Assembly (NCBI GenBank): GCA_019359125.1
Contig: JAHHHY010000001.1
Span: 372,001 to 436,000 of the forward strand
Direction of reading: 5' to 3'
DNA: 64,000 nt
Source: Pleurocapsa minor GSE-CHR-MK 17-07R
Lineage (GTDB): Bacteria; Chloroflexota; Anaerolineae; Aggregatilineales; Phototrophicaceae
In this document: positions 1 through 64,000 of the stretch, in pieces
Layout of the letters: each line of letters begins with the position of its first letter
Position numbering within the stretch: position 1 is the first letter of the stretch
Translations under genes and position numbers: made by a program
The notes under the pieces: model-generated
Told to the model about the DNA's origin: nothing
Seen by the model: the letters and a program-made list of their open reading frames with translations, nothing else
Database searches by the model: none

Positions 1-2
1 TG

Positions 3-1124
3 CTGCAACTGCTGGCTGCGCAGGCGGCTGTTGCCGTGACCCAGGGGCATCTGTTCCACGAGCAGTCGGCGCTGACGAGCGCAGTCGAGCAAAGCCGCAA
101 TCAGCTGGAGACTGTGCTCGCCAGCACGGACAGCCCTGTGATTGCCATTGACCGAAGCTTCGCGGTGATTTTTGCGAATCCGGCAGCACAGGCCCTGTTT
201 GGGGGATTCAACCCGGAAATGCGCGGGTCGATTGCGGAACTGCTGCCTGCGTCTGCGTTTCCGGCTAATTTACGTGGGGCGCTGCGCGAGCTTCGGCGCA
301 ATCGCACGCTGACTTATGAGGCGGAATTTGGCGAGCAGGTGTTTCTGGCGCACGTGGCGCGGCTGGGCGGCCCGCGTGTGGAAGGCTGGGTGACGGTGCT
401 CAATGACATCACTCAGTTGAAAGAGCTGGACCGCCTGAAGAGCGAAATGGTGCGCATGACCAGCCATGACCTGAAGAATCCGCTGCAGGCTGCCATGTCG
501 AATCTGGAGCTGCTGCGCGACGATGTGTACGACGACGGCACGCAGGATGTGCGCGAGTCGGTGGATGCGATTGACCGGCAGTTGATGCGGATGAATCGCA
601 TCATTCGCGGTATCCTTGACTTAGAGCGTGTGAAGAATGGTGTTATTGCACTTGAAATGTGCCGTCCTGAACGCATAATCAAAGATGCTGCACAGGAAAT
701 GGCTGAGTTTGCCCGCGAACACGAAGTGACGCTGACCAGCGAAAGCGCGCCTGATCTGCCCCCGGTGGCCTGTGATGTCGAACAATTTGGCCGTGCCCTG
801 ATCAATCTGGTCGAGAACGCGATCAAGTTTACGCCGTCCGGCGGACGTGTGCTGCTGAAGGCCGCAAGTCATGATGGTTTTGTCGACTTTGTGGTCAGCG
901 ATACGGGCGTGGGCATCGCGCCTGACCAGCAGGAACGGGTATTTGACCGCTTCTTTCGCGCCAAACAGAAAGGCGTCGAACACGTCAGCGGGTCTGGCCT
1001 GGGTCTTAGCCTGGTGAAGACAATTGTCGCCAACCATAAGGGCCAAATCTGGCTGGACAGCGAAGAAAAGGTCGGCACAACATTCACCATCCGCCTGCCA
1101 GCAGCTCAAGACACCGGCCTGTGA
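3..1124 (+). CDS. Sensor histidine kinase (GAF-PAS-HisKA-HATPase), 5' end outside window
   Basis: A cytosolic two-component sensor kinase, cut by the left edge of the window. The reading frame is open from base 3. The residues before the first in-window GTG (36-38) read LQLLAAQAAVAVTQGHLF, the typical C-terminal helix of a GAF domain, so the GTG at 36 is not the true start. Counting from that GTG, a PAS domain spans about residues 22-130. A HisKA domain follows, with the phosphoacceptor in SHDLKNP (His144), then an HATPase_c domain with an N box (LVENAIKF), a G1 box (DTGVGIAP) and a G2 box (GSGLGLSL). No transmembrane segment is seen in the visible part. No response regulator is adjacent inside the window. 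The signal sensed is unknown. Confidence 0.9.
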   Translation: MQLLAAQAAVAVTQGHLFHEQSALTSAVEQSRNQLETVLASTDSPVIAIDRSFAVIFANPAAQALFGGFNPEMRGSIAELLPASAFPANLRGALRELRRNRTLTYEAEFGEQVFLAHVARLGGPRVEGWVTVLNDITQLKELDRLKSEMVRMTSHDLKNPLQAAMSNLELLRDDVYDDGTQDVRESVDAIDRQLMRMNRIIRGILDLERVKNGVIALEMCRPERIIKDAAQEMAEFAREHEVTLTSESAPDLPPVACDVEQFGRALINLVENAIKFTPSGGRVLLKAASHDGFVDFVVSDTGVGIAPDQQERVFDRFFRAKQKGVEHVSGSGLGLSLVKTIVANHKGQIWLDSEEKVGTTFTIRLPAAQDTGL

Positions 1125-1173
1125 GTCTTCAGTGTGTCGGTGATTCCGTTCATCAGGATTAAGGGAAATTAAA

Positions 1174-2160
1174 GTGGCGAAACAAATACTTGCACTGGTG
1201 TCCGCGCTGGGCTGCGCCGCGTTGTATGCGGTCGCGATTTCTGCCCAGGACATGACGCCCACGGCCGCACCCGAAAAGACGGATACGGTGACGCTGGAGG
1301 TCACGCCGCTGGCTGCTGACCCTGTATCATCGGCAGTGCCCACCTTCGATGCGCTGACGCAGGAAGACCTGTCAGTGCTGACGGGCAACGTGCAGCGCCC
1401 GAATGGCATCGCCTACTTCAATAATTTCCTGTATATCGCCTGCACGGGCGATCAGACCATCTACGAGACGAACAGCGAAACCGGGGCGACGCGCACCTAT
1501 ATCTGGGGTTTGAATAATGCCCACACCCTGTATGTCGAAGGTGAGGCCTCTGCCCCGCTGATTTTCGCGCCGGACTACCTGACCAATGAGCTCAAGCTGA
1601 TTCGTCGCGGCGGCACCGTGCAGACGGTCGCCACCGGCTTTAATGGGCCATGGGGCATCGAGTTTCTGGATGAACAGCAGTTTTTTGTCAGCAACCTGCT
1701 GGGCGATTCGGTCGATGTGGTCACGCGCGAGGGAGACCGCCAGCCGTGGCTGGAAGACCTGTCTGCGCCTGCCGGGCTGGCCTGGGATGGCGCGGACACG
1801 CTCTATATCGCCAATAATGGCAGCACCCGGCGCGCAGTGATGTTTGCCACAATGGCGCCCGATGGCAGCGCCTCTGAGCCGGAGGTTCTGGTGAGCGGCC
1901 TGCAAAACACTACTGGCCTTCAACTGGCTGCCGATGGCAACCTGTATTTCGCATACTCGCTGGGCACCCGTGGCGTGGTGGGTCGTGTCGATCCGGTGGC
2001 CTGCCGCGAGAATGGCGGCTGCACCAACGAACAGGTCGAGATTGTGGTGTATACCGAGATTGAAGCGCCGCTGGCCGGCCTGGTGATTTCGCCGGACATG
2101 CGCCTGTTTGTGCACACAATGTTCAGCCCAAGCGTGTACTGGGGCCGCATTCCCGAATAA
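1174..2160 (+). CDS. Secreted NHL/SMP-30-like beta-propeller protein
   Basis: A 328-residue exported protein of unknown ligand. The GTG start at 1174 is preceded by AAGGG. The N-terminus is a signal peptide with a hydrophobic core (residues 4-22) and likely cleavage after AISA, before QDM. A short Thr/Pro-rich linker follows. The rest holds repeated blade-like strands such as PNGIAYFNNFLYIAC, GPWGIEFLDEQQFFVSN and PAGLAWDGADTLYIAN, which resemble NHL or SMP-30/gluconolactonase propellers. Two cysteines close together (ACRENGGC) could form a disulfide. It lies 49 bp after the histidine kinase on the same strand and may be co-transcribed. An enzymatic (lactonase-like) role is possible but no catalytic set is clear. 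Confidence 0.75.
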   Translation: MAKQILALVSALGCAALYAVAISAQDMTPTAAPEKTDTVTLEVTPLAADPVSSAVPTFDALTQEDLSVLTGNVQRPNGIAYFNNFLYIACTGDQTIYETNSETGATRTYIWGLNNAHTLYVEGEASAPLIFAPDYLTNELKLIRRGGTVQTVATGFNGPWGIEFLDEQQFFVSNLLGDSVDVVTREGDRQPWLEDLSAPAGLAWDGADTLYIANNGSTRRAVMFATMAPDGSASEPEVLVSGLQNTTGLQLAADGNLYFAYSLGTRGVVGRVDPVACRENGGCTNEQVEIVVYTEIEAPLAGLVISPDMRLFVHTMFSPSVYWGRIPE

Positions 2161-2182
2161 CACGAGCGCATGCAACTGAAAC

Positions 2183-2217
2183 AAAAACGCGGCCTCATAT
2201 CAAGGGGCCGCGTTTTT
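2183..2217. terminator. Bidirectional intrinsic terminator
   Basis: A 12-bp perfect stem (2183-2194 with 2206-2217) centred on CGCGGCC/GGCCGCG, with flanking A and T runs on both sides. It sits between the convergent propeller gene (plus) and the amino-acid ABC ATPase gene (minus) and can end transcription in both directions. Confidence 0.85.
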
Positions 2218-2248
2218 ATTTGACTGAACAGGTTGTCTGGTGGCCGGA

Positions 2249-3010
2249 TCAGTGCTCCAGAATCTTGCTGAGGAACGATTTCAGGCGCTCGTGCTCCGGA
2301 TTTTCAAACAGGTCGTGCGGGGTGGTCTCGACGATTTTTTCGCCCTGGTCCATGAACACGACGCGATTGGCTGCGGCGCGGGCAAAGCCCATCTCATGCG
2401 TCACGACCACCATCGTCATGCCTTCTTTGGCCAGTTCGAGCATGACATCCAGCACTTCCTTGATCATTTCGGGATCGAGTGCCGACGTTGGTTCGTCAAA
2501 CAGCATGATTTTCGGGTTCATCGCCAGCGCACGGGCGATTGCGACGCGCTGCTGCTGCCCGCCGGACAGCTTGCCGGGGTATGTGTTCGCCTTTTCGGGG
2601 ATGCCCACTTTGTCCAGCAGTGCGCGGGCAATGCTCTCGGATTCCTTCTGGTTGCGCTTGCGTACGATGCGCTGGGCCAGCATGACATTTCCCAGCACGG
2701 TCAGGTTGGGGAACAGGTTGAAGGACTGAAAAACCATGCCCACTTCTTCGCGCACCTCGTTGATATTGGTGCCCTTGGCGTTCAGGTGAAATCCGTCCAC
2801 CCAGATATCACCGTGGTCGATGCTTTCCAGCTTGTTGATGCAGCGCAGCAGGGTCGATTTGCCCGATCCGCTGGGTCCGATGATGACGACCACCTCGCCG
2901 GGATAAATATCCAGATCGACATTCTTGAGCGCATGCACGCGGCCAAACATCTTGTTGGCATTGCGAATGCGGATGATCGGCTCATTGTCGTAAATGGGAT
3001 TATTGGACAT
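2249..3010 (-). CDS. Polar amino-acid ABC transporter, ATP-binding subunit (GlnQ-like)
   Basis: A 253-residue ATPase that powers uptake of a polar amino acid through the neighbouring permease. Motifs are complete: Walker [10 protein letters not shown] (residues 45-53), Q-loop VFQSFNLFP, signature LSGGQQQR (148-155), Walker B IMLFDEP (168-174) and H-loop VTHEM. Length and sequence fit the GlnQ/HisP/ArtP family of the PAAT group. It is the last gene of the minus-strand set binding protein - permease - ATPase, six bases after the permease stop. The substrate cannot be read from the ATPase alone. Confidence 0.95.
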
Positions 3011-3016
3011 GGAGGC

Positions 3017-3967
3017 TTATCCCTCGCGCTTGTCTGCGTGGAGGTAATACTCCAGCGCATTGACGAACAGGGCCAGAATGATGGTCAGGTTGGCATAGAT
3101 GAACGAGAGTACCAGCAGCGGCTCGCCATAGCGAAAGCGATTGCTGGAGAATTGTCGGGTGAGGTATGAGACTTCAGGTACTGCCACAGATGACGCCAGC
3201 GACGTGTCTTTGAGCAGCAGGATGAAATTGTTGCCCAGCGCAGGCAGGATATTACGGATGGCCTGCGGCAGGATGATATAGCGCATCGCCTGAAAATAGC
3301 TCATGCCCAGTGAACGCGAGGCCTCCATCTGGCCGCGGCCGATGCTCTCGATGCCGGCGCGGAAGACTTCGCTCATGAACGCGCCATAGGTGACCGCGAA
3401 GGCCAGCACAATGCGCCAGCTTTCGTCAATATCACGCGAGCGAATGGTCGTGGACTCGATGCGTTCTTCCGGGATGCCCACCAGACGCTGGAGGAAGTCA
3501 TCTATGATCACGATAGTGGGATAGCCGGTGACGGTTTCGCCAGCATCGTTCACTTCGTCTGCGGTGCCGCCGATGCGGTCGATGAGCTGCGGTACGACGA
3601 CAAAGTTGAAAATCAGGATGATGACGAGCAGGGGAAGACCGCGAAATAACTCCACGTACAGCGTGGATAAATTGTAAAGAATGGGGTTTTTAGAGATGCG
3701 CAGAATTGAAACAAACAGGCCCAGAATGATCGAAAACAGAAATGAGACCACCGTGATGCCCATGCTGATGCTGATACCTGGGCTGACATATGCCCATGCC
3801 TCGCCCACACGCGGGTCATTGATAATCAGCGAGATGACATAGATATCGAGCAGCAGGAACGCGATCAGCCAGGAACGCTTGCGCCAGATCGAATTGACGA
3901 AACGACGTATCGTCAGACTGTAACCGGGTGACTCGTTGGGTGTAAATGTCGCAGCGGATTGAGCCAT
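3017..3967 (-). CDS. Polar amino-acid ABC transporter permease (HisM/GlnP-like)
   Basis: A 316-residue inner-membrane permease of the polar amino-acid uptake family. I chose the ATG at 3967 (MAQSAATF). A longer in-frame reading to 4081 would run back through the terminator and into the binding-protein gene. After a cytosolic N-tail there is a transmembrane segment near residues 30-45, then the conserved core beginning SISMGITVVSFLFSIILG. The coupling loop that contacts the ATPase is seen as EASRSLGMSYFQAMRYIILPQA. A 50-residue hydrophilic insert (around RIGGTADEVNDAGETV to SRDIDESW) lies between core helices and is longer than in typical relatives. Most homologues have about 220-250 residues, so this one is extended at the N-terminus and in this loop. 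Confidence 0.92.
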   Translation of the reverse strand: MAQSAATFTPNESPGYSLTIRRFVNSIWRKRSWLIAFLLLDIYVISLIINDPRVGEAWAYVSPGISISMGITVVSFLFSIILGLFVSILRISKNPILYNLSTLYVELFRGLPLLVIILIFNFVVVPQLIDRIGGTADEVNDAGETVTGYPTIVIIDDFLQRLVGIPEERIESTTIRSRDIDESWRIVLAFAVTYGAFMSEVFRAGIESIGRGQMEASRSLGMSYFQAMRYIILPQAIRNILPALGNNFILLLKDTSLASSVAVPEVSYLTRQFSSNRFRYGEPLLVLSFIYANLTIILALFVNALEYYLHADKREG

Positions 3968-3980
3968 CAGTATTTTCCGT

Positions 3981-4015
3981 AAAAAATGGAGTGAGCCAGA
4001 CCGGCTCACTCCATT
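3981..4015 (-). terminator. Intrinsic terminator between binding-protein and permease genes
   Basis: On the minus strand a perfect 13-bp stem (4015-4003 with 3997-3985, AATGGAGTGAGCC-type) with a 5-base loop is followed directly by six T. It lies just after the binding-protein stop and 14 bases before the permease start. It should cut most transcripts after the binding protein, so that the permease and ATPase are made in smaller amounts by read-through. Confidence 0.88.
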
Positions 4016-4034
4016 ACGAGTCAAAGGATGTAAT

Positions 4035-5501
4035 TTATTCGAACCAGGCCGCGTAGATATCGTCCCAGGTGCCGTCTGCAATCATGCGATCCATGACTGC
4101 ATTGATCGGCTCGACCAGGTCACTGCCCGGCGGGAAGGCGAAGGCCAGACCTTCGATGCCCATCAGCGATTCAGGCAGCGTCTTCAGGCCACCACGCTCG
4201 TTCACGAAGCCGTCCGCTGCAGGGCGGTCGATGACGACAGCATCTGCATCGCCAACGATCATGGCTTCGATGGCTGCGCCGAACGAATCCAGGCTGAGCG
4301 TGTTCTCAATGCCGAAGATTTCATGGGCGGTGATTTCGTTGGTAGTGCCGACCAGCGTCGCCACCTGGAAGTCTTCCAGCGCCAGCAGCTCGGCTACAGT
4401 GCTGAAGCGGTCTTCGTCTTCAGCCACCAGCAGGGTCTGGTCATAGCTCTGGAACAGCTGCGAGAAATCGACCGTTTCGTCGCGTTCAGCGGTATAGGTG
4501 ATGCCACCGGCGGCCACATCAAAGTCACCATTGGCGATGGCGATGAGCGTGCCTTCCCAGGTGGTCACTTCAAATACGGGCGTGCAGTTCAGCAGGCTGC
4601 ACATGGTGATGAAGGTGTCGATATCCCAGCCGACGATGTCGCCGTTTTCATCGACATAGTTGTACGGGGGATACGCTGCGTCAATGGCAATGGTGATTTC
4701 GGCACCGGCCAGATCGGGCAGCTCCGGCTCGACGAACCAGCGCGTGAACAGCTGTTCCCAGCGGCCGGTGGCGATCATATAGTCCATCGCCGCGTTAATC
4801 GGCTCGACCAGGTCACTGCCGGTAGGGAAGGCGAAGGCGAGGCCCTTGATGCCGGAGATGGATTCTTCCAGCACAGCGACATCGCCGCGTTCGCGGGCAT
4901 ACTGCACGCCTGCGGGACGGTCGATGACGACAGCATCCACGTCACCATTGGCCAGCGCTTCGATCACCGTGCCGAACTGATCCAGGCTGGCGGTGTTTTC
5001 AACGCCGAAAATCTCGTGCGCGGTGATTTCGTTGGTGGTGCCGATCTGGGTGCCGACGCGGAAGTCTTCCAGCGCCAGCAGTTCTTCCACGGTGGAGAAG
5101 CGGTCTTCATCGGCGCGCACGAGCAGCGTTTCGTCGTAGCTCTGATAGAGCTGCGAGAAGTCGACCGTTTCGTCGCGTGCTTCGGTATACGTGATGCCAT
5201 CGGCGGCCACATCAAATGCGCCGTCTGCAATGGCGATCAGCATGCCGTCCCAGGACGTTTCCTCAAAGACCGGCACGCAGTTCAGCAGCGCGCAGATATC
5301 GCGGAAGGTGTCATAGTCCCAGCCGACTGCTTCGCCAGCATCGTTGATGAAATTGTACGGGAAATAGGCGTTTTCAATGGCGATTGTGACTTCACGACCG
5401 CCCAGGTCGGGGAGTTCCGGCAGTTCGGCATCCTGAGCAGCGACGCCCACAAAGGGAAGAGCGGCCAGTAGTGCAGAAGCGAGAAGGTGTTTCAAGCGCA
5501 T
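4035..5501 (-). CDS. Tandem-duplicated amino-acid-binding protein (two SBP_bac_3 domains)
   Basis: A secreted solute-binding protein of 488 residues, about twice the usual 230-280. The start at 5501 (MRLKHLL) is preferred over the ATG six codons upstream because GGAGG precedes it. A signal peptide ends near GVAA, before QD, with no lipobox cysteine. Two complete type-3 binding domains follow, about residues 36-256 and 266-488, joined by a short FVEPELPDLAG linker. The repeat period is 230 residues and blocks such as GTTNEITAHEIFG and DETVDFSQL are identical in both copies. Each copy also has a Cys pair (ICALLNC / MCSLLNC). The copies differ enough (for example VGTQIG versus VATLVG) to bind different ligands. 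It feeds the downstream permease and ATPase. Confidence 0.92.
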   Translation of the reverse strand: MRLKHLLASALLAALPFVGVAAQDAELPELPDLGGREVTIAIENAYFPYNFINDAGEAVGWDYDTFRDICALLNCVPVFEETSWDGMLIAIADGAFDVAADGITYTEARDETVDFSQLYQSYDETLLVRADEDRFSTVEELLALEDFRVGTQIGTTNEITAHEIFGVENTASLDQFGTVIEALANGDVDAVVIDRPAGVQYARERGDVAVLEESISGIKGLAFAFPTGSDLVEPINAAMDYMIATGRWEQLFTRWFVEPELPDLAGAEITIAIDAAYPPYNYVDENGDIVGWDIDTFITMCSLLNCTPVFEVTTWEGTLIAIANGDFDVAAGGITYTAERDETVDFSQLFQSYDQTLLVAEDEDRFSTVAELLALEDFQVATLVGTTNEITAHEIFGIENTLSLDSFGAAIEAMIVGDADAVVIDRPAADGFVNERGGLKTLPESLMGIEGLAFAFPPGSDLVEPINAVMDRMIADGTWDDIYAAWFE

Positions 5502-5560
5502 AACGTTCGATGCCTCCATATAGCTCGTGTTTTAGGGGGACATTTCAAAACCTGCGAGAC

Positions 5561-5566
5561 ATTATA
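5561..5566 (-). promoter_or_regulatory. Candidate -10 element for the amino-acid importer operon
   Basis: A perfect TATAAT on the minus strand, 60 bases upstream of the binding-protein start. The -35 region at the right distance (around 5584-5589) is poor (TAGCAC), so the promoter may need an activator. It is the only good candidate in the gap 5502-5623. Confidence 0.5.
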
Positions 5567-5623
5567 ATGAGGTTAAAGAATGTGTGCTACAAATCTCTGC
5601 GGGAAGATTTTGGGTTTAGGTCG

Positions 5624-6388
5624 CTATTTCCGCAGGATGTAGGCCGAGGATGTGGTTTCGCGCACAATATCGACGGCCGAGTAGCCGCGTGCAAAGTAAT
5701 GTTGCAGGGTCTCGCGAACGGCGATGCGCCACACATGCTTCGCCTGTGGGTCCAGCTGGCGGATTTTCTGAGGCATGGCCGCCCGGATAACGGGGGCGTC
5801 CCTGAAGTCCAGGCGCTGGGGCAATCCATCTGCCCCGACGTGGAGGACATCGAGCGCATCCCCCTGAAATGCTCCGCGGCGCGGCAGACTATACGGCTCC
5901 GCCATCGAGACAGCAGCTTCCACACGGTCTGTTTCCAGGCCCTTGTTGATGGCATCGTTCATCACGCCGTAAAAATTGACGTGATACACATTGGCGGTTG
6001 CGCCCAGGATGTGCAGATTGAAGTGCGCGTTGCCAGCCTGAAGCGGGTCGTAGGTCCAGCGTACCTCGCTGAAGCCATTTGCTCGTGCCCAGTCAAACTG
6101 GAACACCTTGAGGTTGGCGCCGACGCTTTGTCCCTGATACTCTGGCAGCACGCCCGCAATGGCGGACCACAGGATGATGCGCCCGTCACGCAGGCCGGGA
6201 AAGCCAATACAGAAGCCAATCATCCGATCTCCGTGGAAGGCGCCCAGGTTGACACCGCCAGCGGCCTGGTTGGCACGCATGAAACTGGTGGGAATGCACT
6301 CGCGTGGGTCCACGCCCCACACAGCAATCTCCACGTCCACAGCCTGTTCGTACTGTGACATGGTGTCGAGTATGCGGATGTCGGTCAC
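5624..6388 (-). CDS. GNAT-superfamily acetyltransferase (COG3375-like)
   Basis: A 254-residue protein starting at a GTG with AAGG upstream. The N-terminal half carries a GNAT fold signature: GDRMIGFCIGFPG (strand 4), then SAIAGVLPEYQGQSVGANLK, which fits the acetyl-CoA pyrophosphate loop (Q-x-x-G-x-G/A type) with GQSVG in place of the usual GxGxG. The segment TYDPLQAGNAHFNLHILGA resembles the predicted-acetyltransferase family COG3375, whose substrate is unknown. It starts 6 bases after the stop of the small membrane protein at 6395-6643, in the same minus-strand group as hflX. Confidence 0.75.
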   Translation of the reverse strand: MTDIRILDTMSQYEQAVDVEIAVWGVDPRECIPTSFMRANQAAGGVNLGAFHGDRMIGFCIGFPGLRDGRIILWSAIAGVLPEYQGQSVGANLKVFQFDWARANGFSEVRWTYDPLQAGNAHFNLHILGATANVYHVNFYGVMNDAINKGLETDRVEAAVSMAEPYSLPRRGAFQGDALDVLHVGADGLPQRLDFRDAPVIRAAMPQKIRQLDPQAKHVWRIAVRETLQHYFARGYSAVDIVRETTSSAYILRK

Positions 6389-6394
6389 AATGCG

Positions 6395-6643
6395 TTACCT
6401 TCCCAGTGGTTCCAGCAGCAGCAGCCCAATGAGCGCCGAAAGAATACCGACATGCAGCGTAATCGCCCAGATCCAGTCCCAATATGGGGCAGGGGCCGCC
6501 AGATTGATGAGCTGGACGATGAAGGCCACGATCACCAGCCCGACGCCGATCACAATGGGCAGGCCACGCCGTCTGGCCAGGCTACCCGTCACCGACTCCA
6601 GCAGGCGCGCAATGCGGGCTGAACGATTAATCTTGCTGAACAC
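6395..6643 (-). CDS. Small two-helix membrane protein, unknown function
   Basis: An 82-residue protein starting at GTG with GAGGGG five bases upstream. A basic, helical N-terminus (residues 1-27) is followed by two hydrophobic segments, about 28-48 (LPIVIGVGLVIVAFIVQLI) and 58-78 (WAITLHVGILSALIGLLLL). The N-terminus is predicted inside. It lies 11 bases after the hflX stop and just before the acetyltransferase gene, so the three are probably one transcript. I do not recognise a family. Confidence 0.7.
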   Translation of the reverse strand: MFSKINRSARIARLLESVTGSLARRRGLPIVIGVGLVIVAFIVQLINLAAPAPYWDWIWAITLHVGILSALIGLLLLEPLGR

Positions 6644-6654
6644 AGGCGCCCCTC

Positions 6655-7962
<1,308 letters not shown>

Positions 7963-7967
7963 ACGGG

Positions 7968-9149
7968 TTATTTCATCCTTTGTGACCAGCGGCTAAGCCG
8001 GTCTACTGCTTCATCGAGCCTTGCATCCGGCACACATACGCTCATGCGTACATAGGCCGTGCCATCTGGCCCGTAGATGGCACCGGGCGCCATGCTGACG
8101 TGCGCTTCATTGAGCGCCAGCTCCACATACTGCGCGCCGTCCAGCCCGGGAATCATGACTTTTCCCCACAGGTACAGCGCACCCGTGGGCTTGTATGGAC
8201 GCAATCCCAGCGACGGCATGACTTCCAGCAGCAGATCGCGCCGGTTTTCATAGACGGCGTTGCGCTCGGCGAGCCAGTCGCGGTCAGTCTGCTTGAAGGC
8301 GGAAATGCCTGCATCGTAGATGGGCGTAAAGTGGCCGCTGTCCATGTTGCTTTTGACCTGGAGCAGCGCGCTGATTGCCTCTGCACTGCCGACTGCCGCG
8401 CCCAGCCGCCAGCCCGCCATGTTATACGTCTTCGAGAACGAGATGAACTCGATGGCATGTTCCAGGGCGTCGGGTGCTTCCAGCGCGCTGTGGGCGATAT
8501 AGCCGTCATAGGTCACATCGACATACGGATTATCCGAGGCCAGCAGCAGATTATGACGTTTGCAGAACTGCACGGCGCGCTCGTAGAAAGCAAACGAGGC
8601 GACTGCGCCGGTGGGATTATTGGGATAGTTGACCCACAGCAGCTTGCTGTTTGCTGGAAGCCCGCGGGCTTCCAGCGCGTCAAGATCGGGCAGAAAGCCC
8701 GCTTCCTCAGTCACCGGAATATAATGCGGCTGCCCGCCAGCCATCAGCGCGCCCATGGCATACGCCGGATAGCCGATGCCGGGCACCAGCGCAACATCCC
8801 CATCATCGATATACGCCAGGCTGAGGTTGACAATGCCTTCCTTGCTGCCCAGCAGCGGCAGCACCTGGGTATTCGGGTCGATGGTGATGCCGAAGCGGTT
8901 GGCATAATAATCGGCCACGGCAGCGCGAAAGTTCGCAGTCCCGCGATAGCCGGAATAGCCATGCTTGCCCGAAGCTGCGGCGGAAGACGCCAGCGTTTCG
9001 ATGGCGTGGACGGGCGGCGGCATGTCCGGGCTGCCCACGTCCAGATTGATGACATCCAGGCCGGCCGCGTTGAGCTGTGCGACGCGCTGGCTGATGACGG
9101 CGAATGGGTAGGCCGGCAGTGTGTGCAGACGATTAGCGAGTGCTGGCAA
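7968..9149 (-). CDS. Class I/II PLP aminotransferase (DapL/AlaT-like)
   Basis: A PLP-dependent aminotransferase of about 393 residues. I place the start at the TTG at 9149, preceded by GGGGGA. A TTG at 9257 in the same frame would extend far into trmFO and adds a non-conserved, low-complexity leader. Family signatures include [13 protein letters not shown] near the N-terminus, the substrate/PLP segment [23 protein letters not shown], the Schiff-base lysine in [14 protein letters not shown], and YVRMSVC near the end. It resembles LL-diaminopimelate or alanine-type enzymes. The exact amino donor is not certain. The start overlaps the end of trmFO by 17 bases, so the two are likely translationally coupled. 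Confidence 0.9.
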
Positions 9150-10485
9150 GACGGATTTCCCCCAGAGTGCTGGCCGCAAGGGCGGCGTGCAGGCTGTCAT
9201 TGGCGCGGCGCGCGTATTCCGCATAGCGCAGACGCTTGTCTTTAATGGGCGTGGCAAGCTCGGGCATGATGCCGAAATTTGCCTTCATCGGCTGAAAGTC
9301 CTTGCTGTCGGCATGCGTGACGTAATGGACCATGCTGCCCAACATCGTGTCGATGGGCGGCGTGAACTGCGGCTTTCCGGCCAGCATCTGCGCCAGATTG
9401 ATGCCTGCCAGCAGGCCGGTGGCGACGTTGCCCATGTAACCTTCCACGCCCGTAATCTGCCCGCCGAAATACAGCGTCTCGCGCGTGCGGAACTGCATCG
9501 TCGGGTGCAGCAGGGCAGGGGAGTTGATGAACGTGTTGCGGTGCATCTGGCCCATGCGGATGAATTCGGCATTCTCCAGGCCAGGAATCATGCGCAGCAC
9601 CGTCTCCTGGACGCCCCATTTCAGGTTGGTCTGGAAGCCGACCAGGTTGTACAGCGTACCGATCAGGTTGTCCTGGCGCAGCTGCACGACGGCGTGCGGG
9701 CGTTTGCCCGTGCGCGGGTCACGCAGGCCGACCGGGCGCATCGGCCCGAAGGCGAGCGACTCGCGTCCACGCCGGGCGATCTGCTCTACAGGCAGGCAGC
9801 CTTCGAAGAACTGCTTGTCTTCCTTCTCGAAGTCGCGCAGTTCAGCGGTCTCGGCCGAGAGCAGCGCGTCGACGAAGGCCTCATATTCCTCGCGGTTCAT
9901 GGGGCAGTTGATATAGTCACCCTCGGCCTCGTCGCCCCGTTCGTAACGACTGGCGCGAAAGGCGATGTCCATGTTGATGCTTTCGCTGGTCACAATGGGC
10001 GCGATGGCGTCATAGAAATACAGGTATTGTTCGCCAGACAGCGCGGCAATTTCGCCTGCCATCGCCTCGGAGGTCAGCGGGCCGGTGGCGATCACACACG
10101 GGGCATCAGGAATTTTCGTCAGTTCCTCGCGCACAACCGTGATGTTTGGATGCTCGTCCATGGCGCGGGTCACGTGTGCAGCGAAGGCCTCGCGGTCCAC
10201 TGCCAGCGCGCCGCCGGCGGGCAGGGCTGATTCTTCGGCCACGCGCAGCAGCAGCGATCCCAGCGTGTCCAGCTCGTTTTTCAGCACGCCGGAGGCGCGG
10301 TCTGGCAGCTTCGACCCAAACGAATTGCTGCACACCAGTTCGCCGAGGCGGTCGCTGACATGCGCGCCTGTGGTGCGGCGCGGCCGCATTTCGTACAGAC
10401 GGACCTGAAAACCACGCTCGGCCAGCTGCCAGGCAGCCTCAGTGCCAGCCAGCCCACCCCCTACAACGATCACTTCCTGAGTCAT
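9133..10485 (-). CDS. trmFO: Folate-dependent tRNA (uracil-54-C5)-methyltransferase TrmFO
   Basis: A 450-residue FAD enzyme that makes ribothymidine at position 54 of tRNAs, using methylenetetrahydrofolate. The ATG at 10485 gives [19 protein letters not shown], which lines up with the usual TrmFO N-terminus. A GTG nine codons upstream is less likely. Diagnostic segments are the FAD-binding [29 protein letters not shown], the family-specific [11 protein letters not shown] and the late [12 protein letters not shown]. Enzymes of this kind are typical of Firmicutes, Chloroflexota and other lineages that lack S-adenosylmethionine-dependent TrmA. Confidence 0.97.
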
Positions 10486-10525
10486 AATTTCAGTTAAACC
10501 ATTCTGCTTCACGATACGGTGTTGT

Positions 10526-11812
10526 TCAGCTGTTTGCCACGTGCGCCCTGGCCATTTGCAGGAACTGGATCATCTCGCTGACAGCGGTCGTTTCCTGAGG
10601 CGCGAGCGAGATGGCGGATTGGTACATCTGCGCTGCCATGGCATAGTTCCGGTGCGCGTAATAGGCATTCGCCGCGAGGTGATAGACGCGGTAATCGCTG
10701 ATGATCTCGCCATCTTTTTCAGCGGTGGCCAGCATGCGCTCCACCGCGGCAATCGCTTTCGCGTAGTCATGCTGAGCATAATAACAGCGGGCCACGCGAT
10801 AATACAGCGAAAGTTCCCACGGGTGGTAGGGGTTGTATTGCAGAGCCGCCAGATAAGCGGCCAACGCGGGCTGCCCCTGTCCGTTACGCCAGTAGGCGTC
10901 ACCGAGCATTTCGTGCGCGCGCGACCAGGTGACGTCGATACCGGTCGGCTTGACGCTGGCCTGGGTGAACTGCTGCACATAGCCGATCACGTCGCGTTCG
11001 CGGCCGGTAATCTGGGCGGCAATTTCCGCGGCGGAGAACGCGGCATCCGCCAGGCTGAGCCGATTCTGAGCAGACTGCTGTGACGCGATGCTGACGGCCA
11101 TCTCGGCCGATGAAAGCGCGGCCGACAGGTTCATCATATCGCGCAGCACACGCCCGCGCAGGGTGTACACCTGTGCCAGCCACATACGCGGTTCGCCCGT
11201 GGGGTAGGTGTCGATGGCTTTGTTGAGAAAGCCGAGCGCACGCCCCAGGTCGCGGTTTTCGTAGAAATGCAGAAAACCCAGGCGTTCATAGCAGTACGAG
11301 GTGTGATTCACGGCCAGGGCTGGGCTGAGCAGCGACAGCTCCAGCAGGTGCAGCGCATCCGCCGGGCGATTCTGCGTCATCAGCAGACGGGCATGCTGAT
11401 ACTGCACCCAGCCCAGATTTTCATAATCGGGAAATTCCGCTTCAATGCGCTCGTAGGTTTCGAGGGCGGCGGCTGTGTCGGCGCGATCGGCAAAGCCCAT
11501 CTGAACCAGCTCATAACGCGCCAGATAACAGTCGCCCAGCAGCTCAAGGTATTCAGGCTGCCCGTTGAGCGAGGCATCCTGCTCCACGGCCATGCGCAGG
11601 TCTTCCAGGGCGCTGTCAATTCTTGTCGAGACCAGGCGTGCCCTGGCCCGGAGCATGTATCCGGCGCCCAGCATGCGCGGATCGGTCTCTATGCGCAGCA
11701 ACCGCGCCAGGACGACTTCAGCGCGCTTGGCATCGCCACGAATCAGCAGCAGATCAACCTCGGGCAGTAGTTCGGATGAACGCATAAACGCATGATGCTC
11801 CACTGTTGGCAT
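10526..11812 (-). CDS. TPR-repeat protein, unknown function
   Basis: A 428-residue soluble protein made almost wholly of tetratricopeptide-like helix pairs. Clear units include [20 protein letters not shown], the block around [20 protein letters not shown], and the C-terminal set [18 protein letters not shown] and [18 protein letters not shown]. There is no signal peptide, transmembrane segment or enzyme domain. The ATG at 11812 is used; an ATG nine codons inside (11785) is an alternative. TPR proteins act as scaffolds, but the partner cannot be seen. It sits 40 bases before trmFO and has its own promoter candidate. Confidence 0.8.
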
Positions 11813-11821
11813 ACACGCAGT

Positions 11822-11827
11822 ATTATA
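11822..11827 (-). promoter_or_regulatory. Candidate -10 element for the TPR gene group
   Basis: A perfect TATAAT on the minus strand, only 10 bases before the ATG at 11812. A transcript starting 6-7 bases downstream would be nearly leaderless for that ATG, or have a 30-base leader for the inner ATG at 11785. No good -35 is visible. Confidence 0.45.
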
Positions 11828-11860
11828 GCCGAAAACGCAGTGGGCGGCTGAACCTGAGGG

Positions 11861-11896
11861 AAAACACGACGGGGAACCTGCATCAGGTTCCCCGTC
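11861..11896 (-). terminator. Terminator after fabF
   Basis: A perfect 13-bp GC-rich stem (11868-11880 with 11884-11896, GACGGGGAACCTG type) with a 3-base loop. On the minus strand it is followed by GTGTTTTCC. It lies 29 bases after the fabF stop and separates plsX-fabF from the TPR-trmFO group. Confidence 0.75.
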
Positions 11897-11924
11897 ACGA
11901 TAGGGCTAAGCGGGAATCTTTGTC

Positions 11925-13187
11925 CTAGACGGCACCCACAACGATGGACGCGTTTTGCCCGCCCAGACCAAAGCTGTTCGAGAGCACATAACGCAGACCC
12001 TTCACGGCGCGCGCGACATTGGGCACATAGTCCAGGTCGCAGTCCGGATCCGGGGTGTCGTAGTTGATGGTCGGGTGCAGCACCTGATCGACCAGTGAGC
12101 GCACGCAGGCAATCAGCTCGATAGCGCCAGAGCCGCCCAGCGCGTGTCCCATCATCGACTTGGTGGAGCTGACCGGAATATTATAGGCCTGCTCGCCAAA
12201 CAGTCGCTTGATGGCCAGCGTCTCCATGATGTCGTTGGTGGGTGTCGATGACCCGTGCGCATTGATGTAGCCGATTTCGTCCAGCTCCAGCTTGGCATCA
12301 GCCACGGCCCACTTCATCGAGCGGAAGGCGCCTTTGCCTTCGGGGTCGAGCGCCGCCACGTGATAGGCATCCGAGGCAGAGGCATGGCCCAGCACTTCGG
12401 CATAGATGCGGGCGCCGCGCTTGAGCGCGTGCTGCAGGCTTTCGAGTACGAAGATTGCGCCGCCTTCGCTGAGGACAAAGCCCGAGCGATTTTTGTCAAA
12501 CGGACGGCTGGCGGTTTCCGGGCTGTCTTCGTGCCCCGTGACGAGCGCATCCATCGCCTCGAAACCAGCCAGCGTGTAATCCTGGAAGATCGCTTCCATG
12601 CCACCAGCGAGGATCAGGTCAGCGCGGCCGTTACGGATGTAGTCAGCGGCTTCACCGACCGACTGCGTGCCCGACGCGCAGGCGTTCACCGGCGAGTTGA
12701 GCGGGCCAAATGTGCGCATAAAGCGGCTGACGTAATGCGAGGGCATATTCGGCAGCGACTGAATTAGACCCATCGGGTTCGGGCGGCGGAATCCCCCGGT
12801 CTTGTATTTGAAGGTGGCGCCTTCGGCCATTTCGTGCGGGCCCAGCGCGGTGCCGATGACGGTGCCGCAGCGTTCGCCTTCTTCTTCGATCTGGGCAGGC
12901 GAGAGGCCCGCATCAGCCACGGCCTCGGTGGCAGCAGCGACAGCAAACTGGCTGACGCGCCCCATGCGCCGGGCTTCTTTGTGATCAATGTATTTCAGCG
13001 GGTCAAATCCACGGACTTCGCCGCCATATTTCACGGGGACGTGTTCGATCGGAATGGTTTCAACATGGCGGATACCCGACTTGCCTGCGACCAGGCCATC
13101 CCAGAGTTCTTTTGCATTCCCCAGAGCGGTGACCGCTCCCATGCCCGTAATGACTACGCGCGGACGACCATGCCGTAATAGTTCCAT
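11925..13187 (-). CDS. fabF: 3-oxoacyl-[acyl-carrier-protein] synthase II FabF
   Basis: A 420-residue condensing enzyme that elongates acyl-ACP with malonyl-ACP in fatty-acid synthesis. The thiolase fold carries the catalytic triad: Cys170 in VNACASGTQS, His311 in INAHGSSTPTND and His348 in MMGHALGGSG, with Lys343 just before. The C-terminal SNSFGLGGQNASIVV is also diagnostic. AGGG precedes the ATG. It follows plsX by 57 bases on the same strand; the gap holds a small palindrome (CGGCAC-ACAT-GTGCCG). No acpP, fabD or fabG is in the window. Confidence 0.97.
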   Translation of the reverse strand: MELLRHGRPRVVITGMGAVTALGNAKELWDGLVAGKSGIRHVETIPIEHVPVKYGGEVRGFDPLKYIDHKEARRMGRVSQFAVAAATEAVADAGLSPAQIEEEGERCGTVIGTALGPHEMAEGATFKYKTGGFRRPNPMGLIQSLPNMPSHYVSRFMRTFGPLNSPVNACASGTQSVGEAADYIRNGRADLILAGGMEAIFQDYTLAGFEAMDALVTGHEDSPETASRPFDKNRSGFVLSEGGAIFVLESLQHALKRGARIYAEVLGHASASDAYHVAALDPEGKGAFRSMKWAVADAKLELDEIGYINAHGSSTPTNDIMETLAIKRLFGEQAYNIPVSSTKSMMGHALGGSGAIELIACVRSLVDQVLHPTINYDTPDPDCDLDYVPNVARAVKGLRYVLSNSFGLGGQNASIVVGAV

Positions 13188-13244
13188 ACATTATCCCTGC
13201 GACGGCACATGTGTGCCGCCTCTCCCTTCCCAAGTGTGTCCGGC

Positions 13245-14264
13245 TTACAGTTCTTCAGACGCGGCCGCCGCGGTGCTGCTTACACCCTCGCGGATGGCAG
13301 CAATCAGGTTGCCCTGAACCGCAGTTCTCGCCTGGCGAATCGCGTTTTTGATCGCGTTGGCGTTGGATCTGCCGTGTCCGATAATAACAACACCGTCCAC
13401 TCCCAAAAGAGGCGCGCCGCCGATTTCAAAGGGATCAATTGCTTTGCGCACGCGGCGGAAAGCCGGTTTTGCCAGCAGCCCCCCCAGCTTCGACGGGAGA
13501 TCGGCCATCATTTCCTGGCGTATGACCTGCACCAGTGTGCTGGTGGAGGCCTCCATCGTCTTGATGAGGATATTGCCCACGAAGCCGTCCGCCACCACGA
13601 CGTCCACGCTGCCTTTGAACAGGTCCTTGGGCTCGACATTGCCGACGAAATTCAGGTCTGAGGCTTCTATCAGGTGGGCTGATTCACGAATCAGCTCGTT
13701 GCCTTTGCTTTCTTCCTCACCGTTTGCCAGCAGGGCAACGCGCGGATTATCGATTTTGAAGGCGAAACGCGCGTAGGCGCTGCTCATGATGGCAAACTGA
13801 AGCATCCAGTCCGGCTTGCAGTCCGCGTTCGCGCCGACATCCGCGCAGATGATGCTGTGGCCATTTAAGGTAATTACGGTGCTCAGCGAGGGGCGCTTCA
13901 CGCCCTTGATACGCTTGAGGGTGTACAGTGTGGCGATGGACAGCGCCGCGCCTGTGTTGCCTGCGGTGACGAAAGCGTCAGCCTGCGTATTCTTGACGAG
14001 GTTCATCCCGACATGCATCGAGGACTCTGGCTTGAGCTTGCCTACGGTGCTCGCTTTGTCTTCCATGGTGACTGCTTCGGAAGCATGCACGACTTCCAGC
14101 GACAGGCCGCTGGTCTCGTGTTTGGCCAGCTCGGCGCGTATCCGGGGCTCGTCGCCCACCAGGATAATCGTATCTTTATATTCGCGTGCAGCCAGCACTG
14201 CCCCTGCCACATCGGGCACCGGGCAGGTATCGCTTCCCATCGCATCAAGTGCGATACGCATCAT
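13245..14264 (-). CDS. plsX: Phosphate acyltransferase PlsX
   Basis: A 339-residue enzyme that makes acyl-phosphate from acyl-ACP for phospholipid synthesis. The start at 14264 (MMRIALDAMGSD) matches the family, and AAGGA lies 8 bases upstream. An open frame continues further but would run through the tRNA-Leu promoter and gene, so it is rejected. Diagnostic features are the N-terminal RIALDAMG, VTAGNTGA, ADVGANADCKPDWM, VVADGFVGN and LGVDGVVIIGHG. It is divergent from tRNA-Leu and is transcribed ahead of fabF. Confidence 0.97.
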   Translation of the reverse strand: MMRIALDAMGSDTCPVPDVAGAVLAAREYKDTIILVGDEPRIRAELAKHETSGLSLEVVHASEAVTMEDKASTVGKLKPESSMHVGMNLVKNTQADAFVTAGNTGAALSIATLYTLKRIKGVKRPSLSTVITLNGHSIICADVGANADCKPDWMLQFAIMSSAYARFAFKIDNPRVALLANGEEESKGNELIRESAHLIEASDLNFVGNVEPKDLFKGSVDVVVADGFVGNILIKTMEASTSTLVQVIRQEMMADLPSKLGGLLAKPAFRRVRKAIDPFEIGGAPLLGVDGVVIIGHGRSNANAIKNAIRQARTAVQGNLIAAIREGVSSTAAAASEEL

Positions 14265-14326
14265 CTCTCTCATCCTTTGGTCAGCAGAGGTTGATGTCAG
14301 TAAAGGTTGTGGACATGTATACAGCA

Positions 14327-14354
14327 TTGACAGCATATAGCGCACGGGTATAAT
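14327..14354 (+). promoter_or_regulatory. Consensus sigma-70-type promoter of tRNA-Leu
   Basis: TTGACA (14327-14332), a 16-base spacer, then TATAAT (14349-14354). Both hexamers match consensus exactly. The tRNA-Leu gene starts 12 bases downstream. This is the strongest promoter visible in the window. Confidence 0.88.
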
Positions 14355-14365
14355 ACCACGCATTC

Positions 14366-14447
14366 GTCTCGGTGGCGGAATTGGCAGACGCGTACGCTTG
14401 AGGTGTGTATGCCGCAAGGCGTGGAGGTTCGAGTCCTCTCCGAGACA
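14366..14447 (+). tRNA. tRNA-Leu (anticodon GAG)
   Basis: An 82-base class II tRNA. The acceptor stem GTCTCGG pairs with CCGAGAC, and the discriminator is A. The D-arm region is GCGGAATTGGCAGACGC. The anticodon stem TACGC/GTGTA encloses the loop TTGAGGT, giving GAG (reads CUC/CUU). A long variable arm (TGCCGCAAGGCG) and a T-arm with GGTTCGAGTCC follow. CCA is not encoded. Confidence 0.95.
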
Positions 14448-14450
14448 CAC

Positions 14451-14485
14451 AGACCTGTGATCTTTTGATTACAGGTCTTTTTTTT
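14451..14485 (+). terminator. Intrinsic terminator after tRNA-Leu
   Basis: Stem AGACCTGT (14451-14458) with ACAGGTCT (14471-14478), extended by an inner ATC/GAT, and followed by a run of eight T. It starts 4 bases after the mature tRNA end. Confidence 0.92.
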
Positions 14486-14563
14486 GCCTAAGTCGTTTAC
14501 ACTGATGTAGACTTGCAGGTACGCGAGAAGCGTTTGAATATTCACCACTGAGGGGAAGCCCGA

Positions 14564-15733
14564 ATGAGCGCATCAAGGACAGAAGCGTTACAGAAAGCTT
14601 TTGAGCTGTTGGAGTCGAACCAGGACGCCGCGGCGCTGGAGCTGCTGGAACCGCTGCTTCGCCAGTATCCGGATGATGCTGATGCCTGGTGGATTTACTC
14701 ACATGCCGTCACGTCCCCCGTCGAGGCGCGCCGTGCGCTGGGGAATGTGCTGCGGATTGACCCGAACTATCCAGAAGCCGCAGAGCTGATGCGTCAGCTT
14801 GAGATCGAGAACCCGGATGTCGTGCCTGCTGCGCCCGATTTGCCTGAAGTCCCTGAAGTCGATGCTGCCTCTGTCATTGATGAAGAACCGGAATTCCTGA
14901 GCGAGACACCTTCGGCACGCCCTGTGGTGCCGTCGGCTGCTGCTTACCCTGAGCCGACGCCACAACGGTCGCGGTTCCCGTGGTGGATTGCGGCTGTCGT
15001 GGCCATTGTCGCACTCGTGATTGTGGTGCTGCTGCTGATGCGCCCGAGCGAGGACGGAACGCAGGTCGCCAGCGCGACAGACGCGCCGACTGCTACTCCG
15101 ACGACTGAAGTTATCGCCGAAACGACGCCTGAAGAACAGGTCGTGCTGCCGGTCGATCCGACGAACGAGCCGGAAGCCGTGGTGACCGATGCTGTCGTGC
15201 CTGAAGAGCCGACGGTTCAGGTTGAGGTGGTCGCCACGGACGCGGCACCAGTGATGGATCCCACTGCTGATGCGCAGGTGGCCCCGACCGTTGAGCAGAT
15301 GATTGAACCGACCGCTGAGCAGATCGTCGAGACCGATGCGACGCTGGCGGTGGTCGTAGAGCCGCTGCCGACCGTGACGACACTGTCCGCCGAGAATCCG
15401 CTGGAGGCCGTGCAGTCGACGCTGGCCGGGGCAGGGCTGGCTGATTTCACTGTGGCTGGCGCGCAGACATCTGCTGGAAATGCCTATCAGGTCTCGGTCT
15501 GCTCTGCGGAAGGCGTGGAACTGCGTAATGTGCTGCTGACCTCGATGGTCGCACTGGCCAGCGCGACGCCGGTCATGCCCGCTGACGTGACCGCTATTTC
15601 TACGCGCATCGTGAGCTGCACGGACAGCAGTCAGGTGCTGCGCGTCATTGTTTCCTCGCGTGCAGACGCGGAGGCTTTCATCCGTGGGGAGCTGACCCAG
15701 GAACAATTCGCGGCCTTCTGGTTGTCACAATAG
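14564..15733 (+). CDS. TPR-domain protein with one transmembrane helix and Thr/Glu/Pro-rich region
   Basis: A 389-residue membrane-anchored protein of unknown function. Residues 1-80 form a short TPR-like cytosolic domain (ALQKAFELLESNQDAAALEL, then LGNVLRIDPNYPEAAELM). A Pro/Glu-rich spacer leads to a single transmembrane helix at about 139-159 (WWIAAVVAIVALVIVVLLLM). The outer part begins with a Thr/Pro/Glu/Val-rich stretch (about 165-275) and ends with a compact domain of about 110 residues containing two cysteines (VSVCSAEG, IVSCTDSS). This layout is common in Chloroflexota-type genomes. No neighbour suggests a role. Confidence 0.75.
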   Translation: MSASRTEALQKAFELLESNQDAAALELLEPLLRQYPDDADAWWIYSHAVTSPVEARRALGNVLRIDPNYPEAAELMRQLEIENPDVVPAAPDLPEVPEVDAASVIDEEPEFLSETPSARPVVPSAAAYPEPTPQRSRFPWWIAAVVAIVALVIVVLLLMRPSEDGTQVASATDAPTATPTTEVIAETTPEEQVVLPVDPTNEPEAVVTDAVVPEEPTVQVEVVATDAAPVMDPTADAQVAPTVEQMIEPTAEQIVETDATLAVVVEPLPTVTTLSAENPLEAVQSTLAGAGLADFTVAGAQTSAGNAYQVSVCSAEGVELRNVLLTSMVALASATPVMPADVTAISTRIVSCTDSSQVLRVIVSSRADAEAFIRGELTQEQFAAFWLSQ

Positions 15734-15777
15734 CCTGGGGGTTCAACGTAGCTGAAAGACCCAATGTAAAGCCGGTG

Positions 15778-15811
15778 AAACGGGTGACTCAGGGATGAGT
15801 CACCCGTTTTT
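15778..15811. terminator. Bidirectional terminator overlapping a stop codon
   Basis: Stem AAACGGGTGACTCA (15778-15791) with TGAGTCACCCGTTT (15796-15809), loop GGGA, then further T on the plus side. It ends the plus-strand TPR gene. The minus-strand kinase gene terminates inside it: its TGA is at 15802-15800. Confidence 0.85.
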
Positions 15812-17446
15812 TGTCTGGCTTGTCACGGTGATGGACTTGAAGACCGGCAGCTTGATGGTGAACGTGCTGCCCTTTCCGGGCTTGCTGGCGACATCAATGG
15901 TGCCGTTGTGGGCCTCAATGATGCCGTGGCAGACGAACAGGCCGAGTCCCGTCCCGTTGGGCTTGGTGCTGTAGAATGGGTCGAACAGCCTGGACAGGCT
16001 TTCCGGCGCGATACCCAGGCCGCTGTCGGCCACTTCGATGTAGATGGCATCATTCTTCTCATAGGTCCTTAGCGTGAGGGTGCCCCCTCGTGGCATGGCC
16101 GCTTGTGCGTTGAGGAACATGTTCATGAAGACCTGTTCGATCTGGTCTTTGCTGCCATGCATGGGCGCTGTCGCCCTAAAGTCCCTGACGATGTCGATGC
16201 GTTCGTGCTGGAAGAATTTATTGTTCAGCGAAATGACCGCTTCCAGTACTTCGTTGACATCGATCAGGCTGAGTTCAGTGTCTTTGTCGCGCGAGAATTC
16301 CAGCAGGCGCGACACAATACGGCGGATGCGCTCGATGCTGGTCTGGATGATCTCGACCGATTCTCGGTCATACTCGACCCGTCGGTCTTCCATGTCTTCC
16401 ACAATGCCTTCCAGCAGCGTGCGGATCGGCATGAGGGGGTTGTTGATTTCATGGGCGATGCTGGCGGCCAGATGCCCGATAGAGGCCAGCTTTTCAGAGC
16501 GCAGCAGCATCTTCTGCGCAGATTCCAGCGCCTCGGTGCGCTCGGCTACCATCGTCTCCAGCAGTGATGCATAGTTGATCTGCTGCTGGTAAAGCTGGGC
16601 ATTGTGCAGCGCCAGGCTGAGCTGACGCAGGATGCCGCCGCATAATTGCAGATGATACGGGCTGAAAGTGATGTTGTCGCCAATGACGGCGATGCGGCCA
16701 ATTGACTCATTCCCGTGGCGCAGCTCGGCCACGATGCCGCATTCACAGCAGTTGAGGAGGCGCGTATCGGAAGAGGACCAGGCGCGCATTTCACCGTGAA
16801 AGCTCGCGCTCAGGATGTCGTGGATCAGGTCTGGCTCGTAGCTGCGATTGCTGATGGCGGTGCGGAAATACGTGCGCGAGACCTCGCTGGGATCGCCTTT
16901 ATAGAGCACAATTGCGGCGCAGTCACCAGGCAGCAGGTCAAGAAACAGGCTGGGCGCCAGGTCGAGCAGCTCAGGGATGGCCAGATGCTGATTGAGCACT
17001 TCGGTCGCATTGAGCATGACTTCCAGCTCGCGCGAGCGGCGCTCCAGCGCCTCCTCCAGTTTGCGGCCGCGAATCTTGCTCTGGGCGCGCGCGATCAGTT
17101 CCTGCGGCGCGAAAGGCTTGTAGACGTAGTCATCGGCACCCAGGCCGAGTCCCTTGGCGACGTCTTCCGGCGTGCGGGCATTGGCCGTGATGAGGATGAT
17201 GGGGATGGCGACGGTGCGTGAATTGTCTTTCAGCGTCTTCAACACTTCAAACCCGTTCATGCCCGGCATGAGGATGTCGAGCAGGATCAGGTCCGGGGTG
17301 TGAATGTTGGCATAGTTCAGCGCGTCTGGGCCGTTATTGACACGGGCCACACGAAAGCCTTCTCGCGTGAAGACATGCTCCATCATGATAGTCGTGTTGA
17401 CTTCGTCGTCCACAATCAGGACGAGTGGTGCGTTCTCGGTTGTCAT
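15800..17446 (-). CDS. Response-regulator/histidine-kinase hybrid (REC-GAF-like-HisKA-HATPase)
   Basis: A 548-residue cytosolic signalling protein. GGGAG lies 5 bases before the chosen ATG (MTTENAP). An N-terminal receiver domain (about residues 5-130) has the phosphorylatable Asp57 in LLDILMPG and the conserved Lys in YKPFAP. A GAF-like sensor region (about 150-285) follows, with an unusual cysteine cluster CCEC (233-236). HisKA has SIAHEINNPL with His332, and HATPase_c has GLGIAP and GTGLGLFV boxes. Having the receiver first means its kinase activity may be set by an upstream kinase. No partner is adjacent. The gene shares a bidirectional terminator with its convergent neighbour. Confidence 0.93.
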   Translation of the reverse strand: MTTENAPLVLIVDDEVNTTIMMEHVFTREGFRVARVNNGPDALNYANIHTPDLILLDILMPGMNGFEVLKTLKDNSRTVAIPIILITANARTPEDVAKGLGLGADDYVYKPFAPQELIARAQSKIRGRKLEEALERRSRELEVMLNATEVLNQHLAIPELLDLAPSLFLDLLPGDCAAIVLYKGDPSEVSRTYFRTAISNRSYEPDLIHDILSASFHGEMRAWSSSDTRLLNCCECGIVAELRHGNESIGRIAVIGDNITFSPYHLQLCGGILRQLSLALHNAQLYQQQINYASLLETMVAERTEALESAQKMLLRSEKLASIGHLAASIAHEINNPLMPIRTLLEGIVEDMEDRRVEYDRESVEIIQTSIERIRRIVSRLLEFSRDKDTELSLIDVNEVLEAVISLNNKFFQHERIDIVRDFRATAPMHGSKDQIEQVFMNMFLNAQAAMPRGGTLTLRTYEKNDAIYIEVADSGLGIAPESLSRLFDPFYSTKPNGTGLGLFVCHGIIEAHNGTIDVASKPGKGSTFTIKLPVFKSITVTSQTKNG

Positions 17447-17541
17447 GCGCGCTCCCATTCCATGCGCGTGTTGACGATGCTACACTATATGTTACTCTGA
17501 TTATTCTGATCGCTGACTAAGAGCAGAATTGAGCTTTCTGT

Positions 17542-18759
17542 ATGAATTCCAGATCCAGGATGATAGTGCGCGCCGTCGTTACGGGATTGCTGTCTGGCGT
17601 GGTGCTGGCACTGGTCTTTGCTGCCGGGTTTTTCACGCGTGACGCGCTGTCTGTGCGCGGCCTGCTGACGGGTGCTGCCAGCGCGCAGGGGCAGGATTAC
17701 GCCCTGCTGGACGAAGTGCAGGCGCTGGTGGATGACCATTTCGTGCGCCCGCAGCCAGACTATCAGGTGCGGCAGTATGGCGCGGTGCGCGGGATGCTGG
17801 GCACGCTGAATGACCCGTTCACCTTCTTCATCGATCCGCCGGTGGCACAGAGTGAGTCTGACGTGCTGGCAGGGACATATGGTGGTGTGGGCGTGCAGAT
17901 CCGGCGCACGGAGAACGGGGAATTGCTGTTGTATCCGTTTGCGGACAGCTCGGCTGCTGCCGCGGGCATTGAGGATGGGGATCGTCTGATTGCCGTCAAC
18001 GAGATGACCGTGGATACCTCGATGCAGGCAGACGTGCTGGACCAGATGCTGCGCGGCGAAGTGCGCGACGGAAATGGCGTCACGCTGACGGTGCTTCGGG
18101 CGGCAGATGGAGCGGAATTCTCTGCGTTCGTGCCCTTTGCGCCGGTCAATGTGCCTTCGCTGGTGTGGCGCATGCTGCCGGAGGATGCCCGCCTGGGCTA
18201 TATGCAGATCATGCGCTTCACCAATCGCACGCCAGACGAACTGGAACAGGCGCTGACAGAGCTGCGCGCAAGCGGGGCACAGGCGCTGGTGCTGGACATG
18301 CGCAATAATGCCGGCGGCCTGCTGACCGAGTCGATTGAAGTGGCGGATGCCTTTCTGGACAGCGGCGTGATCGTGTATCAGCGTACGCCACGTGGCGAGC
18401 AGACGTTCGAGAGCAGCCCTGGCGGGCCCGGCAGCGATCTGCCGCTGGTGATTCTGGTGAACGGGGGCACAGCCAGCGGGGCAGAGCTGGTGGCGGGCGC
18501 ACTGGTCGACAATGACCGTGCGATCATGATCGGCCAGCGGACCTATGGCAAGGGGACGGTGCAGCAGATTTTTCCGCTGAGTGATGGCTCATCGCTGCAT
18601 GTGACGTCTTCAGAGTGGTTTACGCCCGCACGGCAACCGCTGGATCAGGCAGGGCTGACGCCCGATATCGATATGATCCCGAATGCTGAAGGGCGCGATG
18701 TGGAACTTGGTGAAGCGATTCGTCAGCTGGACACGCTTCTGAATGGGACAGGTAGTTAA
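17542..18759 (+). CDS. C-terminal processing peptidase, S41 family (CtpA-like)
   Basis: A 405-residue extracytoplasmic serine protease. An N-terminal membrane/signal segment (about residues 8-30) is followed by a linker, a PDZ domain (about 105-190, with GGVGVQIRR and AGIEDGDRLIAVN) and the S41 catalytic domain. The nucleophile is Ser312 in NGGTASGAEL and the general-base Lys is Lys337 in TYGKGTVQ. VLDMRNNAGG is the usual substrate-cleft strand. Such enzymes trim or degrade C-termini of exported proteins, including ones tagged by tmRNA. That is of note because smpB follows 6 bases later on the same strand. Confidence 0.95.
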   Translation: MNSRSRMIVRAVVTGLLSGVVLALVFAAGFFTRDALSVRGLLTGAASAQGQDYALLDEVQALVDDHFVRPQPDYQVRQYGAVRGMLGTLNDPFTFFIDPPVAQSESDVLAGTYGGVGVQIRRTENGELLLYPFADSSAAAAGIEDGDRLIAVNEMTVDTSMQADVLDQMLRGEVRDGNGVTLTVLRAADGAEFSAFVPFAPVNVPSLVWRMLPEDARLGYMQIMRFTNRTPDELEQALTELRASGAQALVLDMRNNAGGLLTESIEVADAFLDSGVIVYQRTPRGEQTFESSPGGPGSDLPLVILVNGGTASGAELVAGALVDNDRAIMIGQRTYGKGTVQQIFPLSDGSSLHVTSSEWFTPARQPLDQAGLTPDIDMIPNAEGRDVELGEAIRQLDTLLNGTGS

Positions 18760-18765
18760 GGAAAC

Positions 18766-19236
18766 ATGGCAGAAAGTGGAAGAAAGATCGTCGCCCGGAA
18801 CCGCAAAGCGAGCTTTAATTTTTCGCTGGAGGAGACGTTTGATGCGGGGCTGGTGCTGACGGGTGCAGAAATCAAGTCAATTCGGCAGAACCGTGTGAAT
18901 TTCCAGGACGGGTTCGTGGAAGAGCGCGACGGCGAGATGTGGCTGATGGGGGTGCATATTTCGCCCTATGAGCAGTCTGGCACCTATGGCGCATTTAACC
19001 CGGACCGTGCCCGCAAGCTGCTGCTGCACAAGCGCGAAATCCGTCAGATCGGGGCAAAGATTCGTGAGCGCGGTTATACCTGCGTGCCGACGATGATTTT
19101 CCTGGAGCGCGGCAAGGCGAAAGTGCAGATTGCGCTGGCGAAAGGCAAGAAGCTGTATGACAAGCGCGCTGATATGGCCAAGCGCGACAGTGACCGCGAG
19201 ATTCGCCAGCGGCTGAAGGAACGCAATTACGATTAG
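18766..19236 (+). CDS. smpB: SsrA-binding protein SmpB
   Basis: A 156-residue RNA-binding protein that delivers tmRNA to stalled ribosomes. It has the family core: IVARNRKASFNFSLEETFDAGLVLTGAEIKSIR (given here only as the span of residues 7-40), NFQDGFVEERDGEMWL, and HISPYEQSG. The C-terminal basic tail KLYDKRADMAKRDSDREI is also typical. The gene begins 6 bases after the CtpA-like protease. No tmRNA gene was recognised within the window. Confidence 0.98.
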   Translation: MAESGRKIVARNRKASFNFSLEETFDAGLVLTGAEIKSIRQNRVNFQDGFVEERDGEMWLMGVHISPYEQSGTYGAFNPDRARKLLLHKREIRQIGAKIRERGYTCVPTMIFLERGKAKVQIALAKGKKLYDKRADMAKRDSDREIRQRLKERNYD

Positions 19237-19291
19237 CGATTTGCCACTTTCTCCCGTGAGCGATTCACGCTAGAATGTTGCTGATGGATGG

Positions 19292-19364
19292 GCGCCCATA
19301 GCGCAGCGGATAGAGCACTGGTCTTCGGAACCAGCGGTCGGGGGTTCGAATCCCTCTGGGCGCG
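19292..19364 (+). tRNA. tRNA-Arg (anticodon TCG)
   Basis: A 73-base tRNA with acceptor stem GCGCCCA/TGGGCGC and discriminator G. The anticodon stem CTGGT/ACCAG closes the loop CTTCGGA, giving TCG (reads CGA). The T-loop is GGGGGTTCGAATCCC. CCA is not encoded. A TAGAAT lies 16 bases upstream but no clear -35 is present. Confidence 0.95.
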
Positions 19365-19418
19365 CAAATTCCATCTTGCACACCATCGTGTGTGCCACTA
19401 AAATTTCTGTCGTGGCCT

Positions 19419-19491
19419 GCTCTGTTCGTCTAGGGGCCCAGGACGTGGCCCTCTCAAGGCCGAAACACGGGTTCGAATCCCGTACGGAGCA
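19419..19491 (+). tRNA. tRNA-Glu (anticodon CTC)
   Basis: A 73-base tRNA with acceptor stem GCTCTGT/ACGGAGC (one G-T pair) and discriminator A. The anticodon stem TGGCC/GGCCG closes the loop CTCTCAA, giving CTC (reads GAG). The T-arm is CGGGTTCGAATCCCG. It lies 54 bases after tRNA-Arg and shares its terminator, so both are probably on one transcript. Confidence 0.95.
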
Positions 19492-19501
19492 CAAGCAGGA
19501 T

Positions 19502-19544
19502 ACGCGTCGCAGAAGAATTATCTCTGCGGCGCGTTTTGTTTTTC
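19502..19544 (+). terminator. Terminator after the tRNA-Arg/tRNA-Glu pair
   Basis: An 11-bp stem ACGCGTCGCAG (19502-19512) with CTGCGGCGCGT (19524-19534) followed by TTTGTTTTT. Confidence 0.88.
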
Positions 19545-19643
19545 GGCTGAATGCCTGATGAGCCTTCACCTGATATATTGCAAACCCGCGCTATACTGAC
19601 ACTATCTCTCGTAAGCGTAGTTGAAAGTGATGGTCCATAAGCC

Positions 19644-21017
19644 GTGTCCACAACGATTCAGGAAGCACCGCTGGTCCCCGGTTTGCCGCTTGTCGGCAGC
19701 CTTCCGCAGATGATCGCCAATTTCCCCAAGATGCTGCTTGAAACCGCACCGTCGTTTGGTGATGTGGTCCGCCTCAATATCGCCGGAACAACGATGATGG
19801 TCGTGTCGCATCCGGAGATGCTGGAATACATCCTGCGCGACAACCACCATAATTACGTCCATGGTGAAATGGCTGCCGGCCAAATTGGCCGTGTGACGCC
19901 GCGTGGGCTGTTTATGCTGGAGGGGCAGGAGTGGCTGCTGGAACGGCGCATGATGCAGCCGTACTTCCACCGCAAATACCTGGGCCGGATTATGGAGCTG
20001 CTGGACGAGACGATTGTCGAGCAGATGGACAAGCTGGAACGCGAGTCCAGTGAGGGTGTGATCGATCTGGCCAACGCAGTCAAGCGCATCACGATCTCGG
20101 TGTTCCTGCGCGCAATTTTCAGCATGGGCATGGACGAGGCCCAGATGAACAAAATTGGCGAGGCCTTTGATATCGCCATGCGCGGTACTGCCCGCCGAAA
20201 CAAGATCGGTTACATTGTGCCGCGCAGCGTCCGCCTGCCGCTGGATCGCAAAATTGACGATGCGCTGAAGTATCTGGGTGAGGTCGTCACGGGCATCATC
20301 CGCGATCGCCGAGAGAGCGGCCAGCAGGGCGACGACATGATGGGCATGCTGCTGGCGGCCCATGATGATGAGACGGGTGCGCGGCTGAGCGATGAATCGC
20401 TGCTCGACGAGGTCAAGACGCTGATTCTGGGTGGTTATGACACCACCAGTGGATCGCTGCTGTGGGCGACGCATCTGCTGTCGCACCACCCTGCTGTGAC
20501 CGAGCGGCTGGTGCGCGAGTCACGCGAAGTGCTGAGCACAGGCCGTGTGGGCTACGAGAACTATAATGACCTGCATTATGCGCGCTGGGTGTTCAATGAG
20601 ACAATGCGCCAGAAGCCGGTCGCGTGGGCCATCCCGCGTGAATCAATCGCGGAGGATGTGCTGGGCGGATATCGTATACCGGCCAAAACCACAATCATGA
20701 TTCCGGTCGTGCATATTCATCATGACGCGCGCTGGTGGGACCAGCCCGAGAAGTTTATGCCGGAACGCTGGGAAGACAAGTTCGGCGGGGCCAAGCACCG
20801 CTTCGCCTACCTGCCGTTTGGCATGGGGCCGCGCGTGTGCCTCGGCGAACAGTTTGCTGTGACCGAAGGAACGCTGCTGCTGGCGCGCCTGTTTGAGCGT
20901 TTCGAGATCGAGCCGCTGAGCCCGACGGCCCAGCAGGTGGACTATAACTTCACGATGGCGCCGCAGTCGATGCCGGTGCGCATCCGCCGCCGCGAGGCCA
21001 GCCTCACACCCGCCTGA
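19644..21017 (+). CDS. Cytochrome P450
   Basis: A 457-residue haem-thiolate monooxygenase. The GTG at 19644 is taken as start. All core motifs are present: I-helix oxygen-activation motif GGYDTTS (263-269), K-helix ETMR (319-322), the PERW segment, and the haem-binding loop FGMGPRVCLG (392-401) with ligand Cys399. There is no membrane anchor, so it is soluble. The overall pattern (PGLPLVGSLPQM start, long I-helix, EPLSPTAQQVDYNFTM end) resembles CYP102/CYP4-like fatty-acid or terpenoid hydroxylases more than class I CYP101 types, but the substrate is unknown. No ferredoxin or reductase gene adjoins it. The nearest gene is a convergent SRPBCC protein. Confidence 0.95.
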   Translation: MSTTIQEAPLVPGLPLVGSLPQMIANFPKMLLETAPSFGDVVRLNIAGTTMMVVSHPEMLEYILRDNHHNYVHGEMAAGQIGRVTPRGLFMLEGQEWLLERRMMQPYFHRKYLGRIMELLDETIVEQMDKLERESSEGVIDLANAVKRITISVFLRAIFSMGMDEAQMNKIGEAFDIAMRGTARRNKIGYIVPRSVRLPLDRKIDDALKYLGEVVTGIIRDRRESGQQGDDMMGMLLAAHDDETGARLSDESLLDEVKTLILGGYDTTSGSLLWATHLLSHHPAVTERLVRESREVLSTGRVGYENYNDLHYARWVFNETMRQKPVAWAIPRESIAEDVLGGYRIPAKTTIMIPVVHIHHDARWWDQPEKFMPERWEDKFGGAKHRFAYLPFGMGPRVCLGEQFAVTEGTLLLARLFERFEIEPLSPTAQQVDYNFTMAPQSMPVRIRRREASLTPA

Positions 21018-21028
21018 CAGACACCTGG

Positions 21029-21580
21029 TCAGTCGGTGCCATGCCGCAGCACATGTCCTAGCCAGGAAAGCAGCTTTGTCGGCGTGCCTGATGGTGGGGG
21101 AAGATTGGCCTCTCCCCGCCGTCGGGTCAGCTCGCGTGCAAGGCTGATTTCTCCCTGGCGCATGGCCCAATGGTGGTTCATCGAGAACAGCGGTTTCAGG
21201 GCAAAAGAGAATATCCGCAGCAGCGGCTTATTGGCCTCGATCTTCCAGTCGTAGACGATGTTCACCTGATCGCCATCCTGAGTGAATGTCCAGATGCCGC
21301 GTCCGACAAAGTCACCTTCTGCGACCAGCGTGAAGCTGTGAGCACTGACTTCCGTCACGCGAAAGCTCCAGCGCAGGGTGTAGGGCAGCCAGCCTTTGGT
21401 ATACAGCGAGACGCGTTTGCCCAGGCCGGACGCATCTCCCGGATCGAGCGTCTGGACATCGAGATAGACGGAGGGCCACCAGCGGGGCAGGTCATTGGCA
21501 TCGCTGATGATGGACACGATTTCCTGGGCAGTCGCCGGGAATCGCCAACGGGTGATAAAGTGGTAGTCGTTGGAGGCCAT
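21029..21580 (-). CDS. SRPBCC-family (polyketide cyclase/START-like) protein
   Basis: A 183-residue hydrophobic-pocket protein. I use the ATG at 21580 (MASNDYHF), with AAAGG upstream; a TTG 18 codons earlier runs into the terminator region. The start HFITRWRFPATAQEIVSIISDANDLPRWWPSVY is a typical SRPBCC opening (strand, then a helix with the PRWWP motif). Later strands include RWSFRVTEV and GIWTFTQDGDQVNIVYDW. Such proteins bind lipids or aromatic ligands. It is convergent with the P450 gene, 11 bases apart, which hints at but does not prove a shared lipophilic substrate. Confidence 0.8.
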   Translation of the reverse strand: MASNDYHFITRWRFPATAQEIVSIISDANDLPRWWPSVYLDVQTLDPGDASGLGKRVSLYTKGWLPYTLRWSFRVTEVSAHSFTLVAEGDFVGRGIWTFTQDGDQVNIVYDWKIEANKPLLRIFSFALKPLFSMNHHWAMRQGEISLARELTRRRGEANLPPPSGTPTKLLSWLGHVLRHGTD

Positions 21581-21643
21581 CGGGCGTTCGCCTTTCAGAT
21601 TGCTATGCCTCGTCAACTGCCATTGTATGCCCAAATAACAAAT

Positions 21644-21686
21644 AAAAAGGCCGCATCTCTAATAATCACGAGAGGCGGCCTTTTTT
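21644..21686. terminator. Intrinsic terminator after typA
   Basis: AAGGCCGC (21647-21654) plus an imperfect extension pairs with GCGGCCTT (21675-21682). There is a T run on each strand (TTTTTT on plus, TTTTTATTTG on minus). It lies just after the typA stop on the minus strand. Confidence 0.85.
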
Positions 21687-21705
21687 GGTATTGGGGAAGG
21701 GCAGA

Positions 21706-23559
21706 TTACTCTGCGTTTTCCATCATCTTTTCACGGCGCTTGACTTCGCGCATGCGCAGCTCGTTGTTGAGCGTCTTTTTGCGCGGGCGCAGGCTGATGG
21801 GGGTAACCTCCAGCAGCTCGTCTTCAGCAATGAACTCCATGAAGTCATCCAGAGACATATTGCGCACGCCACGCATGCGCTCTTCCATGAAGTAGGTCTT
21901 GGTATGCACGGCGCTAAGCGTCTTGGTCTTGCACACATTGACGGCCAGGTCATCGGCGCGGATGTGTTCGCCTACGACCATGCCTTCATAGACTTCGGCG
22001 CCGGGCTCGATGAAGAAGGTGCCGCGCTGATTCATGTCGAGCATGGCGTAGGGGGTGGACTTGCCCGATTCGTAGGCGACCAGGCTGCCAAACTGGCGGC
22101 CCGGAATCGCCCCCGCCATTGGCTCGTAGCCACCGAAGATCGAATGCATCTGGCCCATACCGCTGGTGGCCGTCAGGAACTTGCTGCGGAAGCCGAGCAG
22201 GCCGCGCGTGGGGACGATGAAGCGCAGGAACGTCGTGCCGTTCTCGCTCTTCATGTCCTGCATGATGCCACGGCGCGAGCCGAGCATCTCGATGACCGTG
22301 CCGGTCAGGTTGTCGGCCACTTCGATATGCACTTCTTCCACCGGTTCCATGAGTTCACCGGTTACTTCGTCGCGCGTGAAGATCACTTCCGGCTTGCTGA
22401 TTTCGAATTCATAGCCTTCACGGCGCATGGTTTCGATCAGGATACCCAGATGCAGCTCGCCACGGCCGCTGACGATGAACTTTTCGGGTGAATCGCCATC
22501 CTCGACGCGCAGCGCAAGGTTGCTGCGGGTTTCATTGAACAGGCGCTCACGCAGTCGGCGCGACGTGCCCCAGCCGGTCTTGCCTTCACGGCCACCCAGC
22601 GGGGACGTATTGACGCCGAAGGTCATACGCACGGTTGGCTGGTCGACATGAATCGGTTCCAGTGTGCGCGGGTTCAGCGGGTCGGTGATGGTATCGCTGA
22701 TGCCCAGCTCGGAAAAGCCGCCAAAGGCCACGATATCGCCGGCTGCAACTGCGGTCTCTTCTACCTTCGACAGGTTCCAGAAGGTGAACAGGTAGTCGAT
22801 GGTGCTCTTGACCTGTTCGCCGCCTGGGGTGATGCGCAGGGCAGTCATGCCCTTTTTCATGTCGCCGCTGAGGATACGGCCGATGCCAAGCTGGCCCTTA
22901 TAGCGATCGTACTCGATCGATGTGACCAGCAGCGACAGGGGCGCGTCCAGCTCGACTTTCGGCGGCGGGACTTCCTTGATGATGGTCTCGAACAACGGCG
23001 CGAGATTTTCTGCCAGCTTGTCGTATTCGTAGCCTGCGCGGCCATCGATGCCAACGGCGTAGACCACCGGGAACTCGGCCTGTTCGTCGCTGGCGCCCAG
23101 CTCAATGAACAGGTCGAAAGCTTCGTTCAGGGCTTCCACCGGGCGGGCATGGGCGCGGTCGACCTTGTTCACCACGAGGATGACGCGCAGGCCGAGGGCC
23201 AGCGCCTTGCGCAGCACGAAGCGTGTCTGCGGCATGGGGCCTTCCACCGCGTCAATGAGAAGCAGGGCGCCGTCCACCATGTTGAGGACGCGCTCCACTT
23301 CACCACCGAAGTCGGCGTGGCCGGGGGTGTCGACGATGTTGATCTTCACATCGCCATAGGTCACAGCAGTGTTCTTGGCGAGGATGGTGATGCCGCGTTC
23401 GCGCTCAAGATCGTTAGAGTCTAGGATGCGCTCGCCGGCGGTCTCGTTATTGCGGAATACCTTGGTCTGCTTGAGCATGCCGTCCACGAGAGTTGTCTTG
23501 CCGTGGTCAACGTGCGCGATAATCGCGATGTTGCGAATATCGTTTCTGGTCTGTGTCAC
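21706..23559 (-). CDS. typA: Ribosome-associated GTPase TypA/BipA
   Basis: A 617-residue translational GTPase linked in other bacteria to ribosome assembly and cold or stress adaptation. It starts at GTG with AGGTG upstream. Motifs: G1 [10 protein letters not shown], switch I RERGITI, G3 DTPGHADF, G4 NKVD. It has the five-domain EF-G-like layout with the BipA-specific C-terminal domain ([15 protein letters not shown] and [17 protein letters not shown]). The length matches the family. It is a single gene with a terminator behind it and a divergent small membrane-protein gene in front. Confidence 0.98.
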
Positions 23560-23697
23560 AGGTCACCTGCATATCTTCGTTATATTTGATGGACAGTATG
23601 TTATCAGTGAAAAGTTAAGGCATGTAGGGCAAAAACCAAAGCAAGTGTACAATTGAGCCGAAATATGCATTGTCGGCCTGTTCATTGAGACGCCCAA

Positions 23698-24069
23698 ATG
23701 ACCCGATTGTTTCAAAAAGAGTGGTTTCGCACGCTTTTGCTGATGATGTTCATCGCGGGAATCCTGCTCGTGATCTTCGCGGTGGTCCAGTATGTCTCGC
23801 TGAGTTACCAGATTGGCCAGAACGTCGCCTATCAGATTCAGACGCAGAATCAGACGATCGACCCCCAGACCATCAATGAGGCGCAAAGCCTGATGGCGGC
23901 GGATATGAGCCTGCGCGAGATGCTGAATGCACGCGACAGCATGCTCATCTATTTTGGCGCGGGGCTGATCCTGGCGGCGCTGGGATTCCTGGGCCGTGAC
24001 CTGATCAACAGCCGACTTAAAAAAGAGGCTGCTGCGCCTGCACTGACCGGACAGGGAGAATCACGATGA
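23698..24069 (+). CDS. Small two-helix membrane protein, unknown function
   Basis: A 123-residue protein with two hydrophobic segments, about residues 12-34 (TLLLMMFIAGILLVIFAVV) and 83-100 (LIYFGAGLILAALGFLG). They are separated by a 45-residue polar loop rich in Gln and Asn that is predicted to lie outside. Its last four bases overlap the start of the luciferase-like oxidoreductase gene (ATGA), so the two are translationally coupled. No family recognised. Confidence 0.7.
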   Translation: MTRLFQKEWFRTLLLMMFIAGILLVIFAVVQYVSLSYQIGQNVAYQIQTQNQTIDPQTINEAQSLMAADMSLREMLNARDSMLIYFGAGLILAALGFLGRDLINSRLKKEAAAPALTGQGESR

Positions 24070-24983
24070 CTGTGGACTTTGGCTTGTCGCTGCTGTTTGG
24101 CCCGCCCGCTGGCCAGAACGAACGGTTTATAGACGACATAACGTCCGCGATGCCTTACGTGGGCGGCGCGATGAGCAGCATGTGGATGACCGATCATTTC
24201 TTCTGGCACGAGTCGCCCACCTTTGAGGCCTGGACCGTGATGGCTTATGTGGCGGCCCTGTTTCCGACGATGCAGATCGGCCCGATGGTGCTGGGGCAGA
24301 ATTACCGGAATCCGGCGCTGACAGCCAAAATGGCTTCGACGCTGCATGCGCTGAGCGGCGGACGCTTCATCATGGGTATTGGGGCGGGCTGGAAGGAAGA
24401 TGAATACCGCGCGTATGGCTATCCGTTTCCGGAGCCGAAAGTGCGGCTGGAGCAGCTTCAGGATACGCTGGAAATCTTCACCCGTCTGTGGAACGAGCCA
24501 GGCAAGGTGACATATGAAGGCCGCCACTACAGCGTGGCAGACGCGTGGTGCGAGCCGAAACCGTCGCCGAAAATTCCGATTGTGGTGGGCGGTGGCGGAC
24601 GCAAGACCATGAGCCTGGCGGTGAAATACGCCGACATGTGGAATATCTCAGACGCCAACCTGACAACGTTCAAGGAAAAGCTGGTTACCCTGCGCGAACA
24701 CTGCGAGACGCAGGGGCGCGAGTGGCATTCGCTGCGCAAGACCTGGTTTGGCCGGCTGAGCGTCGGCGCGACCGAACAGGAAGCCGTGGCGCGCGCTGCT
24801 GCCCGTAATTATACGCGCGATAATGCTTTCATCGGCACGCCCGATCAGCTGGTCGAGCAATTGCTGGCGTTTGTGGATGTGGACTGCGATTACTTCATGA
24901 TCGACATCATCGACTCGCCGAATCCGGAGCTGCTGGCGATGGTATGCGAAGGGGTGATCCCGCGTGTGAAAGCAGGCCGCTGA
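24066..24983 (+). CDS. Luciferase-like (LLM) flavin/F420-dependent oxidoreductase
   Basis: A 305-residue TIM-barrel oxidoreductase. Family landmarks are SMWMTDHFFWHE (flavin-pocket region), LGQNYRNPALTAKMASTLHALSGGRF, GIGAGWKEDEYRAYGYPFP, and IPIVVGGGGRKTMSLAVKYADMWN. It may use FMN or coenzyme F420; the sequence alone does not decide. The SGGRFIMGIGAGW core is often seen in F420-dependent members. It overlaps its upstream neighbour by 4 bases and shares its stop with the next start (TGATG). Confidence 0.9.
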   Translation: MTVDFGLSLLFGPPAGQNERFIDDITSAMPYVGGAMSSMWMTDHFFWHESPTFEAWTVMAYVAALFPTMQIGPMVLGQNYRNPALTAKMASTLHALSGGRFIMGIGAGWKEDEYRAYGYPFPEPKVRLEQLQDTLEIFTRLWNEPGKVTYEGRHYSVADAWCEPKPSPKIPIVVGGGGRKTMSLAVKYADMWNISDANLTTFKEKLVTLREHCETQGREWHSLRKTWFGRLSVGATEQEAVARAAARNYTRDNAFIGTPDQLVEQLLAFVDVDCDYFMIDIIDSPNPELLAMVCEGVIPRVKAGR

Positions 24984-25663
24984 TGGCGACCGTCAAGTGG
25001 TATGGCCATGCCTGCCTGGGCGTGACAGGAAGCAGTGGCGTGCATGTGATTACCGATCCGTATACGCCGGAGACAGCCGGCTACGATCCGGTGCCGGATG
25101 CCGCCGATGTGGTGATCGTTTCGTCGGATAACGACACGTTTCACTGTCGCGCAGACCTGATCACAGGATCGCCCGTGGAGGTGAATGCGCTGGCGCTGGC
25201 GCAGTCGGCCGGCCAGACGGTGGCGAGAGGCGTGGAAATCCGCGCGATTCAGGCGATGGAGGCCCTCAATCATCGCGAGCACGACCCTGACCAGAATGGC
25301 ATGTATCGCTTTGTGGTGGATGGGGTGTCGTTTGGCCACATGGGGGACATTGGCAACGCTTTCACTGAAGACCAGCTTGCTTTCTTCGACGGCGTGGACG
25401 TGCTGTTCGCGCTGACAGGCGGGCATCCGACGATTGAGCTGGATGACCTGATGACGGTCATCACACGCACACAGCCGAAGATCGTGATTCCCATGCACTA
25501 TCGCACGTTGCGCTATCTGCCAAAGAAGATTCACTGGTTGCATCAGTTTACGGCGCTGTTTGACGCGTCACAACTGGACTATTTTGCAGTGCGCTCGGCG
25601 GAAATCCTGCCGGACATGCTGCCAGCGGCCACCCGTGTGTGGGTGCTGCCCTATACATGCTGA
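24983..25663 (+). CDS. Metallo-beta-lactamase-fold protein (UlaG/COG2220-like) with degenerate metal motif
   Basis: A 226-residue protein starting at the ATG in TGATG that overlaps the stop of the previous gene. A 13-codon longer reading inside that gene is rejected. The fold is recognisable from VKWYGHACLGV at the start, ITDPYTPETAGY, VSFGHMGDIGNAF and TQPKIVIPMHY. The first metal-binding motif, normally THxHxDH, reads SSDNDTFH here, so most ligands of that site are missing. It may be a non-hydrolytic or single-metal variant. It is part of the 23698-27610 plus-strand group, between an LLM oxidoreductase and a Gfo/Idh dehydrogenase. Confidence 0.8.
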   Translation: MATVKWYGHACLGVTGSSGVHVITDPYTPETAGYDPVPDAADVVIVSSDNDTFHCRADLITGSPVEVNALALAQSAGQTVARGVEIRAIQAMEALNHREHDPDQNGMYRFVVDGVSFGHMGDIGNAFTEDQLAFFDGVDVLFALTGGHPTIELDDLMTVITRTQPKIVIPMHYRTLRYLPKKIHWLHQFTALFDASQLDYFAVRSAEILPDMLPAATRVWVLPYTC

Positions 25664-25681
25664 CATGAAGGAAGTGAGATT

Positions 25682-26686
25682 ATGAAAGTAGTCGTCATTG
25701 GCGCGGGGCGTATCGGCAAGCTGCACGCTGAAAATCTGGCCTATCGTATTCCAGGCACGAGCGTGATTGGCATCGCGGATGTCAACCAGGCCGCCGCACA
25801 GGAAACCGCGACGCGCCTGAAAATCCCACGCGTCGCGACCGATTATCATGACCTGATCGGCCTGCCCGAGGCGGATGCGGTGGTCATCTGCTCCGCGACT
25901 GATACGCACACCGATATCATCACGGCGGCGGCGCAGGCGGGCAAGCACATCTTCTGCGAGAAGCCGATTGACCTGAACCTCGGTCGCATCGACCGGGCGC
26001 TGGAGGCGGTGGAGAAGGCCGGCGTGAAGCTGCAAATCGGCTTCAACCGGCGCTTTGACCCGAATTTCCGGCGCGTGCGCGATGCTGTCATTCGCGGTGA
26101 AGTGGGCACGCCACAGCGCCTGCATATCATCAGCCGAGACCCGGCCCCACCGCCGATCAGCTATGTGAAGGTGTCGGGCGGTATTTTTGTCGACATGACC
26201 ATTCACGACTTTGATATGGCGCGCTACCTGATTGGCAGCGAAATTGAGGAAGTGTATGCCAGTGCAGCGGTGATGGTTGATCCCGCGATTGGGGAGGCCG
26301 GTGACGTGGATACCGCGCTGATCGTGCTGCGCTTTGCCAATGGCGTGATCGGCAGCATCGACAACAGCCGCAAAGCGGTGTACGGCTATGACCAGCGCGT
26401 GGAAGTGTTTGGCTCTGAGGGCAGCATCCAAACGGAGAACAATTACCCCAACAGCGCAATCATCAGCACTGCGGCTTCGGTGCGCCGGGACCTGCCGCTG
26501 AATTTCTTCCTCGAACGGTATTCAGAAAGCTACGTGAACGAAATGAAAGACTTCGTCACGGCTGTGGAGGAGGGCGGCGAGGTGCCCGTCGGCGGCTTTG
26601 ACGGAAAGCAGGCGGTCGTCGTCGGCATGGCAGCACGCAAGTCATTTGACGAGAAGCGCCCGGTCAGGCTGAGCGAGATTTCCTGA
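25682..26686 (+). CDS. Gfo/Idh/MocA-family dehydrogenase (inositol 2-dehydrogenase-like)
   Basis: A 334-residue NAD(P)-dependent oxidoreductase. The Rossmann motif is GAGRIG (7-12). The catalytic EKP is in FCEKPIDLN, and the substrate region has GFNRRFDPNF and the D-x-x-x-H element DMTIHDFDMARYL. The combination is very like bacterial IolG (myo-inositol 2-dehydrogenase), but other sugar or polyol substrates are possible. No iolB, iolC, iolD or iolE is nearby, so a full inositol pathway is not supported here. It lies 19 bases after the metallo-hydrolase-fold gene. Confidence 0.9.
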   Translation: MKVVVIGAGRIGKLHAENLAYRIPGTSVIGIADVNQAAAQETATRLKIPRVATDYHDLIGLPEADAVVICSATDTHTDIITAAAQAGKHIFCEKPIDLNLGRIDRALEAVEKAGVKLQIGFNRRFDPNFRRVRDAVIRGEVGTPQRLHIISRDPAPPPISYVKVSGGIFVDMTIHDFDMARYLIGSEIEEVYASAAVMVDPAIGEAGDVDTALIVLRFANGVIGSIDNSRKAVYGYDQRVEVFGSEGSIQTENNYPNSAIISTAASVRRDLPLNFFLERYSESYVNEMKDFVTAVEEGGEVPVGGFDGKQAVVVGMAARKSFDEKRPVRLSEIS

Positions 26687-26713
26687 CCTGTGCATGCTGA
26701 TCGCGTCGGATCG

Positions 26714-27610
26714 ATGCTGAAGATTGGACTGCGAGGCCGGTTTGCACTGCTGGCCGGCCTCGTCATGCTGGTGTTATGTCTGCTGGCAGTGGGGCTGACA
26801 AATGCGGCACGCGCCGATGGCCTGAAGCCGCTGGTCTTCTTCACCAATCGTGACAGCGATGACGAGCTGTATGTGTCGGATCCCGTTCGGCGCATGAGCT
26901 TTAATCTGACGCGTATGGCCGGGTGGGATGGCACGCCCGCCTATTCTGCCGATGGCCGCTGGCTGGCGTTCGCGTCGAACCGGGATGGCAACCTGGAGCT
27001 GTATCGCATGGCGGCCAATGGCAGCGGTGTGCAGCGGCTGACAGACAGTGACGCTCGTGAGACAGAGCCTGCCTGGTCGCCGGATGGCCGCAGGTTGGCC
27101 TATGTGGGCGATTCAGCGGGTAACTGGGATATTTATGTGCTGGATCTGGTGACGGGCGAGACGCGCCAGCTGACGACTGCCGCCGTAGACGACCAGTCAC
27201 CCGTCTGGTCGCCCGATGGGCTTTCGATCGCATATGTCAGCTATCGACGCGGCAACTGGGCGATTTTTACGATGGACGTGGACGGGACGAACAGCACCGA
27301 GATTACGACCAATACGCGGGTGCGCGATCTGGATCCGGCCTGGTCACCGGACGGACAGCGCATCGCGTTTGCCAGTGACCGGCGTGAACGAAATTTCGAG
27401 ATCTGGGTGATGAACCGCGATGGGTCTAATCTGCAGCGCCTGACCAATCACAGTGGAATGGACGTAAATCCAGTGTGGACGAGCGATGGAACTTCGATTA
27501 CCTTTGAGTCGTGGCGTGAGGGCAATGTAGACCTGTATCGCATGCGCGCGGATGGCAGCCATCTGGAGCGGCTGACGTTCGATGACGCCAGGGACGGGGA
27601 TCCGGCCTGA
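26714..27610 (+). CDS. TolB/WD40-like beta-propeller exoprotein
   Basis: A 298-residue exported protein. The ATG at 26714 (MLKIGLRG) is preferred; a GTG eight codons earlier is possible. A signal or anchor segment spans about residues 9-34, with likely cleavage near ARA-DG. The remainder is a TolB-type propeller with five to six PD40 repeats, each carrying a PxWSPDGxxxA(F/Y) motif (PAYSADGRWLAFAS, PAWSPDGRRLAYVG, PVWSPDGLSIAYVS, PAWSPDGQRIAFAS). Such domains bind proteins or act as signal platforms. There is no Tol-Pal gene set in the window. Confidence 0.85.
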   Translation: MLKIGLRGRFALLAGLVMLVLCLLAVGLTNAARADGLKPLVFFTNRDSDDELYVSDPVRRMSFNLTRMAGWDGTPAYSADGRWLAFASNRDGNLELYRMAANGSGVQRLTDSDARETEPAWSPDGRRLAYVGDSAGNWDIYVLDLVTGETRQLTTAAVDDQSPVWSPDGLSIAYVSYRRGNWAIFTMDVDGTNSTEITTNTRVRDLDPAWSPDGQRIAFASDRRERNFEIWVMNRDGSNLQRLTNHSGMDVNPVWTSDGTSITFESWREGNVDLYRMRADGSHLERLTFDDARDGDPA

Positions 27611-27699
27611 GCTGACCCAGCAGTTTTTCCTCCTTTCAACACATAACCGACCTCAAGATAGCGTGTTGTAACAGAAGATACATGCAACCAGGAGCAACA

Positions 27700-28884
27700 A
27701 TGACCACCGGCGTTGTGCGATTCACCCGCGATGTATTCACGTGGTTTGCCTACGGCATGCTGGCCTATTTCTCGTATATGCTGGCGGCCATCAGCCCGAT
27801 CATGGTGTTTGTGGCTGCCGAACTGGACATGAGCTACACGGTACGCGGGCTGCACCTGAGCGCGTTTGCACTGGGCATGATCCTGGCCGGCCTGACCGCT
27901 GACAGGGCTGCGCGCAGGCTGACGCGCCGCGTGCTGTGGTGGGGCGGTGGCACGGGTATGGCTGTGGGCATCGTGCTGCTGATCGCCGGTCGTGCCGCGG
28001 GTGTCACCATTCTGGGCTCGCTGATTATGGGCCTGCTGGGCTCATATATGCTGGTCATGATTCAGTCCACGCTGAGCGATCATCATGGCCCGCGCCGCGC
28101 CATGGCGCTGACAGAAGCCAATGTGGCGGCCAGCGGCAGCGCGATGCTGGCGCCGCTGCTGGTGAGCCAGTTTGAAGTACTGGGGACGGGTTTTCGCGTG
28201 GCGGCGCTGGTGGGTGTGGCCGTGTGGGTGCTGACGGTGGCCTTCATGTTCAGGACGACCATCCCCGAGGTGAAAAAATCTACTGCCGAGACGCCGCGCC
28301 CGGCTGGTCGGCTGCCGCGTATCTTCTGGACGTACTGGTGGGTGGTAGTGCTGGTGGTGGCGGTCGAGTGGTGCACGCTGTTCTGGGGCGCGGAGTATCT
28401 GGAACGGGTGGTGGGCTTTACGCGGGTGGATGCCGCCAGCGCGATGACCATCTTCCTGTTTGCGATGCTGTTCGGGCGCTTTCTGGGCACACTACTCACG
28501 CGGTTCATTGCCCCCAGCCGCCTGCTGACGCTGGCCGCCGGCCTGGTTGTGGTCGGTTTCCCGATATTTTATCTGTCGCGTTCGCCCGTTCCTGCATTTA
28601 TCGGCCTGTTTATGCTGGGGCTTGGCATTGCCAATCTGTTCCCGCTGACGCTGGCGCAGACGACGACCGTGGGTGCTGTGAACTCTGACCGGGCAAGCGC
28701 GCGCACGTCACTGGCTTCTGGCCTGGCGATCCTGGTGACCCCGCAGGTGTTAGGCTCGCTGGCGGACCAGATCGGCATTCAGGGATCTTTCCTGATTGTG
28801 GGGGGCTTGGCTCTCGGCGCATTTGCGCTGGTGCTGTGGTGCGATTTCTCCACACGCCGCTTGACCCAGACGCAGCCCGCCTGA
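27700..28884 (+). CDS. Major facilitator superfamily transporter
   Basis: A 394-residue integral membrane transporter with 12 predicted helices. The ATG at 27700 is chosen because AGGAG lies 5 bases before it; the ATG six codons upstream lacks one. The first half has MSYTVRGLHLSAFALGMILAG and the helix 2-3 loop ADRAARRLTRRVLWW, a variant of the MFS signature. A charged central loop (PEVKKSTAETPRPAGR, near residue 200) separates the halves. The substrate is unknown. The gene ends in front of a terminator-like hairpin that mainly serves the convergent lipoprotein. Confidence 0.88.
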   Translation: MTTGVVRFTRDVFTWFAYGMLAYFSYMLAAISPIMVFVAAELDMSYTVRGLHLSAFALGMILAGLTADRAARRLTRRVLWWGGGTGMAVGIVLLIAGRAAGVTILGSLIMGLLGSYMLVMIQSTLSDHHGPRRAMALTEANVAASGSAMLAPLLVSQFEVLGTGFRVAALVGVAVWVLTVAFMFRTTIPEVKKSTAETPRPAGRLPRIFWTYWWVVVLVVAVEWCTLFWGAEYLERVVGFTRVDAASAMTIFLFAMLFGRFLGTLLTRFIAPSRLLTLAAGLVVVGFPIFYLSRSPVPAFIGLFMLGLGIANLFPLTLAQTTTVGAVNSDRASARTSLASGLAILVTPQVLGSLADQIGIQGSFLIVGGLALGAFALVLWCDFSTRRLTQTQPA

Positions 28885-28887
28885 AAT

Positions 28888-28922
28888 AAAACGGGGCGGG
28901 CCGTTTTCACGCGCGCCGCCCC
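28888..28922 (-). terminator. Terminator after the convergent lipoprotein gene
   Basis: Stem GGGGCGG (28893-28899) with CCGCCCC (28916-28922). On the minus strand it is followed by GTTTTATTTC, so it best serves the lipoprotein gene ending at 28951. It lacks a T run on the plus side. Confidence 0.7.
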
Positions 28923-28950
28923 ATCTCCTGGTTAGTGACAACTCTATGCT

Positions 28951-29640
28951 CTAAGACCCTTGTGCGGCGGCCAGCAGCTCAAGGAATTCGCGTGCCATTG
29001 GCATGGTCGGGTTGCCGCGCGTGGTGCTGGAGAAGCGCGGAATCGACACATTGAGCACGACATTGCCCTGGCGCATCAGCCCAAGGGAACCGTAGGTGCC
29101 ACCGCCGAAAACATTCGGTTCAGGGAAGCCATCTTCAGGGCTGCCGCCTTCAAGCTGGCGCTGGCCAGAGCGATTGTCGTAGTAGGCCTGCGCCGCTTCT
29201 TCGGTCGTGAAGACCGCAATTGTCACTTCTGCTGCGCCGCCGCCTGCCTCCGAGAAGAACACGCGCCCGGCATGGCCGCCTTCGACATTGGGATTGGTCA
29301 CAGCGTTTCCGGTGACGGCATCATTGGTGCGGCGCCACTGGATGGTGCCGGCTGTGATCGGGTTGGGCATGGAGGCAATCACAGCATCGACAAGTGCCTG
29401 CTCGGCCGAGACAGCGACCACGACTTCTGGTTCCGGCGCTTCTGTCGCCAGCTCCGTGATCGATCCGTCCGCGTTTGGCGTATTGGTTGGCGCGGGCGTA
29501 CTGGTGGGCGGGCGCGTAGCGGTTGGCTCTGGCGTATTGGTGGGCGTGGCGGTCGGCGTGTAGTCCAGGCCCTCCGGGGCACATCCCGCCGCGACAAAGG
29601 CGAGCAGGGCGCCCGCGGCAATCATTTTCAAACGCATCAT
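28951..29640 (-). CDS. Secreted lipoprotein with Thr/Pro-rich linker
   Basis: A 229-residue lipoprotein. The ATG at 29640 has AAGGAG five bases upstream. The signal peptide ends in a lipobox (VAAGC), so the mature protein starts at a lipidated cysteine. A 35-residue linker of TPT-, NTP- and TPAP-type repeats follows, then a compact domain of about 160 residues (from AEQALVDAVIASMPNPI). It has a conserved-looking strand set, AEVTIAVFTTEEAAQAYYDN and GSLGLMRQGNVVLNVSI, but I do not recognise the domain. It is the last gene after the sugar importer on the minus strand, 51 bases behind the ATPase stop, and could be an accessory binding factor. Confidence 0.75.
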   Translation of the reverse strand: MMRLKMIAAGALLAFVAAGCAPEGLDYTPTATPTNTPEPTATRPPTSTPAPTNTPNADGSITELATEAPEPEVVVAVSAEQALVDAVIASMPNPITAGTIQWRRTNDAVTGNAVTNPNVEGGHAGRVFFSEAGGGAAEVTIAVFTTEEAAQAYYDNRSGQRQLEGGSPEDGFPEPNVFGGGTYGSLGLMRQGNVVLNVSIPRFSSTTRGNPTMPMAREFLELLAAAQGS

Positions 29641-29691
29641 TAAAACTCCTTGCGAAAGACAGGGTGGGCACATGCAGCCATGTGCCACAGT

Positions 29692-30483
29692 CTACTCCTC
29701 GACGACATCGGGCAGCTTCAGGCGGTCGGGCACTGCGCCAGACATGACCATCTGCGCCACTTCCATCTCGGTCACTTCGTGCTTGTAAAAATCGCCGATT
29801 TTGCGCCCGCCGCGAATGATCGTGAAGCGGTCGGCGACTTCATGCACGTGGGCGATATTGTGGGTGATGAAGATCACTGACATGCCGCGTTCTTTGGCGC
29901 GACGGGTATAGTTCAGCACCTCGCCCGTCTGCTTGACGGAGAGTGCCGAGGTGGGCTCGTCCAGGATGAGCAGCTTCTTGCCGAAGTAGACGGCGCGGCC
30001 GATTGCGATCGACTGGCGCTCACCGCCGGACATCATGGCGACAGCTTCCTCTGCGTTGCGGATACGAATACCGATATCCAGCAGCGCCTCGCGGGCCTGC
30101 TCGGCCATCGCCTTGTGATTGAGCGTCTTGAACGGGCCGAACCCGCGCGTGAGCTCCTGGCCCAGCCAGAAATTGCGGGCGATGCTCATCAGCGGCACCA
30201 GCGCCAGGTCCTGATAGACCGTCTCAATGCCAATGTCGCGGGCATCGTGCGGCGAATTGATGAAGACTGGTTTGCCTTCGAAATAAATCTGACCGCGGGT
30301 GGGGGTATGCATGCCCGTGAGAATCTTGATGAGCGTGCTTTTGCCGGCGCCATTGTCCCCCAGCAGGCCGACGATTTCCTGCCGGTCGACCCTGAAATCG
30401 ACACCGCGCAGGGCCTCCACCGTGCCAAATTGTTTGACGATACCTTTCATTTCCACCAGTGGTGTGGTCGCTTTGTCGTTCAT
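29692..30483 (-). CDS. CUT2-type sugar ABC transporter, ATP-binding subunit (FrcA-like)
   Basis: A 263-residue single-domain ATPase. Motifs: Walker A GDNGAGKST, Q-loop VYQDLALVPL, signature MSGGERQSI, Walker B LLILDEP and H-loop ITHN. Ribose-family (CUT2) importers usually have a fused double ATPase of about 500 residues. The single-domain form seen here is known for the fructose FrcA type, which acts as a homodimer. It starts 4 bases after the permease stop, so both belong to one unit with the binding protein upstream. Confidence 0.93.
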   Translation of the reverse strand: MNDKATTPLVEMKGIVKQFGTVEALRGVDFRVDRQEIVGLLGDNGAGKSTLIKILTGMHTPTRGQIYFEGKPVFINSPHDARDIGIETVYQDLALVPLMSIARNFWLGQELTRGFGPFKTLNHKAMAEQAREALLDIGIRIRNAEEAVAMMSGGERQSIAIGRAVYFGKKLLILDEPTSALSVKQTGEVLNYTRRAKERGMSVIFITHNIAHVHEVADRFTIIRGGRKIGDFYKHEVTEMEVAQMVMSGAVPDRLKLPDVVEE

Positions 30484-30486
30484 TCT

Positions 30487-32559
30487 TTATGTCCTCACCC
30501 GGCGGACAGCCGTATTGATGACCACTGCGACGATGATGATGATGCCCTGCACGCCGAAGAACACGCGCGGGTCCATGCCGACCAGCACCAGGCCCGTGCG
30601 CAGCAGGCCGAAGATCAGCACGCCGAGCAGCGCGCCAACGATGCTGCCATAGCCACCTGTGAGGAGCACGCCGCCGATGACGGATGCAGCGATGACTTCC
30701 AGCTCCAGGCCGTCGCCGAGATTGGCATTGACCGACCCCACGCGCGAGACGAAGGTGATGCCTGCGACACCGCAGAGCACCGCGCAGATGATAAAGTTGG
30801 TAATTTTGACGCGGGAAACGCTGATACCCTGCGCGCGCGCTGCGCCGGCATTGCCGCCGACTGCGAACGTAAAGCCGCCGTAACGCATCTGCGTCAGGAT
30901 GAACTGGAAGACGATGACCAGCAGGAACCACCAGAACACACCCGTGCGCAGGTTGATATCAGCGGTCAGGCGGCCGAAGATCGGCAGTGATTCGATGCGT
31001 CCGTTGGCCAGGTCGAAGAAGCTGATGCGCAGCATTTCATCCGTGCGGCTTAACAGGTCGGCGATGCCGCTGAAGATGAACAGCGCAAGACCTGCAATCG
31101 CGGCCGTAACCACGGCTGACCACAGCGCAGACGTCACGATGGCCACATCGCGGAAGGGAGCAGTGGTCTCGCGGTAGGTGACAATGCGCCGGCGCACGCC
31201 ACCCCACATGGTTGGAAGCTGCCGGATGGCATAGTAAGCGAGTGCCAGCCCGCCCATGACGAGCAGGGCAATCAGCAGGAAGGGGCTAAAGTCGATGAAG
31301 GGGTCCGGAATGCCGTAGTCGGCATAGCGGATGATGCGGCCCTCAGGAATGAGCACGAGCGGAATGGCGCGATAGGCCAGCAGGGTGCCCAGGGTCACAA
31401 TGAATGACGGAATCCCTGTTCGTATCAGCAGCACGCCGTTGATAAATCCGAGGAAACCGGCAAAGACCAGCGAAAGCAGCGCGGCGATGACGGCGTTCAT
31501 CGGGGGCAGGCCGAATACGCCTTCAGTCATGGCCAGGATGAAGATTAGCGCGCTGGCCCCGAAGATGGAGCCGACCGAGAGGTCAAACTCGCCGGAGATC
31601 ATGAGCAGCGTGATGCCGATGGCAACAATGCCATTGGTCACATTGGTCGAGAGCGCGCTGGCGATGGCGCGTGGCTCCAGAAACAGCGACGATGCCAGCG
31701 AGAAGCCGATCAGCAGCGCGGCGAGGCCGATGATCGCGCCTGCGCCAGGCGACTTTGCCAGGCGATTGCGGATGCTCTGGTCGGCACTCAAATCGACAGC
31801 CAGCGTGAGATAGCGATAGGTGGAGATGGCCGAGAGCACCAGAATCAGCGGCAGGGCCACCAGCTCCAGCACACCCGGAATATTGTCGAGGGCGGTGCCC
31901 CCGGGGGGTACAACGCTGTAGATGTCGATCCCGCCGGAGAACAGGGCCATCATCATAAGCAGCACGGTGAGGAGCGATACCCATTGTGCCCATGCCCAGG
32001 CGCGCCTGTCACGGCGGAGCAGGAAGATCAGGGTGCGGCCATTGAGAAGTGCGCCAAGCACCCCTAAACCGACGACGACCCACTCGATGGTATTGATATC
32101 GCGCCGGCTGATGTTGGCGCGTTCGCCCAGGGGCAGCCATCCCGTGAGCACCTGCTCAATCAGGAAGATGGACACGGCAAACAGCAGGCCAATCAGCGCA
32201 GTGGTAAACAGGACGCCGGGGGAACGCAGCGACACCCGACCGCCCAGATAGTCTTCCATGGAAGGGGTGGCCGGATGGCGCAGGAATCCCCAGGCCGTGT
32301 ACAGGCTCAGCAGCCCCCACACGATGCCACCGGCCGCCAGCAGCAGCTCGATGAGGTTCAGCTCCCTGCGGCTGATATTGGCACGCTCGCCAAAGGCCAG
32401 CCAGCCGGTGAGGATCTGCTCGGAAAAGAGCAAGCTTAGCAGGCCGGTCACGACCAGCAGGATGATCGTGGCCGTAAATTTACTGTTTCGGAGAAGTTTG
32501 CGTTCGGGAGAATACTGGCCAGAAGCCAGCATATCAGCGCTTGAAGAAGCGTTTGCCAT
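30487..32559 (-). CDS. CUT2-type sugar ABC permease with enlarged N-terminus and mid-protein insert
   Basis: A 690-residue membrane protein, about twice the size of ribose-type permeases (usually 310-350). The RbsC-like core is split. Residues 290-440 carry TNVTNGIVAIGITLLMISGEFDLSVGS-type helices (given here as the span 306-332) and IPSFIVTLGTLLAYR. Residues 555-690 carry YGGFTFAVGGNAGAARAQGI, ASVIGGVLLTGGYGSIVGALLG and the tail. Between them is an extra stretch of about 110 residues (441-550) with an additional hydrophobic segment. The N-terminal 285 residues add about 6 hydrophobic segments and contain a duplicated module: EQILTGWLAFGERANISRR (47-65) and EQVLTGWLPLGERANISRR (135-153). The start at 32559 has AAGG upstream. 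Confidence 0.9.
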   Translation of the reverse strand: MANASSSADMLASGQYSPERKLLRNSKFTATIILLVVTGLLSLLFSEQILTGWLAFGERANISRRELNLIELLLAAGGIVWGLLSLYTAWGFLRHPATPSMEDYLGGRVSLRSPGVLFTTALIGLLFAVSIFLIEQVLTGWLPLGERANISRRDINTIEWVVVGLGVLGALLNGRTLIFLLRRDRRAWAWAQWVSLLTVLLMMMALFSGGIDIYSVVPPGGTALDNIPGVLELVALPLILVLSAISTYRYLTLAVDLSADQSIRNRLAKSPGAGAIIGLAALLIGFSLASSLFLEPRAIASALSTNVTNGIVAIGITLLMISGEFDLSVGSIFGASALIFILAMTEGVFGLPPMNAVIAALLSLVFAGFLGFINGVLLIRTGIPSFIVTLGTLLAYRAIPLVLIPEGRIIRYADYGIPDPFIDFSPFLLIALLVMGGLALAYYAIRQLPTMWGGVRRRIVTYRETTAPFRDVAIVTSALWSAVVTAAIAGLALFIFSGIADLLSRTDEMLRISFFDLANGRIESLPIFGRLTADINLRTGVFWWFLLVIVFQFILTQMRYGGFTFAVGGNAGAARAQGISVSRVKITNFIICAVLCGVAGITFVSRVGSVNANLGDGLELEVIAASVIGGVLLTGGYGSIVGALLGVLIFGLLRTGLVLVGMDPRVFFGVQGIIIIVAVVINTAVRRVRT
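32101..32157 (-). repeat. Second copy of the GERANISRR module within the permease gene
   Basis: Encodes permease residues 135-153 (EQVLTGWLPLGERANISRR). It matches the first copy at 16 of 19 residues, with an 88-residue offset. The DNA has drifted between copies, so this is an old duplication under protein-level selection rather than a fresh DNA repeat. Confidence 0.85.
32365..32421 (-). repeat. First copy of the GERANISRR module within the permease gene
   Basis: Encodes permease residues 47-65 (EQILTGWLAFGERANISRR). In both copies the module follows a hydrophobic helix and precedes another (NLIELLLAAGGIVWGLL here, NTIEWVVVGLGVLGALL in the second copy), so the duplicated unit is a helix - loop - helix. 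Confidence 0.85.
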
Positions 32560-32626
32560 AAAGTACGCCTTTTTGTGTAAAGGTGTCTAAGTAGCACACG
32601 GCGCGGCATTTGCGGCACCAACAGTA

Positions 32627-32655
32627 TGGGGGCGGCCAAGACAGCACCACCCCCA
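32627..32655 (-). promoter_or_regulatory. Intergenic mRNA hairpin between sugar-binding protein and permease
   Basis: On the minus strand GGGGGTGG (32654-32647) pairs with CCGCCCCC (32635-32628), one T-G pair, 11-base loop. There is no T run after it, so it may protect the binding-protein mRNA from 3' decay rather than terminate. A smaller hairpin (GGCGA-GTAT-TCGCC) lies just after the binding-protein stop. Confidence 0.55.
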
Positions 32656-32696
32656 CACAGTGTTAACAGTAGTCCGGGCGAATACTCGCCTGGGGT

Positions 32697-33686
32697 TTAG
32701 CGGTAACCACCAGCGGTCAGGTCGATGATGGCGGCGACGTTGCTGCCGTCAATCACGCCGGGGCCGGTGAAGATATCGCCACCCGGGGCCATTTCAAACT
32801 GGCTGTTCAGGTACAGCCACATGATGGTCTGGAAGCCCTGGAGGTACGGCTGCTGGTCGATGGTCTGCAGCAGGTAGCCGTCCTGGATCATCTGATAGAT
32901 TTCAGCCGATGTGTCGTGGCTGGTGGCGAACAGTGAGCCAGCTTCGCGGCCGCTTTCCTGCAGGTACAGGTTCAGGCCGGACGACGGAGCGGGGCCAAGC
33001 ATGAAGATGGCGTTGGTGTCCGCGTTGGCGGCGAAGTAGTCCGACAGGATACCAGCGGTTTCTTCGGGGTTGTTGGTGATGTTCAGGCGGTCAATCGGCA
33101 CGCCCATCTCATCAAACACGCTTTCCACGCCGGCGCAGCGGGCTTCGAGGCCACTGTGGCCCTGTTCCTGGATGGTGCAGACGCCACGGGTGACGCTGGT
33201 GCCAGCGGCTGCGGCTTCAGCGAATACGCGCTGGGCGTTGCTGATACCACCGGTGAATTCGTTCGCGCCGATGTAAAACAGCGTGGGCAGTGCGGAGTCG
33301 GTGCCAGCACCCGGGTCAGCCGTGTTAAACACGATGACGGGGATGTCGAGCTCGGCAGCACGTTCCACACCGCTGCGGATGACTTCAGCATCGGGCACGG
33401 TGGTGCCGACGCCAGCCGGATTCAGGGCGAGGGCATCATCCCAGTAGCCAGCCATCTGTTCCAGGCCGTAGTCCGGCTCGGACAGCCACTGGCAGTTAGC
33501 GTCCAGCAGCGTACAGGCGTCTTCCATACCCTTGATAACGACAATCCAGAACGGATTGCTCACGCCGCCGTGGCTGACCATAGCAAAGGTCAGTGCGTCG
33601 TCCTGAGCACCGGCTACACCGACCCCTACCGACACAGCGCCGGCAGCGAGCAGTCCTGCTGCGAGAACACGAGCGATCTTACGCAT
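32697..33686 (-). CDS. Sugar-binding protein of the CUT2 ABC importer (periplasmic-binding protein type 1)
   Basis: A 329-residue secreted binding protein with AAGGAG 8 bases before its ATG. The signal peptide ends near VAGA, before QDD, with no lipobox. The fold is the RbsB-like type: FAMVSHGGVSNPFWIVVIKGMEDAC, then PDAEVIRSGVERAAELDIPVIVFN and TIDQQPYLQGFQTIMWLYL, the hallmark C-terminal segment of sugar-binding members. Cysteine pairs (DACTLLDANC, GVCT/ARCAG) suggest disulfides. It heads the importer set (binding protein - permease - ATPase) and is divergent from xylose isomerase, so a pentose is the most likely cargo, by context only. Confidence 0.92.
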   Translation of the reverse strand: MRKIARVLAAGLLAAGAVSVGVGVAGAQDDALTFAMVSHGGVSNPFWIVVIKGMEDACTLLDANCQWLSEPDYGLEQMAGYWDDALALNPAGVGTTVPDAEVIRSGVERAAELDIPVIVFNTADPGAGTDSALPTLFYIGANEFTGGISNAQRVFAEAAAAGTSVTRGVCTIQEQGHSGLEARCAGVESVFDEMGVPIDRLNITNNPEETAGILSDYFAANADTNAIFMLGPAPSSGLNLYLQESGREAGSLFATSHDTSAEIYQMIQDGYLLQTIDQQPYLQGFQTIMWLYLNSQFEMAPGGDIFTGPGVIDGSNVAAIIDLTAGGYR

Positions 33687-33846
33687 ACAAGAAACTCCTT
33701 AAATAGAAACCCACTTTTTCAATATGCCTCGAACGACCCGCAGAAGGGAGTTCGCCTGAGACCAAGCTTTGAGGTAGAGAGCGGTGCGATGGTACCGATG
33801 TCATGATTGAGATTATTGCTCTCTAATAAAAATAGTATATCGAGGC

Positions 33847-33862
33847 TTTGCGACAATGCAAA
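33847..33862. promoter_or_regulatory. Candidate operator (TTTGC-N6-GCAAA palindrome) between divergent sugar genes
   Basis: A perfect 5-bp inverted repeat TTTGC/GCAAA with a 6-base centre in the 279-base gap between the sugar-binding-protein gene (minus) and xylose isomerase (plus). A TATACT -10-like element for the isomerase lies at 33907-33912 with no good -35. The palindrome may bind a dimeric regulator, but no regulator gene lies next to it. The rest of the gap shows nothing clear. Confidence 0.35.
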
Positions 33863-33965
33863 TATTTTCTTCCCTGTGACTGACTACTTGTTTGCGCCGT
33901 GCGCGCTATACTGGGGCAGTACTGTCATGCCATGGGCAAAATTGTATTTGAAAGGAACATTCATT

Positions 33966-35132
33966 GTGACTGATTTTCAGCCGCTTCCGGAACATCGTTT
34001 TACGTTTGGGCTGTGGACGATCGGCAATGTGGGGCGTGACCCGTTTGGCCTGCCCACCCGCGATCCAATAGACCCGGTGGATATTGTGCATGTGCTGGCC
34101 GAGGTTGGTGCGTACGGCGTGAATTACCACGACAATGACCTGGTGCCGATTGATGCCACGCTGGCCGAGGAACGCGCCATTGTGGAGCGCTTCAGGAAGG
34201 CTTTGGCTGAGACGGGCGTGAAGATGCCGATGGCCACCACCAATACGTTCAGCGATCCTATTTTCAAGGATGGGGCGTTTACGTCAAATGATGCCCGCGT
34301 GCGCGCCTACGCCATGCAGAAGGTCATCCGGACGATGGATATTGCCGTGGAGCTGGGCGCCGAGACCTTTGTCTTCTGGGGCGGGCGCGAAGGCACCGAG
34401 ACAGATGCCAGCAAGAGTGCTGCTGATGCTGTAAAGCGCATGCGTGACGCGATCAATTTTTTCTGCGAGTATGCGCTTAGCCAGAAGTACAATCTCAGGT
34501 TTGCCATGGAGGCAAAGCCCAACGAGCCGCGCAGTGACCTGTATCTGCCGACGACTGGCGCGATGCTTGGGTTTATCGCCACGCTGGATCACCCGGAGAT
34601 GGTGGGCGTGAACCCGGAAGTGGCGCACGAACATATGGCCGGACTGAACTTCATGCACGCGATCGCGCAGGCATGGGAGGCGGGCAAGCTGTTTCACATT
34701 GACCTGAATGACCAGTTGTTTGGGCGCTACGACCAGGACTTCCGCTTTGGCTCTGCGATGATCAAGCAGAACTTCTTCCTGGTGAAGTTCCTGGAGGACG
34801 TGGGCTATGCAGGGTGCAAACACTTTGACGCGCATGCCTATCGCACGGAAGACCTGGATGGGGTGAAGGACTTTGCGCGTGGGTGCATGCGTTCGTACCT
34901 GATCCTGAAAGACAAGGCGGCGCGCTTTAATGCAGATGCCGAGATTCAGGGTCTGCTGCGTGAAATCAATGCGTTTGATGGCGGATTTGACTATCTGAAG
35001 GGCGGTTTTTCGCAGGACGCGCTGGAAAAACTGCGTGCTCATGAGTTTGACCGTGCGGCGATTGCCAGACGCGGCCTGAAGTATGAACGCCTCGATCAGC
35101 TGACGTTCGAGATTATCACCGGCGTTCGCTAG
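33966..35132 (+). CDS. xylA: Xylose isomerase, class I (actinobacterial type)
   Basis: A 388-residue TIM-barrel enzyme that interconverts D-xylose and D-xylulose (and often glucose and fructose) with two divalent metals. The GTG at 33966 follows GAAAGGA and gives the exact family length. The 53-codon upstream extension is not conserved. Key segments: HRFTFGLWTIGNVGRDPFG, NYHDNDLVP with the catalytic His, MATTNTFSDPIFKDGAFT, VFWGGREG, AMEAKPNEPRSD (metal-binding Glu, Lys), NPEVAHEHMAGLNF and LFHIDLNDQ. It resembles Streptomyces-type short enzymes rather than the longer class II. No xylulokinase gene is in the window. A strong terminator follows. Confidence 0.97.
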   Translation: MTDFQPLPEHRFTFGLWTIGNVGRDPFGLPTRDPIDPVDIVHVLAEVGAYGVNYHDNDLVPIDATLAEERAIVERFRKALAETGVKMPMATTNTFSDPIFKDGAFTSNDARVRAYAMQKVIRTMDIAVELGAETFVFWGGREGTETDASKSAADAVKRMRDAINFFCEYALSQKYNLRFAMEAKPNEPRSDLYLPTTGAMLGFIATLDHPEMVGVNPEVAHEHMAGLNFMHAIAQAWEAGKLFHIDLNDQLFGRYDQDFRFGSAMIKQNFFLVKFLEDVGYAGCKHFDAHAYRTEDLDGVKDFARGCMRSYLILKDKAARFNADAEIQGLLREINAFDGGFDYLKGGFSQDALEKLRAHEFDRAAIARRGLKYERLDQLTFEIITGVR

Positions 35133-35151
35133 TCCCCGGATGACAGGGTTT

Positions 35152-35189
35152 CAGGCCGCCGGATTGACGCGACCCGGCGGCCTGTTTTA
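35152..35189 (+). terminator. Terminator after xylA
   Basis: An 11-bp stem CAGGCCGCCGG (35152-35162) with CCGGCGGCCTG (35174-35184), then TTTTAT. It lies between xylA and the convergent enolase-superfamily gene. Confidence 0.85.
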
Positions 35190-35192
35190 TCC

Positions 35193-36398
35193 CTAGCGCA
35201 GTTTTTCCACAGCCCAGTGATCGCCCATAGCGCGGCGGCCACCGGCCAGTCCGGGGCCTTCAGAGACCTGGCGGGTGAGGTCGGCGCGTTCCAGCATTTC
35301 CGGACGCAGATCCACGCCCAGGCCCGGCCCCATCGGAATATCGAGCCCGGACTCGCCCACGGTGGGCGACCAGCCAGCGATGGTCTCGAAATATGACCTG
35401 TAGAAGGCGCGCACGCTTTCGACAAAATACAGATTCGGGATATTTGCCCCCAGATGCATGCAGGCCGCGTGGCAGAAGGGCCCGGCGACATTGTGCAGCA
35501 CGAGCGGCAGGCCATAGGCCTCAGCCATGGACGCGATCTTTTTCGTCTCGCTGATGCCGCCGTTCCACACCGGGTCAGTCATCAGGATCTGGGCGACGTG
35601 CTTCTCCATCCATTCGCGCAGCTGCCAGCGCGTCATCAGCAGCTCACTGCCGATGACCGGGATACTGGTGCGCGCTGAAAACAGCTTGATTTCGTCGGCA
35701 TACACGGCAGGCATCACATCTTCCATGAACAGGATGTTATAAGGCTCCAGCGCGCGGGCGATGCGCTCGATGCTGGCGCGGTTCCAGCGGAAGTGGCATT
35801 CGATGCCGATTTCCATGTCATCGCCCACAGCCTGGCGGATATCGCGTACAGGCTTCAGCCCGGCCTCCACATCTTTCTGGCTGATGTACTGGCCGAAGCT
35901 GCCCTCGCTGAAGCGGTCAAACGGCCAGATTTTCATCGCTTTGATGCCGTCGGCCAGCAGGCTGCGCGCCAGCTCCCCGGCGTCACGGTCATGCTGCCAG
36001 GCGGCATAATCCTGCACCGCGCCGTGGCCGATACAGGTGTTGTAGGTGGGCACGTGCTGGCGCGTTTTGCCGCCCAGCAGATGCACCAGCGGGGCGTTAT
36101 AAAACTTGCCCATGATGTCCCACAGGGCAACCTCCACGGCTGACAGGGCACGCGTTTCGGCCCCGGCAAAGCCGTGATACATGATGTTGTCCATGACGAA
36201 GCGCCACAGACCTTCGATATCGAGGGCTTCCTGGCCGAGGATGAGCGGCGCGAGTGTGCCGTGCAGCGCGCCTTTTGCACCGGGAATCTTGTCGACTGTC
36301 TCTCCCACGCCGATGATGCCGCTGTCGGTGTGGACACGCACGACCATCAGGCGGGGGAACTCTGCCCACTGGAGGCTTTCAATGGCTGTGATTTTCAT
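35193..36398 (-). CDS. Enolase-superfamily sugar-acid dehydratase (mandelate racemase subgroup)
   Basis: A 401-residue enzyme predicted to remove water from a sugar acid, giving a 2-keto-3-deoxy product. The N-terminal capping domain covers about residues 1-115 and the barrel about 120-375. Metal ligands fit Glu200 (GIECH), Glu226 (FMEDV) and Glu252 (GSELL). The acid/base set fits Lys156 (MKIWPFD) and the Asp275/His302 dyad ([14 protein letters not shown]), as in the mandelate racemase group. The best substrate guess is a pentonate such as D-xylonate, because the next genes fit the following steps. The family covers many sugar acids, so this is inference. It is the last gene of the SDR - KdaD - dehydratase set, 2 bases after its neighbour. 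Confidence 0.88.
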
Positions 36399-36400
36399 GG

Positions 36401-37252
36401 CTACACGACCTTTACCGGGTTGGACAGGGTGCCAAGTCCCTCGATGGTGATGTCAATACGGTCACCTGCCTGAAGGGTGAAATCGAGCGGAGGCACAATG
36501 CCCGTACCGGTCAGCAGGACGGCTCCATCAGGGAACGTGTTGCTGCGCGACAGGTAGTCGATCAGTTCGTCCAGTCGGCGGTGCAGGCGGGCGGTCGAGG
36601 TGCTGCCGCTGAAAACCTGATGCCCATCACGCGCGATAGTGATGTGAATGTCGAGCACAGGAAAAGACCTCTGGTCGGTCAGCAGCAGCGATGGGCCGAG
36701 TGCGCACGAAGCCGTATAGACTTTCGCCTGAGGCAGATAGAGCGGGTTCTCTCCTTCAATGTCACGGCTGCTCATGTCATTACCGATGGTGAAGCCGACC
36801 ACTTTCATCGCCGGATTAAGCAGCACGCCCAGCTCCGGCTCTGGCACATTCCAGCGGGAATCTGATCGGATGCCCACGTGCTGGCCGCTGCCGACGACAT
36901 TGTGTGGCAGCGCCTTGAAAAACAGCTCGGGCCGCTCGGCGCCATAGACGCGTGCGTACACATCGCCTCCGTCCTGCGCCTCCTCCTGGCGGGCCTCGCG
37001 GCTGCGCTCATAAGTGACGCCAGCAGCCCACACCTCCTGACTTTCGATGGGCGGGGCAGGGGTACTGTGTGGCTCTGATGGGGCGCCGTCCAGCGCGCTG
37101 ATTTCAGCGATGGCCGAGGTGACGCGCCCGCTGGTGTGCCTGAGCCACTGGTCAAGCGAAAATCCGGGAAGCGCGGTGCGTGGACCCTCGAACGCATCAT
37201 GGCGCGTCCACTGCGCCTGACCTGACTGCAGGGTGACTTTTGAAAGATACAT
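36401..37252 (-). CDS. 2-keto-3-deoxy-pentonate dehydratase, FAH superfamily (KdaD-like)
   Basis: A 283-residue fumarylacetoacetate-hydrolase-fold protein. The central segments [42 protein letters not shown] (metal site E-x-E) and [19 protein letters not shown] closely resemble archaeal 2-dehydro-3-deoxy-D-arabinonate dehydratase (KdaD), which turns the keto-deoxy acid into 2,5-dioxovalerate (alpha-ketoglutaric semialdehyde). This activity is assigned from family resemblance. It lies 2 bases before the sugar-acid dehydratase start and 50 bases behind the SDR gene, on one transcript, and matches the step after the dehydratase. Confidence 0.88.
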
Positions 37253-37302
37253 GGGCAGTCTTCAACTTTCTTTGCCAGAGAAGAATGTCATTGTTGCGTG
37301 TG

Positions 37303-38088
37303 CTAGTCCTGCGGCTGCTCCCCCTTGCTGATCAGTCCGCCATCCACTTCGTAAGTAGAACCGGTGACGAAACTGGCATCGTCGGACGCCAAGAACAGGC
37401 AGACATTGGCGACCTCGTCAATCGTGCCGACGCGTCCGATGGGGTGCATGGCATCAAAGTCCTTACGCAGTCGATCCTTGTTTGTCTGCATGGCGAGGAA
37501 ATCTTCCAGCATGGGAGAGTCAATCGTGCCAGGTGCGACTGCGTTGGTGCGGATTCCCTTTTTCGCATAGTCAGTAGACATACAGCGCGTCAGCGCGATG
37601 AGCGCGCCTTTGGTAGCACTGTAAATGGCCAGTCCAGGAAGTCCGCGTACCCCTGTAGCACTGGCCATATTGATAATGGCGCCTTTGCCCAGCTCCAGCA
37701 TGCCGGGAATGACCGCTTTGCTGACGAGGAATGTGCCGCGCAGATTTACAGCGACGCAGGCTTCAAAGTCGTCGAGGCTGGTTTCGTGCAGACGCCCGGT
37801 GGGCATGATGGCCGCGTTATTGACGAGTGTGTCGATGGGGCCAAATTTCAGGCGCACGCTTTTGACTGCATCTTCGACCTGTTTGGGATTGGAGATGTCT
37901 CCGCCGAGCGGGATGCCGTCCCCGCCATTGAGGATAATTTCGTTGACGACGCCCAGACAGGCAATCTCGTCCAGATCCATGACGCCAACGCGGGCGCCTT
38001 CACTTGCAAATTTTAATGCGATGCCGCGCCCAATGCCGCGTGCTGCGCCGGTGACGAGTGCCACGCGTCCTTCCAGACGTCCGCCCAT
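37303..38088 (-). CDS. Short-chain dehydrogenase/reductase, likely sugar dehydrogenase
   Basis: A 261-residue NAD(P)-dependent SDR. The ATG at 38088 ([11 protein letters not shown]) follows GAGG; the frame extends 38 codons upstream, but that part is not conserved in type. Motifs: [11 protein letters not shown] (cofactor), NNAAIM, catalytic YSATKGA (Tyr-x-x-x-Lys), and the C-terminal GSTYEVDGG. Asp in VMDLDE after strand 2 favours NAD+ over NADP+. In context it should oxidise an aldose (for example D-xylose, L-arabinose or L-fucose) to its lactone, the first step of the oxidative route. It is the first gene of the set at 38088-35193. Confidence 0.88.
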
Positions 38089-38292
38089 GTTGTTTCGCCT
38101 CAGAAAATAAGTATCAGGACTAAAAAATGCGTGTTTCCCGGCATCTGTACCGGGCAATAATGAGTTCAATGAATTGTGCTGCCTACTGACGAATCTGTCC
38201 ACAAATCGCTGTCATCGTTTCTATCTTCATACAAATTGTCATAGTTGATCGCTATACTTTGTGTCACAGGGATGAAGACTTTTGGGTGATGC

Positions 38293-38607
38293 ATGAGCGA
38301 ATTTATCGATCTGGTTCAACTGCATGAACGCGCCTGGGGAAATGAGCGTTATCCGCAGCGCCCTACGTTGCAGCAAATCATGGACGCTCCGTTTGTAACG
38401 TTCTGGACGCCACTGAAGCAGGACAAGAAAAGCCGCTTTGTGATCAAGCTGTATGACAATGCAGCGCAGATTGAGGAGTACTTCGTAAGACTGGTGATGC
38501 GGTCCGGCATTCAGCTGCCCGAAGCGAGACTCACGCGCATCTACTTTCAGCAGAAACGCTACGTGGTCAGTGGCGTTCGGATCAAATTCGAGGAAGCCAG
38601 ACTTTAG
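38293..38607 (+). CDS. Hypothetical 104-residue protein
   Basis: A small soluble protein of unknown function, with no signal peptide or membrane helix. It is mostly mixed alpha/beta by pattern, with FIDLVQLHERAWGNERYPQ at the start and RLTRIYFQQKRYVVSGVRI at the end. A TATACT at 38253-38258 could be its -10. Its last 4 bases overlap the end of the convergent acetyltransferase gene. I do not recognise the family. Confidence 0.6.
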   Translation: MSEFIDLVQLHERAWGNERYPQRPTLQQIMDAPFVTFWTPLKQDKKSRFVIKLYDNAAQIEEYFVRLVMRSGIQLPEARLTRIYFQQKRYVVSGVRIKFEEARL

Positions 38608-39068
38608 GGAAGACTGAGCTTTTTTTCAAAGCACACGCTGACCGGGTCACTGGTATACGGGCCGAAAGGCGGGATGCGCTGAAAGCCTATTTTCTCGTAC
38701 AGGCCAATCGCCTCGGTCTGAAAAATGCCGGTTTCCAGACGCAGCGTTTGCATCGCATTTTCCTGGGCGTACCAGATCAGATGCTCCAGCATCAGCCTGC
38801 CGAGGCCACCTCCCCGGTAGGACGGACGCACGTACATGCGTTTGACCTCGGCATACTCGCCGGGGATGAGCAGAACGCCTCCGCAGGCGGCTGGCGTGCC
38901 GTCCACACGTGCGATGAAGAAGGCCACGCCCTCGCGCAGCAGCTTGTCGATGCTGTAGCCGTGCCTGCTCTGGACTGGGTAGTGTGGCGCGAGCACGGCG
39001 TCTAACTCCGCAATCAACTGTGCTGCATCGGGACTGTCTGGACGTTCCTGCGCGATGGTGATTGACAT
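38604..39068 (-). CDS. GNAT-family N-acetyltransferase
   Basis: A 154-residue acetyltransferase. The ATG at 39068 (MSITIAQE) has AAGGA 7 bases before it; the upstream 29 codons are dropped. The GNAT motif A is clear: VKRMYVRPSYRGGGLGRLMLEHL, with RGGGLG as the acetyl-CoA loop. LRLETGIFQTEAIGLYEKIGFQ and PVSVCFEKKL complete the fold. The gene lies between the SDR set and the aldehyde dehydrogenase but has no obvious role in sugar oxidation. The substrate is unknown. Confidence 0.9.
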   Translation of the reverse strand: MSITIAQERPDSPDAAQLIAELDAVLAPHYPVQSRHGYSIDKLLREGVAFFIARVDGTPAACGGVLLIPGEYAEVKRMYVRPSYRGGGLGRLMLEHLIWYAQENAMQTLRLETGIFQTEAIGLYEKIGFQRIPPFGPYTSDPVSVCFEKKLSLP

Positions 39069-39228
39069 ATCAGCGTCCTTCACATGTGCTGCCTGTGGAA
39101 AAAGTCGAATCGTTTGCCACGACAGAGCGTCGGCTGGGAGTGGGTCGAACCACAAAACTCATCTTTGTGCTTTTTGTGGTTCGCGCGCAGAATCTGTGAA
39201 CTGATGACGACCTACAGGAGGGTTTGAC

Positions 39229-40815
39229 ATGACCCACGGCGAACACTGGATTGCGGGCAAGCTCAGCCAGCAAGTCCCTGCTACATTTTACAGCGTTAAT
39301 CCGCGCACGCGCGAACAGGGAAGCATCGGCTTTTCGGACGCTACAGGCGCGGAAATCGACCGTGCCTGCGCTGCCGCGCGCGAAGCCTTCGCGGTCACAC
39401 GGACATATTCTGCCGCGCGCCTGGCGGATTTTCTGGATGCGGTCGCGGCGAAAATTGAATCGCATAAAGACGATATGATCGCCACGGCGGACCGCGAGAC
39501 CGCGCTTGGGGAAGCCCGCCTGACAGGTGAGCTGGGCCGCACGACCGGGCAACTGCGCGCCTTTGCCGGCTTGCTGCGTGAAGGCTCGTATGTGGGCGCA
39601 ATTATCGACAGCGCGCTGCCCGATCGGAAGCCCGCCCCGCGCCAGGATATCCGGCGCATGCTGCACCCGATTGGGCCGGTGGCGGTGTTTGCGGCCAGCA
39701 ACTTTCCGTTTGCTTTTTCGGTGTGCGGAGGTGATACGGCCTCGGCATGGGCGGCCGGTTGTCCGGTGGTGGTCAAGGCGCATCCGGGACATCCGGAGAC
39801 GGCGCAGTTGTTTGCGCAGGCGGTCACAGAGGCTTTGAGCGATAGCGGCTTTCCGGCCGGTTTTTTCTCGCTGCTTCACGGGACTGGCTATGAGGTGGGC
39901 ACGCGCCTGGTGCAGCATGAAGCGATCAGCACGGTTGGCTTCACGGGATCGTTTGGCGGCGGCATGGCGCTTTACAAGGCCGCCGCGCAGCGGCATCAGC
40001 CGATTCCGGTGTATGCCGAGATGGGCAGCGTGAATCCCACCATTATTACGCAGAAGACGCTGGAGACGCGTGGTGAGGCGCTGGCAGAGGGACTGGTCAA
40101 TTCGGTGCTGCTGGGGGCGGGGCAGTTTTGTACGAATCCCGGGCTGGTGCTGATGCAGGATAGTGCCGAAGCGCGCTCATTTGTGCATATGATCGCTGAA
40201 AAAGTGTCGGCGCGGACGCCACAGGTGCTGCTGAATGCGCAGATTCTGGCCGGACTGGAGAAGTCGATCGCTCTGACGACGGGTGCCTCAGCGGTGACGG
40301 TCGTGACGGGCGGCCAGCCCGCAAACGAGCCTGGCTACTGCTTCCAGAATACCGTGCTGCAAACGAATGGGCGCGACTTTCTGGCACAGCCAGGCCTGGC
40401 CAGGGAGCATTTCGGTCCGGTGACGCTGCTGGTGTTGTGCAGTGATCGAGACGAGTGGATGCACGTGCTGGCCGCGCTGGAAGGCCAGCTTACCGCATCG
40501 GTGCACGGCGAGCCAGACGAGGCAGTCGAACTGGTGGACGTGCTGGGTCTGCTGCGTGAAAAGGCCGGACGGGTGATCTGGAATGGCTTTCCGACCGGCG
40601 TGGAAGTGGTATATGCCCAGCAGCATGGTGGTCCATTCCCGGCCACGACAGCGCCGGCGACGACATCCGTCGGCCTGACGGCGGTGGCGCGCTTCCTGCG
40701 GCCGGTCGCCTATCAGAATATGCCGGATGCTTTGCTGCCGGATGCCCTGAAGATGAATAATCCGCTGGGCATCTGGCGCATCGTGAATGGTGAACTGACC
40801 CGCGCGACGGGCTAG
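39229..40815 (+). CDS. 2,5-dioxovalerate (alpha-ketoglutaric semialdehyde) dehydrogenase
   Basis: A 528-residue aldehyde dehydrogenase that by family should oxidise 2,5-dioxovalerate to 2-oxoglutarate with NAD(P)+. AGGAGGG lies just before the ATG. Catalytic residues: Cys301 in GAGQFCTNPG, Glu264 in AEMGSVNP and Asn158 in AASNFPFAFS. The GEARLTGELGRTTGQLRAFAGLL region and AEMGSVNP are typical of the KGSADH subfamily, which is longer than usual ALDH (about 480-500). It is divergent from the SDR/KdaD/dehydratase operon, about 1 kb away, and supplies the last step of the predicted route. It overlaps the end of the convergent DMT transporter by 4 bases. Confidence 0.93.
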   Translation: MTHGEHWIAGKLSQQVPATFYSVNPRTREQGSIGFSDATGAEIDRACAAAREAFAVTRTYSAARLADFLDAVAAKIESHKDDMIATADRETALGEARLTGELGRTTGQLRAFAGLLREGSYVGAIIDSALPDRKPAPRQDIRRMLHPIGPVAVFAASNFPFAFSVCGGDTASAWAAGCPVVVKAHPGHPETAQLFAQAVTEALSDSGFPAGFFSLLHGTGYEVGTRLVQHEAISTVGFTGSFGGGMALYKAAAQRHQPIPVYAEMGSVNPTIITQKTLETRGEALAEGLVNSVLLGAGQFCTNPGLVLMQDSAEARSFVHMIAEKVSARTPQVLLNAQILAGLEKSIALTTGASAVTVVTGGQPANEPGYCFQNTVLQTNGRDFLAQPGLAREHFGPVTLLVLCSDRDEWMHVLAALEGQLTASVHGEPDEAVELVDVLGLLREKAGRVIWNGFPTGVEVVYAQQHGGPFPATTAPATTSVGLTAVARFLRPVAYQNMPDALLPDALKMNNPLGIWRIVNGELTRATG

Positions 40816-41717
40816 TCTGCCCCTTCAGGTGCTGGCGCAGTTCGCGGCCGGATGATCGAAATGAGCACACCGACTGCAATAAGCACACCGCCCAGCGCGA
40901 TCGTGGGTGAGAGCGGCTGCGAGAGGATCAGCACGCCGAGCAGCGTGCCCACCAGCGGCTGGGCGAAGAAGTAGAGCGATGCGACGGAGGCATCCACCAG
41001 GGCGAAGGCGCGGTTCCACGCCCACATCGCCACGGCTGTAGAAATCACGCCCAGATAGAGGATGCCCAGCGTGATGGCCGGGGTAATCTCTCCGATGGGC
41101 CGCGTTGTCAGTTCCCATGCTGCGGCGGGCAGGCTGATGAGCAGTCCGCCGACAGGTGCGAGAAAGCTGAACATGAGCGTGCTGATGCGGGTGCTGCTGC
41201 GCTTCGTCAGCACCGAATACAGGCCCCAGGTGAGCGCTGCCACAGCCAGCAGCAGGTCCCCGATAAAGGTTTCCGACGAGAAATTGGCCTCGGCCGGGTT
41301 GATGATGACGATGACGCCTATCGTGGCCAGCGCGACAGAAACGATGCGCAGGGCAGTCAGCCGCTCGCGCAGGATGAAGTAGGCGAATATCAAAATAAAT
41401 GCGGGCGAGGCGCTGGTGATGAGCGACCCATTGACTGCATTCGAACGATCGGTGCCTGTGAACTGCGCGCCGAGGCTGAGGCCAAACCCGACCACGCCGA
41501 CGATCAGGGCTTCACGGATAACAGGCCACGGGGGCAGGGCGGATTTCTGGATGCCAAAGACGATGGCTCCAAGCACGACCACGGAAATCAGCAGGCGCAG
41601 GCTGAGCAGGGTAAAAGGCGGCACCACAGGCAGGACGACATCCGACACCACATACATGCCGCCCCAGATGGCGGCAGCGCCCAGTCCGAATATTGCACTC
41701 TTGAGCAGATTTGACAT
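40812..41717 (-). CDS. EamA/DMT-superfamily transporter
   Basis: A 301-residue membrane protein with ten predicted helices in two EamA repeats (about residues 7-140 and 152-290). The ATG at 41717 (MSNLLKSAIF) is used; upstream codons in the frame are not convincing. Helix landmarks are AIWGGMYVVSDVVLP, FILREFLTALR-like loop IILRERLTALRI, and LTWGLYSVLTKR in the second repeat. Members export metabolites or amino acids; this cargo is unknown. It sits between the ALDH gene and the Liv operon, divergent from the latter. Confidence 0.88.
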   Translation of the reverse strand: MSNLLKSAIFGLGAAAIWGGMYVVSDVVLPVVPPFTLLSLRLLISVVVLGAIVFGIQKSALPPWPVIREALIVGVVGFGLSLGAQFTGTDRSNAVNGSLITSASPAFILIFAYFILRERLTALRIVSVALATIGVIVIINPAEANFSSETFIGDLLLAVAALTWGLYSVLTKRSSTRISTLMFSFLAPVGGLLISLPAAAWELTTRPIGEITPAITLGILYLGVISTAVAMWAWNRAFALVDASVASLYFFAQPLVGTLLGVLILSQPLSPTIALGGVLIAVGVLISIIRPRTAPAPEGAD

Positions 41718-41832
41718 TTTTGGCAGAGATCCGGTAATTTTCGTTGAAAGTAAACGATTATAGCAGGATGTTTTCCCCTGAACAGACGATGATGGACTTA
41801 TCGCGGTTCTTGACATTCATATACTGAAAATC

Positions 41833-41861
41833 TTGTATTCGGTTTGCAGGGGCGTTATATT
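41833..41861 (+). promoter_or_regulatory. Candidate promoter of the Liv importer operon
   Basis: TTGTAT (41833-41838), 17-base spacer, TATATT (41856-41861), 35 bases before the binding-protein ATG. A TTGACA at 41810-41815 lies 17 bases before TTGTAT and could make a second, weaker start. Confidence 0.5.
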
Positions 41862-41896
41862 CTTTCGTGGCACTATCACATCTGGAGTAAAGAAGA

Positions 41897-43123
41897 ATGA
41901 AGACACATAAATTTCTGGCACTTATGGGTTCCGCAGCGCTTGCGGCAGCACTGAGCACCTCGCTTGTAGCTGCCCAGGACAATGTTATTCGTATCGCTTC
42001 GCAGACCCCGCTTTCGGGCGGTCAGTCGGTCCTCGGCGTCAGCATGAGCAACGGCGTGCGCCTCGCGATCGAACAGAACGCTTCGGTTCTGGAAGACCTC
42101 GGCTTCACCGTGGAATACGTTCCGTTCGACGATCAGGCGTCGCCTGAAACCGGCGTGTCGAATGCCCAGCAGATTGTGGCTGACGCTTCGATCCTCGCCG
42201 TCATCGGCCACCTGAACTCGGGTGTCGCGATTCCCTCGTCGGAAGTGTACGACGAGAATGACCTGGTGATGATTTCCCCCGCCAACACCAACCCGCTGGT
42301 GACCGAGCGCGGCCTGGACACCGTCAACCGCGTTTGCGGTCGTGACGACCTGCAGGGCCCCACCGGCGCCAACTACGCGGCTGAGCTGGGCGTGACCTCG
42401 GTGTACGTGCTGCACGACACCACCGCTTACGGCCAGGGCGTCGCTGAATTCTTCGCTGCTGAAGCTGAAAATCTGGGCATCGCCGTGCTGGGCTTTGAAG
42501 GCACCGAAGAAGCCTCGAACTTCGACGGCATCATCCAGCCGATTCTCGCGCAGGCCCCCGAACTGATTTACTTCGGTGGCATCTACAACCAGACCGGCGT
42601 GTTCATCTCGCAGGCTCGTTCGGCTGGCTATGAAGGCCTGTTCATGGGTCCGGACGGTTTCGACAGCAGCGAACTCGCCGCTATCGCCGGTGAAGCCGTG
42701 CTCGGCACGTACTACACCTCGGTCGCTGGTCCTGCCTCGATCTACCCGAACGCAGCCCAGTTCATCGAAGACTACACCGCTGCTTACGGCGAAGGCCCGC
42801 AGCCGTTTGCTGCCCAGTCGTACGACGCGACCGTCATCGCCATCAATGGTATCGCCGCTGCTGCTGAAGCCGCTGGCGGCCTGCCCAGCCGTGCCGATGT
42901 TGCCGCTGCTGTGCGCGCGACCGAGAACTACGAAGGCCTGACCGGCACCATCACGTTTGACGACGTTGGTGACCCGGAAATTGGTCTGTACTACGTGATC
43001 GAAGTTGCGTCGGCTGACCCGGCTGAGTGGAGCAATAACTCGATCCTGGCAACCCTCGAAATTCCGTCGCCGGCATTCGCTGCCTCGATGGAAATGGAAC
43101 CGGAAGCGACTCCGGGTTCCTAG
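41897..43123 (+). CDS. Branched-chain amino-acid ABC transporter, substrate-binding protein (LivJ-like)
   Basis: A 408-residue secreted binding protein. The signal peptide ends in LVAA, before QDN, again without a lipobox. The type-1 periplasmic fold shows RIASQTPLSGGQSVLGVSMSNG, VIGHLNSGVAIPSSEVY, then SVYVLHDTTAYGQGVAEFF and FAAQSYDATVIAINGI. The C-tail (MEMEPEATPGS) is short and acidic. Codon choice differs from most neighbours: Tyr is mostly TAC, Phe TTC, Asn AAC, and Ala uses many GCT, as expected for a very highly expressed protein. The gene is followed by a terminator hairpin, then the permease genes. Confidence 0.95.
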   Translation: MKTHKFLALMGSAALAAALSTSLVAAQDNVIRIASQTPLSGGQSVLGVSMSNGVRLAIEQNASVLEDLGFTVEYVPFDDQASPETGVSNAQQIVADASILAVIGHLNSGVAIPSSEVYDENDLVMISPANTNPLVTERGLDTVNRVCGRDDLQGPTGANYAAELGVTSVYVLHDTTAYGQGVAEFFAAEAENLGIAVLGFEGTEEASNFDGIIQPILAQAPELIYFGGIYNQTGVFISQARSAGYEGLFMGPDGFDSSELAAIAGEAVLGTYYTSVAGPASIYPNAAQFIEDYTAAYGEGPQPFAAQSYDATVIAINGIAAAAEAAGGLPSRADVAAAVRATENYEGLTGTITFDDVGDPEIGLYYVIEVASADPAEWSNNSILATLEIPSPAFAASMEMEPEATPGS

Positions 43124-43141
43124 TGCCTTTGATCTGCATTT

Positions 43142-43196
43142 AAGCGGTGGCGCTGTGCGGTGCAATTTTGCGCCGCACGGTCCGCCGCTTTTTTTT
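43142..43196 (+). terminator. Terminator between livJ-like gene and livH-like gene
   Basis: An outer stem AAGCGGTGG (43142-43150) with CCGCCGCTT (43182-43190), an inner stem GTGCGG (43155-43160) with CCGCAC (43173-43178), then a run of eight T. It lies 18 bases after the binding-protein stop and 22 bases before the permease start, so the transporter subunits depend on read-through. Confidence 0.88.
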
Positions 43197-43218
43197 GAGA
43201 ACGCCCGGAGTATTCGTC

Positions 43219-44400
43219 ATGAGCTCGGTAACTATTGATGCGGGGCCCCAGGCACCATCCGGCCTGGATAGTTTTAAACAGACCGCGCTGTATCGGTTTC
43301 TGATCTTCCCGCTGGGGCAGATGCTGGTATTCATTCTTGGCGCTACTGTGCTGTTGACGGTATTTGTGTATGGGCTGGCGGTGTTGTTTCCAGAACCGCG
43401 CCCGAATATCGTGCTGGTGGAGCAGCTCAATCGTCAGCTTCCTGGCATGATTATCAGCGGGATCAGTATTGGCTTTGTGTATGCCATGATCGCGCTGGGC
43501 TATACACTGGTGTATGGCGTGCTGAAGTTCATCAATTTCGCGCACAGCGAAATTTTCATGGTGGGCTCGGTGATCGGGTTCTCATTTATGAGCTTCCTGA
43601 ATTCGCTGGGCATGCTGGCAGGGTTTAACCCGATTCTGCTGGTGGTTTCCACAGTGCTTGTGTCGGCGGGTTTCAGTGGCCTGCTGGCTGTAGGTATCGA
43701 ACGTGTGGCGTATAAGCCACTGCGTCGTGCGCCCCGCCTGGTGCCGCTGATTACGGCCATTGGCCTGTCCTTTATTCTTCAGGACACGGTGCGTGCGATT
43801 GCCTCGCTGACGATTAACGATTTCAACCTGACATATCCCACGCGCGATATTGCCTGGCTGCAAAGCCCGCTGAATCCGCTGGTTTTCAATATCGGCGGCA
43901 TTGATGTGCGCGTGCGTATCACCGCGATCATCATCATGATTGCCGCGGTCATCATGCTGCTGATCCTGAACTATTTCGTGAATGGAACCAAGGCCGGGCG
44001 TGGCATCCGTGCGATTTCCATGGACCAGACGACGGCTGGCCTGATGGGCATTCCCGTCAACACGATGATCTCGCTGACTTTCTTCATTGGTGGTGCTCTG
44101 GGTGGTGCTGCGGGCGCGTTGTACGGCCTGAATGTGGGCACCGTGACCCCGTATATCGGCTTCATCCCTGGCCTGAAGGCGTTTACGGCGGCGGTGCTGG
44201 GTGGTATTGGCAACGTGACCGGCGCGCTGCTGGGCGGCATTCTGCTGGGCATGATCGAGACGTTCCTGAATGGCACTCTGGTGTATTTCCCGGCCATTGG
44301 TATCCGCTACACCGATATTTTCGCATTTGGCATCCTGATTGCGGTCCTCATCTTCCGCCCCAGCGGCCTGCTGGGCGAGCGCGTGGACGAGAAGGTTTAA
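43219..44400 (+). CDS. Branched-chain amino-acid ABC permease (LivH-like)
   Basis: A 393-residue membrane permease. The ATG at 43219 (MSSVTIDAG) follows GGAG; the earlier in-frame ATG lies in the terminator. About 90 N-terminal residues, with one additional hydrophobic segment (LVFILGATVLLTVFVYGLAVL), precede the usual LivH core. The core starts at LPGMIISGISIGFVYAMIALGYTLVYGVLKFINFAH (here given only as residues 87-122). GIRAISMDQTTAGLMGIPV is the coupling loop, and LKAFTAAVLGGIGNVTGALLGG is typical. LivH proteins usually have about 300 residues. Confidence 0.95.
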   Translation: MSSVTIDAGPQAPSGLDSFKQTALYRFLIFPLGQMLVFILGATVLLTVFVYGLAVLFPEPRPNIVLVEQLNRQLPGMIISGISIGFVYAMIALGYTLVYGVLKFINFAHSEIFMVGSVIGFSFMSFLNSLGMLAGFNPILLVVSTVLVSAGFSGLLAVGIERVAYKPLRRAPRLVPLITAIGLSFILQDTVRAIASLTINDFNLTYPTRDIAWLQSPLNPLVFNIGGIDVRVRITAIIIMIAAVIMLLILNYFVNGTKAGRGIRAISMDQTTAGLMGIPVNTMISLTFFIGGALGGAAGALYGLNVGTVTPYIGFIPGLKAFTAAVLGGIGNVTGALLGGILLGMIETFLNGTLVYFPAIGIRYTDIFAFGILIAVLIFRPSGLLGERVDEKV

Positions 44401-44415
44401 GGGGAGGATGAACTC

Positions 44416-45822
44416 ATGGCGTCGATTTCTGCTCCTCTGAAGCAAAAACGCAGTTTCTGGGCATTTCTGGACAAGCCGTCGAATGCGCTGATCTTTGCGC
44501 TGGCCTATATCGCGCTGACGCTGCTGGCGGTGGTGCTGATCGACCGACGCAGTCTGTGGTATCCGCTGATGAATATGATCACCACCCCGCTCTTTCTGTT
44601 CACGCCGCTGGTGGTGGTGTCGCTGCCGCTGGGGAAGTGGCTGAAGGTCGGGATGTTTGTGGCCATGCTGCTGGTCGTGATGCCGATTGTGGGCATTTAC
44701 AATCCGCCGTTCCTTGAGCTGGCGATTCAGATTTCGATCTTTGCCGGTCTGGCGCTGGGCCTGAATATCGTGGTTGGCTTTGCCGGCCTGCTCGACCTGG
44801 GCTACGTCGCCTTTTTTGCGGTGGGTGCCTATCTGTGGGGCATGTTCACCTCCAATGCCGATACGGTGTTCATGGTGAATGGCTGGACGGTGGATGGTGG
44901 TGCGTTCTACATCTTCCTGATTCTCGGTGTGGCTGCCGCTGCGCTGGTCGGTATTTTACTGGGCCTGCCGGTGCTGCGTCTGCGTGGCGATTATCTGGCG
45001 ATTGTGACGCTCGGCTTTGGCGAGGTGATTCGCATTCTGGCGCGTAACCTGGATGCGCCGACAAACTTTACCAATGGCGCGCAGGGACTGAGCGGGATTG
45101 GCGTGCCGCCACTGCCGGGATTCCTGATCGGGTTCACAGAAAGCATGGCGAGTGCCCTGGGTTTGCGCGTGGATAATCCCGATGCGCTGGCGAAGCAGCT
45201 GCTGTACTACCTGCTGGCGCTGGGTATGTTGTTCGTGATTATGCTGATTTGCTCGCGCCTGAAGGACTCGCCGATTGGCCGTGCATGGACAGCGATCCGC
45301 GAAGATGAGGTAGCTGCCATCGCGATGGGTGTGCCGCTGGTGCGTATGAAGCTGCTGGCCTTCGCCAGCGGCGCTGCGTTTGCCGGCGCGATTGGCGTGC
45401 TGTATGCGGCCAAGCAGAGCTTCATTGATCCTCAGAGCTTCATCCTGCTCCAGTCGATTTCCATCCTGGCAATGATCATCGTGGGCGGAATGGGCAACAT
45501 CAAGGGCGTACTGCTGGGCGCGATGCTGATAACGATTGTTGAGCTGCATACACTGACGAACCTGTCATTGCAGTTCAATGCGCTGCGCAATGCGAATATT
45601 CTGAATATTCCGCAGCAGCTTGATCCATCGAAGTATCAGCCGCTGGTATTTGGCGTCATCCTGGTACTGATGATGCTGTTTCGCCCTGCTGGCCTGCTGC
45701 CAGAGCGCAGTCGAAAGCTGGAGCTGCAGGAAATGCGCGAGGAAGACGAACTTCAGCACGCGATGGAAGAACCGCTGCGTGACAATGTGCTGGCGGATAC
45801 TTCAACGCCAGGGGAGAAATAA
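44416..45822 (+). CDS. Branched-chain amino-acid ABC permease (LivM-like)
   Basis: A 468-residue membrane permease, with GGGGAGG 8 bases before the ATG. Four N-terminal hydrophobic segments precede the LivM core: LALGLNIVVGFAGLLDLGYVAFFAVGAY (residues about 115-142), PVLRLRGDYLAIVTLGFGEVIRI, NGAQGLSGIG, the coupling loop GRAWTAIREDEVAAIAMGV, and IIVGGMGNIKGVLLGA. The C-terminal 45 residues are charged (RKLELQEMREEDELQ...). It partners LivH in the membrane; both are about 90-130 residues longer than usual. Confidence 0.95.
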   Translation: MASISAPLKQKRSFWAFLDKPSNALIFALAYIALTLLAVVLIDRRSLWYPLMNMITTPLFLFTPLVVVSLPLGKWLKVGMFVAMLLVVMPIVGIYNPPFLELAIQISIFAGLALGLNIVVGFAGLLDLGYVAFFAVGAYLWGMFTSNADTVFMVNGWTVDGGAFYIFLILGVAAAALVGILLGLPVLRLRGDYLAIVTLGFGEVIRILARNLDAPTNFTNGAQGLSGIGVPPLPGFLIGFTESMASALGLRVDNPDALAKQLLYYLLALGMLFVIMLICSRLKDSPIGRAWTAIREDEVAAIAMGVPLVRMKLLAFASGAAFAGAIGVLYAAKQSFIDPQSFILLQSISILAMIIVGGMGNIKGVLLGAMLITIVELHTLTNLSLQFNALRNANILNIPQQLDPSKYQPLVFGVILVLMMLFRPAGLLPERSRKLELQEMREEDELQHAMEEPLRDNVLADTSTPGEK

Positions 45823-45824
45823 CC

Positions 45825-46613
45825 ATGCTTCTGGAAGTCAGAAATCTGGTGAAGTCTTTCGGCGGCATTCATGCCGTGCGTGATGTCAGCCTGACGATCG
45901 AGCGCAGCAGCATCAGCGCGATTATCGGTCCGAATGGGGCCGGCAAGACGACATTTTTCAATCTGCTCACCGGCATTTACAAGCCGGATTCGGGTGAGCT
46001 GATGTTCGATGGCAAATCGCTGAAAGGCCTGCGTCCCGACCAGGTGATGAAGATGGGCGTCGCGCGTACGTTCCAGAATATTCGCCTGTTTCATAATATG
46101 ACCGTGCTGGAAAACGTGATGGTGGGCGAGCACAGCCGTCTGCGCATCTCCCTGGCCGATACGCTGCTGCGCACAGCCGGCTTCTCGAAGCAGGAACAGC
46201 GCGTGCGCCAGAAGGCCAGCGACCTGCTGAAGTTTGTCGGTCTGGCGGGCAAAGGTGACGAAACGGCCAAGAATGTGCCGTATGGCGACCAGCGCCGTAT
46301 TGAAATTGCGCGCGCGTTGGCCAGCGACCCGAAGCTGATTCTGCTGGATGAGCCGACTGCCGGTATGAATCCGAATGAGTCGGAAGATGCCATGAATCTG
46401 TTCCGCCGGATTCGCGATGAATTTGGCGTGACGGTGGTATTGATCGAGCACGACATGAAAGTCGTGATGGGTATCAGCGAACACATTGACGTGCTGGACT
46501 ATGGGCAGAAGATCGCCGAGGGCACGCCTGCACAGATTCGCGCCAATCCGCGCGTGGTGGAGGCGTATCTGGGGCGACGTGCTGTGGAAGACCATGCGGA
46601 GGCCGCAGAATGA
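45825..46613 (+). CDS. Branched-chain amino-acid ABC ATPase (LivG-like)
   Basis: A 262-residue ATPase. Walker A GPNGAGKTTF, Q-loop TFQNIRLFHNMTVLENV, signature PYGDQRRIEIARAL (the LivG variant of LSGGQ), Walker B ILLDEPTAGMNP and H-loop IEHDM are all present. The YGxQR form is typical of LivG. It starts 2 bases after livM and its stop overlaps the livF start (ATGA). Confidence 0.96.
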   Translation: MLLEVRNLVKSFGGIHAVRDVSLTIERSSISAIIGPNGAGKTTFFNLLTGIYKPDSGELMFDGKSLKGLRPDQVMKMGVARTFQNIRLFHNMTVLENVMVGEHSRLRISLADTLLRTAGFSKQEQRVRQKASDLLKFVGLAGKGDETAKNVPYGDQRRIEIARALASDPKLILLDEPTAGMNPNESEDAMNLFRRIRDEFGVTVVLIEHDMKVVMGISEHIDVLDYGQKIAEGTPAQIRANPRVVEAYLGRRAVEDHAEAAE

Positions 46614-47326
46614 CCGTTTTACTGGAGCTGACGCAGGTTGAGACATTTTACGGGCAGATTCAGGCGCTGAAGGGCATCAGCCTGCGCGTCGACCAGGGTG
46701 AAATTGTCACGCTGGTGGGGTCTAACGGGGCGGGCAAAACGACCACCCTGAAGACGATCAGCGGTGTGACGCGCCCCAAGCACGGCACAGTCCGGCTGAA
46801 TGGCAACGACATCTCATTCGTGCCACCGCACAAAATTTCCGCGATGGGCATCGCCCATGTGCCGGAAGGACGCCGGATCTTCCCGCTGCTGACTGTGCGC
46901 GAGAATCTGGAAGTTGGCGCGTGGAATGTGGATCGCAAGAACGTGATCGCTCAGCGCATGGAACAGCAGTTTGAAACCTTCCCGCGCCTGAAGGAACGCA
47001 TCAACCAGAAGGGCGGCACGCTGTCCGGCGGTGAACAGCAGATGCTGGCGATGGCGCGCGCGCTGATGAGCGGGCCGTCGGTGCTGCTGCTGGATGAGCC
47101 GTCGATGGGGCTGGCGCCTGTGTTGGTGGAAGGCATCTTCGAGATTGTCAAGCGCATCAACGAGCAGGGCAATACGGTGCTGCTGGTAGAACAGAACGCG
47201 CTGATGGCGCTGGAAATTGCGCATCGTGGCTATGTGCTGCAAACAGGCAAGATCGTGCTCGAAGGCACGGGCGCGGACCTGATGAAGAACGACACCGTGC
47301 GCGCCGCTTATCTGGGCGAGGTCTGA
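46610..47326 (+). CDS. Branched-chain amino-acid ABC ATPase (LivF-like)
   Basis: A 238-residue ATPase that pairs with LivG. Walker A GSNGAGKTTT, the LivF-typical HVPEGRRIFPLLTVRENLE, signature LSGGEQQML, Walker B LLLDEPSMGLAP and H-loop VEQN. It starts inside the livG stop (ATGA overlap). A strong terminator follows, which closes the operon. Confidence 0.97.
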   Translation: MTVLLELTQVETFYGQIQALKGISLRVDQGEIVTLVGSNGAGKTTTLKTISGVTRPKHGTVRLNGNDISFVPPHKISAMGIAHVPEGRRIFPLLTVRENLEVGAWNVDRKNVIAQRMEQQFETFPRLKERINQKGGTLSGGEQQMLAMARALMSGPSVLLLDEPSMGLAPVLVEGIFEIVKRINEQGNTVLLVEQNALMALEIAHRGYVLQTGKIVLEGTGADLMKNDTVRAAYLGEV

Positions 47327-47366
47327 CCGGACAGTACTGGCCGAATTTTACACATGAATAGACTGC

Positions 47367-47403
47367 AAGAAACAGGGATGCCACGGGTATCCCTGTTTCT
47401 TTT
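47367..47403 (+). terminator. Terminator of the Liv operon
   Basis: A 13-bp perfect stem AAGAAACAGGGAT (47367-47379) with ATCCCTGTTTCTT (47389-47401), then TT. It lies 40 bases after the LivF-like stop. Confidence 0.9.
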
Positions 47404-47465
47404 CAACTTCTCACGCCGCGTTATGGTGGTGGCGCTAGGATACAGTCAGGCTGGACGCATATGGG

Positions 47466-48620
47466 ATGGATGGAAACGTGCGCAAAATACTGGCGTTGCT
47501 GGCATTGAGTGTATTAGCGGCTGGGGTCATGGCTGGCCAGGAGCCAATTCCCGGCGATACGGCTGTATTCAGGGGCAGCGTGGCGCATACGGGCCTGTAC
47601 GATGCCGCCCCGATCATCGCTGCCCCTGAGGTGGCCTGGTCGTTTGCGCTGCCGCGTCCGGTGCGGGTGACGCCTGCCATCGCCGACGGCGTGGCCTATG
47701 TGGGCAGTGAGGCCGGCGTGCTGGTGGCCGTGGACGCTGTCTCTGGCGAGCTGGTGTGGGAGTACGACGCGACACGCGCCATTGTCGCTTCCCCAACGGT
47801 GCTGGATGGCGTCGTGTATGGCGGCAGCCATGACGGATGTGTCTGGGCACTGGATGCTGCTGATGGGTCGCTGCTGTGGGAATTCCAGACGGGTAACGAG
47901 ATTTATGCGTCGCCAGTGGTGACGGATACATTGGTCATCATCGGCAGTCGCGACCGCACGCTGTATGCGCTGAATCGTGAGACGGGTGTTCCCGAGTGGC
48001 AGCGTGAGCTGGATGGGGAAATCTTCGCCAGCCCCACGATCGGCGGTGAGGCTGTGTTTGTGGGCACGCGCGGTGGCGTCTTTCATGCGCTGGATGTGAC
48101 GTCAGGGGATGAGTTGTGGACTTACGACACGGGCGCGGGCATCGACTCGACGGCAGCATGGGACGCGGGCATGGTGTACGTGGGAAGCTATAACGGGACG
48201 CTGTATGCCATGAGCGCCGAAGATGGCGAAATTGCATGGCGTTTTGATGCAGGCAGCGCCGTGTACACATCACCAGCAGTCAATCAGGAAAGCGTATTCG
48301 TCAACGGAATTGGTGGGACGTTCTACGCCGTGGCACGCGAGACTGGCGAGGAAGTCTGGCGCTTTGAGATGGGTGCCCCGGCCTACTCGTCACCCGTGAT
48401 AACGCAAGATGTAGTGTATACGCTGAGCGAGACGGGTGGTTGGCTGTATGGCCTGGATGTCGGGACGGGTGCTGAGCTGTGGCGCGTGGTGACCGGGTAT
48501 CAGGGCGACTGGCGTTCGTCGAACCCGGTGCCCGTGGATGGCGGGATCTTCATCGGCAGCAATCAGGATGGTCTGCTGTATATCACGGGCGAGACAGGCA
48601 CAGTGGACGCCGCCCCATAG
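47466..48620 (+). CDS. Secreted PQQ-like beta-propeller repeat protein
   Basis: A 384-residue exported protein. The start may be the ATG at 47466 or the GTG at 47478. A signal peptide (residues 6-23) ends near VMA, before GQE. The body is a series of about eight PQQ-type blades, each with a (V/I)xWxF(x)TG motif: [67 protein letters not shown]. These domains often act as scaffolds (BamB) or redox enzymes. The residues that bind PQQ are not obvious, so a scaffold or sensor role is more likely. Confidence 0.88.
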
Positions 48621-48667
48621 TTGCGGCACAATACCTGCTATATCCCGAACTACAAGAGCGAGGCATC

Positions 48668-49399
48668 ATGTCAGCAATTCGCGTGACCGTATGGAATGAA
48701 GGCCGCCACGAGAAGAAAAATAAGGCGGTGCAGTCAGTGTACCCCAATGGTATTCATGAAGTGATCGCTGAAGGACTGCGCGCTGAAGGCTTTGCTGTGC
48801 GCATGGCCACGCTGGATGAGCCGGAACACGGTCTGACCGATGCTGTGCTGGCCGAGACCGACGTGCTGACCTGGTGGGGACATATGGCCCACGGCGATGT
48901 CGATGATGCGATTGTCGAGAAGGTGCATCAGCGTGTGCTCGAAGGCATGGGGCTGATTGTGCTGCACAGCGGGCACTTCTCGAAGATTTTCAAGCGCCTG
49001 ATGGGCACCAGCGGCAACCTGATGTGGCGTGAACATGGCACCGCTGGCGAAAAAGAGCGCCTGTGGGTGACGAATCCCGCGCATCCGATTGCGGCCGGCC
49101 TGGAGACGTATTTCGAGCTGCCGAATGAGGAAATGTATGGCGAGCCGTTCGGGATTCCGGAGCCGGATTCGCTGGTATTCGTGAGCTGGTTTGCTGGTGG
49201 CGAGGTTTTCCGCAGCGGCGCGTGCTGGTATCGCGACCAGGGGAAGGTGTTTTATTTCCGCCCTGGCCACGAGACCTTCCCGACGTACTACGACGCCAAT
49301 GTGCGCCGTGTGATTGCGAATGCGGTGCGCTGGGCAGCGCCAACCAACGGTCCGCGCGTGATCGTGGCTAATCGCCCCGTGCCGCTGGAAAATATCTGA
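48668..49399 (+). CDS. ThuA-like domain protein
   Basis: A 243-residue protein of the ThuA (trehalose-utilisation-like, class I glutamine-amidotransferase-fold) family. The ATG at 48668 has GAGG just upstream; a longer frame overlapping the propeller gene is rejected. Family segments: [58 protein letters not shown] and [29 protein letters not shown]. ThuA members take part in disaccharide or 3-keto-sugar catabolism in some bacteria. It stands 1 base before the phosphodiesterase-like gene. Confidence 0.9.
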
Positions 49400-49400
49400 T

Positions 49401-50231
49401 ATGGGCAAGGTCATCCTGGTGCTGAGCGACGCGCTGCGCGATGATGTCGCGAAGGCGCATATGGGCTACCTGGAGCATCTGGTGGAGGTGGGCCAGGCGA
49501 CGCGCTATACCTGCATCGCGGAAATGCCGACGATGAGCCGTCCGAATTACGAGACCGTGCATACCGGCGTGCCGTGTTCGGTGCATGGCGTGACCAGCAA
49601 TTTTCAGGTGCGCACGTCTTACATGCCAAATGTGTTTTCACAGGCACGCGCACACGGCAAGGTGACGGCAGCCAGCGCGTATTACTGGTTCTCTGAGCTG
49701 TATAACGCCGCCCCGTATGATATCGTGATGCATCGCGAGGTGGATGATCCGGCGCTGAATATTCAGCATGGGCGCTTTTACTATTATGACGGAGGCGATG
49801 GCACGGGCTATCCCGATGTCGATGTCTTCGCCGCGGGTGGCATGCTGATGGCGCGTTACAGCCCGGACTACCTGCTGATTCATCCGATGATGAACGATGC
49901 GCTGGGCGAGAAGTTTGGCGCGGACTCGGTGGCCTACCGGCGCAATGTCATCGCGCAGGATGTGATGCTGGCCAACCTGATTCCGCAGGCGGTCGCGCTG
50001 GGCTATACTGTGATGGTCACGGGGGATCATGGCATGTGTGATGATCCTTCCACGCATGGCGGATCGACCCCGGCGGTGCGTAATGTACCGATGGTGATTG
50101 TTCCGCCCGATGGCAATGGCCAGGGGGATACGTTCGCCCAGATCAGTCAGCTTCAGGTGGCGCCGACGGTGTGCACGCTGCTGGGCATTCCTGTGCCGGA
50201 TACCATGAAGTCTTCACCACTGGCGCTGTGA
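49401..50231 (+). CDS. Alkaline-phosphatase-superfamily phosphodiesterase / nucleotide pyrophosphatase-like
   Basis: A 276-residue metal-dependent hydrolase. The start LSDALRDD supplies the first metal Asp. The nucleophile region is MPTMSRPNYETVHTG, where Ser or Thr takes the phosphate position. DYLLIHPMMNDALG and TGDHGM(C)DD supply the other metal ligands, with a further His in STHGGSTP. The likely substrate is a phosphodiester or phosphonate. No signal peptide is present, so it is cytosolic. It follows the ThuA-like gene after 1 base and is followed by an inositol-monophosphatase-like enzyme, which suggests a small sugar-phosphate pathway. Confidence 0.85.
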   Translation: MGKVILVLSDALRDDVAKAHMGYLEHLVEVGQATRYTCIAEMPTMSRPNYETVHTGVPCSVHGVTSNFQVRTSYMPNVFSQARAHGKVTAASAYYWFSELYNAAPYDIVMHREVDDPALNIQHGRFYYYDGGDGTGYPDVDVFAAGGMLMARYSPDYLLIHPMMNDALGEKFGADSVAYRRNVIAQDVMLANLIPQAVALGYTVMVTGDHGMCDDPSTHGGSTPAVRNVPMVIVPPDGNGQGDTFAQISQLQVAPTVCTLLGIPVPDTMKSSPLAL

Positions 50232-50266
50232 CGGTGCTGCAATTTAACAGTTCTCAGGATAAACAC

Positions 50267-51043
50267 GTGGACAATATCGCAGGCATACTCGAGTTTGCGC
50301 TCGAAACGATGTACAGCGCGGGACGCATCACGCTGGGCTATTTTCAGGCCGGTGTGGATGTGGAACGCAAGGGAGATAACTCCCCGGTGACGATTGCCGA
50401 CAAGTCGGCGGAGCAGGCGGTGCGGGAGGCTCTGACAAGGTACTTTCCCGCACACGGCATCGTCGGCGAAGAATTTGGACGCAGCAACGAAGGTGCGCGT
50501 TATCAGTGGATCGTCGATCCGATTGACGGCACCAAGTCGTTCATCCATGGCGTGCCTATCTACGGGTCACTGCTGGCGCTGACGGATACGCAGGCGCCGG
50601 CATCAGAGGCGACGCTGATCGGCATCGCGCATTTTCCGGCGCTGGGCGAGATGGTTTATGCGACGCGCGGTGGCGGGTGCTTTCTGAATGGCCGCCGCAT
50701 GACGACGCGCAAGACGGCGACATTGGCCGACGCGACGTTCCTGTTCAGCGATGTCGTGGGCTATGGCGACCGGCTGGATGTGTGGAAGCAGCTGGTGGAC
50801 AGCACATATATTCAGCGCACCTGGGGCGACAGCTACGGCTATGCGCTGGTGGCCACCGGACGTGCTGATATCATGCTGGACCCGATCATGAACTTGTGGG
50901 ACAGCGCGCCGTTTGGCGTGATTTTGCCCGAAGCGGGCGGCACGTTCACGAACTGGCAGGGCGATGCGACGATTTATGATAGCTCGACGGTGGCGACGAA
51001 TGGCCTGCTGTTTGATGCCGTGATGGCGGTGACCCGTGGTTGA
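50267..51043 (+). CDS. Inositol-monophosphatase-superfamily phosphatase (HisN-like)
   Basis: A 258-residue Mg2+-dependent phosphatase. I choose the GTG at 50267 because AGGA lies upstream and it gives the family length. A GTG at 50228 overlapping the previous stop is an alternative. Motifs: GEEFG (first metal Glu), WIVDPIDGTKSFIHG (DPIDGT metal site), and WDSAPFGVILPEAGG (second signature). The sequence is close to HisN-type histidinol-phosphatases, but other sugar or inositol phosphates fit too. No his genes adjoin it. Its 3' end overlaps the next gene by 8 bases. Confidence 0.92.
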   Translation: MDNIAGILEFALETMYSAGRITLGYFQAGVDVERKGDNSPVTIADKSAEQAVREALTRYFPAHGIVGEEFGRSNEGARYQWIVDPIDGTKSFIHGVPIYGSLLALTDTQAPASEATLIGIAHFPALGEMVYATRGGGCFLNGRRMTTRKTATLADATFLFSDVVGYGDRLDVWKQLVDSTYIQRTWGDSYGYALVATGRADIMLDPIMNLWDSAPFGVILPEAGGTFTNWQGDATIYDSSTVATNGLLFDAVMAVTRG

Positions 51044-51518
51044 GCAGGCTGGAGCGCCCTCTCAGGATCTGATCGATGCGCTGATGGCGACGGTGAATTT
51101 CTTTCAGAATGAGCTGCCAGGCCTGCAAACGCTTACTGTCGTGCTGCTGGTGCTGGGCATTATCGCGCTGATTGTGACGGGGATCGACTGGGGGCGACGT
51201 CGATTTGGGCATGTGCCACCCGGCGCGGCCGTTGTGGTTGGTGGGATACTCTCGTTCATCGGGTTTCTGGTGTATGGAAATGTGGGCCGCTTCTTCGTGA
51301 TTCAGCAGAATACGCCGACGGCCTTTGTGCTGACGGACTATCAGCCGATGTATGAGGCCGCGCAGGTGGCGGTAGCCAGCGCAAGCGGCTGGGGCGTCAT
51401 CAGTATGACGGCTGGATTACTGTTTCTGATGCTGGGAGTGGCTGGCGTGGTGAAAAATGTGCTGACTGCCCGCCGTCTGGCTGCCGCAGCACGCGGGACT
51501 CAGCATGCTGCGGCATAA
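51036..51518 (+). CDS. Three-helix membrane protein, unknown function
   Basis: A 160-residue protein starting at a GTG that overlaps the previous stop. A short amphipathic start (residues 8-28) is followed by three hydrophobic helices, about 33-51 (LTVVLLVLGIIALIVTGI), 64-83 (AVVVGGILSFIGFLVYG) and 121-140 (VISMTAGLLFLMLGVAGVV). Two short polar loops lie between. It is co-translated with the phosphatase. No known family. Confidence 0.65.
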   Translation: MVEQAGAPSQDLIDALMATVNFFQNELPGLQTLTVVLLVLGIIALIVTGIDWGRRRFGHVPPGAAVVVGGILSFIGFLVYGNVGRFFVIQQNTPTAFVLTDYQPMYEAAQVAVASASGWGVISMTAGLLFLMLGVAGVVKNVLTARRLAAAARGTQHAAA

Positions 51519-51539
51519 ATCAGGATAGAACAGGCATCC

Positions 51540-51809
51540 TTAGGATGCGGGGGTTGCCTCAGCTGTGGCTTCAGCGGTCGCTTCTGCCATTGCTTCGGCG
51601 GTCATTTCAGCGGTTGCCTCAGCAGCGGGCGTCGCTTCAGCGGTCACTTCGGCCATCATTTCCACGGTTGCTTCAGCTGTGACTTCCGCTGTTGCCTCTG
51701 GCACGGGTGTGCGCGTGGGGCGGCTGGTGGGCTGGGGATTGTTAGGCTCCGACTGACACGCGGCAAGGGTGAGGGTCAGCAGCAGCACGAGGCTCATCTT
51801 TTTCAGCAT
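51540..51809 (-). CDS. Small lipoprotein with (A/T)EATAE/MTAEA repeat tail
   Basis: An 89-residue lipoprotein. The ATG at 51809 has AAAGGA upstream; the frame's earlier ATG lacks one. The signal peptide ends in a lipobox (LTLAAC). The mature part is a Pro/Arg/Thr-rich start (QPTSRPTRTPVPE) and then about 50 residues of near-perfect AxATAE or MTAE-type repeats (AEATAEMTAEAMAEATAE). The tail is negatively charged and likely helical or extended. There is no folded domain. It may be a cell-surface spacer or an anionic binding protein. Confidence 0.65.
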   Translation of the reverse strand: MLKKMSLVLLLTLTLAACQSEPNNPQPTSRPTRTPVPEATAEVTAEATVEMMAEVTAEATPAAEATAEMTAEAMAEATAEATAEATPAS

Positions 51810-51920
51810 TAACAGGTTCCTTTCAGGGAATCGCATGGATGTAGTATACACCTATCGTAGCGACAGACGGACCGGTTTGCCAGACGAGACCGGTGAGAGT
51901 CTGATTATCCGGAGGCCGGT

Positions 51921-52853
51921 GTGAACGCTCCCGCAACAACGATGACGCCATGGCAGGCCTGGTACAGGGCCAGTCGTCCCCGCACGCTCACGGCAACCTA
52001 TGTCCCGCTGGGCCTGGCTGCGGCGGTCGCGATAGAACAGGGCGTATTTGACCTGGTCAAATTTGTCCTGTCGCTGATTGCTGCCCTGCTGCTGCAAATT
52101 TCGGCAAATCTGATCAATGAGTATTTTGATTTTCGGCGCGGTGCCGAAGACCAGAAGCAGGCAGGGCAGGGCATGATCCTCAAACAGGGCATACTGACGC
52201 CCAATCAGGTGCTGGCCGGGGCGATTGCGACGCTTCTGAGCGGCATCGCGATTGGCCTGCTGCTGCTGGCCTACAGCGGCCCGCTGCTGCTGCTGATTGG
52301 CGCGCTGGGTGTGCTGGTGGTGGTCACGTATACGGCAGGGCCATTCCCGCTGGCCTATAACGGCCTGGGGGAGGTGGCTGTGTTCATCTTCATGGGGCCG
52401 GTGATGGTGCTGGGCGCTTACTATGTGATGGCAGTGCGTTTTGACTGGTCCCCGCTGATCGTCGGCGTGCCGATTGGATTCATGGTCGCGGCGATCCTGC
52501 ATGCCAACAATATCCGGGATATCGATTCAGACCGCGAGGTCAACAAGCGCACTCTGGCCGTGCTGCTCGGCTTGCAGGCTGCCCGCTGGGAATATGTGAT
52601 ACTGGTGGGTGGGGCATATGTCGCGGTGATCGTGATGGTGGTAACAGGCGTGATGCCGCCGACCACGCTTATCGTGGCGGTCACGCTGCCGGAGGCCCTG
52701 AAGCTGATTCAGATCGAGCGCACGAGTACGGATGTGCAACTGCTGCATCAGGCACAGGGGCGCACAGCAAAGCTGCATGGTCGGTTTGGGCTGTGGATTG
52801 TCATTGGCTGGTTTGCGTGGCTGCTCATCGCGGCTGTGATCGGGGCAGCATAA
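51921..52853 (+). CDS. menA: 1,4-dihydroxy-2-naphthoate polyprenyltransferase MenA-like
   Basis: A 310-residue UbiA-family membrane prenyltransferase; in the MenA group it attaches a polyprenyl chain to dihydroxynaphthoate for menaquinone. GGAGG lies 5 bases before the GTG start. About nine helices are predicted. The two Asp-rich motifs are NLINEYFDFRRGAED (N-x-x-x-D-F type) and NNIRDIDSDREVNKRTLAV, typical of MenA. GPFPLAYNGLGEVAVFIFMGPVMVLGAYYV (residues about 140-169) is also characteristic. No other men gene is in the window, so the pathway is only implied. Confidence 0.92.
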   Translation: MNAPATTMTPWQAWYRASRPRTLTATYVPLGLAAAVAIEQGVFDLVKFVLSLIAALLLQISANLINEYFDFRRGAEDQKQAGQGMILKQGILTPNQVLAGAIATLLSGIAIGLLLLAYSGPLLLLIGALGVLVVVTYTAGPFPLAYNGLGEVAVFIFMGPVMVLGAYYVMAVRFDWSPLIVGVPIGFMVAAILHANNIRDIDSDREVNKRTLAVLLGLQAARWEYVILVGGAYVAVIVMVVTGVMPPTTLIVAVTLPEALKLIQIERTSTDVQLLHQAQGRTAKLHGRFGLWIVIGWFAWLLIAAVIGAA

Positions 52854-52854
52854 A

Positions 52855-52896
52855 TCAGACAAGGCGATCAGCCATATGGCTGGCCACCTTGTCTGA
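52855..52896. terminator. Hairpin between convergent menA-like and SARP-like genes
   Basis: TCAGACAAGG (52855-52864) with CCTTGTCTGA (52887-52896), and an inner CAGCCATATGGCTG palindrome. There is no T run on either side, so termination is likely but weaker than at the other sites. Confidence 0.55.
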
Positions 52897-52920
52897 CATC
52901 GGGACATTCATCACCGGAGT

Positions 52921-54237
52921 TTAAATGTGGATATTATGTCTTCGAAACAACTCTAGCGTCTCGGCTGGAATTTTCATGCCCAGTCGACGATAGACATCCA
53001 GCTCCAGTGAACGCGCCGCGTCGGTAGCCCGGGCATGCTCGCCGGACTGTGCGAGCAGGTCAATATAGGCGCGCCGAATATCTTCCCGTTCGGGGCGGTA
53101 TGTCAGCGCCTGTTCGAACAAATGGAGCGCCTCAGCCGTTTCCTGCTTGATGACGCACAGGCGACCCAGGGCGATCAGCGCCTCACTGAATTTATTCGCC
53201 AGTTCCGCACGTCGGCGAATCACCCATTTTGTTTCCAGAGATGTCAGATACGGGCCCTTATACAGGTCAATGGCATAACGCAGATAGCCTTCGCGCTCTA
53301 CATTGTCGTCGGTACGTTCAGCGCACATCAGGCTGGTTTCAAAATCGGCGACATCATAGCTGCGGTCGAGTCGGTTGCTGGGAATGTACAGACCCTGTTT
53401 GTAACGCGTCAGGTCGATTTCGTCGCTGGACTGGTTGCCTTTGTTGAGAATCTCGCTGACCTTGTGCTTGGTCACGTGGAAGATATCGGTCGCATCTTTA
53501 ACGGTGACCTGAGGTTGCGGCCAGAAATCATCGAAGATCTGGTCGCGCGTGAGCAGGGTGCGGTCGACAAAGTAGAAGAACAGCGTTTTTGGCAGCAGTC
53601 CATCCCAATGGGCAATATCCCGGCCATTGATGCTGGCCGTGCCCTTGCCAAAGGCGGTGACGCGCAGTTGTGGTTTTTGAGGTGTCATCGGGGCTAACAG
53701 GGTCGTGTTCTGGACATCGGGCTGACGTGGCACGGCATTTATCCCCGAACTGTTTGTGAGCTGCATTTGTGGGACGATGCCTGCGATAGAGTTGATGGCG
53801 ACGCGTACGCCGTCACCAAGATGTTCCACCATGGGCATGAAGAAGTCTTCAAACGAATCGGTGATGAGAGGGCGATTGAACGCGTTGATGAAGAGGATAA
53901 CCGGCTTCTTGTCAAAGGTGTTCAGTTCGGCGGCCAGCGTCTGGCCAAGGGATTGGAGGGAGGTGGAGGAGTGTTCAAGTGCCTGTAAGGTCTCCAGACC
54001 CAGATTGACTGACATTTTGCGAAGCTGAGTGCAAAGCTCGAAAATCCACTGACGTATCGCAATCTGACGATCTGGAGAGGCGAATGTCAGGATGGTTTCC
54101 CCTGGGCCGCGAATGACGTTGTCCAGAAAGCTCTCGATGTTTTGTGACGACAAAGGCGACAGGATCGTCACCTTGGTGCCAAAATTCACGGTTTGCCTGG
54201 ATTGCAATGTCTGCTTTGGTGACTGAAGATTGATCAT
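52921..54237 (-). CDS. SARP/BTAD-type transcriptional regulator with degenerate N-terminal domain
   Basis: A 438-residue protein. The C-terminal two-thirds has an AfsR/SARP layout. A winged-helix DNA-binding domain lies at about 185-290: LRVTAFGKGTASINGRDI, then LLPKTLFFYFVDR and LTRDQIFDDFWPQ, and the wing-type DVADFETSLM. A BTAD-like TPR region (about 300-430) has YLRYAIDLYKGPYL, ALHLFEQALTYRPEREDIRRAYIDLLAQSGEHARA and the ending VYRRLGMKIPAETLELFRR. The N-terminal 150 residues (ETILTFASPDRQIAIRQW, VILFINAFNR) look like an ATPase (STAND-type) core without a Walker A loop, so it is probably non-catalytic. The target genes are unknown. A good promoter lies upstream. Confidence 0.8.
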   Translation of the reverse strand: MINLQSPKQTLQSRQTVNFGTKVTILSPLSSQNIESFLDNVIRGPGETILTFASPDRQIAIRQWIFELCTQLRKMSVNLGLETLQALEHSSTSLQSLGQTLAAELNTFDKKPVILFINAFNRPLITDSFEDFFMPMVEHLGDGVRVAINSIAGIVPQMQLTNSSGINAVPRQPDVQNTTLLAPMTPQKPQLRVTAFGKGTASINGRDIAHWDGLLPKTLFFYFVDRTLLTRDQIFDDFWPQPQVTVKDATDIFHVTKHKVSEILNKGNQSSDEIDLTRYKQGLYIPSNRLDRSYDVADFETSLMCAERTDDNVEREGYLRYAIDLYKGPYLTSLETKWVIRRRAELANKFSEALIALGRLCVIKQETAEALHLFEQALTYRPEREDIRRAYIDLLAQSGEHARATDAARSLELDVYRRLGMKIPAETLELFRRHNIHI

Positions 54238-54340
54238 ATTGCTGCTTTCAATGGTGACGTTTCAGGATCCCCGGTCAAAACTACCTGCAATCTGGTCACC
54301 ACAGACAAAAACTGTGATGAATTTGAGCCCCTTAACTTTA

Positions 54341-54369
54341 AATATATTCTAAAAACGTCGTGATGACAA
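54341..54369 (-). promoter_or_regulatory. Promoter of the SARP-like regulator
   Basis: TTGTCA (54369-54364), 17-base spacer, TATATT (54346-54341) on the minus strand. The start would be near 54334, giving a 97-base leader. It lies in the AT-rich 242-base gap 54238-54479, which otherwise holds only the GGAGG for the next plus-strand gene. Confidence 0.7.
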
Positions 54370-54479
54370 CATTACTTTCCTGCTTTTGAAGAATAATGTC
54401 AGTCAGGCAATCAGACAATGTGGAATTGGACCTAAACGAGCATGTCTTCTCGTAAATCAGCTTCACTGGAGGTGAGAAA

Positions 54480-55097
54480 ATGGAGATGGATCTAAGGAAT
54501 GAAGGCTGGCAAAGTTTTTACAGGATTTTATCAGGCGCGGTGGTGCCCCGTCCGATTGCGTGGGTGTCCACAGTGAGCGGTAAGGGAGTAGTTAATCTTG
54601 CGCCGTATTCTTTTTTCAATCTGGTTTGCGCGCAGCCGCCTCATTTGTTGTGGTGTCCCGGTCGGCTGGGGCGGGATGGCAGGACCAAGGATTCATACGA
54701 GAATGCGCGCCAGACCGGTCAGTTTGTGGTCAATTTCGTGACGGAATCCCTGGCCGAGCAGATGAATTTCACCTCTGCGGAGGTTGAATCGGACATCGAT
54801 GAATTCGAACTGGCCGGCCTGACGGCTGCACCCTGCAAGATTGTGTCAGCGCCGCGCGTTGCCGAAAGCCCGATCAATCTGGAGTGCGAGGTGACGCAGA
54901 TTGTGGATGTCAGCACACAGCCGGGCGGCGGCAGCGTCGTGATTGGTCGCGTGGTGTATGCGCATGTGCAGGATGATGTGCTGGCAGATGGCAAACTGCG
55001 CACCGAGGTCTACCGCCCGATAGGCAGGGCTGGCGGTCGTGACTATGTGCGGCTGACGGATACGTTTTCGATGAACAGGCCGCTGGTGGTCAAATGA
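54480..55097 (+). CDS. Flavin reductase-like (FMN-binding split-barrel) protein
   Basis: A 205-residue FMN-binding protein with GGAGG 7 bases before its ATG. Family segments are YRILSGAVVPRPIAWVST at the start, NLAPYSFFNLVCAQPP (the flavin pocket), and QTGQFVVNFVTESLAEQMNFTSAEV. These define the flavin reductase / DIM6-NTAB group, which reduces flavin for a partner oxygenase or binds FMN itself. It is not adjacent to an obvious partner; the ABC exporter that follows starts 105 bases later. The P450 (19644) and LLM oxidoreductase (24066) are far away. Confidence 0.9.
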   Translation: MEMDLRNEGWQSFYRILSGAVVPRPIAWVSTVSGKGVVNLAPYSFFNLVCAQPPHLLWCPGRLGRDGRTKDSYENARQTGQFVVNFVTESLAEQMNFTSAEVESDIDEFELAGLTAAPCKIVSAPRVAESPINLECEVTQIVDVSTQPGGGSVVIGRVVYAHVQDDVLADGKLRTEVYRPIGRAGGRDYVRLTDTFSMNRPLVVK

Positions 55098-55202
55098 ACG
55101 GCATGCCGGGCAAGCATCAACGCTTTGGACTGCTTTGGCCTTATACCACTTTGCTATCATGGTTTTAAGGTTTGTTAATGACCAGACGGACTTCTGATTC
55201 AG

Positions 55203-56954
55203 ATGAAACAATCAGCTGCACCACAGGCAGACTTTACGTGGATGTTTGGATACCTGCTGCGCCACAAGCGGGCAATGATCCTGACGGTGGTCTTTGGCGT
55301 GGTGGGTGGCGTCACGTTTCTCATGGAGCCATTTCTGATCGGCTCCCTGGTCGATCAGATCACGGCAGGTGTGCCGTTCAGCGAGCTGACCATTACGATT
55401 GGCCTGCTGTTGTTGTTTGGCCTGATTACGGTCATTTCGTTTTTCGGCCAGCGCTATTTCAGCGGTGTACTCGCCTACTCCGTAAATTACGATGTGCGCC
55501 AGACCCTGTTCGACAATATGCTGACGCTGGATCAGTCGTTCTATAACGCCTATTCGTCCGGTGATCTGATTTCGCGCATGCACAGCGATGCCGAGCAGAT
55601 CTGGCGCCTGGTGGTGATTGCGTCTCTGCGTGGCATCAGTTCGCTCACTGGTCTGGTCATCATCTTCGTGCTGCTTTCGGGCGTCGACCTGACGCTGACG
55701 CTGGTCGCGTTCAGTGTCCTGGTGGTGTCCACGGCCGTGCAGGTGTGGGCTGGCTTGTCCCTGGCACCGAAATTTGAGCGTGTGCAGGAGCAGGGCGGCG
55801 TGCTGTCTGCCCAGGTGCAGGATGCCATCAGCGGTATTCAGACGCTCAAGTCGTTTGGCCGTGAGTCAGGCGCGTCGCAACAGTATGCGGCTGAAAATGC
55901 GGAATATCGCCGGCGCTGGCTGTACTTCAAACGGCGCAATGAGCCGGTGGGTATGCTGCCCAACATGATCAGCCAGTTTGTCGTGGGAGTGGTCGTGGTG
56001 GCGGGCGGCGTGATGGCCGTCAATGGCGCGCTCAGCCTGGGTAATTTCACGCGGTTTATGCTCTATCTGGGCATGATCAGTACGCTGCTTTTGCAGGTAG
56101 GCGCGATTTATCAGCGTTATCAGCAGACGCGCGGTGCGCTGACCCGCCTGACTCCGCTGCTGCAACCTGCGAAAATTGTGAGTCGGGAACAGGCACCGCC
56201 GCTGCACGCGCGCGATGCTGACATCCAGTTTGACCACGTCTCGCTGGTTCTGGATGGCTCGCCTGTGCTGCATGATATCAATCTGACCGTGCCGGCGGGC
56301 ACAACTACGGCAATCGTGGGGCCCACGGGCAGCGGCAAGACCCTGCTGATGCAGCTACTGCTGCGCATTACCGACCCCACTAGCGGCAGTGTGCGCATCG
56401 GGGGACGCGATATTCGTGAAGTCGATCTGGACAGCCTGCGCGCCAGTATAGCGTTTGTGCCGCAGTCCACGTTCCTGTTCAGCCGAACTCTGGATGAAAA
56501 TCTGCGGATGGGCGCGGAAGAAATTGAGCGAGAGGCGCTGGAGCAGGCGATTCAGGTGAGCCGGCTGAGCGCTGACCTGGGCCAACTGCCCCGAAAACTG
56601 GATACGCTGGTCGGTGAAAAAGGTGTGATGCTGTCGGGTGGTCAGAAACAACGCGTGGCGATCGCGCGCGCGATTGTGCGCGACCCGGCTATTCTGGTGC
56701 TGGATGATGCGCTGTCGAGCGTCGATACGCATAATGCGGCCGATATTCTGCGCGACCTGCATGGTATTTTGCAGTCGCGCACCAGTTTCATCATTGCGCA
56801 TCGCATGGCGACGGTGAAGAACGCCGATTTTATTGTCGTGATGGACGAGGGCCGCATTGTGGAGCAGGGCACGCACGAGGAATTGCTGCGGCGGGGTGGC
56901 GCATATGCCGGCATGATTGGCCGTGAGCTGGAAGTGGAGCCGACAGGTGACTAA
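55203..56954 (+). CDS. ABC exporter half-transporter, subunit 1 (degenerate Walker B)
   Basis: A 583-residue ABC exporter with six N-terminal transmembrane helices (about 1-320) and an ATPase domain (about 340-575). Walker A is GPTGSGKT, the Q-loop VPQSTFLFSRT, the signature LSGGQKQR. Walker B ends LVLDDALSSVD, with Asp in place of the catalytic Glu, and the H-loop IAHRM follows. Substitution of Glu by Asp marks the degenerate-site subunit in heterodimeric exporters. It is co-transcribed with subunit 2, whose GTG overlaps its stop. The cargo is unknown (drug, lipid or peptide). Confidence 0.95.
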   Translation: MKQSAAPQADFTWMFGYLLRHKRAMILTVVFGVVGGVTFLMEPFLIGSLVDQITAGVPFSELTITIGLLLLFGLITVISFFGQRYFSGVLAYSVNYDVRQTLFDNMLTLDQSFYNAYSSGDLISRMHSDAEQIWRLVVIASLRGISSLTGLVIIFVLLSGVDLTLTLVAFSVLVVSTAVQVWAGLSLAPKFERVQEQGGVLSAQVQDAISGIQTLKSFGRESGASQQYAAENAEYRRRWLYFKRRNEPVGMLPNMISQFVVGVVVVAGGVMAVNGALSLGNFTRFMLYLGMISTLLLQVGAIYQRYQQTRGALTRLTPLLQPAKIVSREQAPPLHARDADIQFDHVSLVLDGSPVLHDINLTVPAGTTTAIVGPTGSGKTLLMQLLLRITDPTSGSVRIGGRDIREVDLDSLRASIAFVPQSTFLFSRTLDENLRMGAEEIEREALEQAIQVSRLSADLGQLPRKLDTLVGEKGVMLSGGQKQRVAIARAIVRDPAILVLDDALSSVDTHNAADILRDLHGILQSRTSFIIAHRMATVKNADFIVVMDEGRIVEQGTHEELLRRGGAYAGMIGRELEVEPTGD

Positions 56955-58770
56955 TCTGACGAGACTTCGCCCCAGCAGGTTAATCAGCCGGGCCGACAGT
57001 GATGTCAGCCAGATCAGCGACCGTTTTCTGGTGGGCATGCTGGCCGAAATCCTGAAGCCATTTCGTCTGTCCCTGGCGATTGTGTTCTTGATGCTGCTGG
57101 CGGTCACGCTGCTGTCGCTGGCACCGCCGTATCTGACGCAGCTGGCAGTGGATGGCCCGATCAGCAATCGCGATCTGGATGGCCTGCTGCCGTTCGCGAT
57201 CATGTACTTTGTGGCGATTACGGCGGTCTTCGTGCTGCGCTTCGTGTATACCTACCTGCTGCAAACGGTAGGACAGAATGCGCTGGCCAGCCTGCGCCAG
57301 CGCCTGTTTGACCATCTGCTGCGCCAGGATATGCGCTTCTTTAATACGACGCCGGTGGGCCAGATCGTGTCGCGTCTGTCAAATGATATTGAGGCGCTGA
57401 CGGAGCTGCTGTCGACCAGCATCGTCATGGTGGTGAGCAACCTGCTGACGCTGGTGGGCATCGTGCTGGTGATGCTGCTGATTAACTGGCGACTGGCATT
57501 GTTTTCGCTGGCGGTGCTGCCGCTGATGCTCGCCAGCACGATTTACTGGCGTCGGCATATCCGCAGGGCTAGTAACCGACTGCATAAGCTGGTGGCCGAG
57601 TATCTGGCTTTTCTGAACGAGCAGTTCGGCGGCATGCTGATCGTGCAGTTGTTCAATCGCCAGCGCCAGAGCCGAATGGAGTTCGGCGAGATTAACGGCG
57701 CGTATCGCCAGGTGCATGGGGAGATGCGCGACTCGTACACGCTGTATGCCGCGATGCTGCAAATGCTGACAAGCGTCGGCTTTGCGCTGGCATTATATGG
57801 CGGCGGGCAAGGCGTACTGGCGGGGTGGGCCACGCTGGGGACGCTGATTGCGTTCGTCGAATATACCCGCCGTACGTTTGACCCCATCCTCCAGCTTGCC
57901 GAGCAGTTCGCCCAGATTCAGACAGCTCTCTCGGCTGGGGAGCGCGTGGCTAGGCTGCTGCGCGTGCAGCCGGAAATAACTGAGCCTGAACATCCCCTGA
58001 CACTGACCACGACATCGCACGAATTTGCGTTTGAGCACGTGTCGTTTGGCTATGAGAACGATGCCCCGGTGCTGCGCGATGTTGATTTTCATGTCAGTCC
58101 GGGACAGCGCGTGGCGATAGTCGGCGCCAGCGGTGCGGGCAAAACGTCACTGGCGGGCCTGCTGGGCCGTTATTACGATGTGACAGGCGGACGGGTGACC
58201 ATCGATGGCGTCGATGTGCGCGACCTGGCGCTGAGCAATCTGCGTGGGCTGGTGACGGTCGTGCCGCAGAGCCCATATTGTTTTAACGGGACGATTGCTG
58301 ATAACCTGCGCCTGTTTGACCCCAATGTGACGCTGGAACAGATGCAGCGCGCCGCACGCCTGTCCTGTGCAGCGGAGTTCATTGAGCGGCTGCCTGGCGG
58401 CTACGACTATGAGCTGCTGCCTGGCGGCGCGAATGTCTCGCAGGGACAGCGGCAACTGATCGCGCTGGCTCGTGCGCTGATTCATCACCCGAACAGCATT
58501 CTGGTGCTGGATGAGGCGACCAGCAGCATCGATACCGAAACCGAGCAGCTCATCCAGAAGGCGCTGACGCATGTGCTGGATGGACGCACCAGCCTGGTGA
58601 TTGCGCACCGCCTGAGCACCATCCGTGAGGCTGACCTGATTCTGGTGATGAAGCGCGGACGCATCATTGAGCGCGGTGATCATCACACGCTGCTGGCTGC
58701 GCAGGGGGAATATGCCGGCCTGTACAAGCGCCAGTTTGAAGAAGGCGATCCCGACGCGGCGGCACATTAG
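56947..58770 (+). CDS. ABC exporter half-transporter, subunit 2 (atypical signature motif)
   Basis: A 607-residue ABC exporter that pairs with subunit 1. The GTG at 56947 follows GGAG and overlaps the upstream stop by 8 bases; an ATG 10 codons earlier is less likely. Six transmembrane helices (about 25-335) precede the ATPase. Walker A is GASGAGKTS, Q-loop VPQSPYCFNGT, Walker B LVLDEATSSID (canonical Glu), H-loop IAHRLS. The signature reads VSQGQRQL instead of LSGGQ. This pairs with the Asp-type Walker B of subunit 1 at the same composite site, as in known heterodimeric exporters with one inactive site. Confidence 0.95.
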   Translation: MTNLTRLRPSRLISRADSDVSQISDRFLVGMLAEILKPFRLSLAIVFLMLLAVTLLSLAPPYLTQLAVDGPISNRDLDGLLPFAIMYFVAITAVFVLRFVYTYLLQTVGQNALASLRQRLFDHLLRQDMRFFNTTPVGQIVSRLSNDIEALTELLSTSIVMVVSNLLTLVGIVLVMLLINWRLALFSLAVLPLMLASTIYWRRHIRRASNRLHKLVAEYLAFLNEQFGGMLIVQLFNRQRQSRMEFGEINGAYRQVHGEMRDSYTLYAAMLQMLTSVGFALALYGGGQGVLAGWATLGTLIAFVEYTRRTFDPILQLAEQFAQIQTALSAGERVARLLRVQPEITEPEHPLTLTTTSHEFAFEHVSFGYENDAPVLRDVDFHVSPGQRVAIVGASGAGKTSLAGLLGRYYDVTGGRVTIDGVDVRDLALSNLRGLVTVVPQSPYCFNGTIADNLRLFDPNVTLEQMQRAARLSCAAEFIERLPGGYDYELLPGGANVSQGQRQLIALARALIHHPNSILVLDEATSSIDTETEQLIQKALTHVLDGRTSLVIAHRLSTIREADLILVMKRGRIIERGDHHTLLAAQGEYAGLYKRQFEEGDPDAAAH

Positions 58771-58887
58771 CTTTTGTTCTGAATAGGCCAGTAATCCCTT
58801 ACGCTTCTGCCCATTGTTCTGTAGACTGTGGGTATAAAGGCGTCGTTTGCTATGGCCATATCAGCCATACAGGAAGCAGGACAAGTT

Positions 58888-61704
58888 ATGAATTTCTGGG
58901 ATGTATTTCACGGCGCAAATGCCGGCTACATTCAGGAGCTTTACGAACGCTATTTGAAAGACCCGGCCAGTGTGGATGCGGAATATCGCAGCCTGTTTGC
59001 CTCGTGGCGCCCGCCGTTACAGGATGCGCCCGCCGGACAGACTGCGCCAGCCACGCCGGCACCTGCCGCCCCACAGGTGAATGTCAATAACGTGGTGGGC
59101 GGCGTGAAGTATGCCGAGGCCATTCGCTCATACGGCCATCTGGATGCGAAACTGGATCCGCTGGGAACGCCGAATATCAGCGACCCATCGCTTGATCCGG
59201 CATTTCATGGGATTCAGATGGAGGATATGCGCGGACTGCCCGCTACGCTGGTCGGTGGACCGGTCGCACTGCGTACTCGCGACGCGCAGGAGGCATTGCA
59301 GGCGCTTAAACAGGTGTATACCGGCGGCATCGGCTTTGATTTTGAACATGTGCGCGAGCCGGCTGAGCGCGAATGGCTGCGCGCTGCCGCAGAAAGCGGA
59401 CGTTATCGACCGCCACAAGATCCGATTAATCCGGTAGGGCTGCTGAAGCGCCTGACGGAAGTCGAGGCGTTCGAGCGCTTCATTCATCGTATTTTTCCAG
59501 GCAAGCATCGGTTTAGCATCGAAGGCCTGGATATGATGGTGCCGCTGCTGGACGAGGTGATTGCCGCTGCTGCCGATGACAAAGTGCGCAATATCCTGTT
59601 TGGAATGGCGCATCGCGGCCGCCTGAATATGCTGGCACACCTGATGGGCAAGCCGTATGCCAGCATATTTGCCGAGTTCAAAGACCCGGTTCAGCAGCAC
59701 AAGTTTACCGACGACCTGGGCTGGACGGGTGACGTGAAGTATCACCTGGGTGCGGAGCGCGCGCTGCAAAACGGTGAGCTGGTGGATGTGGTCATCGCGA
59801 TGGCGCCGAACCCCAGCCATCTGGAATTCGTGAATCCGGTGGTGGAGGGCATGGCCCGCGCTGCTGGCACGATCGCTAACCGTGGCGGCGCGCCTGCGTT
59901 TAATCCGCATGCCGGGCTGCCGATCCTGATTCACGGTGATGCGGCCTTCCCGGGGCAGGGCGTGGTCGCGGAGACGTTCAATCTGGCGCGCCTGCCAGGC
60001 TACTGGACGGGTGGCACTATCCATGTGATCGCCAACAACCAGCTTGGCTATACGACCGAACCGAAGGACAGCCGCAGCACGATTTATGCCAGCGATATGG
60101 CCAAGGGCTTCAAGGTGCCGATCGTGCATGTGAACGCAGATGATCCCGAAAGCTGCATTGAGGCGGCACGTATGGCCTATGCCTACCTGCAGCGTTTCCA
60201 GCGCGACTTCGTGATTGACCTGATCGGCTATCGCCGGTTTGGCCACAATGAAGGCGATGAGCCGACCTTCACGCAGCCGAGCATGTATCGGATTGTGGAA
60301 AAGCTGCCCACTGTGCGTGAGAAATGGGGACAGGAGCTGGTGAAGCGTGGCGTGCTGCCTGACGGGGAACCAGACGCCATTCTGAAGGCACAGATGGATA
60401 AACTTCAGACTGTGCTGGAGAGCCTGGACTTGGAGAAAGACCTGATTGACCTGCGCCCCACGCCGCCGCCGCCAGGCGAGGCCAAGCGTGTCAAGACAGC
60501 GGTCTCGGCGGGTGCATTGCGCAAGCTGAACAGCGCGCTGCTCGAATTCCCTGAAGGCTTCCAGGTGCACTCGAAAATCCAGCGTGTAGTGAAGCGTCGG
60601 CAGGAATCGCTGAGCCAGCCGGAAGAGCGGTCAATTGACTGGGCGCAGGCCGAAGATCTGGCGATGGCCTCGATTCTGGCCGATGGCATCGCGATTCGTC
60701 TGACGGGCCAGGATGTAGAGCGCGGCACGTTCAGCAGCCGTCACGCCGTCTTCCACGATTTCAACAATAACAATCAGTATGTGCCACTGCAGGCACTGCC
60801 ACAGGCAAAGGCTGCCTATGAGATTCATAACAGCCCGCTGAGTGAGCAGGCCGCGCTGGGCTTTGAATATGGCTACAATGTGCAGGAACCCGGTCGCCTG
60901 GTGCTGTGGGAAGCACAGTATGGCGACTTCGACAATGGCGCCCAGGTCATCATCGATGAATTTGTGGTGAGCGCGCGCGCCAAGTGGGGGCAGACGCCCT
61001 CGCTGGTGATGCTGCTGCCCCATGGCTATGAAGGCGCTGGCCCCGATCATTCCAGCGCACGGCCTGAGCGTTTCCTGCAGATGGCCGCCGAGACCAATAT
61101 GCGCGTGGCCAATCCCACCACCGCAGCGCAGTATTTCCACCTGCTGCGTCGCCAGGCGCTGCTGCTGGAAAGCGACCCGCTGCCGCTGATTGTGATGACG
61201 CCGAAAAGCCTGCTGCGTAATCCGCTGGTCAACTCGTCGCTGAATGACCTGGCAACCGGGCGCTGGCAGCCGGTCATCGACGATGCTGTTGCCCTGACAG
61301 CGCCGGAGCAGGTGCGCCGCGTAGTGCTGGTGAGTGGAAAGCTGTACGTCGACCTGGTGACGCAGGCGCAGCGGGGCGAACGGAAAGATATCGCACTGGT
61401 GCGCGTCGAACAGTTGTATCCGTTTCCGACCGAAGACATTGCCGCGGTGCTGGCCAATTATCCAGCAGCAGAAGAAATTGTGTGGGCGCAGGAAGAACCA
61501 GAGAATATGGGCGCGTGGGAGTTTGCCCGGCCGTATCTGGAAGAACTTGCAGGAGACCGCTATGCTTTCCGCGGGATCATGCGTCCGCGCAATTCCAGCC
61601 CGGCAGAGGGATCATCGACGCGCCATGCGGTGAATCAGGCGCAGCTTATTGAGCGAATTTACGCCCCTGTCAACCAGCCAGTGGCAGCTGAAAGCGAAGG
61701 GTAA
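58888..61704 (+). CDS. sucA: 2-oxoglutarate dehydrogenase E1 component
   Basis: A 938-residue thiamine-diphosphate enzyme that decarboxylates 2-oxoglutarate in the TCA cycle. The ATG at 58888 (MNFWDVFHG) has AGGA 6 bases upstream and starts at the conserved NFWDVFHGANAGYIQELYERY. Core segments are FGMAHRGRLNMLAHLMGKP, APNPSHLEFVNPVVEGMAR, and HGDAAFPGQGVVAETFNLARLPGY. TTEPKDSRSTIYASD (thiamine site) and GYRRFGHNEGDEP follow, and the C-terminal QEEPENMGAWEFARPYLEEL is conserved. The length matches usual E1o (about 930). It is followed by sucB; no lpd or sucCD is in the window. A TATAAA at 58833 is a weak promoter hint. Confidence 0.98.
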   Translation: MNFWDVFHGANAGYIQELYERYLKDPASVDAEYRSLFASWRPPLQDAPAGQTAPATPAPAAPQVNVNNVVGGVKYAEAIRSYGHLDAKLDPLGTPNISDPSLDPAFHGIQMEDMRGLPATLVGGPVALRTRDAQEALQALKQVYTGGIGFDFEHVREPAEREWLRAAAESGRYRPPQDPINPVGLLKRLTEVEAFERFIHRIFPGKHRFSIEGLDMMVPLLDEVIAAAADDKVRNILFGMAHRGRLNMLAHLMGKPYASIFAEFKDPVQQHKFTDDLGWTGDVKYHLGAERALQNGELVDVVIAMAPNPSHLEFVNPVVEGMARAAGTIANRGGAPAFNPHAGLPILIHGDAAFPGQGVVAETFNLARLPGYWTGGTIHVIANNQLGYTTEPKDSRSTIYASDMAKGFKVPIVHVNADDPESCIEAARMAYAYLQRFQRDFVIDLIGYRRFGHNEGDEPTFTQPSMYRIVEKLPTVREKWGQELVKRGVLPDGEPDAILKAQMDKLQTVLESLDLEKDLIDLRPTPPPPGEAKRVKTAVSAGALRKLNSALLEFPEGFQVHSKIQRVVKRRQESLSQPEERSIDWAQAEDLAMASILADGIAIRLTGQDVERGTFSSRHAVFHDFNNNNQYVPLQALPQAKAAYEIHNSPLSEQAALGFEYGYNVQEPGRLVLWEAQYGDFDNGAQVIIDEFVVSARAKWGQTPSLVMLLPHGYEGAGPDHSSARPERFLQMAAETNMRVANPTTAAQYFHLLRRQALLLESDPLPLIVMTPKSLLRNPLVNSSLNDLATGRWQPVIDDAVALTAPEQVRRVVLVSGKLYVDLVTQAQRGERKDIALVRVEQLYPFPTEDIAAVLANYPAAEEIVWAQEEPENMGAWEFARPYLEELAGDRYAFRGIMRPRNSSPAEGSSTRHAVNQAQLIERIYAPVNQPVAAESEG

Positions 61705-61712
61705 ATAGTCTA

Positions 61713-62924
61713 ATGGCGATGCAAATTCTGGTGCCCGACCTGGGCGAATCGGTGGTGGAAGCGACTGTTGCGCGCTGGCTGAAAAGCGAGGGTGAGGCAG
61801 TGCGCGTTGGTGAAGCGGTGGTCGTGCTGGAGACCGAAAAAGTCGACCTTGAAGTGGGCGCTGAGAAAGACGGTGTGCTGACCTCAATTACCCGTGCGGC
61901 CGGCGAAGATGTGAAGATTGGCGATGTGCTGGGCTCGATTGAGGAAAGCGCAGCCGGGGCTGCCCCTGAGAAGCCCGCGGTACCTGCGGCAAGCACCCCT
62001 GCCCCGGCGCCGGTGGCTGCTGCTGCGCCAGAACGCACGGCCCCGGCACCCGCCGCGACGCCTGTGGCCCGCCGTGTGGCCGAGGAAGCCAAAGTCGATA
62101 TTGCCGCGGTACCGCCATCCAGTGGCAGCCGCGTGACCAAGCAGGACGTGCAGAATTACGTGCAGACGCGGACGGCTGGTCCCGGCCTGGAGGCGCTGCT
62201 GCCGCCAATTTCTGACAGCGCGTACCGCCGCGAAGAACGCGTCAAGATGAGCCGCCGCCGCCGCACGATTGCGACGCGCCTGGTGGAGGCACAGCACAAC
62301 GCCGCCATGCTGACGACGTTCAACGAGATCGATATGACGGCCGTGATGGATATCCGCGAACGCCGTAAGGCGTCATTCAAGGAAACGCATGGCGTTGGGC
62401 TGGGCTTCTCGTCTTTCTTTGTGAAGGCGGTTATTGGCGCACTGAAGGCCAATCCACGCCTGAATGCTGAAATTCAGGGCGACGAGATGGTGCTGAAGCA
62501 GTACTACGACATTGGCGTGGCGATTGGCGCTGAGGAAGGCCTGGTGGTGCCGGTGCTGCGCGATGCCGACCGGATGTCGTTTGCGGGCATCGAGCGCGCA
62601 ATTAAAGGGTTTGCGGTGGCGGCGGGCGACGGTACGCTGTCGATGGATGCGCTGCGCGGCGGAACTTTCACGATTACCAACGGCGGCGTGTTTGGATCGC
62701 TGATGAGCACGCCAATCCTGAATGCGCCGCAGGTGGGCATTCTGGGGCTGCACAAGATCGAACCGCGCGCCGTGGTGGTGAACGGGGAAATTGTGGTGCG
62801 CCCGATGATGTATGTGGCGCTGAGCTATGACCACCGCATCGTCGATGGCCGTGAGGCGGTCACGTTCCTGGTGCGCGTGAAGGAACTGATCGAGGATCCG
62901 GAAACTCTTCTGGTCGAGGGGTAA
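61713..62924 (+). CDS. sucB: Dihydrolipoamide succinyltransferase E2 component
   Basis: A 403-residue E2 that carries the lipoyl swinging arm. The start is at 61713 (a second ATG two codons in is possible). The lipoyl domain is residues 3-77 with Lys43 in ETEKVDLEV. An Ala/Pro-rich linker (81-110) leads to a peripheral-subunit-binding domain (about 113-148, TPVARRVAEEAKVDIAAV ... SRVTKQDVQNYV). The catalytic domain begins near EERVKMSRRRRTIATRLVEAQHNAAMLTTFNE (residues about 173-206) and ends with the acyltransferase motif YDHRIVDG. It makes succinyl-CoA with SucA. It starts 8 bases after the sucA stop. Confidence 0.97.
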   Translation: MAMQILVPDLGESVVEATVARWLKSEGEAVRVGEAVVVLETEKVDLEVGAEKDGVLTSITRAAGEDVKIGDVLGSIEESAAGAAPEKPAVPAASTPAPAPVAAAAPERTAPAPAATPVARRVAEEAKVDIAAVPPSSGSRVTKQDVQNYVQTRTAGPGLEALLPPISDSAYRREERVKMSRRRRTIATRLVEAQHNAAMLTTFNEIDMTAVMDIRERRKASFKETHGVGLGFSSFFVKAVIGALKANPRLNAEIQGDEMVLKQYYDIGVAIGAEEGLVVPVLRDADRMSFAGIERAIKGFAVAAGDGTLSMDALRGGTFTITNGGVFGSLMSTPILNAPQVGILGLHKIEPRAVVVNGEIVVRPMMYVALSYDHRIVDGREAVTFLVRVKELIEDPETLLVEG

Positions 62925-62950
62925 AATTCGGGTAGGTTGCTGAATGCAGG

Positions 62951-62991
62951 AAAGGCGGGCTGTCGTGCAAGACACAGCCCGCCTTTTTGTT
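62951..62991. terminator. Bidirectional terminator after sucB and purU
   Basis: A 13-bp stem AAAGGCGGGCTGT (62951-62963) with ACAGCCCGCCTTT (62974-62986), then TTGTTT on the plus side. It ends sucAB and, in the other direction, purU, whose stop is at 62992. Confidence 0.88.
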
Positions 62992-63858
62992 TCACGAGAA
63001 AATGAACGTTTTGTTGTTGTAGACAAGTACTTCCTTGCGCAGGTGGCTGAGCACGGCGCGTGAGAGTACCAGTTTTTCCACGTCGCGGCCTTTGCGCACC
63101 AGTTCGTCCACGCTGTCGCGATGATTCACACGCAGCACATCCTGCTCCAGAATCGGGCCGGCGTCCAGCTCTGCGGTGACATAATGGCTGGTGGCGCCGA
63201 CGATCTTGACGCCCCGGTTATAGGCCGCATGATATGGCTTGGCGCCGATGAAGGCGGGCAGGAACGAGTGGTGAATGTTGATGATGCGGTTGGGAAAATG
63301 GCTGATGAACTCCCCTGACAGGATCTGCATGTAGCGCGCCAGCACGATGAAATCGGGCTGCACAAGCTGGAGCAGCGCGAGCTGTTTTTCTTCCATTTCG
63401 CGCTTGTTGTCTTTATTCACAGGGAAATGGCGAAACTCCACGCCAAACTGCGCTGCGACCGAGGCCATATCCTCGTGGTTGCTGATGATAATGGGGATGT
63501 CGACGCGCCACTCGCCGCTCTGCCAGCGCGCGAGGATGTCGTACAGACAGTGCCCCTGCTTTGACACAAACACGGCCATGCGTTCTTTTTTGTCGGAGAA
63601 GTGCAGCTCGTAGCGCATGTCGAAGCGCTGGGCCACGAGCTGGAATTCCGGCTCGATCTGTTGACGCGAAAGCGCGAAATGGGTGATGTCCCACTCGACG
63701 CGCATAAAGAACATGTTCTCTTCGTGGTCGACATGCTGATCGAGATAGAGGATGTTGCCGCGATGACGAAACAGGAATTCGGTCACGGCGGCGATGATGC
63801 CGGTCTTATCCGGGCACGAAATCAATAGGATGGCGGAAGGTGGTATCTGCTCGGCCAT
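62992..63858 (-). CDS. purU: Formyltetrahydrofolate deformylase PurU
   Basis: A 288-residue enzyme that hydrolyses 10-formyl-THF to formate and THF. I prefer the ATG at 63858 (MAEQIPPS); a GTG three codons upstream is possible. The N-terminal ACT domain (about residues 8-90) begins LISCPDKTGIIAAVTEFLF. The formyltransferase-type domain holds IPIIISNHEDM, FPVNKDNKREMEE, the catalytic region INIHHSFLPAFIGAKPYHAAY and GATSHYVTAELDAGPI, with the His/Asp pair HH...D expected. The gene is convergent with sucB. Confidence 0.97.
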   Translation of the reverse strand: MAEQIPPSAILLISCPDKTGIIAAVTEFLFRHRGNILYLDQHVDHEENMFFMRVEWDITHFALSRQQIEPEFQLVAQRFDMRYELHFSDKKERMAVFVSKQGHCLYDILARWQSGEWRVDIPIIISNHEDMASVAAQFGVEFRHFPVNKDNKREMEEKQLALLQLVQPDFIVLARYMQILSGEFISHFPNRIINIHHSFLPAFIGAKPYHAAYNRGVKIVGATSHYVTAELDAGPILEQDVLRVNHRDSVDELVRKGRDVEKLVLSRAVLSHLRKEVLVYNNKTFIFS

Positions 63859-63907
63859 AAGGCTCACTTTCGCAGGAATGCTTCGTCAGGATGCTGCTGA
63901 AACGGGT

Positions 63908-64000
63908 TTAACGGTCAATAATGGCCGCCTCGTCTGAGGCAAGGCCGCTGGAATCGTGCTCAACATAATGCACATTGAATCCAAAGTCGGCGTAGACTGG
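63908..64000 (-). CDS. C-terminal end of an unidentified protein (gene continues beyond window)
   Basis: An open frame of 30 codons from the right edge to a TAA at 63910-63908, reading PVYADFGFNVHYVEHDSSG and ending EAAIIDR. It lies 49 bases upstream of purU on the same strand and is probably its operon neighbour. It is too short to name. Confidence 0.45.
   Translation of the reverse strand, partial: PVYADFGFNVHYVEHDSSGLASDEAAIIDR

What the first reader, a model, noticed from the sequence alone, without database searches (positions are those of the whole stretch)
30487..32559. CUT2 sugar permease enlarged to 690 residues with a duplicated GERANISRR helix-loop-helix and a mid-protein insert
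Seen directly: ribose-type permeases have about 310-350 residues, but this one has 690. Its N-terminal 285 residues add several hydrophobic segments and carry EQ(I/V)LTGWLxxGERANISRR twice, 88 residues apart. The core is also split by about 110 residues with an extra hydrophobic segment (441-550). Inference: the extra parts could form a built-in membrane module, perhaps a dock for the binding protein or an in-membrane regulator. I know of no named family with this form, though I could not search.
Basis: partly seen in the sequence, partly recalled or inferred. Interest (0 to 1): 0.72.

Follow-up and report, generated by a model that had tools for sequence, protein, structure and literature searches.

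The report
Sugar importer with added membrane module
A bacterial sugar-importer membrane protein has gained six extra membrane helices, and in its relatives these go together with a new surface lipoprotein gene, so the importer probably has a fourth, undescribed part.

Summary
On the minus strand lies a 690-residue CUT2 (RbsC/XylH-type) permease whose first ~255 residues are predicted as six membrane helices carrying two copies of GW-LGERANISRR. It is not a mis-fusion: 58 of 80 kept relatives carry the module, and long forms make one Chloroflexota clade. The mid-protein insert is not new; E. coli XylH has a hairpin at the same place. No Pfam family matched the module convincingly.

A lipoprotein gene follows the ATPase gene in 51 of 51 long-form loci with room to show it and in 0 of 21 short-form loci. 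In the order, 65 of 154 genomes have module and lipoprotein, 3 and 3 only one. The lipoprotein domain resembles the PknH extracellular sensor. Best reading: a four-part importer whose module is a membrane scaffold docking this lipoprotein. Docking is inferred; co-evolution support was weak. In 20 relatives the lipoprotein gene has a conserved in-frame TGA, in most followed by a hairpin.

The parts
30487..32559 (-). extended CUT2 permease, 690 aa (P0001)
   Evidence: PF02653 107.1 bits against a cut-off of 26.8
31807..32508 (-). N-terminal module, residues 18-251, six predicted membrane helices
   Evidence: AlphaFold model, mean pLDDT 90; conserved in the 48 long-form rows of A2
32365..32418 (-). 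first copy of the GERANISRR motif, residues 48-65
32101..32154 (-). second copy of the GERANISRR motif, residues 136-153; the hairpin present in all long forms aligned (W141 in 48 of 48)
30490..31788 (-). permease core, residues 258-690
   Evidence: PF02653, best stretch 428-679; structural match to HmuU Z 14.6 and BtuC Z 13.9
31048..31284 (-). mid-protein insert, residues 426-504, XylH-type helical hairpin
   Evidence: helices; alignment with E. coli XylH and RbsC
32697..33686 (-). sugar-binding protein; signal peptide without lipobox
   Evidence: PF13407 99.3 bits; N-terminus
29692..30483 (-). ATPase, 263 aa, one nucleotide-binding domain
   Evidence: PF00005; one Walker A, one signature, one Walker B
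28951..29640 (-). accessory lipoprotein: lipobox (AAGC), Thr/Pro-rich linker, C-terminal domain of about 140 residues with PknH-like predicted fold
   Evidence: 51 nt after the ATPase gene; no Pfam hit; fold Z 11.8 to 4esq

Best explanation
Shown: this is the membrane subunit of a CUT2-type ABC sugar importer, encoded in the order binding protein, permease, single-domain ATPase, lipoprotein. Within one Chloroflexota lineage the permease carries an added N-terminal module of membrane hairpins; in the sub-clade of the window one hairpin with its GW-LGERANISRR loop is present twice (duplicated here, or lost in the other sub-clade). Inferred: the extra helices pack against the outside of the permease as a fixed scaffold, their conserved loops facing the outer side of the membrane (six helices placed before a core that, as recalled for RbsC, begins in the cytoplasm), and these loops hold the lipid-anchored, PknH-fold lipoprotein. 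The lipoprotein on its flexible linker would then hold or steer the soluble binding protein over the permease, or report on the cell surface to the transporter. It would work like the SiaQ part of TRAP transporters, which enlarges the scaffold and forms part of the binding-protein dock.
For: Module and lipoprotein co-occur: 51/51 against 0/21 testable loci among the 80 kept; 65 of 154 order genomes have both, 83 neither, 3 + 3 one only; phylum sample 2 of 400 for each, the same two genomes. One long-form clade, 48 of 70 rows, support 100/99, with non-module outgroups. Loop residues conserved: W141 48/48, G145 47/48, R147 43/48, R152 43/48, N156 and E159 48/50, R175 48/48, W193 48/48. Confident model, pLDDT 90, pTM 0.82. 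Lipoprotein model close to extracytoplasmic domains: PknH Z 11.8, 130 residues, 2.7 A; RseB Z 8.6, 96 residues, 3.0 A. TRAP precedent: PMC9971032, passages read. Partial correlation lipoprotein-module 0.20, reached by 0 of 500 permutations.
Against: Adjacent genes in one lineage are inherited together, so co-occurrence does not prove contact. The co-evolution signal is weak and not specific: lipoprotein-module partial r is 0.20 overall but 0.03 and 0.15 inside the two sub-clades; lipoprotein-ATPase is 0.17 and lipoprotein-binding protein 0.16 overall, the latter 0.39 and 0.18 inside the sub-clades, higher than for the module. Positive-inside counts do not clearly fix the topology: the GERAN loops carry 2.2-2.5 K+R on average, much like two of the loops assigned to the inside (2.2-2.3). 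Three other readable binding proteins of this genome also lack a lipobox; whether their permeases carry extensions was not looked at beyond the absence of further module hits in the genome. No complex could be modelled here.
Confidence: 0.4

Rival explanations
1. Passive accretion: the permease family tolerates extra membrane hairpins at several sites, and the N-terminal ones merely stabilise or pad the protein; the lipoprotein is an operon neighbour with a separate job.
For: Further hydrophobic insertions at other sites in relatives, e.g. roughly 150 residues in L062/L071 and about 50 or more between core helices in L006, L007, L010, L013, L017, L045; the mid insert is another; weak co-evolution.
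Against: Sharp conservation of loop residues and of W193 in 48 of 48 rows and the strict joint presence with the lipoprotein look like function.
Confidence: 0.25
2. Binding-protein dock: the module's outer loops hold the soluble binding protein directly.
For: The binding protein has no lipobox; the module sits on the same polypeptide as the permease core that the binding protein must meet.
Against: Short-form relatives such as L052, L066 and L067 have lipobox-free binding proteins without the module; module-binding protein partial correlation is -0.35.
Confidence: 0.15
3. In-membrane regulator: module and lipoprotein form a sensor pair, as in PknH or RseB, that gates the transporter or signals sugar supply or envelope state.
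For: PknH extracellular domain and RseB are among the closest folds of the lipoprotein model.
Against: None of the four genes of the unit is a kinase or other known signalling protein; flanking genes of the relatives were only compared with nine window genes, so a signalling partner was not searched for. A shared fold shows no function.
Confidence: 0.17
4. Artefact: N-terminal part belongs to another gene, or wrong start.
For: One relative, L003, is broken by a frameshift inside the module.
Against: The module lies in frames of 598-838 aa in all but a few matches of the order search (exceptions: 441 aa at a contig end, 207 aa in G481, and the 147-aa first half in G458) and in the 48 long-form rows of A2.
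Confidence: 0.01

Closest known systems
E. coli XylH (xylose ABC permease) and the GguB/XylH type of CUT2 permeases
   Same: Core sequence (39% over 137 residues) and an extra hairpin between the same core helices; best NCBIfam hit is GguB.
   Different: XylH has 393 residues and no N-terminal module; the GguB score of 143 is far below its cut-off of 450.
E. coli RbsC (ribose permease), CUT2 type
   Same: The core can be aligned over its length; RbsC too is encoded beside a binding protein and an ATPase.
   Different: No N-terminal module, no mid insert. A survey of 17 CUT2 membrane proteins predicts 7-12 membrane segments (PMC3654945, topology section read); here about 18 long helices are predicted.
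TRAP transporter SiaQM, SiaQ subunit (PMC9971032)
   Same: Extra membrane helices rich in Trp near the membrane surface beside the transport unit of a binding-protein-dependent importer (passages); an analogy only.
   Different: Different transporter class and energy source; no sequence or fold relation tested.
PknH extracellular sensor domain (4esq), for the lipoprotein
   Same: Predicted fold: Z 11.8, rmsd 2.7 A, 130 residues aligned.
   Different: 13% identity; Pfam PknH_C matches 1 of 53 members, at E 0.068; lipid-anchored protein, no kinase.

Membership tests
CUT2 permease (PF02653 BPD_transp_2) | match to the permease domain above the curated cut-off | tested here: met
   107.1 bits against 26.8
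CUT2 permease (PF02653 BPD_transp_2) | operon with a Peripla_BP_4 binding protein and an ABC ATPase | tested here: met
   PF13407 99.3 bits, PF00005 107.6 bits; gaps of 137 and 3 nt
CUT2 permease (PF02653 BPD_transp_2) | BtuC-like (type II importer) fold of the core; that CUT2 permeases have it is recalled | tested here: inconclusive
   residues 267-680 align to HmuU, Z 14.6, 258 residues, 5.1 A, BtuC Z 13.9, and the first four rows are all of this type, but the tool warns that helical models can reach such Z by chance, and Foldseek found nothing significant
GguB / XylH equivalogs | score above the NCBIfam cut-off | tested here: not met
   143.4 against 450 bits for NF040906: not filed as GguB or XylH
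GguB / XylH equivalogs | extra hairpin between the core helices at the position seen in XylH | tested here: met
   alignment and hydropathy, XylH segments 176-195 and 214-236
PknH_C (PF14032), lipoprotein | sequence match above the gathering score | tested here: not met
   window member none, 1 of 53 members at E 0.068
PknH_C (PF14032), lipoprotein | fold of the extracellular domain | tested here: met
   Z 11.8 to 4esq and 11.4 and 11.2 to TiME, 11.0 to TM1622, 9.7 to Dip2269; from rank 6 on 8.6 or lower; Foldseek E 5.8e-4 to 4esq
xylose or inositol importer | substrate bound and transported | not testable with these tools
   hints only: xylose isomerase frame (TIGR02631, 541.5 over 447) and inositol 2-dehydrogenase (TIGR04380, 473.1 over 355) nearby; best binding-protein family is the rhizopine type, below its cut-off (155.8 against 420)

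The most novel reading that the evidence does not exclude
A four-component ABC importer: a repeated membrane-hairpin module on the permease is the receptor for a dedicated lipid-anchored PknH-fold protein, which acts as an outer-face operator of uptake. In one sub-lineage the lipoprotein is made in a one-domain and a two-domain form by recoding of a conserved UGA (TGAAGAGA in 20 of 20, a hairpin 11 nt downstream in most of them), in genomes that encode the selenocysteine machinery.
Probability: 0.2. Interest if true: 0.72.

Novelty: new variant of a known kind. Interest (0 to 1): 0.5.

Why it matters
CUT2 importers are usually described as three kinds of part (recalled). A lineage in which the permease grew by six membrane helices, together with an undescribed sensor-fold lipoprotein, would be a natural case for asking how ABC importers gain accessory subunits and how binding proteins are managed in Chloroflexota. 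The UGA junction in the lipoprotein of relatives is a separate, directly testable recoding candidate.

Tried and rejected
Mis-fused gene: rejected. Mid insert as a novelty: rejected by the XylH comparison. Solved relatives by sequence: none for the whole-permease profile at E 0.01 and none for the first 283 residues at E 10. Foldseek on the whole model: 0 of 90 matches reach E 0.001. In the second look, the rows shown that align mainly to residues 7-270 have Z 8.1 or less and are unrelated helical proteins (CusC, LRRC8, a GPCR, designed bundles), so not meaningful; the module was not folded alone. NCBIfam on 53 lipoprotein domains: two families, best E 0.051, taken as chance. Co-evolution test: weak and unspecific. 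Charge-based topology: not decisive. Soluble binding protein as the reason for the module: weakened, since L123, L125/L126 (one frame) and L127 in the same genome also lack a lipobox. Of the 13 loci printed in that call, L132 is the window's own; L124 has an LVAC string near its start that could be a short lipobox; the others were regulators, a kinase or a frame on the other strand that the script picked wrongly and say nothing. Selenocysteine at the UGA: seven genomes have tRNA-Sec, SelB and a SelD with in-frame TGA, but the hairpin of selD in these genomes is unlike the one here; the rule that bacterial SECIS loops hold an early G is recalled, not tested. Literature: ten searches of open-access papers; their listings (titles, starts of abstracts) showed no description of the module or of the lipoprotein; one search found no paper at all; subscription papers are not in that library. 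I read passages of PMC3654945 and its topology section, passages of PMC9971032 and of PMC11075461 (unrelated).

Rows left out: A1 used 38 of 80 fetched loci plus the window. A2 used 67 of 80 plus the window; left out were L003, L022, L031, L034, L037, L038, L039, L040, L044, L047, L051, L070, L076 (frameshift, missing start, truncation, near-copies or a divergent paralogue). A3 used 24 of the 48 module rows, mostly from the window's sub-clade. A4 used the window and 52 of the lipoprotein domains listed. A5 used 17 of 20 split loci; one search folded 12 of 20; dN/dS used 10 of 20; one search used 41 loci.

Full report
WHAT IS THERE. The finding lies on the minus strand: ORF 30487-32559, 690 aa. 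The two motif copies are 88 residues apart and are a true internal repeat (20 identities in 30 residues against a maximum of 12 in 300 shuffles; the profile of residues 112-262 finds copy 1 at E 5.2e-22). AlphaFold with 68 sequences gives mean pLDDT 90 and pTM 0.82, with six long helices in residues 18-251 and the GERAN part of each motif as a short helix in the loop between helices 1-2 and 3-4.

OPERON. On the minus strand the order is binding protein (32697-33686), permease, ATPase (29692-30483), lipoprotein (28951-29640), with gaps of 137, 3 and 51 nt. The ATPase has one nucleotide-binding domain (one Walker A, signature and Walker B); that CUT2 ATPases are more often double is recalled. 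The binding protein has a signal peptide without a lipobox. Near the operon are a xylose isomerase frame and, further off, an inositol 2-dehydrogenase, both above NCBIfam cut-offs. The substrate is therefore open between a pentose, a cyclitol and others.

FAMILY. Of these 80 loci, 58 carry the N-terminal module and 22 do not. The long form occurs in records titled as Chloroflexota or Anaerolineae; the short form with the mid insert (392-454 aa) in Latescibacterota, Gemmatimonadota and a few Anaerolineae; standard 323-328 aa forms in Spirochaetota, one Atribacterota and one Anaerolineales record. A tree of permease cores (70 rows) groups the 48 rows that carry the module in one branch with support 100/99; three of these (L061-L063) were left unlabelled by my 150-residue threshold although they carry it, so the printed group count is 45 rows with 2 changes. 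The tree program warns that long branches among the outgroups may be misplaced. In whole genomes the module profile hits 68 of 154 genomes of the order, 22 of 396 sampled from the class, all 22 in the window's order, and 2 of 400 sampled from the phylum. Other phyla were not searched with the module profile.

THE MODULE. In the long-form rows the second hairpin is universal: W141 48/48, L144 47/48, G145 47/48, R147 43/48, R152 43/48, R175 48/48, Q192 47/48, W193 48/48; N156 and E159 48 of 50. Of the 58 loci, 19 have two profile matches and 39 one. In the 24-member Pfam scan no family matches more than 3 members and the best E is 0.0033.

THE MID INSERT. Alignment of the core with E. coli XylH and RbsC puts the extra hairpin of XylH (hydrophobic segments 176-195 and 214-236) at the same place; RbsC and the Spirochaete and Atribacterota rows lack it. 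It is therefore an older, known variation.

THE PARTNER. After the ATPase gene comes a lipoprotein with lipobox, Thr/Pro-rich linker and a domain of about 140 residues without a Pfam or NCBIfam family. Among the 80 loci, 51 of 51 long forms with at least 600 nt of contig after the ATPase have it, as do 2 long forms with less room; the 5 long forms without it have less than 600 nt or no ATPase on the contig. Of the short forms, 0 of 21 with room have it, and 1 has no room. In the order, 65 of 154 genomes have both, 3 only the module (G459, G461, G481; the contig positions of the first two match L009 and L001, whose contigs end there, and G481's frame is only 207 aa), 3 only a weak lipoprotein-like match (G465-G467, E 4.7e-7 to 9.5e-4), and 83 neither. 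The domain was modelled (pLDDT 88) and resembles the PknH extracellular domain (Foldseek E 5.8e-4; Z 11.8), TiME, TM1622 and, less closely, RseB. Loci with two module copies have one lipoprotein domain (15 of 15 counted); those with one module copy mostly have two (36 of 38). This rests on very few evolutionary events and is only a hint.

MECHANISM. The scaffold-and-dock reading is inferred from conservation, co-occurrence, position and the TRAP precedent. Against it: sequence co-evolution is weak and no stronger for the module than for the binding protein or ATPase inside the sub-clades, topology is not settled by charges, and no complex was modelled.

THE UGA JUNCTION (relatives, not the window). 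In 20 loci the two lipoprotein domains are separated by an in-frame TGA and the second domain starts at once, with no room for a signal peptide. TGAAGAGA is invariant in 20 of 20 although median dS is above 1.1; the second domain is under stronger constraint (omega 0.119) than the first (0.173) (dN/dS on 10 of 20 loci). AGA makes up 4 of 431 arginine codons in 12 permease genes of these loci. Eleven nt after the TGA begins a hairpin of up to 10 bp: protein-preserving shuffles give a mean z of -1.98 in 20 split loci and -0.03 in 8 fused relatives; four split loci (L030, L032, L034, L041) show no excess stability in that test. With dinucleotide shuffles z runs from -0.45 to -4.94 in 12 loci. The covariation score is reached by 0 of 500 shuffles, but the count of pairs changed on both sides does not stand out (3 against a mean of 1.5; 74 of 500 as high). 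RNAalifold on its own gave almost no covariation support. Fused and split forms are mixed on the permease tree. The codon four places after the TGA is TTG or GTG in 20 of 20 split loci, so reinitiation is an alternative. tRNA-Sec, SelB and a SelD with an in-frame TGA are present in 7 of 7 genomes searched, six related ones and the window's own, but the selD hairpin is unlike this one.

VERDICT. A real, conserved addition to a known importer type, undescribed as far as the searches above go; its function is not shown. Of general interest because it points to a probable fourth component.

Noticed in passing
L019, L022, L023, L027-L032, L034-L038, L040-L042, L048, L053, L072 (after the ATPase gene): The two-domain lipoprotein is interrupted by a conserved in-frame TGA (TGAAGAGA 20 of 20), in most loci with a hairpin 11 nt downstream; the second domain is under purifying selection. 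Candidate for UGA recoding or reinitiation.
   Followed up: partly
G000:C22:304596-305531 (locus L151) and six related genomes: selD carries an in-frame TGA; SelB and tRNA-Sec matches are present, so these Chloroflexota probably decode selenocysteine.
   Followed up: partly
L003:4965-7041: The module of this relative is broken into frames of 147 and 598 aa by a frameshift; sequencing error or pseudogene not decided.
   Followed up: no
L062:5004-7247, L071:5004-7505, L006, L007, L010, L013, L017, L045: Further hydrophobic insertions at other loops of the permease core, up to roughly 150 residues in L062 and L071.
   Followed up: no
window 33807-35132 (+) and 25682-26686 (+): Xylose isomerase frame divergent from the importer operon and an inositol 2-dehydrogenase gene; hints at the sugar. 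The first 56 residues of the isomerase frame lie outside the family match, so its start is probably internal.
   Followed up: partly
own genome, loci L123, L125/L126, L127: Other sugar-binding proteins of this genome also have signal peptides without a lipobox.
   Followed up: partly
G465:C70:52071-52460, G467:C10:122039-122197, G466:C4:310998-311393: Weak matches to the lipoprotein domain in larger frames (367-554 aa) of genomes without a module match.
   Followed up: no
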